Assembly: GCF_001425405.1 (NCBI RefSeq)
Contig: NZ_LMQP01000002.1
Location: 357 to 64,356, forward strand
Origin: Sphingomonas sp. Leaf412
GTDB taxonomy: Bacteria > Pseudomonadota > Alphaproteobacteria > Sphingomonadales > Sphingomonadaceae
Length of the DNA: 64,000 bases
Direction: 5' to 3'
Shown here: piece by piece, positions 1-64,000 of the stretch
Layout of the letters: each line of letters opens with the position of its first letter
Position numbering within the stretch: the first letter of the stretch is position 1
The notes under the pieces: model-generated
Database searches by the model: none
Told to the model about the DNA's origin: nothing
Seen by the model: only the letters and a program-made list of their open reading frames with translations
Program-made: the position numbers and the translations under genes

Positions 1-231
1 CCACAGCTTCCCGCATCTCAGAAGCCATTCGGCGGGCTGCGGCAAGCGGCAGCGCGTTTGCGGAGCCCAATCCGATCTCCGCCCGCTTCTTGTTCTCCAC
101 GCTCATAAAAACCCACGAGCGTGAACCAGTCGTGGTCACCCGCAGATAAAGCCCTCCGCCATCGGAGTAGCGCCCCGGCTTCGTCAGCGCGGCAGCCTGT
201 TTGACGTTCAGCTTGTTGAGCGCTCGAGCCA
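1..231 (-). CDS. P4-type tyrosine integrase, N-terminal part (cut by window edge)
   Basis: Read leftward from the ATG at 231, the first 77 codons are open to the window edge. They begin MARALNKLNVKQAA, then TKPGRYSDGGGLYLRV and SRSWVFMSV, with IGLGSANALPLAAAR further on. This is the arm-type DNA-binding domain (DUF4102) found at the N-terminus of P4-family integrases that insert islands into tRNA genes. The catalytic domain would lie left of the window. Base composition is lower in GC than in the genes to the right, which fits acquired DNA. A pair of direct repeats and a tRNA-like 3' end sit just upstream of the start. Family assignment is firm; whether the gene is intact cannot be judged here. 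Confidence 0.85.
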
Positions 232-273
232 TGTGGACGATCCTTCGGTGGGGACCGTCTTTGCAAGTCACCC

Positions 274-295
274 GTGCCCACTTTTGTGCCCACTT
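274..295. repeat. Direct repeat pair upstream of the integrase, possible arm-type site
   Basis: The decamer GTGCCCACTT occurs twice, at 274-283 and 286-295, separated by TT. The spacing (12 bp, about one helical turn) and the position 43-64 bp upstream of an integrase start fit arm-type binding sites for the integrase N-terminal domain. This is inference from position. The rest of 232-514 shows no convincing gene. Confidence 0.45.
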
Positions 296-436
296 CGGGA
301 GTGGTCGTCAACGAGCGCGAGCGAATGCAGGCGAACCGAAGAGCTGCACTGGGTCTCCATGTCCAGCCGTAAGACGGAGTTATTATGATCGTTAGCGCAC
401 GATCCCGATCGCTGGCGGTATCGCACTTCTACGGAC

Positions 437-449
437 ACCCTCTCCGCCA
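437..449 (+). other. Possible attachment-site remnant (tRNA-Ser 3' end)
   Basis: ACCCTCTCCGCCA matches the 3' end of many bacterial tRNA-Ser genes (the acceptor strand opposite a 5' GGAGAGG). The T-arm upstream is not recognisable and there is no tRNA body, so it can only be a short duplicated 3' end. Together with the integrase start 206 bp to the left, it suggests the right boundary of an island inserted at a tRNA-Ser. A 13-bp match could be chance. Confidence 0.3.
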
Positions 450-514
450 CTTACCTGTCCCGATACGTCCACCCCGGGCTTGCGCCGGACCGGCGCGCGC
501 GCCACCGTCGCGCG

Positions 515-970
515 ATGCGTCTTGTCCCCCTGTTCGTCTGTCTCGCCGCGCTTCCCGTCGCCGCATCCGCGCAATCCGTCCCGCCCGTGCGCTGGGCCGT
601 GACGTCGACCGTCGTCGACCTGACCGTGCCCGGGGCGCCGGGCTTCCTGCTGAAGATGGCGAAGGGCAAGTCGCGCAAGGAACACAAGTGCCTGGCGCCG
701 GGGCAGGGCATCGCGGCCGTCCTGGCGCCGGATCCCAAGGCGCAGTGCCGCATCGAGCGGCAGGAGACGACCGACGGGCGGTATTCGCAGGCGCTGCTCT
801 GCCCGCAGAAGAAGGGGGAGCCGATGCGGGTCGTCCGTTCGGGCACCTACGACGATCGCGGCTTCGCGGGCCGCGCGGAGATGACGGGGCGGACTGCGAA
901 GGGCGCGATGCGCGTCCTGCTCGACCAGCGCGCCGCCCGCGTCGGCGGCACGTGCCGCGTGGCGGGATAG
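515..970 (+). CDS. DUF3617-type secreted protein
   Basis: The 151-residue product begins with a signal peptide (MRLVPLFVCLAALPVAASAQ, cleavage after AQS likely). The remainder has the look of DUF3617 proteins: a short periplasmic domain with paired cysteines (KCLAP, QCRIE, LLCPQ, GTCRV) and a core rich in beta strands ending in a GTYDDRGFAGRAEM stretch. The function of the family is unknown. The gene stands alone between the island boundary and the convergent argJ. It is the first gene with the compositional style of the rest of the window, so it probably lies on the chromosomal side of the boundary. Confidence 0.7.
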   Translation: MRLVPLFVCLAALPVAASAQSVPPVRWAVTSTVVDLTVPGAPGFLLKMAKGKSRKEHKCLAPGQGIAAVLAPDPKAQCRIERQETTDGRYSQALLCPQKKGEPMRVVRSGTYDDRGFAGRAEMTGRTAKGAMRVLLDQRAARVGGTCRVAG

Positions 971-1072
971 GCCATGGCGCATCGGCGCGGCCCGATGCGC
1001 GAAACCTGTTTCGCTTGCGGGTTCACCCTGTCGCTGCGCCATTCCGCCGCGGCATCCGGCCGTCGATCCGCG

Positions 1073-2299
1073 CTAGCTGCGATAGTCCGCGTTGATCGAG
1101 ATGTAGCCGTGCGTCAGGTCGCAGGTCCACACGCGCGCGCTGCCCTCGCCCAGCCCCAGGTCGACGCCGATCTCCACCTCGCGGCCCTTCAGGTGGGCGG
1201 CGACGGGCGCTTCGTCATAGCCGGCGACCGCGACGCCCTCCTGCGCCACCTGGGTGTCGCCGAAACGGATCGACAGTCTGTCGCGCTCGGCGGGTTCGCC
1301 CGCCTTGCCCACCGCCATGACCACGCGGCCCCAGTTCGCGTCCTCGCCCGCGATCGCGGTCTTCACCAGCGGGGAATTGGCGATCGACATCGCGATGCGG
1401 TGCGCGGACCGGTCGCTGTCCGCGCCCTCGACCGTCACCTCGATCAGCTTCGTCGCGCCTTCGCCGTCGCGCACGACCAGCAGCGCGAGGCGGCGGCACA
1501 GGTCCGCCATCGCGGCGCGGAACGCATCCGCCCCCGCGTCGTCCTCGTGGCGGAGCGGCGCGTTCCCCGCCGCGCCGGTGGCGAAGGCGAGCACCGTGTC
1601 GCTGGTGGAGGTGTCGCCGTCGACGGTGATGCAGGAGAAGGTCCGCGCATTGGCATCCGACAGCGCGCGTTGCAGGAACCCCGCCTCCACCGTCGCATCG
1701 GTGAAGACGAAGCCCAGCATCGTCGCCATGTCGGGCGCGATCATGCCCGAACCCTTCACGATTCCCGCCAGCGTCACGGTCCGGCCGTCGACCACCGCGG
1801 TGACGACGGCGCCCTTGGGATAGGTGTCGGTCGTCCCGATCGCCTCCGCCGCGGCGCGCCAGTCCGCCGGTTGCGCCGCATAGGCGGCGTCCAGCCCCGC
1901 CTCCGCCTTGTCGATCGGCAGCGGCACGCCGATGACGCCCGTGGAGGCGACGAACACGTCCGACGGCCGGCAGCCGAGCGCGCCCGCGGTGCGCGCCGCA
2001 ATCGCCTCCACCGCGGTCCGGCCGCGGTCGCCGGTGAAGGCGTTGGAATTACCCGCATTGACCACCAGCGCGCGCGCCTCCCCCAGCACCAGCGCGCGGC
2101 GGCACCACTCCACCTCCGGCGAGGGGCATTTCGATTGCGTCAGCACGCCCGCCACCGTCGTGCCCGGCGCCAGCTGCGCCAGCGTCAGGTCGCAGCGATC
2201 CCATTCCTTGTACCGCGCGCGTGCGACGCGGATCGTGACGCCCGCGATCGGCGGCATGTCGGGGAAGGGGGTGGCGAGCGGGGATATGGACGTGGACAT
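1073..2299 (-). CDS. argJ: Bifunctional ornithine acetyltransferase / N-acetylglutamate synthase ArgJ
   Basis: ArgJ moves the acetyl group from N-acetylornithine to glutamate in the cyclic arginine pathway. It is made as a precursor that cleaves itself into alpha and beta chains. The autocleavage site is visible: KGSGMIAPDMATMLGF, with the nucleophilic Thr near residue 193 of 408. VVNAGNSNAFTG, FVASTGVIGVPLP and the C-terminal TCDLTHGYISINADYRS also match the family. I chose the ATG at 2299 because family members start near ISPLATPFPDMP; an in-frame ATG at 2311 is possible, and neither has a clear Shine-Dalgarno. It is divergent from the TonB-domain gene, with under 50 bp between them. Confidence 0.95.
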   Translation of the reverse strand: MSTSISPLATPFPDMPPIAGVTIRVARARYKEWDRCDLTLAQLAPGTTVAGVLTQSKCPSPEVEWCRRALVLGEARALVVNAGNSNAFTGDRGRTAVEAIAARTAGALGCRPSDVFVASTGVIGVPLPIDKAEAGLDAAYAAQPADWRAAAEAIGTTDTYPKGAVVTAVVDGRTVTLAGIVKGSGMIAPDMATMLGFVFTDATVEAGFLQRALSDANARTFSCITVDGDTSTSDTVLAFATGAAGNAPLRHEDDAGADAFRAAMADLCRRLALLVVRDGEGATKLIEVTVEGADSDRSAHRIAMSIANSPLVKTAIAGEDANWGRVVMAVGKAGEPAERDRLSIRFGDTQVAQEGVAVAGYDEAPVAAHLKGREVEIGVDLGLGEGSARVWTCDLTHGYISINADYRS

Positions 2300-2345
2300 G
2301 GGCGTGCGCATAGGATGATGTACCGGTGCGGCAAAGGGGCTGGAA

Positions 2346-2876
2346 TTGGGCGAGCGGCCGAAAGACGAGCCCGATCGGGCAGGCGACTCGACGCCCGCCC
2401 GGCGCCGGTCCTGGCTTACCCTGCGCACGGACGGGCGATTGATCGTCTTGGCGGCGACGTGCGCGATGCTGATCGTCGAACACGGGGCGTCGTTGTGGTC
2501 AGCGGGAGGACAGGTGCGGGCCTGGTGGCTGGACGATGGGAACGCCCCGACGATCGCGGTCGCCGTTCCGACGGCCTATCTGCCCGACTGGATCGGCCCG
2601 CAGGACTATCCCGAAGCGGCAAAGGCCGCCCGACTGGAAGGAACAGTCGAGCTGTCGTGGAACGTGGCACGCGATGGCCGGATCGATTCCTGTCGTATCG
2701 ACCGGTCGAGCGGTCATCCGATCCTCGATCAGGCGACGTGCCGCCTGTTGATCGAACGGGGATGGTTTCGCGTCGTCAGCGCGAACGGCCCGCGACTGCG
2801 GCATTTCTCGTCCAGCTATCGATGGAAGCTGCCACCGGCCGGGACCGCCATCCCGGTTCCGGCAACGGGTGCGTAG
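2346..2876 (+). CDS. TonB C-terminal-domain membrane protein
   Basis: The product is 176 residues. A cytoplasmic N-terminus is followed by one membrane span (about residues 32-50, LIVLAATCAMLIVEHGASLW) and then a periplasmic TonB-type C-terminal domain: YPEAAKAARLEGTVELSW, then ARDGRIDSCRIDRSSGHPILDQATCRLL. Sphingomonads carry many such small energy-transducer-like proteins. The usual proline-rich spacer is missing, so coupling to an outer-membrane receptor is uncertain. The start appears to be TTG at 2346, with AAAGGGG a few bases upstream. Confidence 0.7.
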   Translation: MGERPKDEPDRAGDSTPARRRSWLTLRTDGRLIVLAATCAMLIVEHGASLWSAGGQVRAWWLDDGNAPTIAVAVPTAYLPDWIGPQDYPEAAKAARLEGTVELSWNVARDGRIDSCRIDRSSGHPILDQATCRLLIERGWFRVVSANGPRLRHFSSSYRWKLPPAGTAIPVPATGA

Positions 2877-2988
2877 ATACCATCGTAAGACCGTCCGCGG
2901 CCATTCTTCGCGGCGAGCCATGGTGGCACGTTACGCCGATATTAATTCGGTTGGCGTCACAGGCACGGCACCTTATGTCGGCCATGCG

Positions 2989-3240
2989 ATGAACCTGCTG
3001 CTGCTCCTGTCCGCCCTGCTGTCCGCGCTGACCGGCGTGGGCGGGAGCGTGCGTCAGCCGCAGGTGGCGCAGGCGGTGGCGCAGCAGGCGCGGGTGTCGG
3101 CGCCGCGGGTCGCGGTCGCGCCCGCCGCGCGGCCCGTCGCCGCGCTGCCGGTGCCGGCGGTCCAGACCATCGCGCCCGTCGTGCGCGCCTTCGCGCTTGC
3201 CGCGATCGCACCGCTCTACGCCACGCGCCGGCGCGAATAG
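2989..3240 (+). CDS. Small secreted or membrane-anchored protein upstream of secA
   Basis: The 83-residue reading frame starts [19 protein letters not shown], a good signal peptide or anchor. It continues as an alanine, valine and proline-rich low-complexity chain ([32 protein letters not shown]) ending RRRE. No conserved domain is recognised. The 98 bp between its end and secA makes co-transcription possible. Ribosome-binding sequence is weak, and GC-rich low-complexity frames can be spurious, so support rests mainly on the clean N-terminal hydrophobic segment. Confidence 0.5.
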
Positions 3241-3337
3241 CGTCGTGGCCGGTGCGCCGGCCGCCCCCCTTCATCCAGATTCAGGCGCGGGCCGCGATGC
3301 GGCGTCCGCGCGCGCTCGCAGACAGGAATACGCCCGC

Positions 3338-6073
3338 ATGTTCGGTGGCCTCGCCAAATCGCTCTTCGGTTCGTCCAATGACCGCTACGTCAAGTCGCTC
3401 GATCCGGTCCTGCGGAAGATCGCATCGTTCGAGCCCGTACTCCAGGCGATGGACGACGCCACGCTGGCGAACCAGACCGTCCTGTTCCGCGAGCGGCTGG
3501 CCAACGGGGAGAAGCTGGACGCGATCATGCCCGAGGCGTTCGCGACCGTTCGCGAGGCGTCGGTGCGCGTGCTGGGGATGCGGCATTTCGACGTGCAGAT
3601 GGTCGGCGGCATCGTCCTGCACCGCGGCGAGATCGCCGAGATGCGGACCGGCGAGGGCAAGACCCTGGTCGCGACGCTGGCGGTGTACCTGAACGCGCTG
3701 CCGGGCGACGGCGTCCACGTCATCACCGTCAACGACTATCTCGCCGCGCGCGACGCGGAGTGGATGGGGCGGGTCTATCGCTTCCTGGGCCTGACCGTCG
3801 GCACGATCATCCCGAACCTGACCGACGAACAGCGCAAGGCCGCCTACGACAGCGACATCACGTACGGCACGAACAACGAGTTCGGGTTCGATTACCTGCG
3901 CGACAACATGAAGTACGATCGCGCCAGCATGGTGCAGCGCGCCTTCGCCATGGCGATCGTGGACGAGGTCGATTCGGTCCTGATCGACGAGGCGCGCACC
4001 CCGCTCATCATCAGCGGCCCGACCGACGACAAGTCCGAGCTGTACATGCAGGTCGACGTCGTCGTGAAGCAGCTGGACGAGGCGGATTACGAGAAGGACG
4101 AGAAGCAGAAGACGATCGTCCTGACCGAGGACGGGACCGAGAAGATCGAGCGGATGCTGGAGGCGGCGGGCCTGCTGGAAGGGCAGAACCTGTACGATTT
4201 CGAGAATACGCAGGTCGTCCACCACCTGAACCAGGCGCTGCGCGCGAACGTGATGTTCAAGCTGGACACCGACTATATCGTCAAGGACGGGAAGATCGTC
4301 ATCATCGACGAATTCACGGGGCGCATGATGGACGGTCGCCGTTGGTCCGACGGCCTGCACCAGGCGGTCGAGGCGAAGGAGGGCGTGCAGATCGAGCCCG
4401 AGAACCAGACGATGGCCTCGATCACGTTCCAGAACTATTTCCGCATGTACCCCAAGCTGTCGGGCATGACCGGCACCGCCGCGACCGAGGCGGCGGAATT
4501 CTTCGACATCTACAAGATGAACGTCGTCACGATCCCGACGAACAAGCCGGTGAGCCGCGTCGACGAGGAGGACGAATTCTACAAGGACACGCAGGACAAG
4601 TTCCGCGCCATCGCGAAGAAGATCCGCGAACATGCGCAGAACGGGCAGCCGGTGCTGGTCGGCACCGTCTCGATCGAGAAGTCCGAGCTGCTGAGCGAAT
4701 TCCTGAACCAGGAAGGCGTCGACCATTCGGTCCTGAACGCACGCTATCACGAGCAGGAGGCGCATATCGTGGCGCAGGCCGGGCGGCTGGGCGCGGTGAC
4801 GATCGCGACCAACATGGCGGGGCGCGGCACCGACATCCAGCTGGGCGGCAACCTGGAGTTCCGGGTCGAGGACGAATTGAAGACGATGCCCGAGGGGCCG
4901 GAGCGCGACGCCGCGATCGACGCCATCCGCAGGGAGATCGAGGCGGAGAAGGCGCGCGTGCTGGAGGCGGGGGGCCTGTTCGTGCTGGGCACCGAGCGCC
5001 ACGAATCGCGCCGCATCGACAACCAGCTGCGCGGCCGGTCGGGGCGGCAGGGCGATCCGGGGCTGAGCCGCTTCTATTTGTCGCTGGACGACGATCTGCT
5101 GCGCATCTTCGGCCCCGATACGCTGTTCGCCAAGATGATGCGCAACAACATCGGCGACGGCGAGGCGATCGGCAGCAAGTGGCTGACGAAGGCGATCGAG
5201 ACCGCGCAGAAGAAGGTCGAGGCGCGCAACTACGACGTGCGCAAGCAGGTCGTGGAATATGACGACGTGATGAACGACCAGCGCAAGGTCATCTACGAAC
5301 AGCGCGCCGCCATCATGGACGCCGATACGGTCGGCGACGTCGTGGACGACATGCGCGCCGAAACGGTCAACGCGATCGTCGGCGACGCCTGCCCCCCCGG
5401 CTCCTACCCCGAGCAGTGGAACGTGGAGGGGATGAAGGCGCGGCTGGCCGAAATCCTGAACATGGAACCGCCGATCGACGAATGGCTGAAGGAAGAGGCG
5501 GTCGATCCGGAAATGGTGACGGAGCGCGTGCAGGCGGAAGCCGACGCGTCGGTCGCGGAAAAGTCCGCCGAGCTGGAGCCGGACACCTGGATCCAGGTCG
5601 AGAAGTCGATCCTGCTCCAGAACCTGGACCATCATTGGAAGGAGCATCTGGCGACGCTCGACGCGCTGCGCCAGGTCGTCCACCTGCGCGCCTATGCGCA
5701 GAAGACGCCGATCAACGAATACAAGCAGGAGGCGTTCGCGCTGTTCCAGCGGATGCTGGACGCGATCCGCGAGGATGTGACCAAGACGATCGCACATGCG
5801 CAGTTCCGGATGCAGGCGCCCCCGCCGATGCCCGACCTGCCCGATTTCATCACCACGCATTTCGACCCGTTCACGGGCGAGGACAATTCCAACGACATCG
5901 ACGGCGGGACCCTGGGCCTGGTCCAGACGCAATTGCCGCCGTTGCAGATCGTCCAGCCGGGGCCGATGGAACTGGGCGAGGATCCCGCCAGCTGGGAAGG
6001 CGTGGTCAGCCGCAACGCGCCGTGCCCGTGCGGATCTGGCCGCAAGTACAAGCATTGCCACGGCGCCGCCTGA
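3338..6073 (+). CDS. secA: Preprotein translocase ATPase SecA
   Basis: SecA is the motor that pushes unfolded preproteins through SecYEG. The 911-residue protein is full length. Visible features are the Walker A motif ([11 protein letters not shown], near 103-113), the DEAD-like [15 protein letters not shown], helicase motifs ([38 protein letters not shown]) and the C-terminal zinc-binding SecB/ribosome contact [18 protein letters not shown]. The ATG at 3338 gives the standard [12 protein letters not shown] start, with AGGAA ten bases upstream. The stop codon is the first part of a 12-bp tandem repeat. Confidence 0.98.
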
Positions 6074-6118
6074 TCCGGGGCCTGATCCGGGGCCTGATCC
6101 GCGGCCTGATCCGGGCAC
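6071..6118 (+). repeat. Four-copy 12-bp tandem repeat starting at the secA stop codon
   Basis: Four head-to-tail units begin at 6071, 6083, 6095 and 6107. The first two are TGATCCGGGGCC, the third TGATCCGCGGCC and the fourth TGATCCGGGCAC. The TGA of the first unit is the secA stop. Each unit has a TGATCC that can pair with downstream GGATCA on the other strand and a GGCC palindrome, so the transcript could fold into several alternative short hairpins before xerC. Confidence 0.9.
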
Positions 6119-6148
6119 GCCCGCGAGCGATGTGGTAGGGGACGGGGC

Positions 6149-7030
6149 ATGACCGCCCCGCTCGCCCACGACTTCGCGCAGCATCTGGCGCGCGACCGGC
6201 GGCGGTCGGACCATACCGTCCGCGCCTATCGCGCGGGGGCGGAACGGCTGCTGGGCTTCCTTCAGGCGCATTGGGGCGGGCCGGTCGACCGCGCGCGGCT
6301 GTGCGCGGTCGAGGCGGCCGACCTGCGCGCGTTCCTGGCGCAGCGGCGCGGCGAGGGACTGGGGAACGCCTCCGCCGCGCGCGAGCTGTCGGCGGTGCGC
6401 GCGTTCCTGTCATGGGCCGGGGCACCCGCGCCGCGGACGCGGGGACCGCGGGTGAAGAAGGGCGTGCCGCGCCCGGTGTCGCCGGGCGAGGCGGTGGCAC
6501 TGGCGCGCGAGGTGGCGGACGAGGCGAGCGAGCCGTGGATCGGCGCGCGCGACTGGGCGGTGCTGCTGCTGCTGTACGGCGCGGGGTTGCGCATCGGGGA
6601 GGCATTGGGGCTGACCGGTGCGGTGCTGCCGCTGGGCGAGACGCTGGTCGTCACGGGGAAGCGCAACAAGGTGCGGATCGTGCCGCTGCTGCCCGCGGTG
6701 CGGGAGGCGGTGGAGGCCTATGCCGGGGCGGTGCCGTGGTCGATCGCGCGCGACGCGGCGCTGTTCCGCGGGGCGAAGGGCGGGGCGCTGTCGCCGGGGG
6801 TCGTGCGGGTCAAGGTCCGGTCGGCGCGCGCGACGCTGGGGCTGGGCGAGCGGACGACGCCGCACGCGCTGCGGCACAGTTTCGCGACCCACCTGCTGGG
6901 CCGGGGGGCGGATCTGCGCCAGTTGCAGGAGCTGCTGGGCCACGCCAGCCTGAGTTCGACGCAGGTCTATACCGCGGTCGATGCGGCGCACCTGTTGGAC
7001 GTCTATCGCCACGCCCATCCGCGGGCCTGA
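6149..7030 (+). CDS. xerC: Tyrosine site-specific recombinase, XerC-like
   Basis: The 293-residue protein has a SAM-like N-terminal core-binding domain (HDFAQHLARDRRRSDHTVRAY) and a full catalytic domain. The active-site set is complete: Arg148 (GLRIGE), Lys171 (GKRNKVR), His239/Arg242 (HALRHSFATHLL), His265 (LLGHASLSSTQVYT) and the nucleophile Tyr274. Length and motifs fit XerC, the chromosome-dimer resolvase acting at dif. It is not like the phage integrase at the left edge, because it lacks the DUF4102 arm-binding domain. XerC is preferred over XerD on general similarity only. It follows secA by 75 bp. Confidence 0.85.
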   Translation: MTAPLAHDFAQHLARDRRRSDHTVRAYRAGAERLLGFLQAHWGGPVDRARLCAVEAADLRAFLAQRRGEGLGNASAARELSAVRAFLSWAGAPAPRTRGPRVKKGVPRPVSPGEAVALAREVADEASEPWIGARDWAVLLLLYGAGLRIGEALGLTGAVLPLGETLVVTGKRNKVRIVPLLPAVREAVEAYAGAVPWSIARDAALFRGAKGGALSPGVVRVKVRSARATLGLGERTTPHALRHSFATHLLGRGADLRQLQELLGHASLSSTQVYTAVDAAHLLDVYRHAHPRA

Positions 7031-7037
7031 CCAACTT

Positions 7038-7101
7038 CCGTTCGGGCTGAGCGACGTCGAAGCCTATGCGCGTAGCCTTCGACTTCGCTCAGGCCGAACG
7101 G
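7038..7101. repeat. REP-like palindrome, family A
   Basis: The 25-nt arms at 7038-7062 and 7077-7101 are inverted repeats with two mismatches, built on CCGTTCGG and CTGAGCGA-GTCGAAG. A smaller inverted repeat (GCCTATGCGC/GTAGCC) lies in the loop. It sits between the convergent ends of xerC and the DedA gene, so transcripts from either side would fold it. Related copies are at 8689, 20414, 36366 and 50486. Confidence 0.85.
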
Positions 7102-7117
7102 AGGTGGCGTTTGCCGA

Positions 7118-7723
7118 TCAGCGTTCCCGCGGTTTCCAGGTCGCGACGCGATAGCCCCAGATCGCCAGCGCCAGCACCGTCACCGCGATGCCGAGCGGGC
7201 CGAGGAAGCGGTCGAGCTGCTGGAAGCGCGATCCCAGCATGTATCCCGCGCCCGCCAGCACGCCGTTCCAGATCAGGCTGCCGACATAGGTGATCGCGGC
7301 GAATTGCCACACCGGCATCTTCGCCATGCCCGCGGGCAGCGAGATGAGCGTGCGGAACGTGGGCATGAAGCGGAACACGAACAGCGTCCACCCGCCGCGC
7401 TTGCGCCGGAAGAAGTGGCGGACGCGCTCCACGTCCTCCCATTCCAGCGTCAGCCAGCGGCCGTGCCGTTCCACGAACGGCCGGAAGCGTTCGTAGCCGA
7501 GGCGGCGGCCGATCACGTACCAGAACATGTTGCCCGCGGTCGTCCCCGCGGTGCCCCAAAGAACCAGCGGCACCATCTCCATCTGTCCGCGCGCCACCGC
7601 GATCCCGCCGAAACCCATGATGACCTCCGACGGGATCGGCGGGAACACGTTCTCGAGCGCCATCAGCAGGACGATGCCGAAATAGCCGCCCCAGGCGATC
7701 CAATCGAGGATGAACTCGGTCAA
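7118..7723 (-). CDS. DedA-family membrane protein
   Basis: The 201-residue membrane protein shows DedA (SNARE-associated/VTT) signatures: LENVFPPIPSEVIMGFGG near the N-terminus, then GNMFWYVIGRRLGYER, and FVFRFMPTFRTLISLPAG, the conserved F-R-x-P-x-x-R segment with its membrane-embedded arginines. DedA proteins include lipid-carrier flippases and are tied to membrane-potential homeostasis. The start is TTG at 7723. Its last two bases overlap the gshB stop (TTGA), which implies translational coupling with gshB. Confidence 0.85.
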   Translation of the reverse strand: MTEFILDWIAWGGYFGIVLLMALENVFPPIPSEVIMGFGGIAVARGQMEMVPLVLWGTAGTTAGNMFWYVIGRRLGYERFRPFVERHGRWLTLEWEDVERVRHFFRRKRGGWTLFVFRFMPTFRTLISLPAGMAKMPVWQFAAITYVGSLIWNGVLAGAGYMLGSRFQQLDRFLGPLGIAVTVLALAIWGYRVATWKPRER

Positions 7724-8679
7724 GCGGCCCGGCTCGCGTGGCGGCGTTCGATCGCGTCCCAGATCATGCCCGCGATATCGGTGCCGTCGAACTTCTCGAT
7801 CGCGACGATGCCGGTGGGGGAGGTGACGTTGATTTCCGTCAGCCATTCGCCGCCGATGACGTCGATGCCGACGAACACCAGCCCGCGACGCTTCAGCTCG
7901 GGCGCGAGTGCGGCGCAGATCTCGCGCTCCTTCGCGGTCAGCTGCGTCTTCTCCGCCGAACCGCCGACCGCCAGGTTGCTGCGGATCTCGCCCTCGCCCG
8001 GCAGGCGGTTGATCGCGCCCGCGACCTCGCCGTCGACCAGCACGATGCGCTTGTCCCCCTTCGCCACGTCGGGAAGGAACGCCTGGATCATGTGCGGTTC
8101 GCGCCACGTGAGGTTGAACACCTCCATCAGCGCGGACAGGTTCTCGCCCTCCGCGCCGACGCGGAAGATCGCCTTTCCGCCGTTGCCGTGCAGCGGCTTC
8201 ACCACGATCGCGCCGTGCGTCTTCAGGAACGCGCGCGCCTCGTCCAGGCTGCGCGTGACGAGCGTGGGGGGCATGAAGCGCGCGAAATCGAGCACCCACA
8301 CCTTTTCGGGCGCGTCGCGGACGCTTTTCGGGTCGTTGACGACCAACGTGCGGTCCGCGATCCGTTCGAGCAGGTGGGTGGCGGTGATATAGCCCAGGTC
8401 GAACGGCGGATCCTGCCGCATCAGCACCACGTCCGCCTCCGCGCCCAGATCGAGCGATACGGGATCGCCGAGGCGGAAATGGTTGCCCACGACGCGCTGG
8501 ACGGTGACGGGATTCGCGCGCGCCCACAGCCGGCCGTCGGACCAGTTCAGGTCGTCCGCCTGATAGTGGAACAGGCGGTGGCCACGCGATTGCGCGGCCA
8601 GCATCAGCGCGAAGGTCGAATCGCCCGCGATGTTGATGCCGGCGATCGGGTCCATCTGGACCGCGACGGTGAGTGTCAA
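7720..8679 (-). CDS. gshB: Glutathione synthetase
   Basis: GshB joins gamma-glutamylcysteine and glycine using ATP. The protein is 319 residues, normal for the family, and starts LTVAVQMDPIAGINIAGDST. The ATP-grasp fold is evident: VVKPLHGNGGKAIFRV, PHMIQAFLPDVAKGDKRIVLVDGE, INRLPGEGEIRSNL and FVGIDVIGGEWLTEINVTSPTGI. The only start that restores the family N-terminus is TTG at 8679. It has a strong GGAGG five bases upstream, which lies at the edge of a REP-like palindrome. DedA is coupled downstream. Confidence 0.95.
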   Translation of the reverse strand: MTLTVAVQMDPIAGINIAGDSTFALMLAAQSRGHRLFHYQADDLNWSDGRLWARANPVTVQRVVGNHFRLGDPVSLDLGAEADVVLMRQDPPFDLGYITATHLLERIADRTLVVNDPKSVRDAPEKVWVLDFARFMPPTLVTRSLDEARAFLKTHGAIVVKPLHGNGGKAIFRVGAEGENLSALMEVFNLTWREPHMIQAFLPDVAKGDKRIVLVDGEVAGAINRLPGEGEIRSNLAVGGSAEKTQLTAKEREICAALAPELKRRGLVFVGIDVIGGEWLTEINVTSPTGIVAIEKFDGTDIAGMIWDAIERRHASRAA

Positions 8680-8688
8680 TGAAACCTC

Positions 8689-8793
8689 CGTTCGTGGTGA
8701 GGAGGGGCCGAGCGACGCCGGAGCCTCGTCTCGAACCACATTTGTCCTTCGATACGACCCTTCGGCTGCGCTCAGGGTTCCCTCAGGACGAAC
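8689..8793. repeat. Degenerate REP-like palindrome, family A-like
   Basis: An imperfect inverted repeat lies between gshB and yraN, both read leftward. The outer left arm is CCGTTCGTGGTGAG. The right side carries CCTTCGGCTGCGCTCAGG and CCTCAGGACGAACC. It resembles the cleaner copies at 7038 and 20414 but has diverged. Its left end sits directly beside the gshB ribosome-binding site. Confidence 0.6.
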
Positions 8794-8824
8794 CGAGCGG
8801 CGATAGGCGTGCGGGGGACGATTG

Positions 8825-9226
8825 TCATCCGATCCACGCATTCTCGATATGGCGGATCACCGCACGCCGCGCAGGACCGGGCGCGAACAGGATCACGTCG
8901 ACGCGGATATCCTCTCCCGCGGTGGCGTAGCGCGGCATCAGCGCCTCCGCCGCGGCGGCGACGCGGGCGAGGCGGCGTTCGTCGATCGCGAGGTCGAGGT
9001 CGGCGGCGGTGCGGCGGGTCTTCACCTCCACGAAGGCGATCAGGCCGGGGCGGCGCGCGATCAGGTCGACCTCTCCCGCCTTCGTCCGCACGCGCCGGTC
9101 CAGGATGGTCCAGCCCTTCAGCCGCAGCCACCAGGCCGCCATCCGTTCCCCGCGGCGTCCCGCGGCCTCCGCGATCCGGCGGTCGCGGACGGGGCGCCGG
9201 TCGCTGGCGGGGTGGGGCGATCGCAT
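8825..9226 (-). CDS. yraN: UPF0102/YraN-family endonuclease-like protein
   Basis: The 133-residue protein has the YraN core: RRGERMAAWWLRLKGWTILDRRVRTKAGEVDLIARR, then IAFVEVKTRR. The E-V-D and E-V-K residues are the PD-(D/E)xK nuclease-like motif. The cellular role is unknown. In enterobacteria yraN lies with rsmI (yraL) and lpoA (yraM), and the same three families are neighbours here, with a TonB-like gene inserted. The ATG at 9226 was chosen because it precedes the conserved AAxRRGxRxE segment. Confidence 0.88.
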   Translation of the reverse strand: MRSPHPASDRRPVRDRRIAEAAGRRGERMAAWWLRLKGWTILDRRVRTKAGEVDLIARRPGLIAFVEVKTRRTAADLDLAIDERRLARVAAAAEALMPRYATAGEDIRVDVILFAPGPARRAVIRHIENAWIG

Positions 9227-9334
9227 CGCGCGACGATGCGGCCGGCGAGGGTGCGGCGCAAGACGGTGCGGCCTGTTCGCGGCGCCGCCGTCGTGGCAGG
9301 GCGGCCCCGCCCCCCAGGTCCGGAAGAATCGCGC

Positions 9335-10120
9335 GTGTCCCATTCCCCGTTCGAATTCCTGCGTCGCGGGTCCGCGCGTTTCCGCGAGCGGCTGGGGCGC
9401 CGCGCGGTGGGCGTGGGCGCGACGTTGCTGGCCGAACTGCTGCTGATCCTGCTGCTGCTGACCCTGTCGCCCGACATCAAGGGACCGGAGAAGGACGGGC
9501 GCACGACGACCTTCAGCATGGAGCCCGATCGCGAATCGGCGCCGGTCGAGCCGGAGGAAGCGCCGGTCGAGCCGCAAGAACGCGCGCCGGTCGAGCGGGA
9601 GATCGCGCGGACGCCGGAGCCCGTCCCCGATCCGGCGCCGGTGTCGGTGCCGGTCGCCACCGCCCCGCCGCCGCCCGTCGTGCCGATGCCGCGCCAGCAG
9701 ACGACGCCCGTCGCGCCCGCGCCGCCGTCGTACCGCCCGGCCGCGGACGCCCCGGCGCGCGCGGTGGCGGGGCCGCCCAACCGCGGCGGCGGTCCGCCCG
9801 ATACCGCGCGCGTCGAGGGCAGCGGGCCGAACGGCGAGCCGCTGTACGCCGCGGCGTGGTATCGCGAACCCTATCCGGAGGAGTTGCGCGGCTATCTGTC
9901 CACCTCGCGCGGGCCGGGCTGGGGACTGATCGCCTGTCGCACCGTGCGCGACTACCGCGTGGAGGATTGCGTGATCGTCGGCGAATCGCCGCCGGGATCG
10001 AACATCGCGCGATCGGTGCTGGCGGCGGCGTGGCAGTTCCGCGTCCGCCCGCCGCGGATCGGCGGGGAGGTGCAGGTCGGGGCGTGGGTGCGGATCCGAA
10101 TCGATTATCAGCAGCGGTAG
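9335..10120 (+). CDS. TonB-like periplasmic-spanning protein
   Basis: The 261-residue protein has one N-terminal membrane helix (VGATLLAELLLILLLLTLS, about residues 26-44). A long Pro/Glu/Val-rich spacer follows (EPEEAPVEPQERAPVE, then many PVP and PPPP runs). The C-terminal domain (ACRTVRDYRVEDCVIVGESPPGSNIARSVL, WQFRVRPPRIGG) resembles TonB_C. This architecture fits an energy transducer or a cell-envelope protein with a periplasm-spanning linker. The start is GTG at 9335, with GGAAGAA upstream. An in-frame ATG at 9234 would add a basic leader and is less likely. No ExbB/ExbD genes are nearby. Confidence 0.7.
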   Translation: MSHSPFEFLRRGSARFRERLGRRAVGVGATLLAELLLILLLLTLSPDIKGPEKDGRTTTFSMEPDRESAPVEPEEAPVEPQERAPVEREIARTPEPVPDPAPVSVPVATAPPPPVVPMPRQQTTPVAPAPPSYRPAADAPARAVAGPPNRGGGPPDTARVEGSGPNGEPLYAAAWYREPYPEELRGYLSTSRGPGWGLIACRTVRDYRVEDCVIVGESPPGSNIARSVLAAAWQFRVRPPRIGGEVQVGAWVRIRIDYQQR

Positions 10121-10145
10121 GATGCAGGCGCGATCGCGGGCGGCG

Positions 10146-11000
10146 TCACTCCCCCTTCATCGCCAGCGCGCGCGCATACAGGTCGCGGCGGTCTAGGCCG
10201 AGGCGTTTGGCGACCTCGCCCGCCGCCTTCGACGCGGGCAGCCGCTCCAGCGCCTCCGTCAGGGCCGCGTCGGCGTCGTTCAGGCTGGCGGGGGCGGGGG
10301 GATCGGGGGGCGCGACGACGACGACGATCTCGCCCTTCGGCCCCGCATCGGCGTAGCGATCCGCCAGCGCGGACAATGTGCCGGTCACCGCCTCCTCGAA
10401 CCGTTTCGTGATCTCGCGCGTCACCGCCGCCTCGCGGTCGCCCAGCCCCTTCGCCAGCGCGGCGAGGCAGGCGCCGAGGCGCGGGCCGCTTTCGTACAGG
10501 ACCAGGGTCGCGCGGATCGCGGCGACCTCCGCGATGGCGTCGGCGCGCGCCTTCTCCTTCGGGGGCAAAAAACCCAGGAACAGGAAGCGGTCGGTCGGCA
10601 GGCCCGCCAGCGTCAGCGCCGCGACCGCCGCGCACGGGCCGGGGACGGTGACGACGAGATGCCCGGCGGCGCGCGCCTCGCGCACCAGCTTGAACCCCGG
10701 ATCGGAGATCAGCGGCGTGCCCGCGTCGGAAACCAGCGCCACGACCTCGTGCCCCATGCGCGCGATCAGCGCGGGGCGGGCGTGTTCGGCATTGTGGTCG
10801 TGATAGGGGGTCATCGGGCGCTTCACGCCGATGTGGCGGAGCAGCCCGGCGGTGACGCGCGTGTCCTCCGCCGCGATCACGTCCGCGCGCGACAGGATGT
10901 CGGCGGCGCGCGCCGACAGGTCGCCGAGATTGCCGATGGGGGTGGCGACGATGTAGAGGCCGGCGGGCAAAGAGTTTTCAGCGTTCACGGGAGATGTCAT
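10146..11000 (-). CDS. rsmI: 16S rRNA (cytidine-1402-2'-O)-methyltransferase RsmI
   Basis: RsmI methylates the ribose of C1402 in the decoding centre of 16S rRNA. The 284-residue protein shows the tetrapyrrole-methylase fold: LYIVATPIGNLGDLSARA, IAAEDTRVTAGLL, ALVSDAGTPLISDPGF and VTVPGPCAAVAALTLAGLPTD. The C-terminal helix-turn-helix-like region (LPASKAAGEVAKRLGLDRRDLY) is typical. Its ATG at 11000 overlaps, on the other strand, an ATG of the divergent lpoA-like frame. A short core promoter must therefore lie inside coding sequence or just downstream of the start. Confidence 0.95.
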   Translation of the reverse strand: MTSPVNAENSLPAGLYIVATPIGNLGDLSARAADILSRADVIAAEDTRVTAGLLRHIGVKRPMTPYHDHNAEHARPALIARMGHEVVALVSDAGTPLISDPGFKLVREARAAGHLVVTVPGPCAAVAALTLAGLPTDRFLFLGFLPPKEKARADAIAEVAAIRATLVLYESGPRLGACLAALAKGLGDREAAVTREITKRFEEAVTGTLSALADRYADAGPKGEIVVVVAPPDPPAPASLNDADAALTEALERLPASKAAGEVAKRLGLDRRDLYARALAMKGE

Positions 11001-11037
11001 GGCAGAGGCGGAGGCGACCCGGCAACACGGGAGCACG

Positions 11038-12213
11038 ATGGGGGGCGGCATGATGGCACGGGTGCTGACGCTGGCGGGGGCGCTGCTGCTGGGTGCGTGC
11101 TCCACGGTCGTGCCGCGCGCCCCGGTCCCCGCGCCGGAAGCGGCACCGGCCGTCACGACCCCGCGCGTCGACGACGATGCGGTGGCGCAGGGCCTGCCGC
11201 AGGACGTGGCGCGCAACCGCGTCGCGTTGCTGGTGCCGATGACGGGCACGAACGCGGGCGTCGGGCGCAGCCTGGCCAATGCCACGCAGCTGGCGCTGCT
11301 CGACACGCGCAACCAGCAGGTGCGGATCACGACGTACGACACCGCCATGGGCGCCGCGGTGGCGGCGCGGCGCGCGATCGCGGACGGCGCGCAGCTGATC
11401 CTGGGGCCGTTGCTGGCGGAGGACGTGCGCGCGGTCGCGCCGATCGCGCGCGCGGCGAAGGTGCCGGTGCTGGCCTATTCCAACGACGCGGGCGTGGCGG
11501 GGAACGGCACGTACCTGCTCGGCTACTCCCCGCAGCAGGCGATCGAGCGCGTCGTGAACTATGCGCAGACGCGGGGCATATCGACGTTCGGGGGCCTGGT
11601 CCCCAACGCCTTGTACGGTACGCGCGCATCGACCGCGTTCCTGCGCGCGGTGGAGCAGGCGGGCGGGCGCGTCGTCTCGCTCCAGACGTACGACCGCGGC
11701 GCGAGCGACATCACGGGCGCGGTGGCGCGGATGGCCAAGGACGCGCCCTATGGCGCGGTGCTGGTCGCGGACGGCGGCGCGGCGGCGGCGACCGCGGCCC
11801 CGCTGCTGCGGCGGGCGAGCCCGTCGGTGCAATTGCTGGGGACCGAATTCTGGAACACCGAAAACGGCATCGCGGCGCGGCCCGCCTTGTCGGGGGCGTG
11901 GTTCGCGAGCGTATCCGATTCGCTGTATCGCCAATATGCCGCCAAATATCGCGCGCGGTTCGGGGCGGCGCCGTATCGATTGTCCAGCCTCGGCTATGAT
12001 TCGGTCCTGCTGGTCGTGCGCGTCGCGCGCGACTGGCGCGTCGGCAGCACGTTCCCGGAGGCGCGGTTGCGCGACGGGGACGGCTTCGCGGGCGTCGACG
12101 GGCCGTTCCGCTTCGGCCGCGACGGCGTCGCGGAACGCGCGCTGGAGGTGCAGGAGATCCGCGGCGGGCAGACCGTGACGGTGTCGCCGGCGCCGAGCGG
12201 GTTCGGGAACTAG
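11038..12213 (+). CDS. LpoA-like lipoprotein (penicillin-binding protein activator)
   Basis: This is a 391-residue lipoprotein with lipobox LLGAC (Cys near residue 21). It has a periplasmic binding-protein type I fold similar to the C-terminal half of LpoA: NRVALLVPMTGTNAGVGRSLANATQLAL, LILGPLLAEDVRAVAPIARA and PVLAYSNDAGVAGNGTYLLG. LpoA stimulates PBP1A from the outer membrane in enterobacteria. Divergence from rsmI and proximity to yraN match that synteny. It lacks the long N-terminal TPR region of E. coli LpoA. I chose ATG 11038 (GGGAG four bases upstream); 10999, 11050 and 11053 are alternatives. Its stop overlaps the convergent hemW stop. Confidence 0.8.
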   Translation: MGGGMMARVLTLAGALLLGACSTVVPRAPVPAPEAAPAVTTPRVDDDAVAQGLPQDVARNRVALLVPMTGTNAGVGRSLANATQLALLDTRNQQVRITTYDTAMGAAVAARRAIADGAQLILGPLLAEDVRAVAPIARAAKVPVLAYSNDAGVAGNGTYLLGYSPQQAIERVVNYAQTRGISTFGGLVPNALYGTRASTAFLRAVEQAGGRVVSLQTYDRGASDITGAVARMAKDAPYGAVLVADGGAAAATAAPLLRRASPSVQLLGTEFWNTENGIAARPALSGAWFASVSDSLYRQYAAKYRARFGAAPYRLSSLGYDSVLLVVRVARDWRVGSTFPEARLRDGDGFAGVDGPFRFGRDGVAERALEVQEIRGGQTVTVSPAPSGFGN

Positions 12214-13388
12214 GCGGCCACCGCCTCGGCGCGGACGACCTTCGGCAGGATCGCGTCGAGGAGGAGCATGCCCGCCTCGCTGACCGTGAGGCGATCGCCG
12301 TCGCGGGCGATGAGCGCGGGCAGCGCGGCCACCGCGGCCTCGTCGATCAGGGCGGGGATCGGCAGGCCGGTCAGGCGCGCGATGCGGGCGAGGTCGACCC
12401 CTTCGGACAGGCGCAGGCCCATCAGCAGCGCCTCGGTCGCGCGCTCCTCCGGCGGGAGGGCGTCCTCCCGCTCCAGCCCGTGCGCGTTGCGCTGCACGGC
12501 GGCGATCCAGTTCTCCGGCTTGCGATGCCGCACCGTGGCCATGCCGCCGCGGCGGCCGTGCGCGCCGGGGCCGATCCCGGCGTAGTCGGTGTAGCGCCAA
12601 TAGGCGAGGTTGTGGCGGCTCTGCGCGCCCGCGCGCGCGTGGTTGGAGATTTCGTAGGCGGGGAGGCCCGCGGCGGCGGTGAGGCGGCGCGTGGCTTCGA
12701 ACAGGTCGGCGCCGTGATCGGGGTCGGGGATCGCCATGCGTCCCGCCGCGACCTCGGTGGCGAAGCGCGTGCCGGGCTCGATCGTCAGCTGGTAAAGCGA
12801 CAGATGCTCGGTACCGAACGACAGCGCGCGCGTCAGCTCGGCTTCCCAGGCGGCGACCGACTGGCCGGGGCGGGCGTAGATCAGGTCGAAGCCGACGCGC
12901 GCGAAGGCGCGTTGCGCGGTGTCGAGCGCGGCCAGCCCCTCGCCCACGTCATGCGCGCGGCCGAGGAAATGGAGCGCCGCGTCGTCCAGCGCCTGTAGCC
13001 CGAGCGAGACGCGGTTGACGCCCGCGGCGGCGATGTCGGCGAAGCGCGCCGCCTCGACCGAGGAGGGGTTGGCCTCCAGCGTGACCTCGAGATCGGCGAC
13101 CGGGGACCAGGCGCGCATGGCGGCGGCGATGATCGCGGCGACGGTTTCGGCGGGCATCAGCGACGGGGTGCCGCCGCCGAAGAAGATCGATCCCAGCCGG
13201 CGGCCGGGGAGCAGCGCCGCCTCATGCGCCAGGTCGGCGAGCAGGGCGTCGCGCCACGCCTGCTGGTCCACCGAGGCGCGGACGTGGCTGTTGAAGTCGC
13301 AATACGGGCATTTCGACACGCAGAACGGCCAGTGGACGTACAGTGCCAGCGGGGGCAGCGCGAGCGGGGGGGGATTGTCGAGGTCCAT
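12210..13388 (-). CDS. hemW: Radical SAM haem chaperone HemW
   Basis: The 392-residue protein has the radical SAM cluster motif CVSKCPYCDFNSH near residues 22-34 and GGGTPSLM for SAM binding. It also has the HemW pattern (VSLGLQALDDAALHFLGRAHD, YQLTIEPGTRF, YEISNHARAGAQSRHNLAYWRY). HemW was long annotated as oxygen-independent coproporphyrinogen oxidase but acts as a haem-delivery protein. The four-cysteine pattern of true HemN is not needed here. The stop codons of hemW and the lpoA-like gene overlap in a CTAG palindrome. The start overlaps the divergent CAP gene start. Confidence 0.93.
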   Translation of the reverse strand: MDLDNPPPLALPPLALYVHWPFCVSKCPYCDFNSHVRASVDQQAWRDALLADLAHEAALLPGRRLGSIFFGGGTPSLMPAETVAAIIAAAMRAWSPVADLEVTLEANPSSVEAARFADIAAAGVNRVSLGLQALDDAALHFLGRAHDVGEGLAALDTAQRAFARVGFDLIYARPGQSVAAWEAELTRALSFGTEHLSLYQLTIEPGTRFATEVAAGRMAIPDPDHGADLFEATRRLTAAAGLPAYEISNHARAGAQSRHNLAYWRYTDYAGIGPGAHGRRGGMATVRHRKPENWIAAVQRNAHGLEREDALPPEERATEALLMGLRLSEGVDLARIARLTGLPIPALIDEAAVAALPALIARDGDRLTVSEAGMLLLDAILPKVVRAEAVAA

Positions 13389-13965
13389 GGCGGCGCGGCA
13401 TATGGCAGCGATGCGCGCCCGATGCCATGTCGCCGTCCTGTCGATCCTCCTGTCCGGTGCCGCGGGGGCGCAGGAGCGCGTGGTGGAGCGGGCGCCGGTC
13501 GGCCCGCGACCGGCGCGCGGGACCGCGCCACTGCGCGCGGCGATGATCGCGGGGCACGACCGCGCGCGCGACGCGGTGGGCGTGCCGCGGCTGCGCTGGG
13601 ACCCCGCGCTGGCGGCGGCGGCGCAGGATTACGCGCAGGAACTGGCGCGCACGGGACGGTTCCAGCATTCGGTGCGGCCGCTGGGCGCGGCGCGGCAGGG
13701 GGAGAATCTGTTCACCGGCACGCGCGGCGATTATTCCTATGCGGAGGTCGTCGGCCTGTGGCTGGCGGAGCGGCGCGATTTCGTGAACCGGCCCGCGCCG
13801 GGGTTCAGCCGGACGGGGCGCGCGGGCGACGTGACGCATTATGCGCAGATCGTCTGGCGCGCGACGACCGCATTCGGATGCGCGGCGGCGAGCAATGCGC
13901 GGGATGACTATGTCGTCTGCCGCTACGCGCCGACGGGAAATGTCGCGGGCGAGCGGGCGTATTGA
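13387..13965 (+). CDS. Secreted CAP-domain (SCP/PR1-like) protein
   Basis: The 192-residue protein has a signal peptide (VAVLSILLSGAAGAQ) followed by a CAP domain: LRAAMIAGHDRARDAVGVPRLRWDPALAAAAQDYAQEL, then FQHSVRP, GENLF, TGRAGDVTHYAQIVWRATTAFGCAAA and VVCRYAPTGN. The histidine and glutamate positions typical of the CAP cavity are present. Bacterial CAP proteins are poorly characterised exported proteins. The ATG at 13387 has GAGG just upstream but overlaps the hemW start; in-frame ATGs at 13402 and 13411 would still leave an intact signal peptide. Confidence 0.85.
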   Translation: MAARHMAAMRARCHVAVLSILLSGAAGAQERVVERAPVGPRPARGTAPLRAAMIAGHDRARDAVGVPRLRWDPALAAAAQDYAQELARTGRFQHSVRPLGAARQGENLFTGTRGDYSYAEVVGLWLAERRDFVNRPAPGFSRTGRAGDVTHYAQIVWRATTAFGCAAASNARDDYVVCRYAPTGNVAGERAY

Positions 13966-13975
13966 GCGTGGCGAT

Positions 13976-14028
13976 GTGTCCCCGCGAAGGCGGGGACCCA
14001 GTCTGGGCTCCCGCCTTCGCGGGAGCAC
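13976..14028. repeat. REP-like palindrome, family C
   Basis: CCCCGCGAAGGCGGGGA and TCCCGCCTTCGCGGGAG flank CCCAGTCTGGGC, giving three nested or side-by-side hairpins in 53 bp. It lies between the convergent CAP and rdgB genes and could act as a transcription stop. Copies of the same unit are at 35371-35420 and 60064-60113. Confidence 0.85.
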
Positions 14029-14037
14029 ATCATGTTT

Positions 14038-14664
14038 TCAGAACACCGCCGCGACCATCTGGCGGAAGGCGTCGCCGCGGTGGCTGATGTCGTTCTTGGC
14101 CGGTTCGTCCATCTCGCCGAACGTCGCGTCGTGGCCGATCGGCTGGAACACCGGGTCGTAGCCGTGACCCTTGTCGCCGCGGGGCGGCCAGACGAGCGTG
14201 CCGTCGACGCGGCCCTCGAACCATTCGACGTGGCCGTCGGGCCATGCCAGCGCCAGCGCGCAGACGAAATGCGCGTCGCGCGGCGCGTCGGGCGTTTCGC
14301 GCAGCTTGTCCTCGACCAGCCGCATCGCCGCGCCGAAATCCTTGTTCTCCCCGCCCCAGCGGGCGGAGAAGATGCCGGGATCGCCGCCCAGCGCGTCGAC
14401 GCACAGCCCGCTGTCGTCCGCCAGCGCGGGCAGGCCCGACAGGTCGGCGGCCGCGCGCGCCTTCAGTTCGGCGTTCATGACGAAGGTGGTGCCGGTTTCC
14501 TCCGGTTCGGGCAGGTCCAGCGCCTTCGCCGATACGACGTCGAGGCCACGGCCCTCCAGCAGCGCCGCGATCTCGCGCACCTTCCCCGCATTGTGGCTGG
14601 CGATGACCAGCTTTCCGGGCTTCAGCTTCCGGATCGCCTGCGGTTCCGCACCTTCCCCGCTCAT
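14038..14664 (-). CDS. rdgB: XTP/dITP pyrophosphatase (RdgB/HAM1)
   Basis: This enzyme removes non-canonical purine nucleotides (dITP, XTP) from the pool. The 208-residue protein has [59 protein letters not shown] and [20 protein letters not shown], all family hallmarks including the nucleotide-binding SHNAGK and DDSG. It overlaps the end of rph by 4 bp (ATGA), so the two are translationally coupled. This rph-rdgB pair next to hrcA and hemW is common in alphaproteobacteria. Confidence 0.96.
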
Positions 14665-15374
14665 GCGACGGCGCGTCCCTGTGCGGCGAAGATCTCGGCA
14701 CAGCCGATACGCGCGAGACGCAGCAGGCGGAGCAACGCTTCCTCGTCATAGGTGGCGTGTTCGGCGGTAGCCTGCGCCTCCGCGATATGGCCGTTTTCGA
14801 GCAGGACGAAATTGGCGTCGGCGTCGGCGGCCGAATCCTCCGGGTAATCGAGGTCGAGGACGGGATTGCCCTGATAGATGCCGCACGAGACCGCCGCGAC
14901 CTTCTGCCTGATCGGATCCGCCGACAGCTTCCCGCTCTGCAACAGGCCGTCGATCGCGAGGCGAAGCGCGACCCAGGCGCCCGAGATCGCGGCGGTGCGC
15001 GTGCCGCCGTCGGCCTGGATCACGTCGCAGTCCAGGACGATCTGGCGCTCGCCCAGCAGCGCCATGTCGGTGACGGAGCGCAGCGAGCGCCCGATCAGCC
15101 GCTGGATCTCCTGCGTCCGGCCCGATTGCTTGCCCTTCGCCGCCTCGCGATTGCCGCGGGTGTGGGTGGCGCGGGGGAGCATGCCGTATTCGGCGGTGAC
15201 CCAGCCCTGTCCCTTGCCGCGCAGGAAGGGCGGCACGCGCTCCTCCACGCTGGCGGTGACCAAAACCTTGGTATCGCCGAAACCGATCAGCACCGATCCC
15301 TCCGCATGGCGGGTGAAGCGGGGTTCGATCGTGATCGCACGCATCTGATCGGGGGCGCGGCCGCTGGGGCGCAT
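14661..15374 (-). CDS. rph: Ribonuclease PH
   Basis: RNase PH is a phosphate-dependent 3'-5' exonuclease that trims tRNA precursors. The protein is 237 residues: [20 protein letters not shown] at the start, then [81 protein letters not shown]. Full length with all conserved arginines and the phosphate-binding GGTR. It is the first gene of the rph-rdgB unit and is divergent from the DUF6438 lipoprotein. Confidence 0.97.
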
Positions 15375-15444
15375 TCAACTCTCCTCAAGGTCGGATAGCG
15401 CAGGCGATAGCGGCGTTGTGCGACCGGCGAAAGGGAGAGTGACC

Positions 15445-15963
<519 letters not shown>

Positions 15964-15985
15964 GTAAGCCGGGGGGGAGGCATAC

Positions 15986-17032
15986 ATGCGAGGCATGGCC
16001 GCTTCCCCGCCGATCGCCGACCTGAACGACCGCGCGCGCGACATCTTCCGCCGCGTGGTCGACGGCTATATCGCCAGCGGGCAGCCGGTGGGATCGCGAA
16101 CGCTGGCGCAGGCGGGGCTGAACCTGTCGCCCGCGTCGATCCGCAACGTGCTGGCGCAGCTGGAGGTCATGGGGCTGCTCGCCGCGCCGCATACCAGCGC
16201 GGGGCGGATGCCGACCGACCGCGGCCTGCGCCTGTTCGTCGACGGGATGATGCAGGCGCTGGAGCCGAGCGCGGAGGAACGCGCGCGGATCGAGGCGGGG
16301 GCGGGCGGGCCGGTGGAGGAGGCGCTGGCGGCGACGACCGCGGCGCTGTCCGGCCTGTCGGCGTGCGCGGGGCTGGTGATGGTGCCCAAGCGCGAGGCGG
16401 TGCTGCGCTCGATCGCGTTCGTGCCGCTGTCTCCCGTGCAGGCGCTGGCGGTGCTGGTCGCGGCGGACGGGGGCGTCGAGAACCGCGTCGTCGACCTGCC
16501 CGAGGCGATTCAGCCCGGCGCGCTGGTCGAGGCGGGGAATTTCATGACCGCGACTTTGGGCGGCCTGACACTGGCGCAGGCGCGCGAGCGGCTGGAGCGC
16601 GAGCTGGCGGCGGGGCGCGCGACGCTGGACGGCGCGGCGCGCGCGCTGGTGGAGCGCGGGCTGGTGGTGTGGAGCGAGGACGGGGCGCGGCGCCCGGTGC
16701 TGATCGTGCGCGGGCAGGGGCGGTTGCTGGACGATGCCGACGCCGCGGATCTGGAACGGGTGCGCGACCTGCTGGACGACCTGGAGGGGAAGCAGGAGAT
16801 CGCCGCGCTGCTCGATTCGGCGCGCGCGGGCGATGCGACGCGGATCTTCATCGGCGCGGAGAACAATCTGTTCGCGCTGTCGGGATCGTCGGTGATCGCG
16901 CGGCCGTTCCGGGGCCTGGACGGGCGGGTCGTCGGCGTCGTGGGCGTGATCGGCCCGACGCGGTTGAACTACGCGCGCGTCGTGCCCATGGTTGATTTTA
17001 CCGCCGCGACGCTGGCCCGCCGGATCGGGTGA
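15986..17032 (+). CDS. hrcA: Heat-inducible transcription repressor HrcA
   Basis: HrcA represses chaperone genes by binding the CIRCE operator. The 348-residue protein has the N-terminal winged helix (LNDRARDIFRRVVDGYIASGQPVGSRTLAQ, LSPASIRNVLAQLEVMGLL, PHTSAGRMPTDRGLRLFVD) and the C-terminal GAF-like dimerisation domain (IFIGAENNLFALSGSSVIARPF, VGVVGVIGPTRLNYARVVPMV). No CIRCE inverted repeat is seen just upstream, so its targets (groESL or dnaK) are elsewhere. GGGGAGG precedes the ATG. It is the first gene of an hrcA-grpE unit. Confidence 0.97.
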   Translation: MRGMAASPPIADLNDRARDIFRRVVDGYIASGQPVGSRTLAQAGLNLSPASIRNVLAQLEVMGLLAAPHTSAGRMPTDRGLRLFVDGMMQALEPSAEERARIEAGAGGPVEEALAATTAALSGLSACAGLVMVPKREAVLRSIAFVPLSPVQALAVLVAADGGVENRVVDLPEAIQPGALVEAGNFMTATLGGLTLAQARERLERELAAGRATLDGAARALVERGLVVWSEDGARRPVLIVRGQGRLLDDADAADLERVRDLLDDLEGKQEIAALLDSARAGDATRIFIGAENNLFALSGSSVIARPFRGLDGRVVGVVGVIGPTRLNYARVVPMVDFTAATLARRIG

Positions 17033-17058
17033 GCGCGCGTACAACGAGCAGGAATGGA

Positions 17059-17607
17059 ATGATCGAGAACGAGAACGACGGCGCGGACCTGCGCGAGCAG
17101 ACCGCCGAGGCCGCGCCCGAAGTGGCCGAGCATGACGACACGCAGGCGCGCATCGCCGCGCTGGAGGAGCAGGTGGCGACCGCGCAGCAGGACGTCCTGT
17201 ACGCCCGTGCCGAGACGCAGAACGTGCGCCGCCGTGCGGAGAAGGACGCCGCCGATGCGCGCGCCTATGCCGCCACCGGATTCGCGCGCGACGTGCTGTC
17301 GGTCAGCGACAATCTGGAGCGCGCGCTGGCGTCGATCCCGGCGGAGTTGCGCGGGGACGAGAAGTTCAAGGGTCTCGTCACCGGGCTGGAGGCGACGGGG
17401 CGCGAGCTGGCGAACGTGTTCGCGCGCAACGGGCTGACGCGGATCGAGGCGATGGGTCAGCCGCTCGACCCCAACCGGCATCAGGCGATGATGGAGATGC
17501 CGAGCGACGCGACGCCGGGCACGATCGTGCAGGAGATGCAGTCGGGCTGGATGATAAAGGACCGGCTGCTGCGGCCCGCATTGGTGGCGGTGGCGAAGGC
17601 GGGGTGA
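17059..17607 (+). CDS. grpE: Nucleotide exchange factor GrpE
   Basis: GrpE releases ADP from DnaK. The 182-residue protein has an acidic N-terminus and a long coiled coil (ARIAALEEQVATAQQDVLYARAETQNVRRRAEKD). The C-terminal beta domain follows, with the family signature (DPNRHQAMMEMPSDATPGTIVQEMQSGWMIKDRLLRPALVAVAK). The ATG at 17059 has AGGAA six bases upstream; a GTG at 17029 overlapping the hrcA stop would add ten residues and is less likely. dnaK and dnaJ are not adjacent, as is usual in this group. Confidence 0.97.
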   Translation: MIENENDGADLREQTAEAAPEVAEHDDTQARIAALEEQVATAQQDVLYARAETQNVRRRAEKDAADARAYAATGFARDVLSVSDNLERALASIPAELRGDEKFKGLVTGLEATGRELANVFARNGLTRIEAMGQPLDPNRHQAMMEMPSDATPGTIVQEMQSGWMIKDRLLRPALVAVAKAG

Positions 17608-17617
17608 TTCGTCCTTC

Positions 17618-17987
17618 GTCATTGCGAGCGTAGCGAAGCAATCCAGTGCCGGCCGATCGATATTCGATGTGCCGGTGCAGGATGGTCGCGCGAAGACGCG
17701 ATGCCGGGAAGTAAAGAAAGAGATGGGTTCGCGCAGAGGCGCGGAGCACGCGGAGAGTAAAGTGTAACGGAGGGCAAAACTCCCTTCATCGAAGCGACGA
17801 TGTCGGGCCGCGGTCGGTGATCGGCCTTGCGAGCAGCCCGGCGCGCGATACCGCCGCGTCCTGCGCGCCTCTGCGCGAACCATCTCCTTCTTGTGTTTGC
17901 GTGAGCGTCGCACCCCGCCATCCGAACGTCGAACGGTCCTGAAGTTATGCGCGACGCCCTGGATTGCTTCGCTGCGCTCGCAATGAC
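17618..17987. repeat. Nested palindromic repeats (family B outside, modular family G inside)
   Basis: The outer halves (17618-17646 and 17959-17987) are inverted copies of GTCATTGCGAG...GCAATCCAG, the same unit as at 24892-24965. Between them lies a second composite. It has a left arm CGATGTGCCGGTGCAG (within about 17652-17680), a core 17726-17881 bounded by inverted GGTTCGCGCAGAGGCGCG, and a right arm CACCCCGCCATCCGAACGTC (17911-17930). The core interior contains CCCTTCATCGAAGC. The same modules recur at 55600-55840. No gene is supported in this 390-bp gap between grpE and the metallopeptidase. Confidence 0.85.
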
Positions 17988-17997
17988 GGCGCCCTAT

Positions 17998-18900
17998 TCA
18001 GATCGCGCCGCTGAACGTGTCGCATGCGGCGGGGTCGCCGGTTTCCATGCCCTTGCGCAGCCAGGCCTGACGCTGGGCCGACGTACCGTGGGTGAAGCTG
18101 TCGGGCATCACGCGGCCGGTGCTCTGGCGCTGGAGCGTGTCGTCGCCGATCGCCTGCGCCGCGCGCATGCCTTCCTCGACGTCGCCCGGATCGAGCCGCT
18201 GGCGGTTCTGCGCCGCCCAGACGCCGGCGTAGCAATCCGCCTGTAGTTCCAGCCGGACCGAGGCGGCGTTGCCCTCCGCCTCGCTGCCGCGCTGCTGCGC
18301 CTGCCGGACCTGATCCGCGGTGCCGAGCAAGTTCTGGATGTGGTGACCGAATTCGTGCGCCACGACGTAATATTGCGCGAAGTCGCCGGGCGCCTTGAAC
18401 TTGTTCTGCAACTCGTCGAAAAAGCTGGTGTCGAGGTAGATGCCCTGATCGGTCGGGCAATAGAACGGCCCCATCGCCGCCTGCGCCGCGCCGCAGCCCG
18501 ACTGGCCCGACCCGTCGTAGAAGCGCAGCATCGGCGGCTGGAACTGCGCGTTCGAGCGCGCGAACAGCGCCTGCCACGTGTTTTCGGCGTTGCTGAACGC
18601 CTGGCACGTGGTGCGGCGTGCGGGGCTGGCGTCGCAGACCTGCTGGACGCTTTCGCCCTTCGGCGCGCTTTGCGTCGTCGGGGCGCTGCCGCCGCCGCCG
18701 AACATGGAGCCGATGTTGCCCAGCCCGCCGAAGACCGCGAGCAGGATCAGGACGACGACCACGCCGCCGCAGCCGAAGCGGCTGGCGACCATCGGCAGCA
18801 GGCCGAGCAGGAGGCCGCCGCCCCCGCCGCCGATGCCGCCGCCGCCGCCGCCGCGCGCCTCGCCGACGTTGATGTCATTGTCATAGTCGTCGAGCCGCAT
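17998..18900 (-). CDS. ypfJ: Neutral zinc metallopeptidase (YpfJ/KPN_02809 family)
   Basis: The 300-residue protein has a glycine-rich N-terminus (GEARGGGGGGIGGGGGG), one membrane span (GCGGVVVVLILLAVFGGLGNIG) and an outward-facing zincin domain with HEFGHHIQNLLG, the zinc-binding HExxH. RLELQADCYAGVWA supplies further conserved residues. FYCPTDQGIYLDTSFFDEL is also typical. The substrate is unknown. The ATG at 18900 has a GGGGGG tract upstream. It is divergent from bdhA. Confidence 0.92.
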   Translation of the reverse strand: MRLDDYDNDINVGEARGGGGGGIGGGGGGLLLGLLPMVASRFGCGGVVVVLILLAVFGGLGNIGSMFGGGGSAPTTQSAPKGESVQQVCDASPARRTTCQAFSNAENTWQALFARSNAQFQPPMLRFYDGSGQSGCGAAQAAMGPFYCPTDQGIYLDTSFFDELQNKFKAPGDFAQYYVVAHEFGHHIQNLLGTADQVRQAQQRGSEAEGNAASVRLELQADCYAGVWAAQNRQRLDPGDVEEGMRAAQAIGDDTLQRQSTGRVMPDSFTHGTSAQRQAWLRKGMETGDPAACDTFSGAI

Positions 18901-19016
18901 GGCCTGTCCCCCCGTTCGGGTCATTATGGTTGCGGCATGAATGCGCCGCGCGCCCGTGGGTTGCAACGCCGCGTCCGCGCGTCGATGAGGGCGGCATTGA
19001 ACCAAGAGGAGTGGCC

Positions 19017-19802
19017 ATGTTCCTGAAGGGCAAGAGCGCGATCGTCACGGGCTCCACCAGCGGCATCGGGCTGGCGATCGCGCGCGCACTGGCGGGCGAG
19101 GGCGCGGCGGTGATGCTGAACGGTTTCGGCGAGGCGGATGCGATCGAGCGCGCGCGGGCGGAGCTGGCCGCGGCGAGCGGGGCGGGCGCGCTGTACGATG
19201 CGGCGGACATGACGAAGCCGGACGAGATCGCGGCGATGGTCGCGCGTGCCCATGCCGAATGGGGCGGGCCGGACATCGTGGTGAACAATGCCGGCATCCA
19301 GTTCGTGTCGCCGATCGCGGACTTTCCGGCGGACAAGTGGGATGCGATCGTCGCGATCAACCTGACCAGCGCGTTCCACACGATGCGCGCCGCGGTGCCG
19401 TTGATGCGGCAGCGGAAGTGGGGGCGGATCGTGTCGACCGCCTCGGCGCACAGCCTGGTCGCGAGCCCGAACAAGTCCGCCTATGTCGCCGCCAAGCACG
19501 GGCTGGTCGGGCTGACCAAGTCGGTGGCGCTGGAAACCGCGACCGACGGGATCACGGTCAATTGCATCTCCCCCGGCTATGTCTGGACCCCGCTGGTCGA
19601 GAGCCAGATCCCCGACACGATGAAGGCGCGGGGCATGACGAAGGAGCAGGTCATGAACGACGTCCTGCTGGCCGCGCAGCCGACAAAGCAGTTCGTGACG
19701 CCCGAGCAGGTGGCGGCGTTCGCGCTGTTCCTGTGCCGCGACGAGGCGGCGGCGATCACGGGCGCGAACCTGTCCGCGGACGGCGGCTGGACGGCGCAGT
19801 GA
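19017..19802 (+). CDS. bdhA: 3-hydroxybutyrate dehydrogenase (short-chain dehydrogenase)
   Basis: This enzyme oxidises D-3-hydroxybutyrate to acetoacetate with NAD, the step after PHB breakdown. The 261-residue SDR has the cofactor loop TGSTSGIGLAIARALAGEG, NNAGIQFVSPIADFP, the catalytic Ser (STASAHSLVAS) and YVAAKHG, then NCISPGYVWTPLVESQIPDTMKARGMTKEQ, which is characteristic of 3-hydroxybutyrate dehydrogenases rather than generic SDRs. AGAGGAG precedes the ATG. The last base of its stop is the first base of the next gene's ATG. A PHB depolymerase is about 39 kb away in this window. Confidence 0.9.
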   Translation: MFLKGKSAIVTGSTSGIGLAIARALAGEGAAVMLNGFGEADAIERARAELAAASGAGALYDAADMTKPDEIAAMVARAHAEWGGPDIVVNNAGIQFVSPIADFPADKWDAIVAINLTSAFHTMRAAVPLMRQRKWGRIVSTASAHSLVASPNKSAYVAAKHGLVGLTKSVALETATDGITVNCISPGYVWTPLVESQIPDTMKARGMTKEQVMNDVLLAAQPTKQFVTPEQVAAFALFLCRDEAAAITGANLSADGGWTAQ

Positions 19803-20410
19803 TGTTTTGGGCAATGACGGGGCTTCCGGCGCTGTCGCTGCTGGCCGCGCCCGCCGCGGCGCAGACCGACTGGCGGCGCGTCGCGACCCCGACGGATCGC
19901 GCGCGGCTGGCGGACTGGCGCACGGTCTGGGCGGGCGCGCTGGCGCGCGCGCGCGCGGGCGGGGCGGGGGCGGAGATCGCGGCGGCGGGGGCGCTGTTCG
20001 ACTACGACCGCGCCTTGCCGCGACCGGTCCCGCCCGCGGGCGACTATCGCTGTCGCATCGTGAAGCTGGGTGCGGCGAAGCGGTGGATGCTGCCCTATGT
20101 CGCCTATCCCTTCTTCGCCTGTCGCGTGGCGGTGACGGCTTCGGGGGCGGGGGAAACGGTCACGCTGGCGAAGCTGACGGGATCGCAGCGGCAGGTCGGG
20201 ACGATCCATCCGCGCGACGGCGAGCGCGCGGTGTTCCTGGGCACGCTGATGTACGGATACGAGGATCGCCCGTTGCCGTACGGCCGCGACGCGAAGCGCG
20301 ACGTGGCGGGATGGGTCGAGCGGATCGGGGAACGGCGCTGGCGGATGGCGATGCCGTCGCCGGCGTTCGAATCGATGCTGGACGTGATGGAGCTGGTGCC
20401 GGTCGATTGA
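19802..20410 (+). CDS. DUF4893-type secreted protein
   Basis: The 202-residue product has a signal peptide (MTGLPALSLLAAPAAAQ) and a domain matching DUF4893: DWRRVATPTDRARLADWRTVW, GDYRCRIVKLG, YVAYPFFACRV, LGTLMYGYEDRPLPYGRDAKRDVAGWVERIG. The two cysteines (DYRCR, FFACR) may form a disulfide. Function is unknown. The ATG at 19802 overlaps the bdhA stop by one base; a second ATG at 19814 gives an equally good signal peptide. Coupling to bdhA is evident from the overlap. Confidence 0.75.
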   Translation: MFWAMTGLPALSLLAAPAAAQTDWRRVATPTDRARLADWRTVWAGALARARAGGAGAEIAAAGALFDYDRALPRPVPPAGDYRCRIVKLGAAKRWMLPYVAYPFFACRVAVTASGAGETVTLAKLTGSQRQVGTIHPRDGERAVFLGTLMYGYEDRPLPYGRDAKRDVAGWVERIGERRWRMAMPSPAFESMLDVMELVPVD

Positions 20411-20413
20411 CCT

Positions 20414-20482
20414 CCGTTCGTGCCGACCGAAGTCGAAGTACGTGCGTTGCGCGTGGCCTTCGACTTCGCTCAGGCCGAACGG
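20414..20482. repeat. REP-like palindrome, family A
   Basis: CCGTTCGTGCCGACCGAAGT at the left and CTTCGCTCAGGCCGAACGG at the right form a long imperfect hairpin. It lies between the convergent ends of the DUF4893 gene and the thioesterase gene. Confidence 0.85.
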
Positions 20483-20490
20483 GGGGCAGG

Positions 20491-20886
20491 TTATTCCCCC
20501 ATGAACGGTGCCGCGATCTCCGGCCGTACGCGGAGCAGGCGGCCCGTCGCGCGGTCCATCAGCGCCCAGGTCGTGACGCCTTCCACCAATGTGCGCCCGG
20601 TCGCGTCGACGAAGCGGACGTGGCGGTCGAAGCGCGCGCCGCGGGGCGGTTCGGGCACCCACGTCTCGCCGGTCACGCTTTCGCCGACCGACAGGTTGCC
20701 GCGATAGTCGATGACGTGGCGCGTCACGACCCAGACCATCGTCGCGCGATGTTCGGGCGGGGCGATCGCGTCCCAATGCGCCACCGCGATGTCCTGGATC
20801 CAGCGGACCCACACCGCATTGTTGACGTGGCCCAGCTCGTCGATGTCCGCCGGCGACGCGGTGAACCCCTGTGCAAAGCGGGTCAC
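20491..20886 (-). CDS. Acyl-CoA thioesterase (hot-dog fold)
   Basis: The 131-residue protein has the 4HBT signature ASPADIDELGHVNNAVWVRWIQDIA, where the Asp and the HVNN loop form the active site. VTRHVIDYRGNLSVGESV and FVDATGRTLVEGVTTWALMD complete the fold. The substrate is not predictable; it may be the YbgC/FadM type. The start is GTG at 20886 within GTGA, overlapping the stop of the upstream DedA gene. It is the last of four overlapping minus-strand genes (ptrB, DUF2059, DedA, thioesterase). Confidence 0.85.
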   Translation of the reverse strand: MTRFAQGFTASPADIDELGHVNNAVWVRWIQDIAVAHWDAIAPPEHRATMVWVVTRHVIDYRGNLSVGESVTGETWVPEPPRGARFDRHVRFVDATGRTLVEGVTTWALMDRATGRLLRVRPEIAAPFMGE

Positions 20887-21446
20887 GCGCGCCGGTCCCG
20901 GTGCCAGCGCCACAGCGCGAAGACCGCCCCCGCCGCCAGCAATGCGCCGATCAGCCACCACAATCGTGCGTCGTGGCGCAGCCGCCCCAGCGCCTCCTCG
21001 AACGCCTCCCCGAACAGATAGCCGATCGTGGCGAAGGTCACGCCCCACAGCGCCGCCGACACGGCGTTGACCGCGGCATACAGCCGGTGCGGCACCGCGG
21101 TCGTGCCGATCGCGATCGGGCTGACGGTGCGCAGGCCGTACAGGAAGCGGAAGGCGAAGATGAAGCCGATCGGCCGCCGTTCCACCAGGTCGACCGCACG
21201 GCGGAAGGCGGGGCGTTCGCGCGCCGCGACGACCCAGCGGTGGTCGCGGAAGCGCCGCCCGAACCCGAACCAGCCCTGATCCGCGACGAACGAACCCAGC
21301 GCGCCCGCCGCCATCGCCAGCGGCAGCGCGATAAGCCCCTGATGCGCGAGCAGCCCGCCCGCGATCACCGCCGCCTCGCCCTCCAGCGCGGCGCCCGCGA
21401 ACACCGCGGCGGCGCCCCAGCGCGCGACGAGCGCCTCGATGCTCAC
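20883..21446 (-). CDS. DedA-family membrane protein (second copy)
   Basis: The 187-residue membrane protein has the DedA/VTT pattern: FAGAALEGEAAVIAGGLLAHQG, the reentrant GALGSFVADQGWFGFGRRF, and FIFAFRFLYGLRTVSPIAIG with the conserved F-R-F-x-x-x-x-R. It is distinct from the DedA gene at 7.1 kb. Both ends overlap their neighbours by 4 bp, so it is translated as part of a tight operon. Its substrate (undecaprenyl phosphate or phosphatidylethanolamine in known members) cannot be told from sequence. Confidence 0.85.
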   Translation of the reverse strand: MSIEALVARWGAAAVFAGAALEGEAAVIAGGLLAHQGLIALPLAMAAGALGSFVADQGWFGFGRRFRDHRWVVAARERPAFRRAVDLVERRPIGFIFAFRFLYGLRTVSPIAIGTTAVPHRLYAAVNAVSAALWGVTFATIGYLFGEAFEEALGRLRHDARLWWLIGALLAAGAVFALWRWHRDRRA

Positions 21447-21874
21447 TTTGTGCAGAGCTTTCCGGTGTCCTTGCAGAAGGCGGCGCGCGTTTCGGTGGCA
21501 AGGTCGAATTTGTCCATCGCATTTCGCGCAGCAGCGACGGCGGCAGGCGTGGCAGCGGTATAGCGTGCCGCGACAGTCGATTCGTTGAATGCCGCGATGG
21601 CGCGCAGGTCGGCAATCGACAGTCGTTTGGCGTAGGCTACCGCCATTTCGCGCCGAACTGTCAGCATCGCGGCGTTGGCGGTCGCCTTCGCCTGCGCGCG
21701 CAATTTCGTTTGTTCGGCGGGGGTCAGATCGGGGGTGGCGCGAAGTAGCTTCTCCGTCTCATCCGCAATCACCATCGGCGCGAGGCGGGAGAAGGCTCCC
21801 GAACCCGCGACCCGTTCGCCCAGCGCCATCGCTTCCGGACTGGCGGCCTGCGCCGCCAGCAGCAGCAGGATCAT
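21443..21874 (-). CDS. DUF2059-like secreted protein
   Basis: The 143-residue product has a short signal peptide (MILLLLAAQAASPEA) and a helical body. It has the DUF2059-like segment MLTVRREMAVAYAKRLSIADLRAIAAFNESTVAARY, ending in a cysteine pair (FCKDTGKLCTK). Family function is unknown. The ATG at 21874 overlaps the ptrB stop in ATGA. The fourth-gene spacing pattern shows it is translated with the peptidase upstream. Confidence 0.75.
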   Translation of the reverse strand: MILLLLAAQAASPEAMALGERVAGSGAFSRLAPMVIADETEKLLRATPDLTPAEQTKLRAQAKATANAAMLTVRREMAVAYAKRLSIADLRAIAAFNESTVAARYTAATPAAVAAARNAMDKFDLATETRAAFCKDTGKLCTK

Positions 21875-23958
21875 TCCTCCACCCCCAGTTGCCACAGGAC
21901 GAAGGCATGTTCCTCCGCGCCCTCGCGCAGGCTCTCGAACCGGCCCGACTTGCCGCCGTGCCCCGCGCCCATGTTGGTCTTCAGCAGCAGGAGGTTGTCG
22001 TCGGTCTTCGTCGCGCGCAGCTTCGCCGCCCATTTGGCCGGTTCCCAATAGGTAACGCGCGGGTCGTTGAGGCCGCCCGAGATGAACATCGGCGGATAAT
22101 CCTGCGCGCGGACGTTGTCGTACGGGCTGTAGCCGCGGATCAGGTCGAAGGCGGCCTTGTCCTCGATCGGGTTCCCCCATTCGGGCCATTCGCCCGGCGT
22201 CAGCGGCAGGCTTTCGTCCAGCATGGTGTTGAGCACGTCGACGAAGGGCACGTCGGCGATCACCGCGCCCCACAGGTCCGGGTCGGAATTGACCACCGCG
22301 CCCATCAGCTCGCCGCCCGCGGAGCGGCCCGCGATCGCGATCTTTCCGGCGCTGGTCCAGCCCTGCGCCACCAGCCCCTTCGCCACGTCGACGAAATCGG
22401 TGAAGGTGTTCGACCGCTTCTCCAGCTTCCCGTCGTGATACCATTGCTGGCCCAGATCGTCGCCGCCGCGGATGTGCGCGATGGCATAGGCCATGCCGCG
22501 ATCGAGCAGGCTGAGCCGCCCGGTCGAGAAGCCCGGTGCGATGGCATGACCGTAGGCGCCGTAGGAATACAGGAACAGGGGACGCGATCCGTCGCGCGGG
22601 AAATCCTTCGGATAGACGATCGACACCGGGATCATCGTCCCGTCCCGCGCCGCGATCTCCAGCCGCTGCGTCTCGTATCCCGACGCGTCGTAGCCCGACG
22701 GGATGGTCTGCGTCTTGAGCACCGTCATCTCGCCCGAAGCGACGTCATAGTCGTAGACCGTGCCCGGCGTGACCATCGATTCGTAGCCGAGCCGGATGAC
22801 CGTCTGGTCGTATTCGGGATTGTCGCCGGTGCCCGCGGCGTAGCTGGCCTCCGGAAAGGACAGGCGTTTCGGCGCGCCGCCGTCATAGCCGTGGATCTCG
22901 ACCTGATCGAGCCCGTCCTCGCGCCCCTCCACGATGAAGAAATCGGCGAAACACTCGACCCCGGTCATGTAGAAGCGCGGGGAGGGGGCGATCAGTTCGG
23001 TCCACTCGCCGGGCGTCGCGATCGGCGCGGTGCACAGCCGCCACATCGGATCGATGTCGTTGGTGTGGACGAACAACGTGTCGCCGTGCGTGTCGACGTC
23101 ATATTCGCGGCCCGGCTTTCGCGGCGCGACCATGATCGGCTCCGCGAGCGGGTCGTTGGCGGGATACAGGCGGATTTCGGTCGTGTCGTGGCTGCTGGCC
23201 ACCAGCGCGATCCACTTGCGGTCGCTGGTTTCGCTGACCCCGACCGAGAAGACGGGATCGTACTCGTAATACAGCGTCGCGTCGTCGGCGCTGGGCGTGC
23301 CCAGCACGTGATATTTGATCGTGCGCGTGCGCCAGTTCTCGTCGGTCAGGCCATACAGGATGCCGCGCCCGTCGCTGGTGAAGACGATGTTGCCGATCGT
23401 CCCCTCGATCGAGGTGTCGCCCCATTTGCCCGCGGCGCCGGGGATGATCTCGTCAAGCGTTTCCGCGCCGGTCAGGCTCTCGAAGCGGATGGTGTAGCGT
23501 TCGGAGCCGTCGTCGTCGGTCGAATAGGCCATGACGCGGCCGTCCTCGCTGATCGCGACCGCGCCGAGGCGGAAATATTCCTTCCCCGCCGCCAGTGCGA
23601 CCTCGTCCAGGAACAGCTGGTCATCGCCCCCCGCGACGGGCCTGCGCCACCATTTGCGATATTCGCCGCCGGTTTCGTAGGCGGTCCAGTACAGCCAGTC
23701 GCCGTCCTTCTGCGGCACGGTCGATTCGTCTTCCTTGATGCGCGCCTTCATCTCCTCGTACAGGCGGTCCACCAGCGGGCGGTGCGGCGCCATCTGCGCC
23801 TCGAAATAGGCGTTCTCCGCCTCCAGATACGCCAGCACGTCCTTGTCATCGACGTCGGGATAATTGGGATCGCGCAGCCAGGCCCAGGGGTCCTCGATCG
23901 TGACGCCGTGATGCGTGAAGGAATGCGGGCGGGTGGCGGCGATGGGGGGGGTGGTCAT
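21871..23958 (-). CDS. ptrB: Oligopeptidase B (S9 family serine peptidase)
   Basis: The 695-residue enzyme hydrolyses short peptides after basic residues. It has an N-terminal seven-bladed propeller (SHDTTEIRLYPANDP, RKWIALVAS and similar blades) and a C-terminal alpha/beta hydrolase domain. IAIAGRSAGGELMGAV carries the nucleophile Ser. The triad is completed by Asp in FISGGLNDPRVTYWEPAKW and His in MGAGHGGKSGR. It begins VTIEDPWAWLRDPNYP, a family hallmark. No clear ribosome-binding site precedes the ATG at 23958. It is the first gene of a four-gene operon. Confidence 0.95.
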   Translation of the reverse strand: MTTPPIAATRPHSFTHHGVTIEDPWAWLRDPNYPDVDDKDVLAYLEAENAYFEAQMAPHRPLVDRLYEEMKARIKEDESTVPQKDGDWLYWTAYETGGEYRKWWRRPVAGGDDQLFLDEVALAAGKEYFRLGAVAISEDGRVMAYSTDDDGSERYTIRFESLTGAETLDEIIPGAAGKWGDTSIEGTIGNIVFTSDGRGILYGLTDENWRTRTIKYHVLGTPSADDATLYYEYDPVFSVGVSETSDRKWIALVASSHDTTEIRLYPANDPLAEPIMVAPRKPGREYDVDTHGDTLFVHTNDIDPMWRLCTAPIATPGEWTELIAPSPRFYMTGVECFADFFIVEGREDGLDQVEIHGYDGGAPKRLSFPEASYAAGTGDNPEYDQTVIRLGYESMVTPGTVYDYDVASGEMTVLKTQTIPSGYDASGYETQRLEIAARDGTMIPVSIVYPKDFPRDGSRPLFLYSYGAYGHAIAPGFSTGRLSLLDRGMAYAIAHIRGGDDLGQQWYHDGKLEKRSNTFTDFVDVAKGLVAQGWTSAGKIAIAGRSAGGELMGAVVNSDPDLWGAVIADVPFVDVLNTMLDESLPLTPGEWPEWGNPIEDKAAFDLIRGYSPYDNVRAQDYPPMFISGGLNDPRVTYWEPAKWAAKLRATKTDDNLLLLKTNMGAGHGGKSGRFESLREGAEEHAFVLWQLGVEE

Positions 23959-23989
23959 ATGAGCGCTGTAGCGTGCCTAACATCCCACC

Positions 23990-24084
23990 GTCACCCCGGA
24001 CTTGATCCGGGGCCCATCGTGCCGCACATCCGCGATCGATGTTCATGCGGCACGATGGATGCCGGATCAGGTCCGGCATGACGG
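23990..24084. repeat. REP-like double palindrome, family D
   Basis: Outer arms CGTCACCCCGGACTTGATCC and GGATCAGGTCCGGCATGACG enclose an inner pair, CCATCGTGCCGCA and TGCGGCACGATGG. It fills the space between divergent ptrB and gluQ, so both promoters must lie within or beside it. The gluQ start codon is 8 bp beyond its right end. Confidence 0.85.
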
Positions 24085-24091
24085 GGGCAGG

Positions 24092-24907
24092 GTGACGACC
24101 ACCCGCTTCGCGCCGTCGCCGACCGGGCGGCTCCATATGGGGCACGCCTATTCCGCCATCCTCGCGCACGATTTCGCGCGCGCGCGGGGCGGGCGGTTCC
24201 TGCTGCGGATCGAGGATATCGACGGGACGCGGAGCCGGGCGGAGCATGTCGCGACGATCCGCGACGACCTGTCGTGGCTGGGGCTGACATGGGACGGCCC
24301 GGTCGTGTTCCAGTCGCAGCGATTGCCGCTCTATCAGGCGGCGCTCGATCGCCTGCGCGACATGAGGCTGCTCTATCGCTGCTATTGCACGCGCGCGGAG
24401 ATCGCGGAGGCGGCGAGCGCGCCGCACGGGGCGGTGGCGGTCTATCCCGGAACGTGCCGCGGCGCGCCCGTGCGCGATGCGCCCTTCTGCTGGCGGATCG
24501 ACATGGCGGCGGCGGTGGCGCGGGCGGGGCCGCTGGCGTGGACCGACCATGGGGTGCCCGTCGCCGCTATCCCCGCGGCGCAGGGTGACGTGGTGCTGGC
24601 GCGCAAGGATGCGCCCGCCAGCTATCATCTGGCGGTGACGGTCGACGATGCGGCGCAGGGCGTGACCGACGTGGTGCGTGGGGTCGATCTGTTCGAGGCG
24701 ACGCACGTCCATCGCCTGTTGCAGGCGCTGCTGGTCCTGCCGGTGCCGGGCTGGCACCACCATGCGTTGCTGACCGGCGCGGACGGGGAGCGGCTGGCGA
24801 AGCGCAACGGCGCGCCGACGCTGGCGGCGATGCGCGCGGCGGGGGTGGACGGGGCGGCGGTGGCGGCGGAGTTGCGGGCGAAATCCGGGTCGTCATTGCG
24901 AGCGTAG
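24092..24907 (+). CDS. gluQ: Glutamyl-Q tRNA(Asp) synthetase
   Basis: GluQ-RS attaches glutamate to the queuosine base of tRNA-Asp. It resembles the catalytic half of glutamyl-tRNA synthetase without the anticodon domain. The HIGH-type motif is RFAPSPTGRLHMGHAYSAIL, the KMSKS-type is GERLAKRNGAPTL, and the zinc-site cysteines are RCYCTRAE with YPGTCRG. Start GTG at 24092 follows GGGGCAGG. The last residues (SSLRA) and the stop codon are written by the left end of a family B repeat, so the natural C-terminus has been replaced. The family end near the KMSKS loop and the tail helix is otherwise intact. Confidence 0.93.
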   Translation: MTTTRFAPSPTGRLHMGHAYSAILAHDFARARGGRFLLRIEDIDGTRSRAEHVATIRDDLSWLGLTWDGPVVFQSQRLPLYQAALDRLRDMRLLYRCYCTRAEIAEAASAPHGAVAVYPGTCRGAPVRDAPFCWRIDMAAAVARAGPLAWTDHGVPVAAIPAAQGDVVLARKDAPASYHLAVTVDDAAQGVTDVVRGVDLFEATHVHRLLQALLVLPVPGWHHHALLTGADGERLAKRNGAPTLAAMRAAGVDGAAVAAELRAKSGSSLRA

Positions 24908-24965
24908 CGAAGCAATGCAGGGTTCCGCGCGCCGCCCTGGATTGCTTCGCTGCGCTCGCAATGAC
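24892..24965. repeat. REP-like palindrome, family B, overlapping the gluQ 3' end
   Basis: GTCATTGCGAGCGTAGCGAA on the left pairs with TTCGCTGCGCTCGCAATGAC on the right, with a small GCAGGG/CCCTGG inner pair. The first 16 bases are translated as the end of GluQ and the TAG within GCGTAGCG is its stop codon. Confidence 0.9.
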
Positions 24966-25018
24966 GGCGAGGCGACGACGCCATTGCCCGGCCGCGACCG
25001 CGCGCCTACATTGGCGTC

Positions 25019-25249
25019 ATGAACACTTTCCTCGTCATCCTGCTGATCGCGGCGATGATCGCCACCGTCGTCGCGCTGGTGCGCGGCGTGGTCAGCTTCC
25101 TCCAGCAATCCTCCGCCGAGGTCCACGGACAGGCGGGGCCGAGCGCGGCGCAGTTGAAATCGAACAAGATGATGCAGATGCGCGTCTTCTTCCAGGCGCT
25201 CGCGATCCTGATCGTGGTCGTGATCCTGTTCGCGGCGGGCCGCACCTAA
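25019..25249 (+). CDS. Twin-transmembrane small protein (HIG1-like)
   Basis: The 76-residue protein has two membrane helices (FLVILLIAAMIATVVALVRGVVSFL and FFQALAILIVVVILFAAG) joined by a polar loop with LKSNKMMQMRVFFQ. This is the layout of HIG1-type twin-transmembrane proteins common in alphaproteobacteria, relatives of eukaryotic respiratory supercomplex factors. The bacterial role is not established. It lies 111 bp upstream of the cobalamin adenosyltransferase; the intervening 25250-25359 contains only degenerate palindromic sequence. Confidence 0.85.
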   Translation: MNTFLVILLIAAMIATVVALVRGVVSFLQQSSAEVHGQAGPSAAQLKSNKMMQMRVFFQALAILIVVVILFAAGRT

Positions 25250-25359
25250 CCTTTCCGGCGCCGTCATCCGTTCGGGCCGAGCGCGATCGGATCCCGGACC
25301 CGGCGCCTGCCCTTCGACGTCGATCGTGGCGGACGGAGGACGTCACCCGGAGCCGATGC

Positions 25360-25917
25360 GTGGTAAAGCTGACCAAGATCTACACCCGCACGGGCGACGG
25401 CGGCACGACCGGACTGGTCGACGGCAGTCGCGTGTCGAAGTCCGACTCGCGCGTGGCGGCGATCGGCGACGTCGACGAACTGAACAGCGCGCTGGGCGTC
25501 GCGATCGCGTCGCTTCATGGCGGCGACGTCCTGCATTCGCTGTCGCGCGTGCAGAACGACCTGTTCGACCTGGGCGCCGACCTCGCCACGCCGGGCGACG
25601 ATTTCACCCCCAGCGACATGACCTTGCGGATCGTGGCGTCGCAGGTGAACCGGCTGGAACAGGATATCGACGCGATGAACGCCACGCTCGACCCGCTGGC
25701 CAGCTTCATCCTGCCGGGCGGGGACGCGGCGCACCTGCACCTGGCGCGTGCGATCGCGCGGCGGGCGGAGCGGGCGGTGGCGGCGATGGGCGCGACGGCG
25801 AACCCGAATGCGTTGATCTACCTCAATCGCTTGTCGGATTTCCTTTTCGTCGCCTGCCGGTACGTGAACAAATCGGGCGGGGGCGACGTTCTGTGGGTGC
25901 CGGGCGCGATGCGCTGA
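25360..25917 (+). CDS. Cob(I)yrinic acid a,c-diamide adenosyltransferase, PduO type
   Basis: The 185-residue enzyme transfers the adenosyl group of ATP to cob(I)alamin. It has the PduO N-terminal ATP site (KIYTRTGDGGTTGLVDGSRVSKSD), then RVAAIGDVDELNSALGV, QNDLFDLGADLATPG, and FILPGGDAAHLHLARAIARRAERAVAA with the conserved ARxxxRRAER motif. LIYLNRLSDFLFVACRYVN ends the family core. The start is GTG at 25360 with CCGGAG upstream. It precedes egtB by 41 bp and may be co-transcribed with the ergothioneine genes. Confidence 0.93.
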   Translation: MVKLTKIYTRTGDGGTTGLVDGSRVSKSDSRVAAIGDVDELNSALGVAIASLHGGDVLHSLSRVQNDLFDLGADLATPGDDFTPSDMTLRIVASQVNRLEQDIDAMNATLDPLASFILPGGDAAHLHLARAIARRAERAVAAMGATANPNALIYLNRLSDFLFVACRYVNKSGGGDVLWVPGAMR

Positions 25918-25958
25918 CGCCGGTCTCCCGACGCGGGCGGGGTTGGGAGAAGCAGCAC

Positions 25959-27224
25959 ATGTCGACACGGCCCGCGATCCAGACCTTTCCACGCCCGCTG
26001 TCGGGCCTGTTCGCGCAGGTGCGCGGGTTGACCGAGGCGCTGGTCGCGCCGCTTTCCGATGCCGACGCCACAGTGCAGTCGATGGAGGATGCCAGCCCGG
26101 CGAAATGGCATCTGGCGCATACGACGTGGTTTTTCGAAACGTTCGTGCTGCGCGATCACGTGCCGGGCTATCGCCTGCACGACGCGCGCTTCCCGTTCCT
26201 GTTCAACAGTTATTACGAGGCGGAAGGGCGGCGGCATGCGCGCGGACGGCGCGGGATGGTGACGCGTCCGACGCTCGACGAGGTGCGCGGCTATCGCGCC
26301 GCGGTCGACGCGGCGCTGGCCGCGGCGTTCGACGATTTCCCCGAGGCGGCGCAGGCGCTGGTGCGGCTGGGGTGCCATCACGAGGAGCAGCATCAGGAAC
26401 TGCTGGTCACCGACCTGCTGCACCTATTTTCCGAGAATCCGCTGGAACCCGCGATGTGGTCGCCCGCGCCCAAGGTGCCGGTGGCGATGCCGGCGCCGAT
26501 GGGGTGGATCGAGAGCGGCGAGCGCGTCGTCGACGTCGGCCATGCGGGCGCGCGGTTCGCGTTCGATTGCGAGGGACCGCGGCATCGCGCGCTGCTGCCC
26601 GCCCATGCGGTGGCGGACCGGACGGTGACGAACGGCGAATGGCAGGCGTTCATCGCCGACGGCGGCTATCGCGACCCGCGGCTGTGGCTGGCGGACGGCT
26701 GGGCGTGGGTGCAGCGCGAGGGCGTGACGGCGCCGATGTACTGGGAACAGCGCGACGGCGCGTGGACGCGGTTCGGGCTGGACGGGCGACGCCCGGTCGA
26801 TCCCGCGGCGCCGGTGACGCATGTGAGCTTCTTCGAAGCGGATGCCTTCGCCACCTGGGCGGGGGCGCGATTGCCGACCGAGTTCGAATGGGAGGCGGCG
26901 GCGGCCCCGCACGATCCGGGGACGGGCAATTTCCTGGACGACGGCGGTGCGGTCGAGCCGCGGCCCGCGGCGCATTCGCCCGCGTTCTTCGGCGACGTGT
27001 GGGAATGGACCGGCTCGGCCTATCGCCCCTATCCCGGCTTCCGCGCGGTCGAGGGCGCGGTGGGGGAATATAACGGCAAGTTCATGAGCGGGCAGTTCGT
27101 GCTGCGCGGCGGCAGCTGCGCGACGCCGCGCGGGCATGTCCGCCCGTCGTACCGCAATTTCTTCTACCCCCACCAGCGCTGGCAGTTCACCGGCGTGCGG
27201 CTGGCCAAGGATATCCGATGCTGA
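25959..27224 (+). CDS. egtB: Ergothioneine biosynthesis sulfoxide synthase EgtB
   Basis: EgtB is a non-haem iron enzyme that joins hercynine with a thiol donor (gamma-glutamylcysteine or cysteine). The 421-residue protein has a DinB-like N-terminal domain with the iron-binding histidines (SPAKWHLAHTTWFFETFVL and LGCHHEEQHQELLVTDLLH). It also has a C-terminal formylglycine-generating-like domain (VTNGEWQAFIADGGY, LPTEFEWEAAAA, GDVWEWTGSAY, VLRGGSCATPRGHVRPSYRNFF). GGGAGAAG precedes the ATG. It overlaps egtD by 7 bp. EgtC and EgtE are not adjacent. Confidence 0.95.
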   Translation: MSTRPAIQTFPRPLSGLFAQVRGLTEALVAPLSDADATVQSMEDASPAKWHLAHTTWFFETFVLRDHVPGYRLHDARFPFLFNSYYEAEGRRHARGRRGMVTRPTLDEVRGYRAAVDAALAAAFDDFPEAAQALVRLGCHHEEQHQELLVTDLLHLFSENPLEPAMWSPAPKVPVAMPAPMGWIESGERVVDVGHAGARFAFDCEGPRHRALLPAHAVADRTVTNGEWQAFIADGGYRDPRLWLADGWAWVQREGVTAPMYWEQRDGAWTRFGLDGRRPVDPAAPVTHVSFFEADAFATWAGARLPTEFEWEAAAAPHDPGTGNFLDDGGAVEPRPAAHSPAFFGDVWEWTGSAYRPYPGFRAVEGAVGEYNGKFMSGQFVLRGGSCATPRGHVRPSYRNFFYPHQRWQFTGVRLAKDIRC

Positions 27225-28195
27225 AGCCCGAGATCGAGGACGGACAGGCGACGCTCGCCGATCCGCAATTCCGTGCCGACGTGCTGGCGGGACTGACCCG
27301 CCGCCCGCGCGCGATTCCCGCGCGATGGTTCTACGACCGGCGCGGATCGGAATTGTTCGAGCAGATCACGGACGTGCCCGAATATTATCCGACGCGCACC
27401 GAGACCGCGGTGCTGCGCGACCTGTCCGCGGACCTGCCCGCGCTGGTGGGCGCGGGGCGTGCGGTGGTGGAGTTCGGATCGGGCTCCTCGACCAAGACGC
27501 CGATCCTGCTGGAGGCGGTGTCGCCCTCGGCCTATGTCCCGATCGATATCTCGGGCGATTTCCTGCGCGAATCGTCGCGGACGTTGTCGGCGGCGTTCCC
27601 GAACCTTCTGGTGCTGCCGTTCGAGGCGGATTTCACGCGCCCGCTGGCCCTGCCGCACACGATCGCCGATGCGCCGAAGCTGGGATTCTTCCCGGGATCG
27701 ACGATCGGCAATTTGATCCCGCGTGCCGCGGTCGACCTGCTGCGTGCGATGCGCGTGTCGCTGGGGGAGGGGGCGATGCTGCTGATCGGGATGGACCGGA
27801 TCAAGGACGCAAGCGTGCTGGTGCCCGCCTATGACGATGCGGCGGGGGTGACGGGGCGGTTCAACATGAACCTGCTGGAGCGGATCAATCGCGAGCTGGA
27901 CGGGACGATCCCCCTCGACGCCTTCCGCCACGAGGCGGTGTGGAACGACGATCGGGCGCGGATCGAGATGCATCTGAAGGCGGTGCGCGACGCGTCCTTC
28001 ACGGTCGACGGGCGTGATTTCGCCATCGCCGCAGGCGAGACGATCCATACCGAGAACAGCCACAAATACGGGCCGCGCGACGCGCGCATCCTGCTGCGCA
28101 GCGGCGGGTGGACGCCGGTGCGCGAGTGGACCGATGCGGACGGGCGGTTCGCGGTGATCCTGGCGGAAGCGCAGCCGGAGCGGCCAGCGCCCTGA
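27218..28195 (+). CDS. egtD: L-histidine N-alpha-methyltransferase EgtD
   Basis: EgtD trimethylates histidine to hercynine with SAM, the first step of ergothioneine synthesis. The 325-residue protein has IPARWFYDRRGSELFEQIT, EYYPTRTETAVLR, the SAM loop VVEFGSGSSTKTPILL, GFFPGSTIGNLIP and ETIHTENSHKYG, all hallmarks of the family. The 7-bp overlap with egtB fixes the operon. With egtB it accounts for hercynine and its sulfoxide; the final C-S lyase must be encoded elsewhere or replaced by another PLP enzyme. Confidence 0.96.
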   Translation: MLKPEIEDGQATLADPQFRADVLAGLTRRPRAIPARWFYDRRGSELFEQITDVPEYYPTRTETAVLRDLSADLPALVGAGRAVVEFGSGSSTKTPILLEAVSPSAYVPIDISGDFLRESSRTLSAAFPNLLVLPFEADFTRPLALPHTIADAPKLGFFPGSTIGNLIPRAAVDLLRAMRVSLGEGAMLLIGMDRIKDASVLVPAYDDAAGVTGRFNMNLLERINRELDGTIPLDAFRHEAVWNDDRARIEMHLKAVRDASFTVDGRDFAIAAGETIHTENSHKYGPRDARILLRSGGWTPVREWTDADGRFAVILAEAQPERPAP

Positions 28196-28202
28196 CCTGC
28201 TC

Positions 28203-28222
28203 CCCTCCCTTGAACGGGAGGG
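28203..28222. terminator. Hairpin between convergent egtD and glmM
   Basis: CCCTCCC and GGGAGGG form a perfect 7-bp stem around the loop TTGAAC, 8 bp after the egtD stop and 13 bp before the glmM stop on the other strand. No T-run follows on either side, so it may be a palindromic repeat acting as a bidirectional stop or mRNA-end stabiliser rather than a classic intrinsic terminator. Confidence 0.5.
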
Positions 28223-28234
28223 TCCGGATAGTGG

Positions 28235-29572
28235 TCAGGCCGCTGACCGTACCGCGTCGCAGATGCGGTCCACCACGCGTTCGACCTGTTGCCGGTCGTC
28301 GCCCTCAGCCATCACGCGGATGACGGGTTCGGTGCCGGACGGGCGGATGACGAGGCGGCCGGTGCCGGCCAGTTCCGCCTCCGCCTGCGCGATCACCGCC
28401 TTCACCGCCTCGGCTTCCAATGGCTTCCCGCCCGCGAAGCGGACGTTCTTCAAAAGCTGGGGCAGCGGCTCGAAGCGGTGCAGGACTTCGCTGGCGGGTG
28501 CGCCCTGCCGCTTGATCTCCGCCAGCACCTGCAACGCCGCGACGAGGCCGTCGCCGGTAGTCGCATAGTCGCTGAGGATGATGTGCCCCGACTGTTCCCC
28601 GCCGACGTTGAAGCCGCGCGCGCGCATCGCCTCCAGCACGTAGCGGTCGCCCACCTTCGTGCGGATCAGGCCGATGCCCTGTGCCGCCAGATGGCGTTCG
28701 AGGCCGAGGTTCGACATGACGGTGGCGACCAGCCCGCCACCCGCCAGCCGCCCCTGCCGCGCCCAGCCGCCCGCGATCGTCGCCATCAACTGATCGCCGT
28801 CGACGACGCGGCCCTTTTCATCGACCACGATCAGCCGGTCGGCGTCGCCGTCCAGCGCGATGCCGAGGTGCGCGCCATGTTCGACCACCGCCGCCGCCAT
28901 CGCCTCGGGATGCGTCGATCCGATGCGGTCGTTGATGTTGAGGCCGTTGGGCTTGACCCCGATCGCGACCACGTCCGCGCCCAGTTCCCACAAGGCGTCG
29001 GGCGCGACCTGATACGCCGCGCCGTTGGCGCAATCGACCACGACCTTCAGCCCGTCCAGCGTCATGTCGGCGGGGAAGGTGGACTTGGCGAAGTGGATGT
29101 AGCGGCCGCGCGCATCCTCGATCCGCTTCGCGCGGCCGATCTCGCCCGCGGGGGCCAGCGGCACGTCGCCGTCGATCGCGGCCTCGATCGCCAGCTCGTC
29201 GGCGTCGGACAGCTTGAACCCGTCGGGGCCGAACAGCTTGATGCCGTTGTCCGCGAACGGATTATGGCTGGCGGAGATCATCACGCCCATGTCGGCGCGC
29301 ATCGATTTCGTCAGCATCGCGACCGCGGGCGTGGGCATCGGCCCGACCAGGGTCACGTCCATGCCCACGCTGGTGAAGCCCGCCTGCAACGCGCTTTCAA
29401 GCATATAGCCCGACAGGCGCGTATCCTTGCCGATCACGACGCGGTGGCGGTGGTCGCCGCGCAGGAAGTGCCGACCGGCGGCCATGCCGACCTTCATCGC
29501 CATCTGCGCGGTCATGCTGCCCGCGTTGGTCAGCCCGCGGATACCGTCGGTGCCGAAATATTTCCTTGCCAT
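28235..29572 (-). CDS. glmM: Phosphoglucosamine mutase
   Basis: GlmM converts glucosamine-6-phosphate to glucosamine-1-phosphate for peptidoglycan and LPS. The 445-residue protein starts [13 protein letters not shown]. The phosphoserine loop is [19 protein letters not shown], metal binding is [17 protein letters not shown], the sugar-binding loop is [12 protein letters not shown] and the phosphate site is [17 protein letters not shown]. It is full length. The start at 29572 is 60 bp from the divergent symporter ATG. Confidence 0.97.
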
Positions 29573-29632
29573 GATGCCGTCCGTCGCCTTCGTTTCCGCG
29601 ACCATTAGTCGAGAGTCGGCAAAAGGGCGAGA

Positions 29633-30869
29633 ATGTCGCAGGCAACACGTATCCTGATCGCTTTGGTCGCGGGCCTCCTGGCGGGAATCGCGCTGGCGGC
29701 GTGGGCGCCGGGGGCGGTCGACCCGGTCGCGTCGGTCGCGTCGCCGATCGGCACGGCGTGGCTGAACGCGTTGCAGATGACGATCGTGCCGTTGGTCGTC
29801 AGCCTGCTCATCACCGGCATCGCCGCCACCGCGGAAGCGGCCCAGGCGGGGAAGCTCGCCGGGCGGTCGATCGCGCTCTACACCGCCATGATGGCGACCA
29901 GCGCGGTCGTCGCGTCGCTGCTGACCCCGCTGTTCCTGGACCTGGCGCCGATCCCGGCGGCATCGGCGGCGTCGCTGCGCGCCGCGCTGACCGACGTCGG
30001 GCCGGTGCCGACGCCGCCGCGGCTGGGCGACTTCATCGCCGCCACGGTCCCCAGCAACGTGGTGAAGGCGGCGGCGGAGAGCAGCTTCCTGTCGCTGATC
30101 GTCTTCACCCTGGTCTTCGCCTTCGCCCTGATGCGCGCCGCGCCGGCGGCGCGCGACCTGCTGGTGCGGTTCTTCACCGCGGTGCGCGACGTGATGCTGA
30201 TCGTCATCGGCTGGGTCCTGTGGATCGCGCCCGTCGGCGTCGGCGCGCTGGCGCTGGTGGTCGGCGCGCGCGCGGGATCGGGGGCGTTCGGGGCGCTGAT
30301 CCACTATATCCTGACCGTGTCCGCGGTGGGCGCGGTCATCACGGTCGCGGCCTATCCGATCGCGATCCTGGGCGGGCGCGTGCCCGCGTCGCGGTTCGCG
30401 CGCGCGATCGTGCCGTCGCAGGCGGTGGCGGTCAGCACGCAAAGCTCGCTCGGCTCGCTGCCCGCGATGCTGGAGGGCGCGCGCGACATGGGCGTGCCGG
30501 TGGCGACCGCGGGCGTGACCCTGCCCATCGCGGTCGCGATCCTGCGCGCGACGGGGCCGGCGATGAACCTGGCGGTCGCGATCTACGTCGCGACGTGGTT
30601 CGGCATCGCGATCCCGCCCGCGGTGATGGCGGTGGCGGTGGTGGTCGCGACGCTGACCTCGCTGGGATCGGTCAGCCTGCCGGGCACGGTCAGCTTCATC
30701 AGCGCGATCAGCCCGATCGCGGCGACGCTGGGCGCGCCGGTCGCGCCGCTGGGCCTGCTGGTGGCGGTGGAGACGTTGCCGGACATCATGCGGACGCTGG
30801 GCAACGTCACCATGGACCTTGCGACCACGATGGTGCTGGCGCGTTGGCAGGGCGACGAGGAGATCGGCG

Positions 30870-30892
<23 letters not shown>
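29633..30892 (+). CDS. Dicarboxylate/amino acid:cation symporter (SDF/DAACS family)
   Basis: The 419-residue polytopic protein has the family pattern: [21 protein letters not shown] in the N-terminal third, the serine-rich reentrant loop [17 protein letters not shown], and [29 protein letters not shown]. These correspond to HP1 and TM7 of glutamate transporter homologues. The usual NMDGT of TM7 is replaced by ATGPAMN, so the substrate may not be a C4-dicarboxylate. The last 23 bp overlap the aldo/keto reductase gene, so the two are co-transcribed. Confidence 0.85.
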
Positions 30893-31859
<967 letters not shown>

Positions 31860-31880
31860 CGGGCGTGACGGCGGCGCGGC

Positions 31881-32819
31881 CTACACCACCGCCGCGTCCG
31901 CCAGCACGCATCCGGCCGCGCCGGTTTCCACCTGGATCGTGGCGTGGCCGATCCCGAACCGGTCGTGCAGCATCGCCTGCACCTCGCGCAGGAAGGCGTC
32001 GCCCGGCGTGCCCGCGGGCATGCACAGATGCGCGGTCAGCCCGGGCTCCGTCGTGGACATGGGCCAGATATGCAGGTCGTGGACCTCCGCCACGCCGGGC
32101 AGCCCGGCCAGCGCCGCCGCCACCGCATCGTAATCGATGCCGCGCGGCACCGCGGCCAGCGCCATCTCCACCGTCTCGCGCAGCAGGCCCCATGTCTGCC
32201 AGAAGATCAGCGCGGCGATGACGAGGCTGACGATCGGGTCGATCCAGCCCGCCCCGGTGGCCCAGATCAGGATGCCCGCCACGACGACCCCGGCGGAGAC
32301 CAGCGCATCCGCCGCCATGTGCAGATAGGCGCCGCGGATATTCAGGTCGCCCTTGCGCCCGCGGGCGAACAGCCAGGCGGTGAAGCCGTTGACCGCGACC
32401 CCGGTGGCGGCGACCACCGACACCATCAGGCCCGCGACCGGCTGCGGCGCGCCGAACCGTTGCACCGCCTCCAGCGCGATCGCGCCGATCGCGACCAGCA
32501 GGAGCAGCGCATTGGTCAGCGCGGCGAGGATGGTCGAGCCCTTCAATCCGTAGGTGAAGCGCTTCGACGGCGCGCGCCGTGCCAGCGCCGCGCCGCCCCA
32601 TGCGACCGCCAGGCCCAGCACGTCGGACATGTTGTGCCCCGCATCCGCCAGCAGCGCGACGGACCCGAAGGCGAAGCCCGCCACCGCCTCCGCCAGGACG
32701 TAGGCCAGGTTCAGGCCGATCCCGATCGCGAAGGCGCGGTCCCAGCGTTCGGGCGGCGCGGCATGGACGTGTCCGTGGCCATGCCCGTGCCCGTGATGAT
32801 GATGATGGTCGTGCGCCAT
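31881..32819 (-). CDS. Cation diffusion facilitator, ZitB/CzcD type
   Basis: The 312-residue metal/proton antiporter has a histidine-rich N-terminal tail (HDHHHHHGHGHGHGHVH), which may bind zinc or nickel. The six-helix domain contains ALLADAGHNMSDVLGLAVAW (HxxxD site) and YLHMAADALVSAGVVVAG. A cytoplasmic C-terminal domain follows (VHDLHIWPMSTTEPGLTAHL). CDFs of this pattern export Zn2+ and sometimes Co2+ or Cd2+. It is convergent with the aldo/keto reductase gene and followed upstream by ligD with a 54-bp gap. Confidence 0.9.
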   Translation of the reverse strand: MAHDHHHHHGHGHGHGHVHAAPPERWDRAFAIGIGLNLAYVLAEAVAGFAFGSVALLADAGHNMSDVLGLAVAWGGAALARRAPSKRFTYGLKGSTILAALTNALLLLVAIGAIALEAVQRFGAPQPVAGLMVSVVAATGVAVNGFTAWLFARGRKGDLNIRGAYLHMAADALVSAGVVVAGILIWATGAGWIDPIVSLVIAALIFWQTWGLLRETVEMALAAVPRGIDYDAVAAALAGLPGVAEVHDLHIWPMSTTEPGLTAHLCMPAGTPGDAFLREVQAMLHDRFGIGHATIQVETGAAGCVLADAAVV

Positions 32820-32873
32820 GGGTGTCCGGTTAGCATCGTGCGGGCGGATCGGGCTAGCCGCGCGGCACCGCGG

Positions 32874-35363
32874 TTACAGGTCGGGCAAGACCTGATCCGC
32901 GCTGCCCCATCCCCGCAGCGCGCGGCTGCCCGCGCGTTCAAGCAGGTCGGCCGCGTCGCCGACGTGCCACATCGCGGCGGTGTCGATGTCGCGCAATTCG
33001 GTCCAGGACACCGGCGCGGCGACCGGCGCATCCGGCCGCGCGCGTGCGGAATAGGGCATGACCGCGGTCGCGCCGCGCTGGTTGCGCAGCCAGTCGATGA
33101 AGATGCGGCCCTTGCGCTTCGCCTTGCTCATCGTCGCGACGAAGCGGTCGGGCTCCGCCGCCGCCAGCGCGCGCGCGAAGCGGTCCGCGAAATCCTTCAC
33201 CGCCGGCCATTCCGCCTGCGGCGTCAGCGGCACGACGACATGGACGCCCTTGCCCCCCGATAGCATCGCGAAGCTGGCGAGGCCCAGTTCGGCCAGCTGG
33301 TTCTTCAGGAATTCCGCCGCCTTTTTCGTATCGCCGAAATCCAGCCCCTCGTCGGGGTCGAGGTCGAACACCAGCCGGTCGGGCCGTTCCAGCGCATCGA
33401 CGCGGGCGCCCCAGCCGTGGAACTCGATCGTCCCCATCTGCACGCACGCGACCAGCCCGGCGGTGTCGCGGACGTACAGGTAGTTTTCGGTCCCGCCGTC
33501 CTTTTCGGGGATCGGCACCTGGTGCACCGCGTCGCCGAACGATCCGGCGTCGTGCTTCTGGAAGAAGCAATGCTTGCCGCGCCCCTGCGGGCAACGGACC
33601 AGGCTGACGGGGCGTTCGGCGGTCCATGGCAGCATGACGGGGGCGATGGCGGCGTAATAATCGGCCAGGTCGCCCTTGGTGATCTTTCCCTCCGGAAAGA
33701 TCACGCGGTCGCGGTTCGATACCTTTGCCGCGGGTGCGGCGGGGGTCGGGGCGGGGGCGGGGGTTTCGACCGTGACGTCGGCGGCGTGCTTGTCGCCGCG
33801 CAAGCCGATGAAGCTGGAATGGCGCAGCACGCCGTCGGGCGTGACCTCCGCATAGGCGATCTCCGCCACTAGCCGGGGCGTGACCCAGCGCGCGCCCTTC
33901 ACCGCGGCGCGGGGGGCATCGACGGTGGCGGTCTTGCGTTCCAGCCGGTCCAGCTTTGTCCGCACTTCGTCCATCGATGCGTGCGTGAAGCCCGTCCCGA
34001 CCTTTCCCGCATAGCGCAGCGTGCCGTTCTCGTGCACGCCCAGCAGCAGCGACTTGAAGCCGCGCGACTTGTCCGACGGCAGCCAGCCGACGATGACGAA
34101 TTCCTGCCGCCGCGTGCATTTGATCTTCAACCAGTTCGCGGTCCGCTTCCCGCGATAGGGCGCGTCGGCGCGCTTGCTGACGACGCCTTCATACCCTTCG
34201 CGGCACATCGTCTCGAACAATTCTTCCCCGCTGCCCGCGATGTGATCGGCGAACCCGATGCGCGCGTCGTCGGCGGGGAGGATCGCGCGGAGGCGTTCCT
34301 TGCGGGCGACGGTGGGCAATGGCGTCAGGTCCTCGCCGTCCAGCGACAGCAGGTCGAAGGCGAACAGGGTCATGTCGCCGCCGGTGGAGATGGCGTCCTT
34401 CAGCGTCGAGAAGTCGGGGCGGCCGTCCTTCAACGCCACGATCTCGCCGTCGATCAGCGCGGGGGGCAGGTGCGCGGCGGCGTCGGCGATGCCCGCGAAC
34501 CTGTCGGTCCAGTCGAGGCCGCTGCGGGTGTAGACCTTCGCCGCCCCGCCGCCGGTGGCGACGAGCGCGCGGTAGCCGTCGTATTTGACCTCGTGGATCC
34601 AGTCGGTGCCCGTGGGAACCGCGTCGACGAGGGTGCATAATTGGGGTGGCTGGAAGTCCGGCATATCCTCCCCGGCACGGGGAGGGGGACCGCGGCGCTT
34701 CTGCGCCGTGGTGGAGGGGGGCTTGCCACGAATGGTCCGCTTGCGGCCCGCCCCCTCCACCGGCTTCGCCGGTCCCCCTCCCCGTGCCGGGGAGGATAAG
34801 GCGATCTCCTGCATCGTCCGGCCCGTTTCCACGCTGGTCAGCGCGGTTTCGACCAGCGTGTCGGTGCCGCCGGCATGGGCGTCCTCGATCTTGCGCAGCA
34901 GCCAGTTCTCGCGCTTTTCCTTCGCGCGCGGCTTCAGGCGGATGAGCAGCCATTCGCCCTTCATCCGTTCGCCGTCGAGGACGAAGTGGAGGTGCCCCTC
35001 ATCGAGGTCCTTCGCGCTCTTTCCCGCGATCGGCGACCATGTCCCGCGGTCCCACAGCATGACGGTCCCGCCGCCGTAGCTGCCCTTGGGGATCGTCCCC
35101 TCGAACGTGGCGTAGGACAGCGGATGATCCTCGGTGCGCACCGCCAGCCGTTTTTCGTCCGGGTCGAGGCTGGGGCCGCGCGTCACCGCCCAGCTTTTCA
35201 GGACACCGTCGACTTCGAGGCGGAGGTCCCAGTGCAGGCGCGTCGCGTCATGCTTCTGCACCATGAAGCTGTTACCGTTCCCCGGTGCCAGCGTGCCCGC
35301 CGGTTCGGCGGTCTTCGCGAAGTCGCGCTTCGCGTTGTACGTGGCGAGGGGGTCCCGGGTCAT
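32874..35363 (-). CDS. ligD: Multifunctional NHEJ DNA ligase LigD
   Basis: LigD repairs double-strand breaks with Ku. The 829 residues hold three domains in order. The phosphoesterase is at about 1-185 (FMVQKHDATRLHWDLRLEVDG). The ATP-dependent ligase follows, with adenylated Lys260 in HEVKYDGYRAL, DGEIVALKDG and EGVVSKRADAPYRGKR. The primase-polymerase is C-terminal (VSLVRCPQGRGKHCFFQKHD, LVFDLDPDEGLDFGDT, GGKGVHVVVPL). Residues 190-233, joining the first two domains, are coded by a palindromic repeat that keeps the frame. The downstream end lies near the CDF transporter gene; ku is upstream, across a repeat. Confidence 0.95.
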   Translation of the reverse strand: MTRDPLATYNAKRDFAKTAEPAGTLAPGNGNSFMVQKHDATRLHWDLRLEVDGVLKSWAVTRGPSLDPDEKRLAVRTEDHPLSYATFEGTIPKGSYGGGTVMLWDRGTWSPIAGKSAKDLDEGHLHFVLDGERMKGEWLLIRLKPRAKEKRENWLLRKIEDAHAGGTDTLVETALTSVETGRTMQEIALSSPARGGGPAKPVEGAGRKRTIRGKPPSTTAQKRRGPPPRAGEDMPDFQPPQLCTLVDAVPTGTDWIHEVKYDGYRALVATGGGAAKVYTRSGLDWTDRFAGIADAAAHLPPALIDGEIVALKDGRPDFSTLKDAISTGGDMTLFAFDLLSLDGEDLTPLPTVARKERLRAILPADDARIGFADHIAGSGEELFETMCREGYEGVVSKRADAPYRGKRTANWLKIKCTRRQEFVIVGWLPSDKSRGFKSLLLGVHENGTLRYAGKVGTGFTHASMDEVRTKLDRLERKTATVDAPRAAVKGARWVTPRLVAEIAYAEVTPDGVLRHSSFIGLRGDKHAADVTVETPAPAPTPAAPAAKVSNRDRVIFPEGKITKGDLADYYAAIAPVMLPWTAERPVSLVRCPQGRGKHCFFQKHDAGSFGDAVHQVPIPEKDGGTENYLYVRDTAGLVACVQMGTIEFHGWGARVDALERPDRLVFDLDPDEGLDFGDTKKAAEFLKNQLAELGLASFAMLSGGKGVHVVVPLTPQAEWPAVKDFADRFARALAAAEPDRFVATMSKAKRKGRIFIDWLRNQRGATAVMPYSARARPDAPVAAPVSWTELRDIDTAAMWHVGDAADLLERAGSRALRGWGSADQVLPDL
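34666..34796. repeat. Palindromic repeat, family E, inside the ligD coding region
   Basis: The 27-bp arms at 34666-34692 and 34770-34796 are perfect inverted copies, starting TCCTCCCCGGCACGGGGAGG. An inner pair (GTGGAGGGGG/CCCCCTCCAC) sits inside. In the ligD frame it codes the linker from about SSPARGGG to PPPRAGEDM. This is the same style of element as the intergenic palindromes of the window but here translated, with no stop codon. Confidence 0.92.
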
Positions 35364-35370
35364 CGTTTGT

Positions 35371-35420
35371 CCTCCCGCGGAGGCGGGAGCCCAGACTGGG
35401 TCCCCGCCTTCGCGGGGACA
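35371..35420. repeat. REP-like palindrome, family C
   Basis: CTCCCGCGGAGGCGGGAG, CCCAGACTGGG and TCCCCGCCTTCGCGGGGA lie in series. The element separates ligD from ku, which are both read leftward, so a ku-ligD transcript would carry it. Same family as 13976 and 60064. Confidence 0.85.
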
Positions 35421-35432
35421 CGGACAATGGCG

Positions 35433-36299
35433 CTATGCACGTTTCTTCGCCGCCGGCTTTCGCGCCGGGGCCTTCTTCGCCGGTTCCTTCTTCGCCGGCG
35501 CCGCCTTCTTGCCCTCCATCGATTTCTTCAGCGCGGCCATCAGGTCGACGACGTTCGATCCCGACCGGCCGTCGTCGTCGCCCGTGTCCTCGATGATCTT
35601 GCGCCCCGTCTTCGACTTGCGCTTGCGGTCGATCAGGCCCTTCAGCGCATCGACGTAGCGGTCGTGGAAATCCTGCGGATCGAAGGTGCCCGATTTCTTC
35701 TCGATCAGCGCTTCCGCCAGTTCGAGCAATTCGGGTTCGGGCTTCGCATCGCCGATGTCGCGGAAATAGCCCTGCGCCTTGTTCACCTCGTCGGCATAGC
35801 GCAGCGTTTCCAGCACCATGCCGCGCCCGCATGGTTTCAGGCTGACGACATATTCGCGGCCGCGCATGGCGAGCTGGCCGAGGCCCACCTTCTTCGTCCG
35901 CTTCAACGCCTCGCGCAGGACGATGAACGCTTCCTCCGCCAGGTCGTCGGCGGGGACGACGAAATAGGGCTTTTCGTAGTACAGGACGTCGATTTCGGAC
36001 TGGTCGACGAATTGCGTCAGTTCCAGCGTCTTCTTCGATTCCAGCTTCACCGCGTCGATCTCGTCCTGGTCGAGCAGGACGTATTCGCCCTTCTCGAACT
36101 CGAACCCCTTCATGATCTCGTCGGTGTCGACCGCGCCGAGGCCGGGGACGACCTTTTCGTACCGGATCGGCTTTCCCGACGGCTCGTGGATCTGGCGGAA
36201 GCTGACCGCGGCGCCGGACTTCGTCGCGGAATAGATCTCGACCGGGATCGAGACCAGTGCGAGCCGGATCTGTCCCTGCCAGTATGCGCGCGCCGCCAT
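35433..36299 (-). CDS. ku: NHEJ end-binding protein Ku
   Basis: Bacterial Ku forms a ring on DNA ends and recruits LigD. The 288-residue protein has the core MAARAYWQGQIRLALVSIPVEIYSA, FRQIHEPSGKPIRYEKVVPG, EIDAVKLESKKTLELTQFVD and VLREALKRTKKVGLGQLAMRGREYVV. The C-terminal tail is lysine/alanine/proline rich (KKAAPAKKEPAKKAPARKP), similar to the basic tails that aid bridging and DNA binding. The ATG at 36299 matches the family start. It is upstream of ligD on the same strand. Confidence 0.95.
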   Translation of the reverse strand: MAARAYWQGQIRLALVSIPVEIYSATKSGAAVSFRQIHEPSGKPIRYEKVVPGLGAVDTDEIMKGFEFEKGEYVLLDQDEIDAVKLESKKTLELTQFVDQSEIDVLYYEKPYFVVPADDLAEEAFIVLREALKRTKKVGLGQLAMRGREYVVSLKPCGRGMVLETLRYADEVNKAQGYFRDIGDAKPEPELLELAEALIEKKSGTFDPQDFHDRYVDALKGLIDRKRKSKTGRKIIEDTGDDDGRSGSNVVDLMAALKKSMEGKKAAPAKKEPAKKAPARKPAAKKRA

Positions 36300-36365
36300 C
36301 GGATAACCCCCTCGTTGCGAAGGCGATTCAATCCGCGGGCGGGGTCGGGGGTTCCGCCGAACCTC

Positions 36366-36435
36366 CCGTTCGGCCTGAGCGACGTCGACGGCCATGCCCT
36401 GGGGCAGATGCGTCGACGTCGCTCAGCACGAACGG
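36366..36435. repeat. REP-like palindrome, family A
   Basis: CCGTTCGGCCTGAGCGACGT and CGTCGCTCAGCACGAACGG bracket an imperfect inner pair. It lies between the end of the TonB-dependent receptor gene and the start of ku, which are read in the same direction, and may end the receptor transcript. Confidence 0.85.
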
Positions 36436-36450
36436 CGGAAGGAACGCCGG

Positions 36451-39400
36451 TCAGAAGCGCCCGCGGATACCGACCAGCAGCGTGCGGCCGGGGTTGTATT
36501 CGTTGAACGTGGCGTTCTCAAACTGGAAGTAGCTGCCCTGCGCTTCCTTCGTGATGTTGATGACGTTCACGACCACGGTGGGCAGATAATCGTTGCCGAA
36601 GATCTTGCCGAGGTCGAGATTGCCCGAGAAGTCGAGCTGGCCATAGTCGCGGCCGAAAATCGCGCCGCCGCCGTTGATGAGGCCGTTCTGCCCCGGCAGC
36701 GTGCCCTGCGACCCTTCGTTGAACGTGTAGGTCAGGCGCGCCGACAGGCCGTTGCCTTCGTAATAGCCGGTCGCGGTGTAGGTCGTCGGCGCCACGCCCA
36801 ATGCGGTCGCGGGCGCACCCGCACCGTCGCCGCGCTGGTCGATGAAGGTCAGGTTGCCCTGGAAGCCGAAGCCGCGCACGCCGATATATTGCGTGATGAA
36901 GTCGAGCGGCTGGGTCAGCTGGAATTCCAGGCCGTTCACCTTCAGCTTGCCATCCGAATTGACCTGCTGCTGGATCTGGATCTGCACGTCGCGCAGCGAC
37001 TGGCCGGGCAGGGCACGCGCGGTCAGTGCGTCGCGCTGCGCCTGCGTCAGCGAGTCGATCGTGATGCCGAACGGCTCCAGGAACGCGAAGGGCACGTTGC
37101 GCACGCCGTTGACGGTGAAGCCCGTGATCGACTTGCGGAACGCCGCGAAGGCGATGACGCCCTCGCCGCCGGTGTAATATTCGAAGCCCAGGTCGATGTT
37201 GTCGGAGATGTACGGGTCCAGCGCATTGTTGCCGACCGTGCCGATGTCCGCCGACGGCTGCACGAAGCTGGCGCCCGGCAGCAAGGCGTTGGGATCGGGG
37301 CGCGACAGGGTGCGCGAGATCGAGCCGCGCGCGACCGCCTTGCCGCCGAATTCGTACGCGACGCTGAGCGAGGGCAGGAAGTTGCTGTAGCTCGTGTCGC
37401 TGTTCGGGAAGGTGTTGATGTTCGGGTAGCGCCCGCCGTCCGCGATGCCGAGCGTCGTGTTGCGCGGATCGGGGACGCTGACGCGGCCGCCGACGATCTG
37501 CTGCGTATAGACGTAGCGGACGCCGCCGTTCACGCGCAGCGTGTCGTCGCCCACGTCGAAGATGCCGTTGCCTTCGATGAAGGTGCCGGTCACCTTCTCG
37601 CGGATCAGGCCGCCGTTGGCGCCGCTGCTGCCCGCGCCGATCTCGGTCGCGCCGGCGAGCAGGGTGTCGTAGCTGGTCGCCGCCTTGAACTTGTTCCAGT
37701 CGACGGTGACGTAGCCGTTGCTGCCGGGCAGCAGGTAGCTGGGCACCGCGGCGGTCGGGACGGCCGATCCGGCGTAGGTGATCGGCGCGCCGCCCGCGGT
37801 GAAGTTCGTGCCGTAGCCGGCGAAGGCGGGGAAGCCCGGGGCGAAGGCGACGCCCGGCACCTGCGTGCCCGGCTGGTTCAGCCCGGTGCACGGCGTGGCG
37901 CTGGTGTTGGGCGAGGGAAGGGCGACGTTGATGCCGTTGCCGCAGACCAGATTCTGCCACGGTGCGGTGTTGTCGAACGGCGTGATGCGGCGACGCGTGT
38001 CGTCATAGGCCGCGCCGACGCGGACGCTGAACCGCGTCGCGTCGCCGAACAGCAGGCTGCCGCGGATACCCTTCGTCTCCGTCTCGCGCTCCTCGCCGTT
38101 CAGGTTCACGCGCCCACCGCCATTCCAGCCGAAGTTGGCGGGGTTGTTGAGGTCGATGTTGCTGGTGATGTCGGGCACGCCGCCGCCGTTGACGAAATTG
38201 ACCGTCACGCCCGAACTGGGCGGCGTGATGACCAGCACGGTCGGGCTTTCGCGGCGGAAATTGCTTTTCGTGTAGTTCGCCTGAAGGTCGCCCTTGATCC
38301 AGTCGTTCAGGACGAATTCGGCGCCCGGATTGACGCCCCAGTAATCCTGCGTGTCCTTGTACGGGCGATATTCCAGGAAGAATTGCGAATTGGCGTAGGT
38401 GCCGCCCGTGACCGTGCAGCCCGCCGAGCAATCCGCCTTGTCATAGGTGGTGTTCAGCGGGATCGCGGCGCCGTTGCGCACCGCCCAGTTCATCGCGGTG
38501 CGCGTGAATTCGGTGTCGCGCTTGGCATACATGCCGTCGACGTAGAAGTGGAAGGCGTCGCTGGGCCGCCATTCGACCGATACGAGGCCGTTGTAGCGCG
38601 TGCGCTCGCCCACCTCGGTCCGCGGACGGCCCAGGCGCGGGAGCAGGCCGTTGTCGATCTGCTGGATCGTCGCCCCGGGATTGTTGGCCAGCAGGAACGC
38701 CTGGTCGATGACGGTGCCGGGCGTCAGGCCGTTGCCCGCGTTCGCCGGAACCGTGCCCGGGATCGTGAAATTGCCGCCGCCGGTGTTGTTGCGGGTCGCG
38801 GCCGTGTTCTGCGTCGCGCTGAGATTCGGGTTGGTGAAGCCGATCGTCTCGTACCCGTCGACGCGGAAGCGGTTCTTCACCGCCGCGCCGCCGACCAGCA
38901 CGCCGAAATCGCCGAACGTCGCGCTGGCCAGCGCATAGCCGCGATAGCCCCATTTGTCCGCGCCGCTGACCTTCGATCCCTGCAATCCGTAGCTGACGTA
39001 GGGCTTGGGATTGTCGAACGGGCGCGCCGACCGCAGGTTGACGGTGCCCGCGGCGCCGCCCTCCACCTGGCTGGCGGTGGGCGACTTGCTGACGGTCAGC
39101 TGGGTGAACAATTCGGTCGGGATCAGGTCGAGGTCGACCTCGCGGTTCGTGCTCTGCGCATCGAACCGGACCGAGGCGATCGCGACCGGCGCGCCGTTCA
39201 GCAGGACACGGGTGAAGTTGGTGCCCAGCCCGCGGATCGCCACGTTCGATCCCTCGCCCGTCACCTCGCGCTGGATCGTGATGCCGGGGATACGGTTCAC
39301 CGATTCGGCGATGTTCGTGTCCGGGAACTTGCCGATATCCTCGGCGAAGATCGTGTCGGTGAAGCCGACCGAATTGCGCTTCGCGTTGGTCTGGCTCTGC

Positions 39401-39666
39401 AACGACGCGCGATAGCCGGTGACAACGATGTCCTGATCGCCGGTGGCGCTGGGATCGGCGGGCTGCGCGTCGGGGGCGGCGGGATCGATCGCGGTCGGCG
39501 CGGTGTTGCGCGCGCCGTCGTCCTGCGTCGCGCCCGGCGGGGTCGCGTCGGTCGTCGTCGCGCTGGGGGTGGCGGTGGTGCCCTGCGCCATCGCGGCGGA
39601 GGCCGACGAGGCCAGCAGCAGCGCGACGAGGAGGCGCGCGGAGCGAGCCGTTGACGGAGCCTTCAT
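36451..39666 (-). CDS. TonB-dependent receptor (TonB-Xanth-Caul type)
   Basis: This is a 1071-residue outer-membrane transporter. After a signal peptide (ending SSASAAMAQ) and a Pro/Ala/Thr-rich segment comes the TonB box-like DIVVTGYRASLQSQTNAKRNS. The plug follows: IFAEDIGKFPDTNIAESVNRIPGITIQREVTGEGSNVAIRGLG, QVEGGAAGTVNLRSARPF. The long barrel ends ...NEYNPGRTLLVGIRGRF with the terminal Phe. This pattern is the TIGR01782 subfamily, often tied to plant or complex carbohydrate uptake and LacI-type control. GGGAGGGG precedes the ATG at 39666. A palindromic operator lies about 65 bp upstream; no glycoside hydrolase is adjacent. Confidence 0.93.
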   Translation of the reverse strand: MKAPSTARSARLLVALLLASSASAAMAQGTTATPSATTTDATPPGATQDDGARNTAPTAIDPAAPDAQPADPSATGDQDIVVTGYRASLQSQTNAKRNSVGFTDTIFAEDIGKFPDTNIAESVNRIPGITIQREVTGEGSNVAIRGLGTNFTRVLLNGAPVAIASVRFDAQSTNREVDLDLIPTELFTQLTVSKSPTASQVEGGAAGTVNLRSARPFDNPKPYVSYGLQGSKVSGADKWGYRGYALASATFGDFGVLVGGAAVKNRFRVDGYETIGFTNPNLSATQNTAATRNNTGGGNFTIPGTVPANAGNGLTPGTVIDQAFLLANNPGATIQQIDNGLLPRLGRPRTEVGERTRYNGLVSVEWRPSDAFHFYVDGMYAKRDTEFTRTAMNWAVRNGAAIPLNTTYDKADCSAGCTVTGGTYANSQFFLEYRPYKDTQDYWGVNPGAEFVLNDWIKGDLQANYTKSNFRRESPTVLVITPPSSGVTVNFVNGGGVPDITSNIDLNNPANFGWNGGGRVNLNGEERETETKGIRGSLLFGDATRFSVRVGAAYDDTRRRITPFDNTAPWQNLVCGNGINVALPSPNTSATPCTGLNQPGTQVPGVAFAPGFPAFAGYGTNFTAGGAPITYAGSAVPTAAVPSYLLPGSNGYVTVDWNKFKAATSYDTLLAGATEIGAGSSGANGGLIREKVTGTFIEGNGIFDVGDDTLRVNGGVRYVYTQQIVGGRVSVPDPRNTTLGIADGGRYPNINTFPNSDTSYSNFLPSLSVAYEFGGKAVARGSISRTLSRPDPNALLPGASFVQPSADIGTVGNNALDPYISDNIDLGFEYYTGGEGVIAFAAFRKSITGFTVNGVRNVPFAFLEPFGITIDSLTQAQRDALTARALPGQSLRDVQIQIQQQVNSDGKLKVNGLEFQLTQPLDFITQYIGVRGFGFQGNLTFIDQRGDGAGAPATALGVAPTTYTATGYYEGNGLSARLTYTFNEGSQGTLPGQNGLINGGGAIFGRDYGQLDFSGNLDLGKIFGNDYLPTVVVNVINITKEAQGSYFQFENATFNEYNPGRTLLVGIRGRF

Positions 39667-39728
39667 GATAATCCCCTCCCAGCGGGCGGCGTCCGTTCCG
39701 GCGCCTTGCCCATTCATCCTGAGCGGAA

Positions 39729-39742
39729 TGATAGCGCTATAA
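39729..39742. promoter_or_regulatory. LacI/GalR-like operator upstream of the TonB-dependent receptor
   Basis: TGATAGCGCTATAA contains the perfect palindrome ATAGCGCTAT (39731-39740) with the central CG typical of LacI/GalR-family operators. It lies about 65 bp upstream of the receptor ATG, where a repressor would block the promoter. The assignment is from pattern and position only; no regulator gene is in the window. Confidence 0.55.
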
Positions 39743-39884
39743 CGGGCAATCGGTCAACCGCTCGTCGGTGTGCATCCGGGTGACCGGGTGCATCGGTCCG
39801 CCGACCGTATGGTAGTGGTAACGTCGCGCGCCGACGCGCGACGACGGGATGGATACCCCGCGCGCTTTGGCGTAGGGCGCGTCC

Positions 39885-40466
39885 ATGGCCGACGATCCCA
39901 TCGCCCTTTTCGACGCCTGGTATGCCGAGGCGCGCGCATCCGAACCCAACGACCCGAACGCGATGGCGCTCGCCACCGCGGACGGGGCCGGACGCCCGTC
40001 GGTGAGGATGGTATTGCTCAAGGGGCATGGTCCGGACGGGTTCGTGTTCTACACCAACCGCGAGGGGCGCAAGGCGGCGGACCTGGCGGTCAACGCCCAT
40101 GCCGCGCTGCTCTTCCACTGGAAGTCGCTTCGCCGGCAGGTGCGGATCGAGGGCGCGGTCACGCCGGTCGGCGATGCCGAATCGGACGCCTATTTCGCCT
40201 CGCGCAGCCGCGACTCGCAACTGGGCGCCTGGGCGTCCGACCAGTCGCGGCCGCTGCCCGATCGCGCGACGTTCGAGGACCGGTTCGCGACGATGCAGGC
40301 GCGGTTCGACGGCGGCCCCGTGCCGCGCCCGCCGTTCTGGGGCGGCTATCGCGTCGCGGCCGAACGGATCGAGCTGTGGCAGGACCGGGCGCACCGGCTG
40401 CACGAGCGGCGCCTGTTCGTCGCCGACGGCGCGGGCGGCTGGACCGAAGGATTGCTCTACCCATGA
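39885..40466 (+). CDS. pdxH: Pyridoxamine/pyridoxine 5'-phosphate oxidase
   Basis: PdxH is the FMN enzyme that makes pyridoxal 5'-phosphate. The 193-residue protein has NAMALATADGAGRPSVRMVLLKGHGPDGFVFYTNREGRKAADL, the FMN-binding SRDSQLGAWASDQSRPL, PRPPFWGGYRV and the C-terminal RLHERRLFV...WTEGLLYP signature. Full length. Its stop codon overlaps the ATG of the next gene by 4 bp. It begins the pdxH-fieF-phzF operon. Confidence 0.97.
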   Translation: MADDPIALFDAWYAEARASEPNDPNAMALATADGAGRPSVRMVLLKGHGPDGFVFYTNREGRKAADLAVNAHAALLFHWKSLRRQVRIEGAVTPVGDAESDAYFASRSRDSQLGAWASDQSRPLPDRATFEDRFATMQARFDGGPVPRPPFWGGYRVAAERIELWQDRAHRLHERRLFVADGAGGWTEGLLYP

Positions 40467-41410
40467 CGCGCGAGGAACGCCGCCGTCTGATCCCCATCGC
40501 GATGCGCGCCGCGCTGGCCAGCGTGGCGATGGCGACCACATTGCTGGTCGTGAAGGGCTATGCCGCGTGGCACACCGGATCGGTCGCGATGCTGGGCAGC
40601 CTGGCGGACACCGGGCTGGACCTGCTCGCCAGCCTCGTCACGCTGTACGGCGTGAAGCTGGCGGCGGAGCCGGCGGACCACGACCACCGCTTCGGCCATG
40701 GCAAGGCGGAGGCGCTGGCGGCGCTGTTCCAGGTCGTGCTCATCACCGCGTCCGCGATCGGCATCGCGTGGCGCGCAATCGAGCGGTTCGGCGATCCGCG
40801 CGTGAACGAGGATGCGGGGCTGGGTATCGGCGTCTCGCTGTTCGCCATCCTCGCGACGGTGGCGCTGCTGGCGTATCAGCGCGCGGTGATCCGGCAGACG
40901 GGGTCGGTCGCGATCCTGGCGGACAACGTCCATTACCAGTCGGACGTGCTGCTGAACGTCGCCGTCATCGCGGCGCTGGTGCTGGACCAATATGTCGGCC
41001 TGTCGGGCGCGGACCCCGTGTTCGGCATCGCGATCGCGCTATGGCTGGTCTGGGGCGCGTTCCAGGCGTCGAGCCAGGCGATCGACATGCTGATGGACAA
41101 GGAATGGCCGGAGGACCAGCGTACCGCCTTCATCGAGGTGGCAGCGCGCCAGCCGGGCATCCGCGGCATCCACGATTTCCGCACCCGCCGCGCGGGCGCG
41201 CACGACTTCGCGCAATTCCACATGGAGGTGGACCGCAACCTGACCGTGGGGCAGGCGCACGATATCGTCGAGCGCGTCGAACATGCGCTGCGCGACGTGT
41301 TCCCGCGCGTCGAGACGCTGATCCACCTCGATCCGGAGGGGCATGTCGATACCGACAACCCGCTGGTCGAGGCGGACGTGACCCCGCACTGGTTCGGGAA
41401 GAGGCTGTGA
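40463..41410 (+). CDS. Cation diffusion facilitator, FieF type
   Basis: The 315-residue metal antiporter has metal-site motifs GSLADTGLDLLASLV (DxxxD) and ADNVHYQSDVLLNV (HxxxD), the loop DHDHRFGHGKAEALAALFQ, and the cytoplasmic GIRGIHDFRTRRAGAHDFAQFHMEVDRNLTVGQAHDI. The DxxxD plus HxxxD set points to the FieF/YiiP subgroup (iron/zinc export) rather than the ZitB-like copy at 32 kb. Four-base overlaps with pdxH (ATGA) and phzF (GTGA) show coupled translation. Confidence 0.92.
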   Translation: MTREERRRLIPIAMRAALASVAMATTLLVVKGYAAWHTGSVAMLGSLADTGLDLLASLVTLYGVKLAAEPADHDHRFGHGKAEALAALFQVVLITASAIGIAWRAIERFGDPRVNEDAGLGIGVSLFAILATVALLAYQRAVIRQTGSVAILADNVHYQSDVLLNVAVIAALVLDQYVGLSGADPVFGIAIALWLVWGAFQASSQAIDMLMDKEWPEDQRTAFIEVAARQPGIRGIHDFRTRRAGAHDFAQFHMEVDRNLTVGQAHDIVERVEHALRDVFPRVETLIHLDPEGHVDTDNPLVEADVTPHWFGKRL

Positions 41411-42201
41411 GGATACCCTTCACGCAGGTCGACGCCTTCGCGGAGGCGGCGTTCGCGGGCAATCCGGCCGCGGTGATGCCGCTGTCGGCGTGGCTGGACG
41501 ACGCGACGCTGCTGGCGATCGCGCAGGAGAACAACCTGAGCGAGACCGCCTTCATCGTCCCCGACGCGACCGGGGCGGCGGATTTCGAGCTGCGCTGGTT
41601 CACGCCGGTGGTCGAGGTGGCGCTGTGCGGGCATGCGACGCTGGCGAGCGGGCATGTCGTGCTGTCGAGCGACACGATTCGCGACCACGTCACGTTCCGC
41701 ACGCGACAGGCCGGGGTGCTTCAGGTCGCGCGCGAGGGCGCGGGCTACGCCATGTCGCTGCCGGCATGGGCGCCTGCGGCGAAGGACCTGCCCGATATCG
41801 TCGCGGCGCTGGGCGTCGATCCGGTCGCGACGCTGTGGCACGAGAAGGGCTATGCGCTGGTCGTGCTGCGCGACGAGGCGGCGGTGCGCGCGGCGGCGCC
41901 GAACGGCCGCGCGGTCGCGGCACTGGGGCCGTATGTCCTGATCGTGACCGCGCCGGGTGAAAGTGCGGACGTCGTCAGCCGCGTCTTCACGCATTATTTC
42001 GACATCCCCGAGGATCCGGTGACCGGCTCGGCGCATGCCGTGCTGGCGCCCTATTGGTCGGCGCGGCTGGGGCGCGACGCCTTTTCCGCCTATCAGGCGA
42101 GCGCGCGGGGCGGGCGCGTCGGGTGCCGCGTGGCGGCGGATCGCGTCGTCCTGACCGGCGGATGCGTGACCGTGATCGAGGGCACGTTCCTGCTTCCGTA
42201 A
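41407..42201 (+). CDS. PhzF-family isomerase/epimerase
   Basis: The 264-residue protein has the two-lobed PhzF/DapF-like fold: FTQVDAFAEAAFAGNPAAVMPL, the catalytic Glu in NNLSETAFIVP, RWFTPVVEVALCGHATLAS, and the C-terminal EDPVTGSAHAVLAPYW. PhzF homologues isomerise small acidic substrates, and most outside phenazine clusters have unknown reactions. There are no phenazine genes here. The start is GTG at 41407, overlapping the fieF-like stop. Confidence 0.88.
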   Translation: MRIPFTQVDAFAEAAFAGNPAAVMPLSAWLDDATLLAIAQENNLSETAFIVPDATGAADFELRWFTPVVEVALCGHATLASGHVVLSSDTIRDHVTFRTRQAGVLQVAREGAGYAMSLPAWAPAAKDLPDIVAALGVDPVATLWHEKGYALVVLRDEAAVRAAAPNGRAVAALGPYVLIVTAPGESADVVSRVFTHYFDIPEDPVTGSAHAVLAPYWSARLGRDAFSAYQASARGGRVGCRVAADRVVLTGGCVTVIEGTFLLP

Positions 42202-42282
42202 CGACGGGCTTGAACTCCCACTAAATCGATGTAGATTGATTCGCGGAGGCGGCGTCGGGCCGTCGATGCGAAGGGGTTTGCG

Positions 42283-42504
42283 ATGAAGAAGATCGTTGCC
42301 GGACTGGTCGGGACGGCGCTGGCGGGGTCGCTGGCCGCGTGCGGATCGAGCACCACGAACGACGTGGGGCCGAGCGATGTCGCATTGAACGAGACCGTGC
42401 TGAACGACGAGCTTCCCCTTGCCGAAAACGCACTGGCGACCGACGCCGCGCTCGACAATGGTGCGGCGGGCAACCTGCTGACTCCGACCGACAATACGCT
42501 CTGA
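42283..42504 (+). CDS. Small acidic lipoprotein
   Basis: The 73-residue precursor is MKKIVAGLVGTALAGSLAAC, with lipobox SLAAC, followed by GSSTTNDVGPSDVALNETVL and a short Asn/Asp/Leu-rich tail that ends LTPTDNTL. The mature part, about 54 residues, has no cysteine beyond the lipidated one and no recognised domain. GAAGGGG lies a few bases upstream. The 66 bp upstream hold a plausible promoter and the gene is followed by an intrinsic terminator, so it is a monocistronic unit. Confidence 0.75.
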   Translation: MKKIVAGLVGTALAGSLAACGSSTTNDVGPSDVALNETVLNDELPLAENALATDAALDNGAAGNLLTPTDNTL

Positions 42505-42570
42505 TCGACTCGTCGCGGCCCGCGCCGCGGCCATCCTCCCGCCTGGAAATGCTCCCTAGGCGAAACTCGG

Positions 42571-42600
42571 CCCGGCGCGTTCGGCGTGCCGGGTCTTTTT
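42571..42600 (+). terminator. Intrinsic terminator after the small lipoprotein gene
   Basis: CCCGGCGCG and CGTGCCGGG form a 9-bp stem (one G-T pair) around a TTCGG loop, followed directly by TCTTTTTCG. The T-run is on the plus strand, so it ends the lipoprotein transcript; the convergent UVR-motif gene starts its 3' end 19 bp beyond. Confidence 0.88.
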
Positions 42601-42618
42601 CGTTCTCTTAGATCGCCA

Positions 42619-42873
42619 TCAGCGCTTCCGCCCGCGCGTCATCGGATCCGGCTTGACCGGTCGCACCCATCCTTCGGGCGGCACCACGCGCGATTGGCTC
42701 GTCCCCAGGCCCATCGCGCCGGGTGACTGGCGTTCGAGGCCGGCGGCGGCGTCGCCGGGATCGGTGCCGGTCTGGCGCAGGATGGCCAGGCGATCGCGCA
42801 GCCGCCCGGCGCGCTCGTAATCCTGCGCGGTCGCGGCCGCTTCCATCGCCTGCTGCAATTCGTCCTGGGTCAC
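42619..42873 (-). CDS. Small UvrB/UvrC-motif protein
   Basis: The 84-residue protein starts with a UVR motif: [30 protein letters not shown], the helical hairpin by which UvrB contacts UvrC and which also occurs in regulatory proteins such as McsA. The rest ([30 protein letters not shown]) is a conserved-looking tail without a known domain. The start is GTG at 42873 in GTGA, overlapping the mnmA stop, so the pair is coupled. Its role is unknown. Confidence 0.78.
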
Positions 42874-43967
42874 GCCGCCTGCACCGCAGGCTCCGTCTCC
42901 GCGATCCATCCGCCGCCCAGCACGCGTTCCCCGGCGTATAACACCGCGGCCTGTCCGGGCGCGACGCCGTATTCGGGCGTGTCGAACACCAGCCGGTCGC
43001 CCAGCATCCTGGCGGGTACCGGCTTCGCCATCGACCGCACCTTTGCGGTCAGGTCGCCGTCGAGCGGGCCAAGCGCGTTCATCCGCTCCAGCCGCGCCGC
43101 GCCGACCGCCAGCGCGGCGCGCGGGCCGACCACGACGCGGCGGTCGGCGGCGTCGAGTCGCACCACGTACAGCGGCTCCGGCGTGCCGCCGATCTCCAGC
43201 CCGCGGCGCTGGCCGACGGTGAAATGGACGAGGCCACGATGCTCGCCCAGCTTCGCGCCCGACAGATCGACGATGTCGCCGCGGGTCTCCGCCTCCGGCC
43301 GCAGTTTCTTGACCAGCCCGGCATAATCGCCGTCGGGGACGAAGCAGATGTCCTGGCTGTCGGGCTTCGCCGCGACGGGCAGCGCGATCTCCGCCGCGAT
43401 CTCGCGCACCCGCGCCTTGGGCAGGTCGCCCAGCGGGAAGCGGAGATAGTCGAGCTGCGCCGCGGTGGTGGCGAACAGGAAATAGCTCTGGTCGCGGGCC
43501 GGATCGCTGCCGCGATACAGCTGCGGGCCGCCCACGCCTTCCACGCGGCGCACGTAATGGCCGGTGGCGAGGCAGTCGGCGCCCAGGTCGCGCGCCAGTG
43601 CCAGCAGGTCGGTGAACTTGGGCCCCATGTTGCATTCGACGCAGGGGATCGGCGTGCGCCCGGCGAGATATTCGTCGGCGAACCGGTCGACCACGTTGGT
43701 GCGGAAGCTGCTCTCGTGATCGTGGACGTAATGCGCGATGCCGAGGCGATCGCACACCGCGCGCGCGTCGCGGATGTCGCGGCCCGCGCAGCACGCGCCC
43801 GCGCGCTTCGTCGCCTCGCCATGGTCGTACAGCTGGAGCGTGATGCCGATCACCTCCACCCCGGTACGCACCGCCAGCGCGGCCACGACCGAACTGTCGA
43901 CGCCGCCCGACATGGCGACGACGATGCGCCGCGCGCCGGCGGGAAGCTGAAAATCGACCGCGTCCAT
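42870..43967 (-). CDS. mnmA: tRNA-specific 2-thiouridylase MnmA
   Basis: MnmA thiolates U34 of tRNA-Lys, -Glu and -Gln. The 365-residue protein has the PP-loop [21 protein letters not shown], the two catalytic cysteines ([12 protein letters not shown] and [13 protein letters not shown]), LATGHYVRR, and the barrel domain ([15 protein letters not shown]). It is full length. I chose ATG 43967 because the [22 protein letters not shown] start is nearest the conserved P-loop; a longer frame from 44018 has no support. The UVR-motif protein is coupled downstream. Confidence 0.96.
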
Positions 43968-44101
43968 GGGGGCGCGAATACCCGCATGGTTGGCGCGCCG
44001 TAAAGGTCTGTGAATCAACCGTTGCCGCGGGCTTTACGCGACCTTCAGCCTGACCGGCTAAATCTTGCCGCTCGAACACTGACAAGGGGTCGATCAGGCA
44101 C

Positions 44102-44275
44102 ATGTCGCACACGCTTCTTTCGCGCCAGCGCGCGCATCAGGTCGCCACGCCGACCGCGTTGGCGGCGCAGGCGGTGCTGGCCGCCGGCGCGGTGCAGGAC
44201 CGGCGGCTGGCCCCCGTGGCCGGCGCGTTCAACCGCGCCGCCGCGGAGGCGATCGCCGCCGCGCGCGAGGAATGA
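44102..44275 (+). CDS. Small alanine-rich hypothetical protein
   Basis: A 57-residue frame starts MSHTLLSRQRAHQVATPTAL and ends NRAAAEAIAAAREE. It is helical and alanine-rich with paired arginines and no membrane segment. CAGG lies just before the ATG, and clean stops and starts lie on both sides. It sits between divergent mnmA and the sciP gene in a stretch of about 400 bp that is otherwise empty. No family is recognised. The consistent codon style supports it, but it could be chance in GC-rich DNA. Confidence 0.5.
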   Translation: MSHTLLSRQRAHQVATPTALAAQAVLAAGAVQDRRLAPVAGAFNRAAAEAIAAAREE

Positions 44276-44375
44276 AGACCCCGTTTACCGCGGCGCTTTA
44301 AGCGATGTTCAACGCCCGCGCATTACCATCGCATCTTGTTGGAGAGGGGGCCCCCCGCCCCGAACCGAGGTAGGA

Positions 44376-44675
44376 ATGATCGAGAACCAGAAAATCCGGC
44401 CCGCGAAGGTCATCGGCCCGCTGGGCGAACCGTTGACGGTCGACACGCTGCCGCCGTCCGACACGACCCGCTGGGTCGTGCGGCGCAAGGCGGAAGTGGT
44501 CGCGGCGGTCAACGGCGGGCTGCTGAGCGTCGACGAGGTGTGCGCGCGCTACAACCTGACGGTGGAGGAATTCGCCGGGTGGCAGCGCGCCATCGATCGA
44601 TCGGGCATGCCCGGGCTGCGCGTCACGCGCATCCAGCACTACAAATCGCTGTACGAGCGCCAGCAGAAATTCTGA
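44376..44675 (+). CDS. sciP: SciP-type CtrA inhibitor (DUF1153)
   Basis: The 99-residue protein matches SciP, a helix-turn-helix protein that in Caulobacter binds CtrA-controlled promoters and blocks CtrA activation during the cell cycle. Seen here are VIGPLGEPLTVDTLPPSDTTRWVVRRKAEVVAAVNGGLLSVDEVCARYNLTVEEFAGWQRAIDRSG and the C-terminal QHYKSLYERQQKF. AGG precedes the ATG. The 100 bp upstream contain a GGGGGCCCCC palindrome but no clear TTAA-N7-TTAA CtrA box. No CtrA gene is in the window. Confidence 0.92.
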   Translation: MIENQKIRPAKVIGPLGEPLTVDTLPPSDTTRWVVRRKAEVVAAVNGGLLSVDEVCARYNLTVEEFAGWQRAIDRSGMPGLRVTRIQHYKSLYERQQKF

Positions 44676-44725
44676 CGGCGGGGGCGCCGGCCGCCGCGGG
44701 ACGGCCGCCCCTCGGTTACGGTCAC

Positions 44726-44750
44726 GGAACAACTTCGGCGCGCGAACGTC
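44726..44750 (+). promoter_or_regulatory. EcfG-like general stress promoter upstream of the GlsB-type gene
   Basis: GGAAC at 44726-44730 and CGTC at 44747-44750 are separated by 16 bp. This closely matches the GGAAC-N16/17-CGTT consensus of the alphaproteobacterial EcfG (SigT) general stress response, with one mismatch in the -10. The gene it would drive, about 52 bp downstream, belongs to a stress-associated membrane family, which supports the call. Confidence 0.7.
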
Positions 44751-44801
44751 TTACTCCCCGGCAGCCCGCGTATTGGGCGGTTCTTGCAGGGGAGTTTGAA
44801 C

Positions 44802-45059
44802 ATGGGTTTGATTATCTGGCTCATCATCGGTGGCGTGATCGGCTGGCTCGCCAGCATCATCATGCGGACCGATGCGCAGCAGGGCATCTTCCTCAACATC
44901 ATCGTCGGCATCGTCGGCGCGTTCCTTGGCGGCCTGCTGTTCAACGGCGGATCGATCAATGCGGCGCCGCTGACCATCTATTCGTTCCTGGTTTCGCTGC
45001 TGGGTGCGGTTGTGCTGCTGGCGATCGTCAACCTCTTCCGTCGTGGCCGCGTGCGGTAA
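44802..45059 (+). CDS. GlsB/YeaQ/YmgE-type stress membrane protein
   Basis: The 85-residue protein has two or three membrane helices: MGLIIWLIIGGVIGWLASIIM, IFLNIIVGIVGAFLGGLLFN and YSFLVSLLGAVVLLAIVNLF. The GxxxG-rich pattern is that of the transglycosylase-associated/GlsB-YeaQ family, induced by acid or general stress in other bacteria. Molecular function is unknown. CAGGGGAG lies upstream of the ATG at 44802. An EcfG-like promoter precedes it and a strong terminator-like hairpin follows. Confidence 0.88.
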   Translation: MGLIIWLIIGGVIGWLASIIMRTDAQQGIFLNIIVGIVGAFLGGLLFNGGSINAAPLTIYSFLVSLLGAVVLLAIVNLFRRGRVR

Positions 45060-45084
45060 CAGCACCTCGCGACGTTGACGACAG

Positions 45085-45114
45085 GCGGCCGCCCGGAGCG
45101 ATCCGGGCGGCCGC
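45085..45114. terminator. Strong hairpin between convergent GlsB-type and SIMPL genes
   Basis: GCGGCCGCCCGG and CCGGGCGGCCGC form a perfect 12-bp stem around AGCGAT. TTCCGTTATTT follows on the plus strand, a weak U-tract. Placed between convergent stops, it would end transcription from both sides. Confidence 0.75.
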
Positions 45115-45119
45115 TTCCG

Positions 45120-45857
45120 TTATTTCAGCAGGTAGCGGACATTGACCGTGGCGCTCACTTCCGTTTCGCCCGCCAGTACTTCGGTCCGGGCCGCGGAATC
45201 GGCCGCCACCGCGCGGGCGTACATGACCGGCGGACGCGGGGAACCGCCGTCGTTCTCCCCCGCCTCCGCGATCGACACGATCCGCGCGATCGTCAGCCCG
45301 GCGGCCCGGGCGTAAAGCTCCGCCCGCGCCCCGGCGCGCTTCACCGCATCCCGGCGCGCGGCATCGAGCGCCGCCTCCGGCGCCGAGAGCGACATCGCGG
45401 GGCCGTCGATCTGGTTCGCGCCCGCCGTGACCAGCGCGTCCAGCACGCCGCCCGCCTTCGCGATGTCGCGGAAACGGACCGTGACGGTGTTCGACGCCTG
45501 ATATCCCGTCACGACCGGGGGCTGGTTGTCGGCGTAGCGATATTGCGGTTGCAGCGAGACGTTGGCGGTCGCCAGGTCGCGTGGCGCGATGCCCGCACCG
45601 CGCAGCGCCCGCACGACGCCCGCCATCCGGCGCGCATTGTCCTGCAACGCGGCGGCGGCGGTCGGCGCCTGGGTGACGACGCCCGCCCGGATCGTCGCGA
45701 TATCGGGCGTCGCCTCCACCTTTCCGGTCGCACTGACATCCAGGATCGTGCCCTCCGGCACGACGGTCTGCATCGGCACGGGCACCTGCGCCGAGGCGGC
45801 CGCGGGCATGGCCGCCGCGAGCGCCAGGGCCAGCAGGGGAGGGGAAACGGGACGCAT
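45120..45857 (-). CDS. SIMPL-domain (DUF541) periplasmic protein
   Basis: The 245-residue protein has a signal peptide (ALALAAAMPAAASAQ) and a SIMPL domain: ILDVSATGKVEATPDIATIRAGVVTQAPTAAAALQDNARRMAGVVRAL, LATANVSLQPQYRY, TGYQASNTVTVRFRDIAKAGGVLDALV and AGARAELYARAAGL. SIMPL proteins are beta-rich, often periplasmic, and include one linked to oxidative stress resistance (YggE). It is divergent from the RND efflux operon and about 170 bp separates the starts. GAGGAG precedes the ATG. Confidence 0.88.
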   Translation of the reverse strand: MRPVSPPLLALALAAAMPAAASAQVPVPMQTVVPEGTILDVSATGKVEATPDIATIRAGVVTQAPTAAAALQDNARRMAGVVRALRGAGIAPRDLATANVSLQPQYRYADNQPPVVTGYQASNTVTVRFRDIAKAGGVLDALVTAGANQIDGPAMSLSAPEAALDAARRDAVKRAGARAELYARAAGLTIARIVSIAEAGENDGGSPRPPVMYARAVAADSAARTEVLAGETEVSATVNVRYLLK

Positions 45858-46026
45858 GGGCAATCTCCTCGCAATCGGGTGTGCCTTCCCTAGCACGGTC
45901 TTTCGCCAACGCGGGCTGAACGACCGCGGCTCGATTGAGATGGTCGGCGAAATCGGGCATGTCCGCGCTAGCTTGCGGCCGGTGACTTATTGTCATAATA
46001 CAGCCGTTCATCGGGCGGGAAGCACA

Positions 46027-47211
46027 ATGAACTACGAGGGCGGGAAACTGGACGGCGAGCAACTCCTGATCGCCGACGGGCAGGAGGCCGAGCTTGCGGC
46101 GCGGCGGCGGCGGCGGTGGATCATCGTCGCGGGGATCGTCGCGCTGGCCGTCGCGATCGTCGCGTGGCGCATCTCGGTCGCCTCGGACGAGAAGCCCGCC
46201 GCCCCCCGCGCCGCGCAGGCGCCGAGCGTGACCGTGGTCGTGCCGGGCGCGCAGTCGGTCGAGCGCCGCGTCAGCGGTACGGGATCGCTGGCCGCGCGGC
46301 GCGAGATGCCGGTCGGCGTCGCGGGCGAGGGCGGGATGGTCAGCCGCGTGCTGGTCGAACCCGGGCAGTGGGTCGGCGCTGGGCAGGTGCTGGCGACGAT
46401 CGACCGGTCGGTGCAGGCGCAGACCGCCGCGTCGCTGGGCGCGCAGATCAACGTCGCGCGATCCGACCTGACGCTGGCGCAGGCCGAACTGGAACGGGCG
46501 CAGAGCCTGGTCGACCGCGGCTTCATCTCCAAGGCCGACGTGCAGCGCCGGATCGCGACGCGCGACGCCGCCGCCGCGCGCGTCCGCGTGTCGCAGGCGA
46601 CCGCGGCGGAGCAGCGCGCGCGCAACGCCCGGCTCGACATCCGCGCCCCCGCCGCCGGCCTGGTCCTGACGCGCGGCGTGGAGCCGGGACAGATCGTCAG
46701 CAGCGGCAACGGCATGCTGTTCCGGCTGGCCAAGGGCGGCGAGATGGAGATGCGCGTCCAGCTGTCCGAGGCCGACCTTCAGGGCGTGCGTCCCGGCGCG
46801 CGCGCGCAGGTGACGCCGGTCGGCGGCACGCGCGCGTTCGACGGGCAGGTGTGGCAGGTGTCCCCCGTCATCGACCCGCAGACGCGGCAGGGCATCGCGC
46901 GCGTCGCGCTGAAATACGACGCCGCGCTGCGCCCCGGCGGCTTCGCGTCCGCCACGATCGTGGCGGGGGGATCGACCTTGCCCGAACTGCCGCAATCCGC
47001 GTTGCTCAGCGACACGCGTGGCAATTACGTCTATATCGTCGATGCGAACGACAAGGTGGTGCGTCGCGACGTGAAGCTTGGCGACGTCGACGCCGACAAG
47101 GTGGCGATCGCCAGCGGCCTGACGGGCAACGAGCGCGTCGTGCTGGCGGCGGGCGCCTTCCTCAATCCCGGTCAGCTGGTGAAGCCGATCGTCGCGCGGC
47201 CGGGCCGCTAG
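46027..47211 (+). CDS. RND efflux periplasmic adaptor (HlyD/MFP family)
   Basis: The 394-residue membrane-fusion protein has a short cytoplasmic N-terminus with RRRRRW, then one helix (IIVAGIVALAVAIVAW). The lipoyl halves follow (EGGMVSRVLVEPGQWVGAGQVLATID and LDIRAPAAGLVLTRGVEPGQIVSSG), with an alpha-hairpin (DLTLAQAELERAQSLVDRGF) and a beta-barrel domain. It lacks a lipobox, so it is anchored by the helix. It is 12 bp upstream of the RND pump. No outer-membrane channel gene or regulator is adjacent, so TolC is presumed to be encoded elsewhere. Confidence 0.93.
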   Translation: MNYEGGKLDGEQLLIADGQEAELAARRRRRWIIVAGIVALAVAIVAWRISVASDEKPAAPRAAQAPSVTVVVPGAQSVERRVSGTGSLAARREMPVGVAGEGGMVSRVLVEPGQWVGAGQVLATIDRSVQAQTAASLGAQINVARSDLTLAQAELERAQSLVDRGFISKADVQRRIATRDAAAARVRVSQATAAEQRARNARLDIRAPAAGLVLTRGVEPGQIVSSGNGMLFRLAKGGEMEMRVQLSEADLQGVRPGARAQVTPVGGTRAFDGQVWQVSPVIDPQTRQGIARVALKYDAALRPGGFASATIVAGGSTLPELPQSALLSDTRGNYVYIVDANDKVVRRDVKLGDVDADKVAIASGLTGNERVVLAAGAFLNPGQLVKPIVARPGR

Positions 47212-47223
47212 GGGACGCAGACG

Positions 47224-50200
47224 ATGGGCTTCCGCAACATCTCCGCCTGGTCGATCCGGAACCCCGTTCCGGGGATCGTCCTGTTCATGATGCTGACGGT
47301 CGCGGGGATCATCAGCTTCATCCGGATGGACATCAACCAGGAGCCGGACATCGAATTCCCGGCGGTGACGGTGTCGATCAGCCAGCCCGGCGCCGCGCCC
47401 AGCGAGCTGGAGACGCAGGTCACGCAGCGCGTCGAATCGGCGGTGCGCAGCCTGGAGGGCGTGGACGAGATCCAGTCGTTCGTGTCGGAGGGCAATTCCA
47501 CCACGATGATCCAGCTGGACATCGGCACCCCCGTCGACCGCGCGGTGAACGAGGCGCGCGACGCGGTGACGCAGATCCGCGCCGACCTGCCCGAAGGGAT
47601 CCTGGAACCGCAGGTCCAGCGGGTGAAGATCAACGACAGCGACCTGGGCAGCTATACCGCGGTCGCGACCGACATGACGCTGGAACAGCTGAGCTGGTAC
47701 ATCGACAATACGGTCGCGAAGGAATTGCTGTCGGTCCCGGGCATGGGATCGGTCGAGCGGATCGGCGGCGTCGACCGCGAGATCCGCGTCATCCTCGATC
47801 CCGCGAAGGTCGCGGCCTATGGCCTGACCGCGAGCCAGATCAACCAGCAGCTGCGCCAGGTGAACCTGGACGCCGCGGGCGGACGCGCGGAGATCGCGGG
47901 TGCGGAACAGTCCGTGCGCGTGCTGGGCAACGCCGCCTCCGCCTATGCGCTGGGGCAGACGCAGATCAGCATCGGCGGCGGCCGCACGGTGCGCGTCGCG
48001 GACGTGGCGACGGTGCGCGACCTGTATGCCGAGCAGCGCAGCGCCGCCGCGGTCGACGGGCGTCCTGCGCTGAGCTTCGATTTCAAACGCGCGAAGGGCG
48101 CGTCCGACGTCACCGTCTTCCGCGAGGCGAAGGCGAAGCTGGAGGCGCTGGAGAAGCGCAACCCGAAGGTGCAGTTCAAGCTGCGCGTCGACGGCTCGAA
48201 ATATGCGCTGGAGCAATACAAGAGCGCGATCCACGCGATGCTGGAGGGCGCGATCCTCGCGGTCATCGTCGTGTTCCTGTTCCTGCGCGACTGGCGCGCG
48301 ACGGTGATATCGGCGCTCGCGATCCCGCTGTCCGCGATTCCCGCCTTCTGGTTCATGGACCTGATGGGCTTCACGCTGAACAGCATGACGTTGCTGGCGC
48401 TGAGCCTCGTCGCGGGCGTGCTGGTCGACGATGCGATCGTGGAGATCGAGAATATCGTCCGCCACATGCGGATGGGGAAGAGCGCGTATCAGGCGTCGAT
48501 CGACGCCGCGGACGAGATCGGGCTCGCGGTGCTGGCCACCACGATGGCGATCGTCGCGGTGTTCCTGCCCGTCGGCATGATGCCGGGCGTGTCGGGGCAG
48601 TTCTTCAAGAATTTCGGCCTGACCGTCGTCGTCGCGGTGTTGATGAGCCTTGCGGTCGCGCGATTGATAACGCCGATGATCGCGGCCTATTTCCTGAAGG
48701 CGTTCGGCCATGCGGAACATGGCGGCGGACGGATGATGGACGTCTACCAGCGCGTGCTGCTGTGGACGCTGGACGAGGGGAAGGCGCCGCTGATCCGCGC
48801 GCGCGGCGGCTTCCGCCGCGTCACCGGCTACATACGCGACCACCGCGTCTGGGTGATGGCGATGGGCGCGGGCGCGTTCCTGCTGACCGCGGTGCTGTTC
48901 ACGCAGATTCCGATGACGTTCCAGCCCGCCGTCGACCAGCCGCGCAGCGTCGTGACGATCACGATGCCTCCCGGCGCGACGATGGCGACGACGCAGGTCG
49001 CGGTCGATCGCGTCTACGCCCTGCTGGACCGGGAGCCCGCGGTCGAGAGCCTCTACACGCGCACCCTTGTCGGCACCGGCCGCGTCGTCGCGACCTACGC
49101 GGAGAACCGGAAGGAGAAGTCGACCGATTTCGAGCGCCGCATCGCACCCGAACTGGCGAAGATCCCCGACGCGCGCGTCAATTTCCAGTCGCAATTCGGT
49201 TTCGGCGACAACAACCGCGACATCTCGGTCACGCTGGGCGGCGACGATCCCGTCGTCCTGCGCCAGACCGCGGACCGTTTGGTGACGGAGATGGCGCGGC
49301 TTCCGGGCCTCGTCGCGCCGCGCGTGGCGGGCGACCTGAACCGGCCGGAGATCATCATCAAGCCGCGGCTGGACCTTGCCGCGCAGCTGGGCGTGACCAC
49401 CGCCGCTCTGTCCAGCGCGATCCGGATCGCGACGCTGGGCGATCTCGACCAGAACAGCGCGCGCTTCTCGCTCAGCGACCGGCAGGTGCCGATCAGGGTC
49501 GCGCTGGCGGAGGATTCGCGGACCAAGCTGGACACGATCCAGAACCTGCCCGTCGCGACGCAATCGGGCGGATCGGTGCCGCTGAGCCTGGTCGCGGAAA
49601 TCGGCTTCGGTTCCGGCCCGACGAAGATCACGCGGATCAACCAGCAGCGCCAGCTGACGGTCGGCGCGGACCTTTCCCCCGGCCTCGTCACCAGCGAGGC
49701 GATGAAGCGGATCAAGGCATTGCCGCTGATGCAGAACCTGCCCGTGGGCGTACAGGAACTGAACGTCGGCCAGGCGAAGTGGCAGATGGAGATGCTCATC
49801 AACTTCGTCTTCGCGGTGCTGGCGGGCGTGTTCCTCGTCTTCTCGGTACTGGTGCTGCTGTACCGGCGGCTGCTTCCCCCGCTGGTCAACATGGGGTCGC
49901 TGCTGCTCGCCCCGCTGGGCGGGCTGCTGGCGATCATGATCGCGGGCATGCCGCTGTCGATGCCGGTGTTCATCGGGTTGCTGATGCTGCTGGGCATCGT
50001 GGCGAAGAATTCGATCCTGCTGATCGACTTCGCACTGGAGGAGATGGCGATGGGCGTCAGTCCCCGCGCCGCGATCATCGACGCGGGGCACAAGCGCGCG
50101 CAGCCGATCGTGATGACGACCGTCGCGATGGTGGCGGGCATGGTGCCCACCGCCTTGTCGCTGTCGGGCGACGGCGCGTGGCGGGCGCCGATGGGCGTCG

Positions 50201-50442
50201 TCGTGATCGGCGGCCTGATCCTGTCGACGCTGCTGACGCTCATCATCGTCCCGTCCAGCTTCTCGCTGGCGATCGGCGTCGAGCGGCGCATCGGGCCGTG
50301 GCTGGGCAAGCGCCTGCTGACCTATCGCCCCGGCGACGACGCCGCCGGTCCCGCGATCGACCATGACGCGCCGGCGGGATCGATTCCCGGCCCGGTGGGG
50401 CGGATCGGCTTCCGCGGGCCGGGCACCGATCCCGCGGAGTGA
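47224..50442 (+). CDS. RND family efflux transporter
   Basis: The 1072-residue inner-membrane pump has the duplicated RND layout. TM1 is near 16-33, the porter domains follow, and TM4 contains GVLVDDAIVEIENIVRHM, the Asp pair of the proton relay. The C-terminal half repeats the pattern with TMs starting FVFAVLAGVFLVFSVLVLL and LLGIVAKNSILLIDFALEEM. DINQEPDIEFPAVTVSI and SGQFFKNFGLTVVVAV are family motifs. Lipophilic-drug export is likely but the substrate cannot be named. The C-terminal tail (PGDDAAGPAIDHDAPAG) is unusually acidic and proline-rich. Confidence 0.94.
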   Translation: MGFRNISAWSIRNPVPGIVLFMMLTVAGIISFIRMDINQEPDIEFPAVTVSISQPGAAPSELETQVTQRVESAVRSLEGVDEIQSFVSEGNSTTMIQLDIGTPVDRAVNEARDAVTQIRADLPEGILEPQVQRVKINDSDLGSYTAVATDMTLEQLSWYIDNTVAKELLSVPGMGSVERIGGVDREIRVILDPAKVAAYGLTASQINQQLRQVNLDAAGGRAEIAGAEQSVRVLGNAASAYALGQTQISIGGGRTVRVADVATVRDLYAEQRSAAAVDGRPALSFDFKRAKGASDVTVFREAKAKLEALEKRNPKVQFKLRVDGSKYALEQYKSAIHAMLEGAILAVIVVFLFLRDWRATVISALAIPLSAIPAFWFMDLMGFTLNSMTLLALSLVAGVLVDDAIVEIENIVRHMRMGKSAYQASIDAADEIGLAVLATTMAIVAVFLPVGMMPGVSGQFFKNFGLTVVVAVLMSLAVARLITPMIAAYFLKAFGHAEHGGGRMMDVYQRVLLWTLDEGKAPLIRARGGFRRVTGYIRDHRVWVMAMGAGAFLLTAVLFTQIPMTFQPAVDQPRSVVTITMPPGATMATTQVAVDRVYALLDREPAVESLYTRTLVGTGRVVATYAENRKEKSTDFERRIAPELAKIPDARVNFQSQFGFGDNNRDISVTLGGDDPVVLRQTADRLVTEMARLPGLVAPRVAGDLNRPEIIIKPRLDLAAQLGVTTAALSSAIRIATLGDLDQNSARFSLSDRQVPIRVALAEDSRTKLDTIQNLPVATQSGGSVPLSLVAEIGFGSGPTKITRINQQRQLTVGADLSPGLVTSEAMKRIKALPLMQNLPVGVQELNVGQAKWQMEMLINFVFAVLAGVFLVFSVLVLLYRRLLPPLVNMGSLLLAPLGGLLAIMIAGMPLSMPVFIGLLMLLGIVAKNSILLIDFALEEMAMGVSPRAAIIDAGHKRAQPIVMTTVAMVAGMVPTALSLSGDGAWRAPMGVVVIGGLILSTLLTLIIVPSSFSLAIGVERRIGPWLGKRLLTYRPGDDAAGPAIDHDAPAGSIPGPVGRIGFRGPGTDPAE

Positions 50443-50485
50443 CGGGCGGGACAGGGCCTTTTGCGCTGACCGCCCGCCCTACGTC

Positions 50486-50599
50486 CGCTGGCCCCGAGGA
50501 AAGGCGGAGCGCACTCGAAGCCTCGTCGCGAAGGGCAGGCAGCGTGGGTGCTTTGAGACGGCACGTCGGAGTCGCTCGGTGCCTCCTCGGCACGAACGG
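50486..50599. repeat. Degenerate REP-like palindrome, family A-like
   Basis: CCGAGGAAAGGCGGAGCGCA (from 50494) pairs imperfectly with GAGTCGCTCGGTGCCTCCTCGG (50569-50590), with CACGAACGGT beyond. The 219-bp gap 50443-50661 between the RND pump and the DUF445 gene contains this and no convincing gene. Confidence 0.6.
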
Positions 50600-50661
50600 T
50601 CCCGTATGAGGTCACATCGTTCCGGGGTGAACCTGCGGCCGGGTCGCGGATTGTGTCACGC

Positions 50662-51924
50662 ATGACGTCGTTCGCCCGCATCCCCCGACAGCCCGTGCCC
50701 GCCGCGCTGCGCCGCATGCGGCTGGTCGCGGGCGGGTTGCTCGTGGCGATGGCGGCGGTGTTCCTCGCCACGCGGTCGCTGGAACACGTCCATCCCGGCT
50801 GGGGCTTCGTGCGCGCCTTCGCGGAGGCGGCGATGGTCGGCGGCCTTGCCGACTGGTTCGCGGTCACCGCGCTGTTCCGCCATCCGCTGGGCCTGCCGAT
50901 CCCGCACACCGCGATCATCCCGCGCAACAAGGATCGCATCGGCGACCAGCTCGCCCAGTTCCTGCGCGAATATTTCCTGATCCCCGCGGTCGTCGCACGG
51001 CGGATGGGGCGGATCGACGTCGCGGGCGTCGCGGGGCGGTGGCTCGCCGATCCGAAGGCAGGAGGCGGCGGGCGGCTGGCGCGCGGCACATCGCGGCTGG
51101 CGGTGGAGGTGTTGCAGGCGCTGGATCAGGAACGGCTGGGCGGGATGGTCCGCGGCATGATGGTGACGCGGGTACGCGAGACCGAGGTGTCGCCGATGAT
51201 CGGCCGCGCGCTGGCCGCGACGCTGGCGGAGGGGCGGCATCAGCCCGTGGTGGACCAGGCGATCCTGTGGGCGCGGTCCGCGCTGGCGGCGAACGAGCAT
51301 CTGGTCCGCGCGATGGTCCACGACCGCGCGGGCTCGATCCTGCGCTGGACCGGACTGGACGAGACCGTGTCGAACAAGCTGATCGACGGGCTCGACAAAC
51401 TCATCGCGGACATGGCGGAGGACCGCGACCATCCGCTGCGCGCGCGGGCGGAGGAAGGCTTGGCGAACCTTGCGCGTGATCTGGAACACGATCCCGCGAT
51501 GCGCGCGCGGGTCGAGGGGCTGAAGATCGAGCTGCTCGAAAATCCGGCGATGCAGGACTGGATCAACGGATTGTGGGAACAGGCGCGCGCGGCGATGCTG
51601 CGCGCGGCGCGCGATCCGGAGCGGTTGCTGGCGGGCAAGTTCGGCGAGGCGCTGCGCCAGCTGGGCCAGACGTTGCAGGACGATCCGCGGCTGGGGCGCA
51701 CGATCAACCGCTTCGTGCGCCGCGCCGCGGTGGGGGCGGCGGCGGATTACGGCGACACGATCGTCCGGCTGGTGTCCGAAACCGTGCGTGGATGGGATGC
51801 CGACACCATCACGACCCGGCTGGAAAATGCGGTGGGGAAGGACCTTCAGTTCATCCGCATCAACGGTACGTTGGTCGGCGGGCTGGTCGGCCTGACCATC
51901 CATGCGGTGGACGTCCTGCTGTAA
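50662..51924 (+). CDS. DUF445 (YjiN-type) membrane-associated protein
   Basis: The 420-residue protein has an N-terminal segment RLVAGGLLVAMAAVFLATR (membrane helix) and the DUF445 signature AFAEAAMVGGLADWFAVTALFRHPLGLPIPHTAIIPRNKDRIGDQLAQFLREYFL. Long amphipathic repeats follow and it ends with a second helix (LVGGLVGLTIHAVDVLL). The family is widespread and its function is unknown. The ATG at 50662 was chosen over a GTG at 50653. It is followed after 73 bp by the mla operon, read in the same direction. Confidence 0.85.
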   Translation: MTSFARIPRQPVPAALRRMRLVAGGLLVAMAAVFLATRSLEHVHPGWGFVRAFAEAAMVGGLADWFAVTALFRHPLGLPIPHTAIIPRNKDRIGDQLAQFLREYFLIPAVVARRMGRIDVAGVAGRWLADPKAGGGGRLARGTSRLAVEVLQALDQERLGGMVRGMMVTRVRETEVSPMIGRALAATLAEGRHQPVVDQAILWARSALAANEHLVRAMVHDRAGSILRWTGLDETVSNKLIDGLDKLIADMAEDRDHPLRARAEEGLANLARDLEHDPAMRARVEGLKIELLENPAMQDWINGLWEQARAAMLRAARDPERLLAGKFGEALRQLGQTLQDDPRLGRTINRFVRRAAVGAAADYGDTIVRLVSETVRGWDADTITTRLENAVGKDLQFIRINGTLVGGLVGLTIHAVDVLL

Positions 51925-51997
51925 TGATTCCAGCATCGGAACGATCGGGCGATCCGCGCGCTTGCGGGACGATGGGGTTTGCCGCAAGAACCGCCGC

Positions 51998-53095
51998 ATG
52001 AGCGCGGCTGCCGATTACAGCGTCGAGGGCGACGTCCTGCGGTTCTCCGGCGACCTGTCGCTGGCGAGGCTCGGCGGGCTGCCCGATCGATTGAGCGCGC
52101 ATGAGGGGAAGGTCGCGACGATCGACCTGTCGGGCGTCGACCGGATCGACACGATCGGCGCCTGGGTCGTCCACCGCTTCGCCAGCACCAACGGGGCCGC
52201 GATCGAGGGCCTGTCGGGCGACGCGCGCCACCTGCTGGAACAGGTCGAGGCCGCCGACCAGCCGGTGCAGATGCGACCGCAGACGACGTCGTCGTTCCGC
52301 CGCGTGCTGGGCGAGATCGGCGATGCGACCGCGCATGCCGGGCGCACGTCGAAGGGGCTGATCGGGTTCATGGGCGCGACGATGATCGCGTTCTGGAACG
52401 TCGTGCGCCATCCCGGCCGTTTCCGCTTCAACGCCACGGTGCAGCGGTTCGAGGTGGTCGGCGTCAACGCGCTGGGCATCATCGGGCTGATGAGCTTCCT
52501 GATCGGCATCGTCATCGCTCAGCAGGGCGCGGTGCAGCTGCGCCAGTTCGGGGCGGAGGGGTTCACGATCAACCTGGTCGGTCGCATCACCCTGCGCGAA
52601 CTGGGCGTGCTGATGACCGCGATCATGGTCGCGGGCCGGTCCGGCTCCGCCTTCGCCGCGCAGCTCGGCACGATGAAGCTGACCGAGGAGATCGACGCGA
52701 TGCGCACCATCGGCGTGTCGCCGATGGAATCCCTGGTCCTGCCGCGCACGATCGCGGCGATCGTGATGATGCCGCTGCTCGGCTTCTACGCCTCCGTCAT
52801 CTCGATCATCGGCGGCGGCGTCCTGTGCTGGGTCAGCCTCGACATCCCGCCCGTCACCTATATCGCGCGCATCCGCGAGGTCGTGCCGATCACCGACCTT
52901 TTCGTCGGCCTCATCAAGGCGCCCGTGTTCGGCGCGATCATCGCGATCGCGGGCTGCTATCAGGGGATGCAGGTGGAGGGCGACGCGGAACAGGTCGGCC
53001 TGCGCACCACGTCCGCGGTGGTGCAGGCGATCTTCATGGTGATCGTCATCGACGCCTTCTTCGCGGTGTTCTTCGAACAGATCGGCTGGATCTGA
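51998..53095 (+). CDS. mlaE: MlaE-type lipid ABC permease with N-terminal STAS domain
   Basis: The 365-residue protein begins with a STAS domain (residues about 5-85: YSVEGDVLRFSGDLSLARLGGLPDRL, VATIDLSGVDRIDTIGAWVVHRFA) and continues into a MlaE permease: LGIIGLMSFLIGIVIAQQGAVQLRQFGAEGFTINLVGRITLRELGVLMTAIMVAGRSGSAFAAQLGTMKLTEEIDAMRTIGVSP, the full family signature. In E. coli the STAS partner is a separate protein, MlaB; here the two are fused. The operon is mlaE-mlaF-mlaD-lipoprotein, each overlapping by 1-4 bp. Confidence 0.94.
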   Translation: MSAAADYSVEGDVLRFSGDLSLARLGGLPDRLSAHEGKVATIDLSGVDRIDTIGAWVVHRFASTNGAAIEGLSGDARHLLEQVEAADQPVQMRPQTTSSFRRVLGEIGDATAHAGRTSKGLIGFMGATMIAFWNVVRHPGRFRFNATVQRFEVVGVNALGIIGLMSFLIGIVIAQQGAVQLRQFGAEGFTINLVGRITLRELGVLMTAIMVAGRSGSAFAAQLGTMKLTEEIDAMRTIGVSPMESLVLPRTIAAIVMMPLLGFYASVISIIGGGVLCWVSLDIPPVTYIARIREVVPITDLFVGLIKAPVFGAIIAIAGCYQGMQVEGDAEQVGLRTTSAVVQAIFMVIVIDAFFAVFFEQIGWI

Positions 53096-53937
53096 TGCCC
53101 GACGACGACATCCTGATCCGCGTCCGCGGGCTGACCAACCGGTTCGGCGATGCGGTGATCCACGAGGGGCTGGACCTGGACGTCCGGCGCGGGGAGATCC
53201 TGGGCGTGGTCGGCGGATCGGGCACGGGCAAGTCCGTGCTGATGCGCTCCATCGTCGGTCTCCAGACCCCGTCCGAGGGCGAGATCGAGGTGTTCGGCGA
53301 ACCCACGATCGGCCGCGACGAGACCGAGGCGGTGGAGATCCGCAAGCGCTGGGGCGTGCTGTTCCAGGGCGGGGCGCTGTTCTCCACGCTGACGGTCGCG
53401 GAGAACGTGCAGGTCCCCTTGCGCGAATTCTACCCCGCGCTGGACCTCGCGCTGCTGGACGAGATCGCGTCGTACAAGGTGGTGATGACGGGCCTGCCCG
53501 CCGATGCCGGGCCGAAATTTCCGGCCGAACTGTCGGGGGGCATGAAGAAGCGCGCGGGGCTGGCGCGTGCGCTGGCGCTCGATCCGGAACTGCTGTTCCT
53601 CGACGAACCGACCGCGGGCCTCGACCCCATCGGCGCGGCGGCGTTCGACGACCTGACGCGGTCGTTGCAGAAGACGCTGGGGCTGACCGTCTTCCTCATC
53701 ACCCACGACCTCGACACGCTGTACGCGATCTGCGACCGCGTCGCCGTGCTGGCCGACAAGAAGGTGATCGCGGTCGGCACGATCGACGAGCTGCTGGCGC
53801 TCGACCATCCGTGGATCCAGGAATATTTCAACGGCCCGCGCGGTCGCAACGCGGTGGCCAGCAAGGAAGCGGGCGCGGCGCGGCCCGCCGAAAACGACAC
53901 GCGTCGCGCACCGACCGTCGCAGCAGGAAACGACTGA
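53095..53937 (+). CDS. mlaF: MlaF-type ABC ATPase
   Basis: The 280-residue ATPase has Walker A GVVGGSGTGKSVLMRSIVGL, the Q-loop VLFQGGALFSTLTVAENVQVPLREF, signature AELSGGMKKRAGLARALALDPELLFLDEPTAGLDPIGAAAFDDL (Walker B followed by the D-loop) and the switch His ITHDL. It drives lipid movement by the MlaE dimer. The C-terminal 30 residues (GRNAVASKEAGAARPAENDTRRAPTVAAGND) are low-complexity and not part of the domain. One base overlaps the mlaE stop. Confidence 0.95.
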   Translation: MPDDDILIRVRGLTNRFGDAVIHEGLDLDVRRGEILGVVGGSGTGKSVLMRSIVGLQTPSEGEIEVFGEPTIGRDETEAVEIRKRWGVLFQGGALFSTLTVAENVQVPLREFYPALDLALLDEIASYKVVMTGLPADAGPKFPAELSGGMKKRAGLARALALDPELLFLDEPTAGLDPIGAAAFDDLTRSLQKTLGLTVFLITHDLDTLYAICDRVAVLADKKVIAVGTIDELLALDHPWIQEYFNGPRGRNAVASKEAGAARPAENDTRRAPTVAAGND

Positions 53938-54899
53938 TGGAAACCCGCTCCAACCACGTCCTCGTCGGCGCCATCGTGCTGATCCTGCTGGCCATGGTCG
54001 CGATCTTCACGGTGTGGATCGCGCGTCTGGCCGGCGGCAGCGAACGCGAATACGACATCTTCTTCCGCCAGGCGGTCGACGGGCTGGCGAAGGGGTCGGC
54101 CGTCACCTTCTCCGGCGTGCCGTCGGGCCAGGTGAAGTCGATCTCGCTGTGGCAGCCCGATCCGCAGTTCGTGCGCGTCCGCATCAGCGTGAACGAGCAG
54201 ACGCCGATCCTGCGCGGCACCACCGCCACGATCCAGGGCAGCTTCACCGGCACCAGCACGGTCAGCCTCGACGGCGCGACCAAGGGTGCGCCGCCGATCG
54301 CCTGCCCCGAAACCAACCCGGAGGCGCAATGCCCGCTGGGCGTGCCGGTCATCCCGACGAAGACGGGCGGCATCGGCGCGATCCTGAATTCCGCGCCGCA
54401 GCTGCTGGAGCGGCTGTCGACGCTGACCGAGCGGCTGACCGGCCTGCTGACCGATCGCAACCAGGCGTCGATCGCGGGCATCCTGGACAATACCAACCGC
54501 CTGACCGACGCGCTGGCGGATCGCGGGCCGGAGATCGCCGCCACGCTGGCGCAGACGCGCGTCGCGATCCAGCAGGCGGGCGTCGCCGCCGAACAGATCG
54601 GGCAGCTGGCCAACACCGCCGACGGCGTGATGACGCGCGACATCCAGCCGGCGATGCAGAACCTGAACGGGGCGATCAGCGCGATCAAGCAGTCGACCGA
54701 GACGCTGAACGGCGCGATCAGCGATGCGCGTCCCGGCCTGACGACCTTCTCGAAGCAGACGATCCCGCAGGTCAACCTGCTGGTCCGCGACCTGCGCAGC
54801 ACCTCCGCCTCGTTGTCGGCGATCGCCGAGCGGGTGGAACAGGGCGGCGTCGGCTCGCTGGCCGGGCAGCAGAAGCTGCCGGACTACAAGGGGAAATGA
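53937..54899 (+). CDS. mlaD: MlaD-type MCE-domain protein
   Basis: The 320-residue protein has one N-terminal helix (VLVGAIVLILLAMVAIFTVWIA). A single MCE domain (about 38-118: EYDIFFRQAVDGLAKGSAVTFSGVPSGQVKSISLWQPDPQFVRVRISVNEQTPI) forms the lipid-binding ring in the periplasm. The long C-terminal part is predicted helical (LLERLSTLTERLTGLL, NLNGAISAIKQSTETLNGAI), a possible coiled-coil extension longer than in E. coli MlaD (183 residues). This type, with a long helical tail, is common in alphaproteobacteria. One base overlaps the mlaF stop. Confidence 0.93.
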   Translation: METRSNHVLVGAIVLILLAMVAIFTVWIARLAGGSEREYDIFFRQAVDGLAKGSAVTFSGVPSGQVKSISLWQPDPQFVRVRISVNEQTPILRGTTATIQGSFTGTSTVSLDGATKGAPPIACPETNPEAQCPLGVPVIPTKTGGIGAILNSAPQLLERLSTLTERLTGLLTDRNQASIAGILDNTNRLTDALADRGPEIAATLAQTRVAIQQAGVAAEQIGQLANTADGVMTRDIQPAMQNLNGAISAIKQSTETLNGAISDARPGLTTFSKQTIPQVNLLVRDLRSTSASLSAIAERVEQGGVGSLAGQQKLPDYKGK

Positions 54900-55501
54900 G
54901 CGTGATGCCTGGCTTCCGTCCCGTCCTGAGGCTGCTGCCCGTCGGCGCGCTGCTCCCGCTGGCCGCGTGCATCAGCTTCGGCGCCGATCCGCCCGATACC
55001 CTGCTGACGCTCGACGCCACGGCGCAGCCCCAGCCGGGCAGTGCGCAGACGTCGAACGGTGCGCGGTCGATCGTGGTGCAGGTGCCCGCGACCCCGGCGG
55101 CGAACGCCAGCAACCGCGTCCCCGTCCGCGCGACCGACACGACGCTGGCCTATGTCAAGGAAGCGCAGTGGAGCGAGCCGCCCGCACGGCTGTTCGCGCG
55201 CCTGCTGTCCGACACGCTGACGGCGCGGGCGGATATGGTCGTGCTGACCCCGGCGCAGTCGTTCGAGGATCCCAGCGCGAACCTGGGCGGCGAACTGCGC
55301 TTCTTCGGCGTCGACGCCGCGACGCGGGAGGCAGTCGTGACCTACGACGCGTCGCTGACCCGCGCGGGACGCACCGCGGTGGAGAAGCGCCGGTTCGAGG
55401 CGCGCGTGCCCGTCGCGGCGATCGATGCGGCGGCGGCAGGACCGGCGCTGAACCAGGCGGCGAACACCGTCGCGGGCGAGGTCGCGGCCTGGGTGCGGTG
55501 A
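54896..55501 (+). CDS. PqiC-like ABC-transport auxiliary lipoprotein
   Basis: The 201-residue lipoprotein has lipobox PLAAC (Cys near residue 25) and a domain with LLTLDATAQPQPGS, IVVQVPATPAANASNRVPVRATDTTLAYVKEAQWSEPPARLFARLLSDTL, which resembles the ABC-type transport auxiliary (PqiC/YmbA) family. VKEAQWSEPPARLF is the characteristic segment. It takes the fourth place in this operon, where E. coli has MlaC, and may link the MCE ring to the outer membrane as PqiC does. It overlaps mlaD by 4 bp (ATGA). Confidence 0.82.
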   Translation: MSVMPGFRPVLRLLPVGALLPLAACISFGADPPDTLLTLDATAQPQPGSAQTSNGARSIVVQVPATPAANASNRVPVRATDTTLAYVKEAQWSEPPARLFARLLSDTLTARADMVVLTPAQSFEDPSANLGGELRFFGVDAATREAVVTYDASLTRAGRTAVEKRRFEARVPVAAIDAAAAGPALNQAANTVAGEVAAWVR

Positions 55502-55599
55502 CAGGCCGCGGCGACGGCACGCGCCCGGGCCGACCTGCGTTCGGGTGGGGCGGGGGTGAGGCATGGGCGGTGCGCCTGCGCGTCAGGTTAGGGCGGATC

Positions 55600-55840
55600 G
55601 ACATTCAAATGGCGGGGTGATATGTTCGCGCGAAGGCGCGGAGGACGCGAAAGAGTAAAACGTAACGCAGACCGCCACCCCCTTCATCGAAGCAGCGACG
55701 TCGCGCCGGCCGGTAGTCGGCCCTTCCGTCAGCCCGGTGCGCCACACGCCGCGTACTCCGCGCCTCCGCGTGAACCCGACCTTCCTTGCGTCTTCGCGGC
55801 TTCGCGCGAACACCCTGCACCGGCACATCGAATGTCGATC
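55600..55840. repeat. Modular palindromic element, family G (second copy)
   Basis: The left arm ATCGACATTCAAATGGCGGG and the right arm CTGCACCGGCACATCGAATG flank a core at 55624-55775. Its ends are inverted GTTCGCGCGAAGGCGCGGAG/CTCCGCGCCTCCGCGTGAAC. The interior contains GAGTAAAACGTAACG and CCCTTCATCGAAGC, matching 17618-17987. The core runs in the same direction as the first copy but the arms are exchanged. The whole gap 55502-55988 between the mla operon and the MarR gene contains no convincing gene; 55845-55988 shows nothing recognisable. Confidence 0.8.
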
Positions 55841-55988
55841 GGGCCTAGCAGCGGCCGTACGGGCGTCGGGGAAATCCGGCGAGCCCAGCCGAATGCCGGG
55901 CCTGTCCGCGGCGGTGACGGCGCGCTGAATCCGACCGGTCGTCGCGCAGCCCATTCCACCCCGCGCCTGCGCATGTTAGCCGCGGCGT

Positions 55989-56432
55989 ATGGCCGATCGC
56001 CTCCACCTCGACCGCTTCGTCCCGTATCTGTTGTCGGTCACGTCCAATCGCGTCAGCGAGCGGATCGCGCGCACCTATGAGGCGCTGTTCGGGCTTTCCA
56101 TCCCCGAATGGCGGCTGGTGGCGGTGATCGCGGAACGGCCCGGCATCACGCAGGCCGAGATCGGCGAGCGGACGCGGATGGACAAGGTCACGGTCAGCCG
56201 CGCCGCGATCGCGCTGGCGGGCCGGGCGCTGCTGGAACGCCGTCCCAACGCCGCCGACCGCCGGTCGCACCATCTGTCGCTCAGCGACACGGGGCAGGCC
56301 TTGTACGAACAGGTCGCGCCCAAGGCGCTGGAGCTGGAGGCGCGCATCTTCGCGCGCTTTTCCCGCGCGGAACTGGCGCAACTGACCGAAATGCTGCGGC
56401 GGATCGACGCCGCGGTCGAACAGGAGAGCTGA
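55989..56432 (+). CDS. MarR-family transcription regulator
   Basis: The 147-residue regulator has the MarR winged helix: FGLSIPEWRLVAVIAERPGITQAEIGERTRMDKVTVSRAAIALAGRALLERRPNAADRRSHHLSLSDTGQALY. The recognition helix is MDKVTVSRAAIALAG and the wing contains the conserved ADRR. N- and C-terminal helices form the dimer interface. It is three bases upstream of the ROK kinase gene, so it may regulate that kinase or itself. Ligand unknown. Confidence 0.92.
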   Translation: MADRLHLDRFVPYLLSVTSNRVSERIARTYEALFGLSIPEWRLVAVIAERPGITQAEIGERTRMDKVTVSRAAIALAGRALLERRPNAADRRSHHLSLSDTGQALYEQVAPKALELEARIFARFSRAELAQLTEMLRRIDAAVEQES

Positions 56433-56434
56433 GG

Positions 56435-57352
56435 ATGGGGGAAGCGCCGCTCGTCGCCGGGGTCGAACTGGGCGGCACGAAATGCATCGCGATCCTGGCG
56501 AGCGGACCGGATCGCGTGCTGGAAGAGGTGCGCATCCCCACCACGACCCCCGCCGAAACGCTGCCCGCGCTGGAAGCCGCGCTGGATCAATGGCGCGGGT
56601 TCGCCGCGATCGGGATCGCCAGTTTCGGGCCGGTATCGATCGATCGCGCCTCGGTGCGCTACGGCAGCATCACCTCCACGCCCAAGCCGCACTGGGCCGA
56701 CACCGACATCGCGCGGCGGCTGGAGGCGCGTTACGGCGTGCCGACCGGGTTTCACAGCGACGTCGTCGGCGCCGCGCTGGCGGAGGCGCGCTGGGGGGCG
56801 GGGCGGGGGCTGTCCGACCTCGCCTATGTCACGGTCGGGACCGGCGTCGGCGCGGGGCTGGTGGCGCACGGACAGCCGGTCGACGGATTAAGCCATGCGG
56901 AACTGGGGCATATCCGCCCGCCGCGGCTGCGGGGCGACGACTGGGGCGGGATCTGTCCCTTCCACGGCGATTGCGTGGAGGGGCTGGCCGCGGGTCCCGC
57001 GATCGCCGCGCGCACGGGAACCAAGGGCGAGGACCTGACCGCGGATCATCCGGCGTGGGACACGGTGGTGGACGCGCTGGCCCATCTGTTCGGCACGCTG
57101 GCGTTGACGGGCGTGCCGCGGCGGATCGTGCTGGGCGGGGGCGTATTGGTCGGCAACGATTTCCTGCTGCCGCGCCTGCGCCGTGCCACGGCGGCGTCGC
57201 TGGGCGGCTATGTCGCGTTGCCGGAGGTGGAGGACATGGACACGTTCCTGGTCCCCGCCGCGCTCGGCGGGCGGGCGGGTCCGCTGGGCGCGATCGTGCT
57301 GGGCGGCAACGCGCTGGACGCGGCGCGGGCGGGGGCCTTTACGCGGGCTTAA
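56435..57352 (+). CDS. ROK-family sugar kinase (fructokinase-like)
   Basis: The 305-residue kinase has the N-terminal ATP site VAGVELGGTKCIAILASG, GIASFGPVSID, the catalytic-region TSTPKPHWADTDIARRLEARYGVPTGFHSDVVGAALAEARWGAG, GTGVGAGLV and the ROK zinc signature HAELGHIRPPRLRGDDWGGICPFHGDCVEGLAAGPAI (GHI plus CPxHGxC). The zinc motif and H-x-D-V-V pattern suggest a fructokinase (ScrK/Mak type) rather than glucokinase. GGAGAGCTGAGG precedes the ATG. Confidence 0.88.
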   Translation: MGEAPLVAGVELGGTKCIAILASGPDRVLEEVRIPTTTPAETLPALEAALDQWRGFAAIGIASFGPVSIDRASVRYGSITSTPKPHWADTDIARRLEARYGVPTGFHSDVVGAALAEARWGAGRGLSDLAYVTVGTGVGAGLVAHGQPVDGLSHAELGHIRPPRLRGDDWGGICPFHGDCVEGLAAGPAIAARTGTKGEDLTADHPAWDTVVDALAHLFGTLALTGVPRRIVLGGGVLVGNDFLLPRLRRATAASLGGYVALPEVEDMDTFLVPAALGGRAGPLGAIVLGGNALDAARAGAFTRA

Positions 57353-57390
57353 CCCTCCGCGGTTACCCTTCGGCAGGAAAGGGAACCGTC

Positions 57391-58788
57391 ATGCCCGCAG
57401 CATCCGTCGCCGACACGCCGTCGCGCGAAACCCTCCTTGCCGAGCTGGTGGTGCTTCGCGCCGACCTGGCCGCGAGCCGTGCCCGCGCGGACCATGCGGC
57501 ATCGCACGATCCGTTGACCGGCGCGCCCAACCGCACCGCGTTCCGCGACGCGGTCGCGGATCGCGCGACGCGCGCGGGGCCGTTCGCGGTCGCGATCGTC
57601 GATCTCGACCGCTTCCGGCTGGTGAACGATACGTTGGGCCACCGCGTCGGCGACGCGCTCGTCTGCGCCGCCTACGCCATCCTGTATGACGCGGCGCCCG
57701 CGGGCGCGATGCTGGCGCGGCTGGGCGGGGACGAATTCGGCCTGCTGTTCGACGCGCCCGGCGCGCCCGCGGCGGCAATGGAGTGCGAGCGGATGATTCG
57801 CGCGTGCGGCGCGACGCTGGACGTCGCGGGGCATGTGCTGGAGGGCGCGGCCTGCGCCGGTCTGGTGCCCGGCGCCATGGGGGACGATGCGGACGACCTG
57901 CTGCGGCGGGCCGATCTGGCGCTGGGCGACGCCAAGTCGCAGGGGCCGAACCACGTCTGCCTGTTCGACGAGGCGCTGGACGACGCGTTGCGGTTGCGCC
58001 GCCGGATCGAGAGCGGGCTGGCGCAGGCGATCGCGCGCGGCGAGCTGGCGATGGCGTTCCAGCCGATCGTGGCGCGCGAGGATCGCGAGATCGTGGGGTT
58101 CGAGGCGCTGCTGCGCTGGACCACCGAGGAATGGGGGACGATCAGCCCCGCGACGTTCATTCCCGTGGCGGAGGAGACGACGCTGATCCATGCACTGGGC
58201 GACTGGGTGCTGGAACGCAGCCTTGCGGCGGTCGCGACGTGGCCGGGGCAATATGTGTCGGTCAATTTCAGCCCGCGGCAGTTCCGGCGCCCCAATTTCG
58301 TCGGCTATATCGTCGAACGATGCAGCCGCGCCGGCGTTGCGCCCGCGCGATTGCAGATCGAGATCACCGAAACCGCGATCTTCGACGATGTCGATCATGC
58401 CGCGGACACGCTGTATCGCCTGCGTCAGATGGGGTTCCGCATCGCGCTGGACGATTTCGGGACCGGTTATTCCTCGCTCTACAACATCCGCAAATTCCCG
58501 CTCGACGCGTTGAAGATCGACCGCAGCTTCGTCGAGGCGATGATGCGCGAGCGCGAGGCGACGGCGGTGGTGCAGGCGATCGTGCATCTGGCGCAGGCGC
58601 TTGGGCTGGCGGTCATCGCGGAGGGCGTGGAAAGCGCGGCGCAGGTCGACCTGCTCGGCATCGCGGGGGCCAGCCACCTTCAGGGGTTCCACCTGGGGCG
58701 GCCACTGGGCGACGCCGAAACGCTCGACCTCGCCACCACGCGTTTCCTTTCGGATCATGTTGGCGCGGCGGCCGTTGCAACAGGATAA
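57391..58788 (+). CDS. GGDEF-EAL dual-domain c-di-GMP protein
   Basis: The 465-residue protein lacks membrane or sensory domains; a short helix precedes the GGDEF domain. The GGDEF domain is at about 40-175 (DPLTGAPNRTAFRDAV, DLDRFRLVNDTLGHRVGD, LARLGGDEFGLLFD). The active site RLGGDEF is intact. The EAL domain (about 200-455) has AFQPIVAREDREIVGFEALLRW, NFSPRQF, EITETAIFDD, ALDDFGTGYSSL, LKIDRSFV and AEGVESAAQ, so phosphodiesterase residues also look complete. Both activities are possible. The catalytic balance cannot be read from sequence. Confidence 0.92.
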   Translation: MPAASVADTPSRETLLAELVVLRADLAASRARADHAASHDPLTGAPNRTAFRDAVADRATRAGPFAVAIVDLDRFRLVNDTLGHRVGDALVCAAYAILYDAAPAGAMLARLGGDEFGLLFDAPGAPAAAMECERMIRACGATLDVAGHVLEGAACAGLVPGAMGDDADDLLRRADLALGDAKSQGPNHVCLFDEALDDALRLRRRIESGLAQAIARGELAMAFQPIVAREDREIVGFEALLRWTTEEWGTISPATFIPVAEETTLIHALGDWVLERSLAAVATWPGQYVSVNFSPRQFRRPNFVGYIVERCSRAGVAPARLQIEITETAIFDDVDHAADTLYRLRQMGFRIALDDFGTGYSSLYNIRKFPLDALKIDRSFVEAMMREREATAVVQAIVHLAQALGLAVIAEGVESAAQVDLLGIAGASHLQGFHLGRPLGDAETLDLATTRFLSDHVGAAAVATG

Positions 58789-58817
58789 TTGCGCACGGGT
58801 CGCGTCCGGCCCATAGG

Positions 58818-60050
58818 ATGTCCATGAAGAACATGCTCTACGACGTGTACGAGGTGCAGCGCACCTGGCTGGCGTCCGCCGGTGCCTGGGCCAGCGTCAG
58901 CGCGGACTGGCTGAACAACCCGTCCAATCCGTTCGGCTACCTTGGCGGCGGGCCGGTGATGGCCAGCGCGCTGGAGGTGTTCGCGCACGCGGCGGCGACG
59001 CGCGGCAAGCCCGCGTTCGGGCTGGACAGCACGACGATCGACGGCCGCGAGGTCGCGGTGCACGAGGAGATCGTGCTGCAAAAGCCGTTCGGCCAGCTGA
59101 AGCGCTTCGTCCGCGACGGTGTCGAGGGCGGGCCAAAGCTGCTGATCGTCGCGCCGATGTCGGGCCATTACGCCACGCTGCTGCGTGGGACGGTGGAGCG
59201 GATGCTGCCGGTGGCGGACGTCCACATCACCGACTGGCGCGACGCGCGACAGGTGCCTTTGTCGGACGGTCATTTCGACCTCGACGATTATATCGACTAT
59301 CTCGTCGCCTTCCTGGAGGAGATGGGGCCGGGCGCGCACATGCTGGCGGTGTGCCAGCCGTCGGTGCCCGCGCTGGCGACCGCCGCCTTGATGAGCGCGG
59401 ATGCCAATCCGTGCCGGCCGAAGTCGCTGACGATGATGGGCGGGCCGATCGACACGCGCGAGGCGCCGACCGCGGTCAACACGCTGGCCACCGACCGTCC
59501 GTTCGCCTGGTTCGAGCAGAACGTGATCGCGACCGTGCCCATGACCTACGCCGGCTCCGGCCGCCGCGTCTATCCGGGCTTTTTGCAGTTGAGCGGGTTC
59601 ATGACGATGAACCTGGGCAGCCACATGATGAGCCATTGGGAGATGTTCAAGCATCTGGTCGCGGGCGACGGCGAGAGCGCGGACGCGACCAAGGCGTTCT
59701 ACGACGAATATCGCTCGGTCTGCGACATGACCGCGGAATTCTATCTCCAGACGATCGACGTCGTGTTCCAGAACCACAAATTGCCGAAGGGCGAGATGAC
59801 GCACCACGGGCGGCCGGTGGACCTGTCCGCGATCCGGGACGTCGCGCTGCTGGCGATCGAGGGCGAGCGCGACGACATTTCCGGCCTGGGGCAGACGAAG
59901 GCCGCACTGACGCTGGCGACGAAGCTGCCGGCGGCGAAGAAGCGCTATTACATGGCCGAGGGCGTCGGCCATTACGGCATCTTCAACGGCAGCAAGTGGC
60001 GCGACCGCATCGCACCGGTGCTGGAGGAATGGATCGCCGCCAACGGATAG
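58818..60050 (+). CDS. phaZ: Intracellular polyhydroxybutyrate depolymerase
   Basis: The 410-residue enzyme hydrolyses stored PHB granules to 3-hydroxybutyrate. It is of the intracellular type with a cysteine nucleophile: MLAVCQPSVPALA, Cys179. MLYDVYEVQRTWLASAGAWAS, GPVMASALEVFAHAAATRGKPAFG, MSGHYATLLRGTVERMLPVADVHITDWRDARQVPLSDGHFDLDDYIDYLV and the C-terminal EGERDDISGLGQTKAAL with GVGHYGIFNGSKWRDRIAPVL match the family. No signal peptide. No phaC or phasin gene is in the window. The start is ATG 58818. Confidence 0.93.
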   Translation: MSMKNMLYDVYEVQRTWLASAGAWASVSADWLNNPSNPFGYLGGGPVMASALEVFAHAAATRGKPAFGLDSTTIDGREVAVHEEIVLQKPFGQLKRFVRDGVEGGPKLLIVAPMSGHYATLLRGTVERMLPVADVHITDWRDARQVPLSDGHFDLDDYIDYLVAFLEEMGPGAHMLAVCQPSVPALATAALMSADANPCRPKSLTMMGGPIDTREAPTAVNTLATDRPFAWFEQNVIATVPMTYAGSGRRVYPGFLQLSGFMTMNLGSHMMSHWEMFKHLVAGDGESADATKAFYDEYRSVCDMTAEFYLQTIDVVFQNHKLPKGEMTHHGRPVDLSAIRDVALLAIEGERDDISGLGQTKAALTLATKLPAAKKRYYMAEGVGHYGIFNGSKWRDRIAPVLEEWIAANG

Positions 60051-60063
60051 TGGGCGTGCATTT

Positions 60064-60113
60064 GTGCTCCCGCGAAGGCGGGAGCCCAGACCGTGTCCCC
60101 GCCTTCGCGGGGA
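60064..60113. repeat. REP-like palindrome, family C
   Basis: GCTCCCGCGAAGGCGGGAGC and GTGTCCCCGCCTTCGCGGGG lie side by side between the convergent ends of phaZ and the alpha/beta hydrolase. Same family as 13976 and 35371. Confidence 0.85.
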
Positions 60114-60122
60114 CGCGCGAGT

Positions 60123-60986
60123 TTAGAACGCCTTCGCCGCGATCCAGTCCGCCACCGCCCTGCCGTTGGGCGACCCCGGCGTGATGATGTCGAAATGGTT
60201 GGCGCCCGCGGGTTCCAGCACCTCGATCCGGTCCCCCGCCTTGCGCGCCGCGGCTTCGTACGGCTTCATGAACCCGCCCAGTTCCGCCTCCACCAGCAAT
60301 TGTGTCATGCCCAGCGGCAGGTGATCCGCGGGGCTGGCGATGCGATAGGCGGCGGGCTTCTCGGCCGGCGTGCCGCCCATCAGCGGCACGATCACGGGCG
60401 TGCCGCACACCTGCGCATCGATGCCGACGAAGGGCGCCAGCGCGCCCGGTCCATCGATCGCGACGACCGACACCGGCCGGACCGCCTTGCCCGCGAACGG
60501 GGCGGGCAGCTTCGCGCGCGACGCCGCCCACAGCGCCAGGTGCGCGCCCGCCGAATGGCCGACGATCGTGACGCGTTTCAGGTCGAGCGGATGGCGCTTC
60601 GCCAGCTTCGGGAGGTGATCGACCGCCGCCGCCACATCCTCGAACGTGCCCGGCCATCCGGCGCCCGGATCGCCGACCCGGCGGTATTCGACGTTCCACA
60701 CCGCGATCCCGCGCCGCCGCAGCGCCTCCGCCAGCGGGGTCGTGCCCCGATAGGTATCGAACGACGCGGTCCAGCATCCGCCGTGGATCAGAATCGCGAC
60801 CGGAAACGGCCCCTTGCCGGCGGGCAATCGCAACTCGCCCATGCGCAGGTCGTCGGTGCCGTAGCGTTCGGTCAGGGTCGGCGCGGGAACCGCCGCCTGT
60901 TCGGCGCGAAGCTCTTTCATCCCCACCTGCGCCGTCGCAGGTGCCGCCAGAAATGCCGCCGCGGCGGCGAAGGTCGTCCAACGCAT
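60123..60986 (-). CDS. Secreted alpha/beta hydrolase (esterase-like)
   Basis: The 287-residue protein has a signal peptide (FAAAAAFLAAPATAQ). The hydrolase fold has the oxyanion loop VAILIHGGCWTASFDTYRG, nucleophile Ser in VTIVGHSAGAHLALWAAS, a later Asp and His in ANHFDIITPGSPNG. The HGG plus GHSAG pattern resembles the kynurenine-formamidase/BD-FAE-type esterases rather than lipases. The start ATG at 60986 forms the distal edge of a 15-bp perfect inverted repeat that would also sequester an upstream in-frame ATG pair and the G-rich ribosome-binding sequence. Confidence 0.85.
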   Translation of the reverse strand: MRWTTFAAAAAFLAAPATAQVGMKELRAEQAAVPAPTLTERYGTDDLRMGELRLPAGKGPFPVAILIHGGCWTASFDTYRGTTPLAEALRRRGIAVWNVEYRRVGDPGAGWPGTFEDVAAAVDHLPKLAKRHPLDLKRVTIVGHSAGAHLALWAASRAKLPAPFAGKAVRPVSVVAIDGPGALAPFVGIDAQVCGTPVIVPLMGGTPAEKPAAYRIASPADHLPLGMTQLLVEAELGGFMKPYEAAARKAGDRIEVLEPAGANHFDIITPGSPNGRAVADWIAAKAF

Positions 60987-61020
60987 GATGCCCCCCATCA
61001 TTGCCGATGGGGGGCATCAT
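60985..61020 (-). promoter_or_regulatory. Perfect 15-bp hairpin over the hydrolase translation start
   Basis: ATGATGCCCCCCATC (60985-60999) and GATGGGGGGCATCAT (61006-61020) are perfect inverted copies with a 6-nt loop. In the hydrolase mRNA the 3' arm is AUGAUGGGGGGCAUCAU, which holds the only Shine-Dalgarno-like GGGGGG and the start codon. The fold would hide the start, so it may act as a translational switch or simply be a stray palindrome. Confidence 0.7.
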
Positions 61021-61047
61021 CGCGCGATCGTTTCGGCCGCGCAAGCG

Positions 61048-61551
61048 TCAGGCGGGGCTGCTCTCCGCGGTCGTATCGACCTTGGCGTAGCTGCCTGCCT
61101 CATCCGACCGAATCGTGCCGCCGAACAGCATCTTCAGCCGCCCGCCGATCGACAGGTCGGTTTCCCACAGCTCCGCGCTGTCGATGTCGACGCGCAGGAG
61201 CGCGAGGTTCGGATCGTCCTTGCCGCCGGGAAACCACGCCTCGACCTGGTTGTTCCAGAGCTTGTCGATCTGCGCGCGGTCGTTGTCGACACGGCCCTTG
61301 CCCGACAGGCAGGCGAAGAAATCATGCCCCTTGGACACGAACTGGAGCATCAGGTCGCTCTTGCCCGCGACGCGATTGTCCTTCCCGATGAAGAAGAACA
61401 GGGTGTCGACCTGATCCTCGTCCAGCTGCGCGGTCAGCGGCTCGCTATGCGTCGATCCGTCGGCGGGGCCGACCATCACGAACGGGCTGTCCGCCATCTT
61501 CTTCCACAGGTCCGCCTTCAGCTTGCGGGGGTCGGTATTCGCCTCGGCCAT
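61048..61551 (-). CDS. General-stress-protein-26-like flavin-fold protein
   Basis: The 167-residue protein belongs to the pyridoxamine-phosphate-oxidase-like split-barrel group: RKLKADLWKKMADSPFVMVGPADGSTHSEPLTAQLDEDQVDTLFFFIGKDNRVAG, then FACLSGKGRVDNDRAQIDKLWNNQVEAWFPGGKDDPNLALLRVDIDSAELWE. This is the general stress protein 26 pattern; members bind FMN, FAD or F420. AAAGGAGAGG precedes the ATG. An EcfG-like promoter lies upstream, which fits a general-stress role. It is divergent from the small peptide locus. Confidence 0.85.
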   Translation of the reverse strand: MAEANTDPRKLKADLWKKMADSPFVMVGPADGSTHSEPLTAQLDEDQVDTLFFFIGKDNRVAGKSDLMLQFVSKGHDFFACLSGKGRVDNDRAQIDKLWNNQVEAWFPGGKDDPNLALLRVDIDSAELWETDLSIGGRLKMLFGGTIRSDEAGSYAKVDTTAESSPA

Positions 61552-61581
61552 GGTGCCTCTCCTTTAAGGGTTCGGCAGGAG

Positions 61582-61606
61582 AACGAGGGGAAGGGGGGTT
61601 GGTTGC
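61582..61606 (-). promoter_or_regulatory. EcfG-like promoter upstream of the general-stress-26-like gene
   Basis: Read on the minus strand, GCAAC (61606-61602) and CGTT (61585-61582) are 16 bp apart. The match to GGAAC-N16-CGTT is one base off in the -35. The -10 lies about 31 bp from the ATG. The identity of the gene (general stress family) is the second support. Confidence 0.55.
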
Positions 61607-61677
61607 GGACCATGCGAACGCGCGGCAAGCTGGTGACGGCGGCAATCCTGCCGCCGACGCAGACGGAAGGACGTTCT

Positions 61678-61767
61678 ATGACGCTAGCCGAGCTGTGTCT
61701 GGTTCTGGGCGCTCTGTTCGCCTTCGCGACCCTGGTCGTGAAGGTGATCGAGGTCAGCCGGAAGTAG
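61678..61767 (+). CDS. Tiny hydrophobic peptide, holin-like-toxin-like
   Basis: A 29-residue peptide starts MTLAEL and ends VIEVSRK. It has one strongly hydrophobic helix (LCLVLGALFAFATLVVKVI) and a charged end. The layout resembles the small type I toxins of Firmicutes annotated as putative holin-like toxins (M-T-x-x-E-A-L ... F-x-x-L-V ... K). GGAAGGA lies eight bases before the ATG. An 8-bp stem (CGGCGGCA/TGCCGCCG, 61637-61656) sits just upstream. An in-frame ATG at 61612 would give 51 residues but lacks a ribosome-binding site. It may be a small membrane protein with another role; the toxin label is inference. Confidence 0.6.
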   Translation: MTLAELCLVLGALFAFATLVVKVIEVSRK

Positions 61768-61777
61768 GCATACGGGC

Positions 61778-61842
61778 GGGGCTCGTGCTGACACGCGAGC
61801 CCCAAACGTAAAGAGCCCCGGTCGCTGACACAACCGGGGCTC
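61778..61842. other. Two strong hairpins downstream of the small peptide
   Basis: Hairpin 1 (61778-61803) is GGGGCTCG/CGAGCCCC with loop TGCTGACACG. Hairpin 2 (61813-61842) is GAGCCCCGGT/ACCGGGGCTC with loop CGCTGACACA. Both loops contain GCTGACAC. Because the arms share GGGGCTC/GAGCCCC, they could also pair with each other. No T-run follows on either strand. They fill the space between the peptide gene and the convergent thiolase gene. Confidence 0.85.
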
Positions 61843-61878
61843 GCATACGAAAGGCGTCTATGACAATCGCCGATCCAT

Positions 61879-61907
61879 TACATAGCGGATCGACGGTTAC
61901 CGTTCAA
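61879..61907 (-). promoter_or_regulatory. Sigma70-like promoter reading toward the small peptide gene
   Basis: On the minus strand, TTGAAC (61907-61902) and TATGTA (61884-61879) are separated by exactly 17 bp. Transcription would begin near 61872 and run through both hairpins into the 3' end of the peptide gene as antisense RNA. Sigma70 motifs are not always reliable in GC-rich alphaproteobacteria, so this is a candidate only. Confidence 0.45.
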
Positions 61908-61908
61908 C

Positions 61909-63087
61909 TCACAGCACCTCGAACAATCCGGCCGCGCCCATGCCGCCGCCGACGCACATCGTGACGACGACATACTTCGCGCCGCGGCGCTTGCCCTCGA
62001 TCAGCGCGTGGCCGGTCATGCGCGCGCCGCTCATGCCATAGGGGTGGCCGATCGAGATCGCGCCGCCGTTGACGTTCAGCAATTCGTCCGGGATGCCCAG
62101 CTTGTCGCGGCAGTAGAGGACCTGCACCGCGAACGCCTCGTTCAATTCCCACAGGCCGATGTCGCCCACGGTCAGCCCGTTGCGCTCCAGCAGCTTGGGG
62201 ATCGCGAAGACGGGGCCGATGCCCATCTCGTCCGGCGCGGTGCCCGCGACCGCCATGCCGACATAGCGGCCCAGCGGGGTCAGGCCGCGCTTCTCCGCCA
62301 GCGAGGCTTCCATCAGCACGCTGGCCGAGGCGCCGTCCGACAGCTGCGACGCATTGCCCGCGGTGATGTTCAGATCCGGGCCGAGGACGGGCTTCAGCGA
62401 CTTCAGGCCCTCCAGCGTGGTGTCGGCGCGATTGCCCTCGTCCTTCGACAGCGTCGTTTCCCGGTAGGAGACTTCCTTCGTCTCCTTGTCGGTGATCGCC
62501 ATCGTCGCGGTCACGGGCACGATCTCGTCATCGAACTTGCCCGCGGCCTGCGCGGCGGCGGTGCGCTGCTGCGAGCGCAGGCCGTATTCGTCCTGCGCGT
62601 CGCGGCTGATGCCGTAGCGCTTGGCGACGACTTCCGCGGTCTGGAGCATCGGCATGTAGATGTCCGGGTGCATCGCCAGCAATTCCTTGTCCGGTGCGAC
62701 GCGCATCTGCGGCGTCTGGACGAGCGAGATGCTGTCGACGCCGCCGCCGATCGTCACGTCCATCCCGTCGACGACGATCTGCTTCGCCGCGGTCGCGATC
62801 GCCATCAGGCCCGACGCGCACTGGCGGTCCAGCGACATGCCGCTGACCGTGGTGGGCAGCCCCGCGCGCAGCAGCGAGGTGCGCGCGATGTTGCCCGCCT
62901 GATGCCCCTGCTGGAGCGCGGAGCCGATGACGACGTCGTCGACCTCCGCGCCGTCGATCCCGGCACGCTCGACCGCGGCCTTGATCGCGTGGCTGGCGAG
63001 CGTGGGGGAGGGCAGATTGTTGAACGCCCCGCGATAGGCGCGGCCGATCGGGGTGCGGGCGGTGGAGACGATGACGGCGGAGCGCAT
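61909..63087 (-). CDS. Acetyl-CoA acyltransferase (thiolase)
   Basis: The 392-residue thiolase has the active-site Cys90 in [21 protein letters not shown]. The second Cys is in [19 protein letters not shown] and the His is in [35 protein letters not shown] and [11 protein letters not shown] complete the family. It is a degradative-type (FadA-like) 3-ketoacyl-CoA thiolase or acetyl-CoA C-acetyltransferase. I chose ATG 63087, with AAGGA eight bases upstream, over 63102. A MaoC-domain hydratase gene lies upstream on the same strand. Confidence 0.92.
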
Positions 63088-63113
63088 CCTGTGATCCTTC
63101 ATTCTAATAGAGA

Positions 63114-63176
63114 CGTCACCCCAGCGAACGCTGGGGTTTCATGCCGCACCAGACCCCAGCGTTCGCTGGGGTGACG
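63114..63176. repeat. REP-like palindrome, family F
   Basis: CGTCACCCCAGCGAACGCTG and CAGCGTTCGCTGGGGTGACG are perfect inverted copies with a 17-nt centre. GCGAACGC/GCGTTCGC gives an extra local stem. It separates the MaoC gene from the thiolase gene, both read leftward. Confidence 0.88.
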
Positions 63177-63186
63177 GCGATTGGAC

Positions 63187-63636
63187 TCAGACGAAGACCT
63201 GCGTGATCCATTCGGCGATCATCGCGGGCTTCTGGCTGCCCTCGATCTCCACCGTGGTCTCGGTCGTATATTGATACTGGCCGGGGCGCTTTTCCTCGAA
63301 CTCGGTCACTTTCGACCGGCCGCGGATCTTCGATCCGGAGGGCACGGGCGCCAGGAAGCGGACCTTGTTGCCGCCGTAGTTGACGCCCATCTTCACGCCG
63401 TCCAGCCGCGGCGCATCGGCGTTCTTCATCGATATCAGCGGCAGCAGCGACAGCGTCAGGAAGCCGTGCGCGATCGTGGTGCCGAACGGCGTCGCCTTCG
63501 CGCGTTCCGGATCGACGTGGATGAACTGGTGGTCGCCGGTCGCGTCGGCGAACTTGTTTATCATGTCCTGGCTGACCTCGATCCAGTCGGACACGGTTTC
63601 CTGGCCGATCGCGGCCTTCATCTCGTCTGCGGTCAC
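63187..63636 (-). CDS. MaoC-domain enoyl-CoA hydratase
   Basis: The 149-residue hot-dog hydratase has the MaoC/R-hydratase signature: WIEVSQDMINKFADATGDHQFIHVDPERAKATPFGTTIAHGFLTLSLLPLI, with the catalytic Asp-His dyad (TGDHQFIHVD) and IAHGF. Such enzymes make R-3-hydroxyacyl-CoA and can link beta-oxidation to PHA synthesis or to fatty-acid metabolism. The GTG start at 63636 has GGGGAGGA upstream; an ATG at 63621 lacks one. It is upstream of the thiolase gene on the same strand. Confidence 0.9.
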   Translation of the reverse strand: MTADEMKAAIGQETVSDWIEVSQDMINKFADATGDHQFIHVDPERAKATPFGTTIAHGFLTLSLLPLISMKNADAPRLDGVKMGVNYGGNKVRFLAPVPSGSKIRGRSKVTEFEEKRPGQYQYTTETTVEIEGSQKPAMIAEWITQVFV

Positions 63637-63736
63637 GCGGATTTTCCTCCCCGGTTCGGACGCGCTACAGCGCTCGCCATCCCTCTAGGCGCGCCGCCCC
63701 CCGGCTCGCAAGAGCCAACGAACCGAAAGCTTGAAG

Positions 63737-64000
63737 ATGTCCGCTGCCGTAACGTCCGACACCCTTGCCGCCCTGCGTGCGCTGCATCGGGCCAGCGAAC
63801 CCGATGTTCTAAAAACCCTGCTGGCGCGCGCGGCGAGCGATTCCGATTCGCGGTCGCGGACGATCTCGACCGCGTCGGGCCTGCTGGCGGACCTGCGCGC
63901 GGCGCAGGCGCGAGGGTGGGTGAACCGCTTCTTGCAGGAATATCGGCTCAATTCATCGGAAGGCGTCGCGCTGCTCAGCCTGGCGGAGGCGTTCCTGCGC
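63737..64000 (+). CDS. putA: Proline dehydrogenase / P5C dehydrogenase PutA, N-terminal part (cut by window edge)
   Basis: The first 88 codons are open to the window edge. They read MSAAVTSDTLAALRALHRAS, then ISTASGLLADLRAAQARGWVNRFLQEYRLNSSEGVALLSLAEAFLR. The last segment is the conserved alpha-helical stretch of PutA before the proline dehydrogenase barrel (family pattern ...EYxLSSxEGVALMCLAEALLRIPD). There is no N-terminal ribbon-helix-helix, so this is a PutA without the autorepressor domain. It is divergent from the MaoC gene. The rest is outside the window. Confidence 0.82.
   Translation, partial: MSAAVTSDTLAALRALHRASEPDVLKTLLARAASDSDSRSRTISTASGLLADLRAAQARGWVNRFLQEYRLNSSEGVALLSLAEAFLR

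Follow-up and report, generated by a model that had tools for sequence, protein, structure and literature searches.

A dispersed palindromic repeat read in frame in the interdomain linker of Sphingomonas LigD, and unrelated palindromic repeats at the same site in related strains

In the window, that is, the whole 64,000-nucleotide stretch of DNA analysed here, ligD lies on the minus strand at 32874..35363. Its product of 829 aa scored above cut-off with the NCBIfam profiles PRK05972 and TIGR02776, and has the Pfam domains LigD_N, DNA_ligase_A_M, DNA_ligase_A_C and LigD_Prim-Pol. These correspond to a 3'-phosphoesterase, an ATP-dependent ligase and a primase-polymerase, and the 829-aa frame is intact and stop-free (profile search and translation). 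The NHEJ partner gene, ku, was identified by profile and frame as an open frame with a Ku beta-barrel domain (35433..36395, minus strand); its true start may lie further in than the start of the open frame.

A full copy of a palindromic repeat, which we call family A, is located in ligD at 34664..34798 (minus strand), where repeat search and translation place it in frame at LigD residues ∼190–233, between the phosphoesterase and ligase domains. Inverted-repeat analysis defined a left outer arm (34664..34692, plus strand), which contains the small hairpin CTCCCC-GGCAC-GGGGAG, and a right outer arm (34770..34798, plus strand), which is the perfect inverse of the left one. A reading made earlier from the sequence alone (the sequence-only reading) had described perfect inverted arms of 27 bp that are read without a stop between these two domains. 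Both observations hold, and the perfect arm in fact extends over 29 nt (alternatively, 34 nt at 94%). Comparison of copies showed that the interior (34693..34769, minus strand), which codes for the Lys/Arg-rich part of the insert, consists of hairpins, variable compensating stems and a fast-changing centre. The inverted-repeat score of this linker is 29, and 40 codon shuffles reached a maximum of 11. The strong hairpin that had been proposed in the ligD mRNA is borne out by the predicted RNA fold, calculated for single-stranded RNA, of −122.2 kcal/mol compared with −72.7 for shuffled sequence (z −10.8). An Rfam search of positions 34500–35500 gave no match above gathering score; the four matches obtained were to microRNA precursors and fell far below their gathering scores, and assignment of the element to a known RNA family was rejected on this ground. 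A second repeat, belonging to the unrelated family B, was found by repeat search of the genome itself in the spacer between ku and ligD (35367..35422, no strand assigned). A query covering 35358–35432 had 74 matches in this genome (both strands and the query itself counted).

AlphaFold2 modelling of the window LigD with 38 relatives gave a mean pLDDT of 76.1 and a pTM of 0.46. Residues 190–230 had pLDDT values below 50 and were without secondary structure, and the insert is thus predicted to be disordered; residues 1–27, 39–42, 62–70 and 160–173 likewise had values below 50. Low pLDDT at the insert may in part stem from the many aligned relatives that have no insert.

We searched for family A in the 3.46-Mb genome of the strain (5 contigs), and found it in 49 places, the window copy included, after clustering the matches within the stretches fetched. 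The ligD element as query had 84 matches, a total that takes in both strands and the window copy itself. An 18-mer from the arm occurred at 50 sites with at most 2 mismatches, 27 of them with 0 mismatches, and at 0 sites for a reversed-pattern control. The presence of arm copies elsewhere in the genome had been set beforehand as a test of the sequence-only reading; many were found, many of them adjoining stop codons. A stop of a frame of at least 150 codons was present within 40 bp of 32 of the 49 copies, compared with 183 of 1594 control positions; the former count takes in the copies in ligD and glyS, where the frames flagged are probably spurious. Gene boundaries around the copies were set by a simple codon model together with open frames, not by annotation. 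Normally, the repeat lies between genes.

In a full family-A copy, the outer arm with its small hairpin is followed by a second one (GGGACC-stem-GGTGGAGGGG) and then by a centre, beyond which these parts recur in mirror image; many of the 49 places carry only one half, a lone outer hairpin or a copy interrupted by Ns. In the second hairpin, the stem is hypervariable but keeps its pairing: all three outer pairs are formed in 28 of the 33 distinct stems, whereas 1000 shuffles gave 7.5 on average and 15 at most. In the 12 intact copies, 60 of the 72 frames are stop-free, compared with 52% for shuffled sequence. The repeat is read in more than one frame, for example as SSPARGGGP or ILPGTGRGT in LigD and as DPPRNGEGD in ValS. 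Family A matched 55 of 61 genomes of the genus, own genome included (14 candidates scored per genome), and was present on 12 Sphingomonas plasmid records and 1 Sphingobium plasmid record; one phage record had a 45-nt match. It has features of a MITE, being short, bounded by terminal inverted repeats and without a transposase of its own. Several copies have TA-type ends; a target-site duplication is unreadable because the ends are palindromic.

According to the codon model and translation, further family-A copies of this genome lie inside GlyS, a lipoyl acyltransferase (E2), GcvPB, ValS, TruB and RNase R, the last of which holds two. No gap interrupts the copies in LigD, GlyS and E2, which are in frame and stop-free. 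Those in GcvPB, ValS, TruB and RNase R contain N runs (assembly gaps), and the frames through them are putative. NCBIfam profiles scored above cut-off for GlyS, GcvPB, ValS and TruB, and the pieces of E2 and RNase R gave strong family matches below the curated cut-offs. The GlyS of this strain has an N run near the C-terminus, with the last profile piece in another frame.

The same proteins were then compared across the genus. In 39 of the 58 genomes with a GlyS match, the first profile piece stops at position 373, and the second piece in the same frame, where listed, restarts near 378. Alignment of proteins from 56 of these 58 genomes revealed an insert of at least 15 aa at one site in 39 of the 56, and 35 of the 49 sites that could be parsed were palindromic. 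More than one repeat family is represented among the GlyS inserts (we distinguish A, B, C-like, FVPSEVEG-type and further ones by their translations); G034:C1:1310105-1310235 and G056:C15:27934-28059 are high-ranking family-A matches in GlyS gaps, and G034:C2:654816-654949 is one in a TruB gap. Palindromic inserts were present in 12 of 45 ValS proteins, in a non-random sample made up of the own locus, the 30 best-scoring loci and 15 loci fetched for a split or partial match (45 of 46 parsed); the own copy, which has Ns, is outside these 12. For TruB the figure was 8 of 28, the sample again being non-random (own locus plus the 30 best-scoring; 28 of 31 parsed). In LigD, GlyS, ValS and TruB alike, palindromic inserts are missing from the orthologues of some close relatives. 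The idea of LigD as a unique hotspot was therefore rejected, as GlyS, ValS, TruB and others are also hosts.

Next, we assembled LigD from Sphingomonas and near relatives. The set comprised 142 loci (62 from genus genomes and 80 named), from which 137 linkers were parsed and, after 21 duplicates were dropped, 116 were kept. The genus is taken to be Sphingomonas, since nearly all named LigD relatives belong to it and 21 of the parsed loci repeat loci of the genus genomes. The 116 are distinct sequences and not species; G018 contributes two, and MAGs or named neighbours such as Hephaestia account for a few. Five loci (L079, L084, L088, L089 and L092) were left unparsed; L088, from G047, carries a family-B linker. 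Either of two criteria sufficed for a linker to count as repeat-derived: matches to three or more further G000 copies (family A), or an inverted-repeat score of at least 11 that none of 40 codon shuffles equalled. By these, 55 of the 116 linkers were repeat-derived (28 of family A, 24 of family B, 1 of family C, assigned by hand to L069, and 2 of other kinds, scored X) and 61 were scored 'none'. The count of 55 is probably too low, since L056, L057, L059, L197, L199 and L223, all scored 'none', look by eye like decayed repeats. The repeat is thus not ancestral to all LigD homologues. The clean gap that had been expected in relatives was found only in part: the repeat is missing from these 61 linkers, but most of them are basic, Lys/Arg-rich sequences (median 35 aa, mean net charge +7.2) and not a bare junction.

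Matches to non-LigD DNA at E≤1e-5 were obtained with 55 of the 116 linkers, compared with 3 of 464 control ligD segments of equal length taken from the same genes; this set of 55 and the set obtained by state scoring overlap and are non-identical. In their own genomes, the G047 linker (family B) had 75 matches and the G054 linker (family C) had 82 (both strands and the query counted), and one copy of the latter was 92% identical over ∼106 nt. Therefore, these two linkers are true repeats and not look-alikes. All B linkers other than that of G047 were assigned by pattern and palindromicity; two ligD linkers, from G031 and G012, likewise matched the one of G047.

On a FastTree phylogeny of LigD built without the linker, the five states required 33 changes, and the repeat/none distinction 17, of which 15 were forced by starred branches. 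The scatter of family B on the tree barely differed from that of shuffled labels (60 of 500 shuffles were as low). Some of the 33 changes could reflect exchange of alleles between species by recombination. Different families occupy the linker in LigDs that are closely related by their identity outside it: L033 (A) and L164 (B) at 98.7%, L202 (B) and L209 (A) at 97.6%, L055 (B) and L190 (A) at 94.5%, L054 (B) and L193 (A) at 93.8%, and L067 (A), L068 (B) and L069 (C) at 91–93%. The closest named relative, S. corticis (L150), shares the family-A insert. In other genera of the family, 2 of 48 linkers were clear repeats (L362 and L381) and 46 were without a clear repeat; the 48 were the top scorers among 66 genomes with a match, and L360, which belongs to the genus of the window, brings the rows to 49. 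A third flagged linker, L405 (28 aa), is doubtful. The interpretation of the ligD element as a translated palindrome is consequently supported; its scale had been underestimated, as the occurrence is recurrent and involves several unrelated repeat families and several housekeeping genes.

We compared eleven family-A ligD alleles from one clade, whose flanks align without gaps. None of 22 fourfold sites varied in the arm-side parts, compared with 112 of 164 in the flanking ligD sequence (Fisher p 1.8e-10, sites treated as independent). Of the 45 nt of one arm-side part 2 varied, and of the 54 nt of the other 9, more at codon positions 1–2 than at position 3. The centre varied at 28 of 48 nt, which indicates that the insertion in this clade is not recent; the fourfold contrast is impossible there, because the centre has only 2 such sites. 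The pN/pS values were 0.04–0.08 for the flanks, 0.71 for the centre and 1.02 for the whole element. In an alignment of the window copy with that of S. corticis, 1 of 33 fourfold sites differed in the element compared with 130 of 372 in the flanks (p 5e-5), and a stem had undergone a compensating change from G-C to A-T. For a pair of glyS copies, 0 of 31 fourfold sites differed, compared with 42 of 223 in the flanks (Fisher p 0.004, sites treated as independent). The ligD copies of G034 and G058 carry a GGCAC loop (L035 and L036) and the glyS copies of the same genomes a GGAAC loop (L324 and L329); within this glyS copy, the two outer loops are mutually non-complementary.

The charge of the insert differed between host proteins. 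Repeat-derived LigD linkers had a mean net charge of +7.5 (range 3 to 14), comparable to the other linkers, whereas the GlyS inserts of at least 30 aa averaged −2.1 (n=37) and the ValS inserts −3.4 (n=12), a few flanking residues being included in both. For family A alone, the interior between the arms had a mean net charge of +5.8 in LigD (22 alleles), −1.6 in GlyS (10) and +3.0 in intergenic copies (43 open frames). Each comparison gave p < 1e-5 without phylogenetic correction, and these values overstate independence, because half of the 22 LigD interiors (eleven) share a single clade, and L031 and L150 are another related pair. The test took the 22 of 28 LigD family-A linkers and the 10 GlyS inserts that have both anchors; the interior of L248 runs into the right arm. 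As intergenic copies, too, often have open frames that are basic, the LigD charge is partly intrinsic to the repeat. The GlyS copy of G044 (L322) is read in the same frame as in LigD (AKLVEG...) and yet has an interior charge of −1, which argues for fitting at the protein level, at insertion, afterwards or both. We infer that selection, and not only insertion bias, lies behind the match of charge.

We consider it likely that a family-A repeat landed in the LigD linker, that unrelated repeats share such permissive sites, and that the arms stay fixed while the interior keeps a charge suited to the host. A dispersed palindrome, mobile or formerly mobile, would have landed in the phosphoesterase–ligase linker, insertion being the presumed route, and would be tolerated in disordered protein segments as long as the frame remains open. 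It would be kept because it is GC-rich, usually stop-free and reads as a flexible peptide; translation of the LigD insert is presumed from its open frame. The LigD linker and set sites in GlyS, ValS, TruB and others would then be permissive landing sites for unrelated palindromic repeats, filtered by reading frame, disorder and local charge, and not targets of one element. After insertion, the arms would stay fixed as DNA or RNA, either because the stem-loop matters or because the palindrome is corrected. The interior would drift fast but keep the charge of the host site, basic in LigD and acidic in GlyS and ValS. Two points weigh against this account: a search of this genome for Y1_Tnp/RAYT yielded no mobilising enzyme, and the palindromic ends hide any target-site duplication.

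The arms could also be fixed without selection, if copies, or the two arms of a copy, are corrected against each other by gene conversion or template switching. Perfect palindromes and compensating stems are the expected product of such correction, and identical arm cores are numerous in the genome (27 of 50 sites). The coexistence of GGCAC in ligD with GGAAC in glyS in G034 and G058, however, speaks against genome-wide homogenisation, and the fourfold sites of the glyS pair are frozen although its outer loops are non-complementary. We therefore hold this explanation as possible, but rather doubtful. Somewhat less probable is that the hairpin is kept for a role of the ligD mRNA, such as an interdomain pause, RNase processing or protection of truncated transcripts, with the peptide as a by-product. 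The very stable predicted fold, the frozen fourfold sites of the arms, the compensating change relative to S. corticis, the pairing of variable stems across copies (28/33) and the proximity of copies to stops of long frames (32/49) are all consistent with an RNA role. On the other hand, 61 of 116 LigDs were scored without the repeat, unrelated repeats (though also palindromic) replace one another at the site, and an RNA role does not predict that the charge of the interior varies with the host protein; on balance, it appears unlikely.

The two remaining alternatives concern the origin of the element. Its two inverted half-elements, each with hairpins, and its frequent position after stop codons resemble a REP/REPIN-type element moved by a RAYT transposase. 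However, a profile search for Y1_Tnp/RAYT (PF01797) found no gene in this genome, the same search being positive in 5 of 14 control genomes, and the 29-nt arm lacks the GTAG/CGTC tag (named in the title of PMC3733652). On this search of the own genome, we rejected a RAYT-driven REP as very improbable. That the insert is an ancestral LigD linker, palindromic by chance, would fit its presence in S. corticis, but is refuted by the dozens of copies elsewhere in the genome and the 61 of 116 linkers scored 'none', and is further opposed by the 46 of 48 other-genus linkers without a clear repeat; we give it practically no credence. Landing of a dispersed repeat at a permissive site thus remains our preferred explanation.

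The best-known translated palindromes are those of Rickettsia and Wolbachia, and the Rickettsia palindromic elements (RPE) reportedly go back to work by Ogata in 2000. Family A has the features of such elements: it is a dispersed palindromic repeat with many intergenic copies, and it is read in frame and stop-free in conserved genes. In the available parts of the sources, RPE are described from 19 reading frames, one tested product, guanylate kinase, being still active (PMC2229807), and their hosts include the isoleucyl- and phenylalanyl-tRNA synthetases (PMC3767692). As far as these parts describe them, RPE and their Wolbachia equivalents are, like family A, palindromes (of ∼105–146 bp) found both between genes and in frame in conserved genes, and family A works like the Rickettsia elements (PMC2229807, PMC3767692, PMC2635572); the likeness is by description, not by sequence. 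Unlike RPE, the present repeats belong to Sphingomonas, which is high-GC; a single LigD site is shared by three or more unrelated families, and A, B and C are multicopy in their host genomes. For RPE-4/6/7, the available text weighed 'hotspots for insertions of different origins' and favoured a common origin (PMC3767692), whereas our results in Sphingomonas speak for hotspots. A charge that depends on the host protein is not among the RPE descriptions in the portions available.

Enterobacterial RU-1/ERIC and Neisseria NEMIS/Correia MITEs, in the accessible parts of the work by Delihas, are likewise palindromic repeats of small size, found within genes, whose open frames join those of the genes (PMC2229807, PMC2759123), but recurrent swapping of unrelated families at one housekeeping-gene site is not described in those parts. 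In Nematomorpha mitochondrial genes, perfect inverted repeats coexist with coding as in ligD (PMC6649704, as seen in part); there, both arms code for conserved protein regions, whereas in ligD a dispersed repeat lies in a linker predicted to be disordered. Br-REP1/2 of Bradyrhizobium and REP/REPIN elements resemble family A as palindromic repeats, in alphaproteobacterial 3'-UTRs; in-frame copies are not described in the accessible text (PMC5082802), and the own genome of the Sphingomonas strain has no RAYT match. The statement that translated palindromes have scarcely been noted in sphingomonads agrees with our search of the open-licence literature, which yielded, among the entries listed, no report of palindromic in-frame insertions in these bacteria, most subscription papers being outside its coverage.

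The work on Rickettsia and Wolbachia asked explicitly whether such sites are hotspots for elements of different origin, and Sphingomonas bears on this question. Strains of the genus are in culture, and each site comes with dozens of natural replicates (no repeat, or one of family A, B or C) among relatives with LigDs 91–99% identical outside the linker. These replicates make possible direct tests of how non-coding DNA becomes protein, of the cost of an insert, and of separate selection on hairpin and peptide. On the practical side, repeat copies often coincide with assembly gaps and lengthen housekeeping enzymes. We give an even chance to the broader proposal that unrelated palindromic families act as interchangeable mobile linker cassettes at recurrent, permissive sites in essential proteins, with arms locked as hairpins and an interior moulded by the host, to basic in LigD, a DNA-binding protein, and to acidic in GlyS and ValS. 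If this is true, two regimes of selection, one on nucleic-acid structure and the other on protein electrostatics, would divide a single palindrome between them.

Many copies of family A, the dispersed palindromic repeat, were found to be interrupted at the palindrome centre by N runs or poly-C (L104, L108, L109, L114, L116, L119 and L131, among other loci), and the repeats therefore coincide with assembly gaps in the draft genome. The RNase R gene carries two family-A copies, at 2534-2623 and 3102-3160 of locus L124 (G000:C3:1199400-1205200, from the strain's own genome). Assembly gaps adjoin both of them, and the reading frame through these copies is therefore putative.

We also observed, by eye, an apparent different repeat nested within the family-A copy at 2447-2628 of L096. 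The same appearance was noted for the family-A copies in the LigD linkers of L085 and L057. Repeated occurrences of family A were present in ten plasmid records of Sphingomonas parapaucimobilis (range NZ_CP155749 to NZ_CP155761).

The unrelated palindromic repeat, family B, gave 74 matches in the own genome, a count that takes in both strands and the query itself. Its copies in the window lie at 35367-35422, in the ku-ligD spacer, and at approximately 13976-14029 and 60061-60117.

GlyS has a further variable site, following NxLRxxL and ahead of FFADRLK. The sequence there is highly divergent, reaches up to 83 aa and shows no apparent resemblance to the palindromic repeats; it is at least 15 aa long in 43 of the 56 proteins (own-genome L105 and relatives L230-L259 and L320-L344).

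Solo outer hairpins of family A, TATCCTCCCCGGCACGGGGAGGATA, occur six times in the own genome (twice in L093 and once each in L097, L098, L109 and L128). Such hairpins would be expected to remain when a complete family-A copy undergoes deletion between its pair of GGGGAGG direct repeats.
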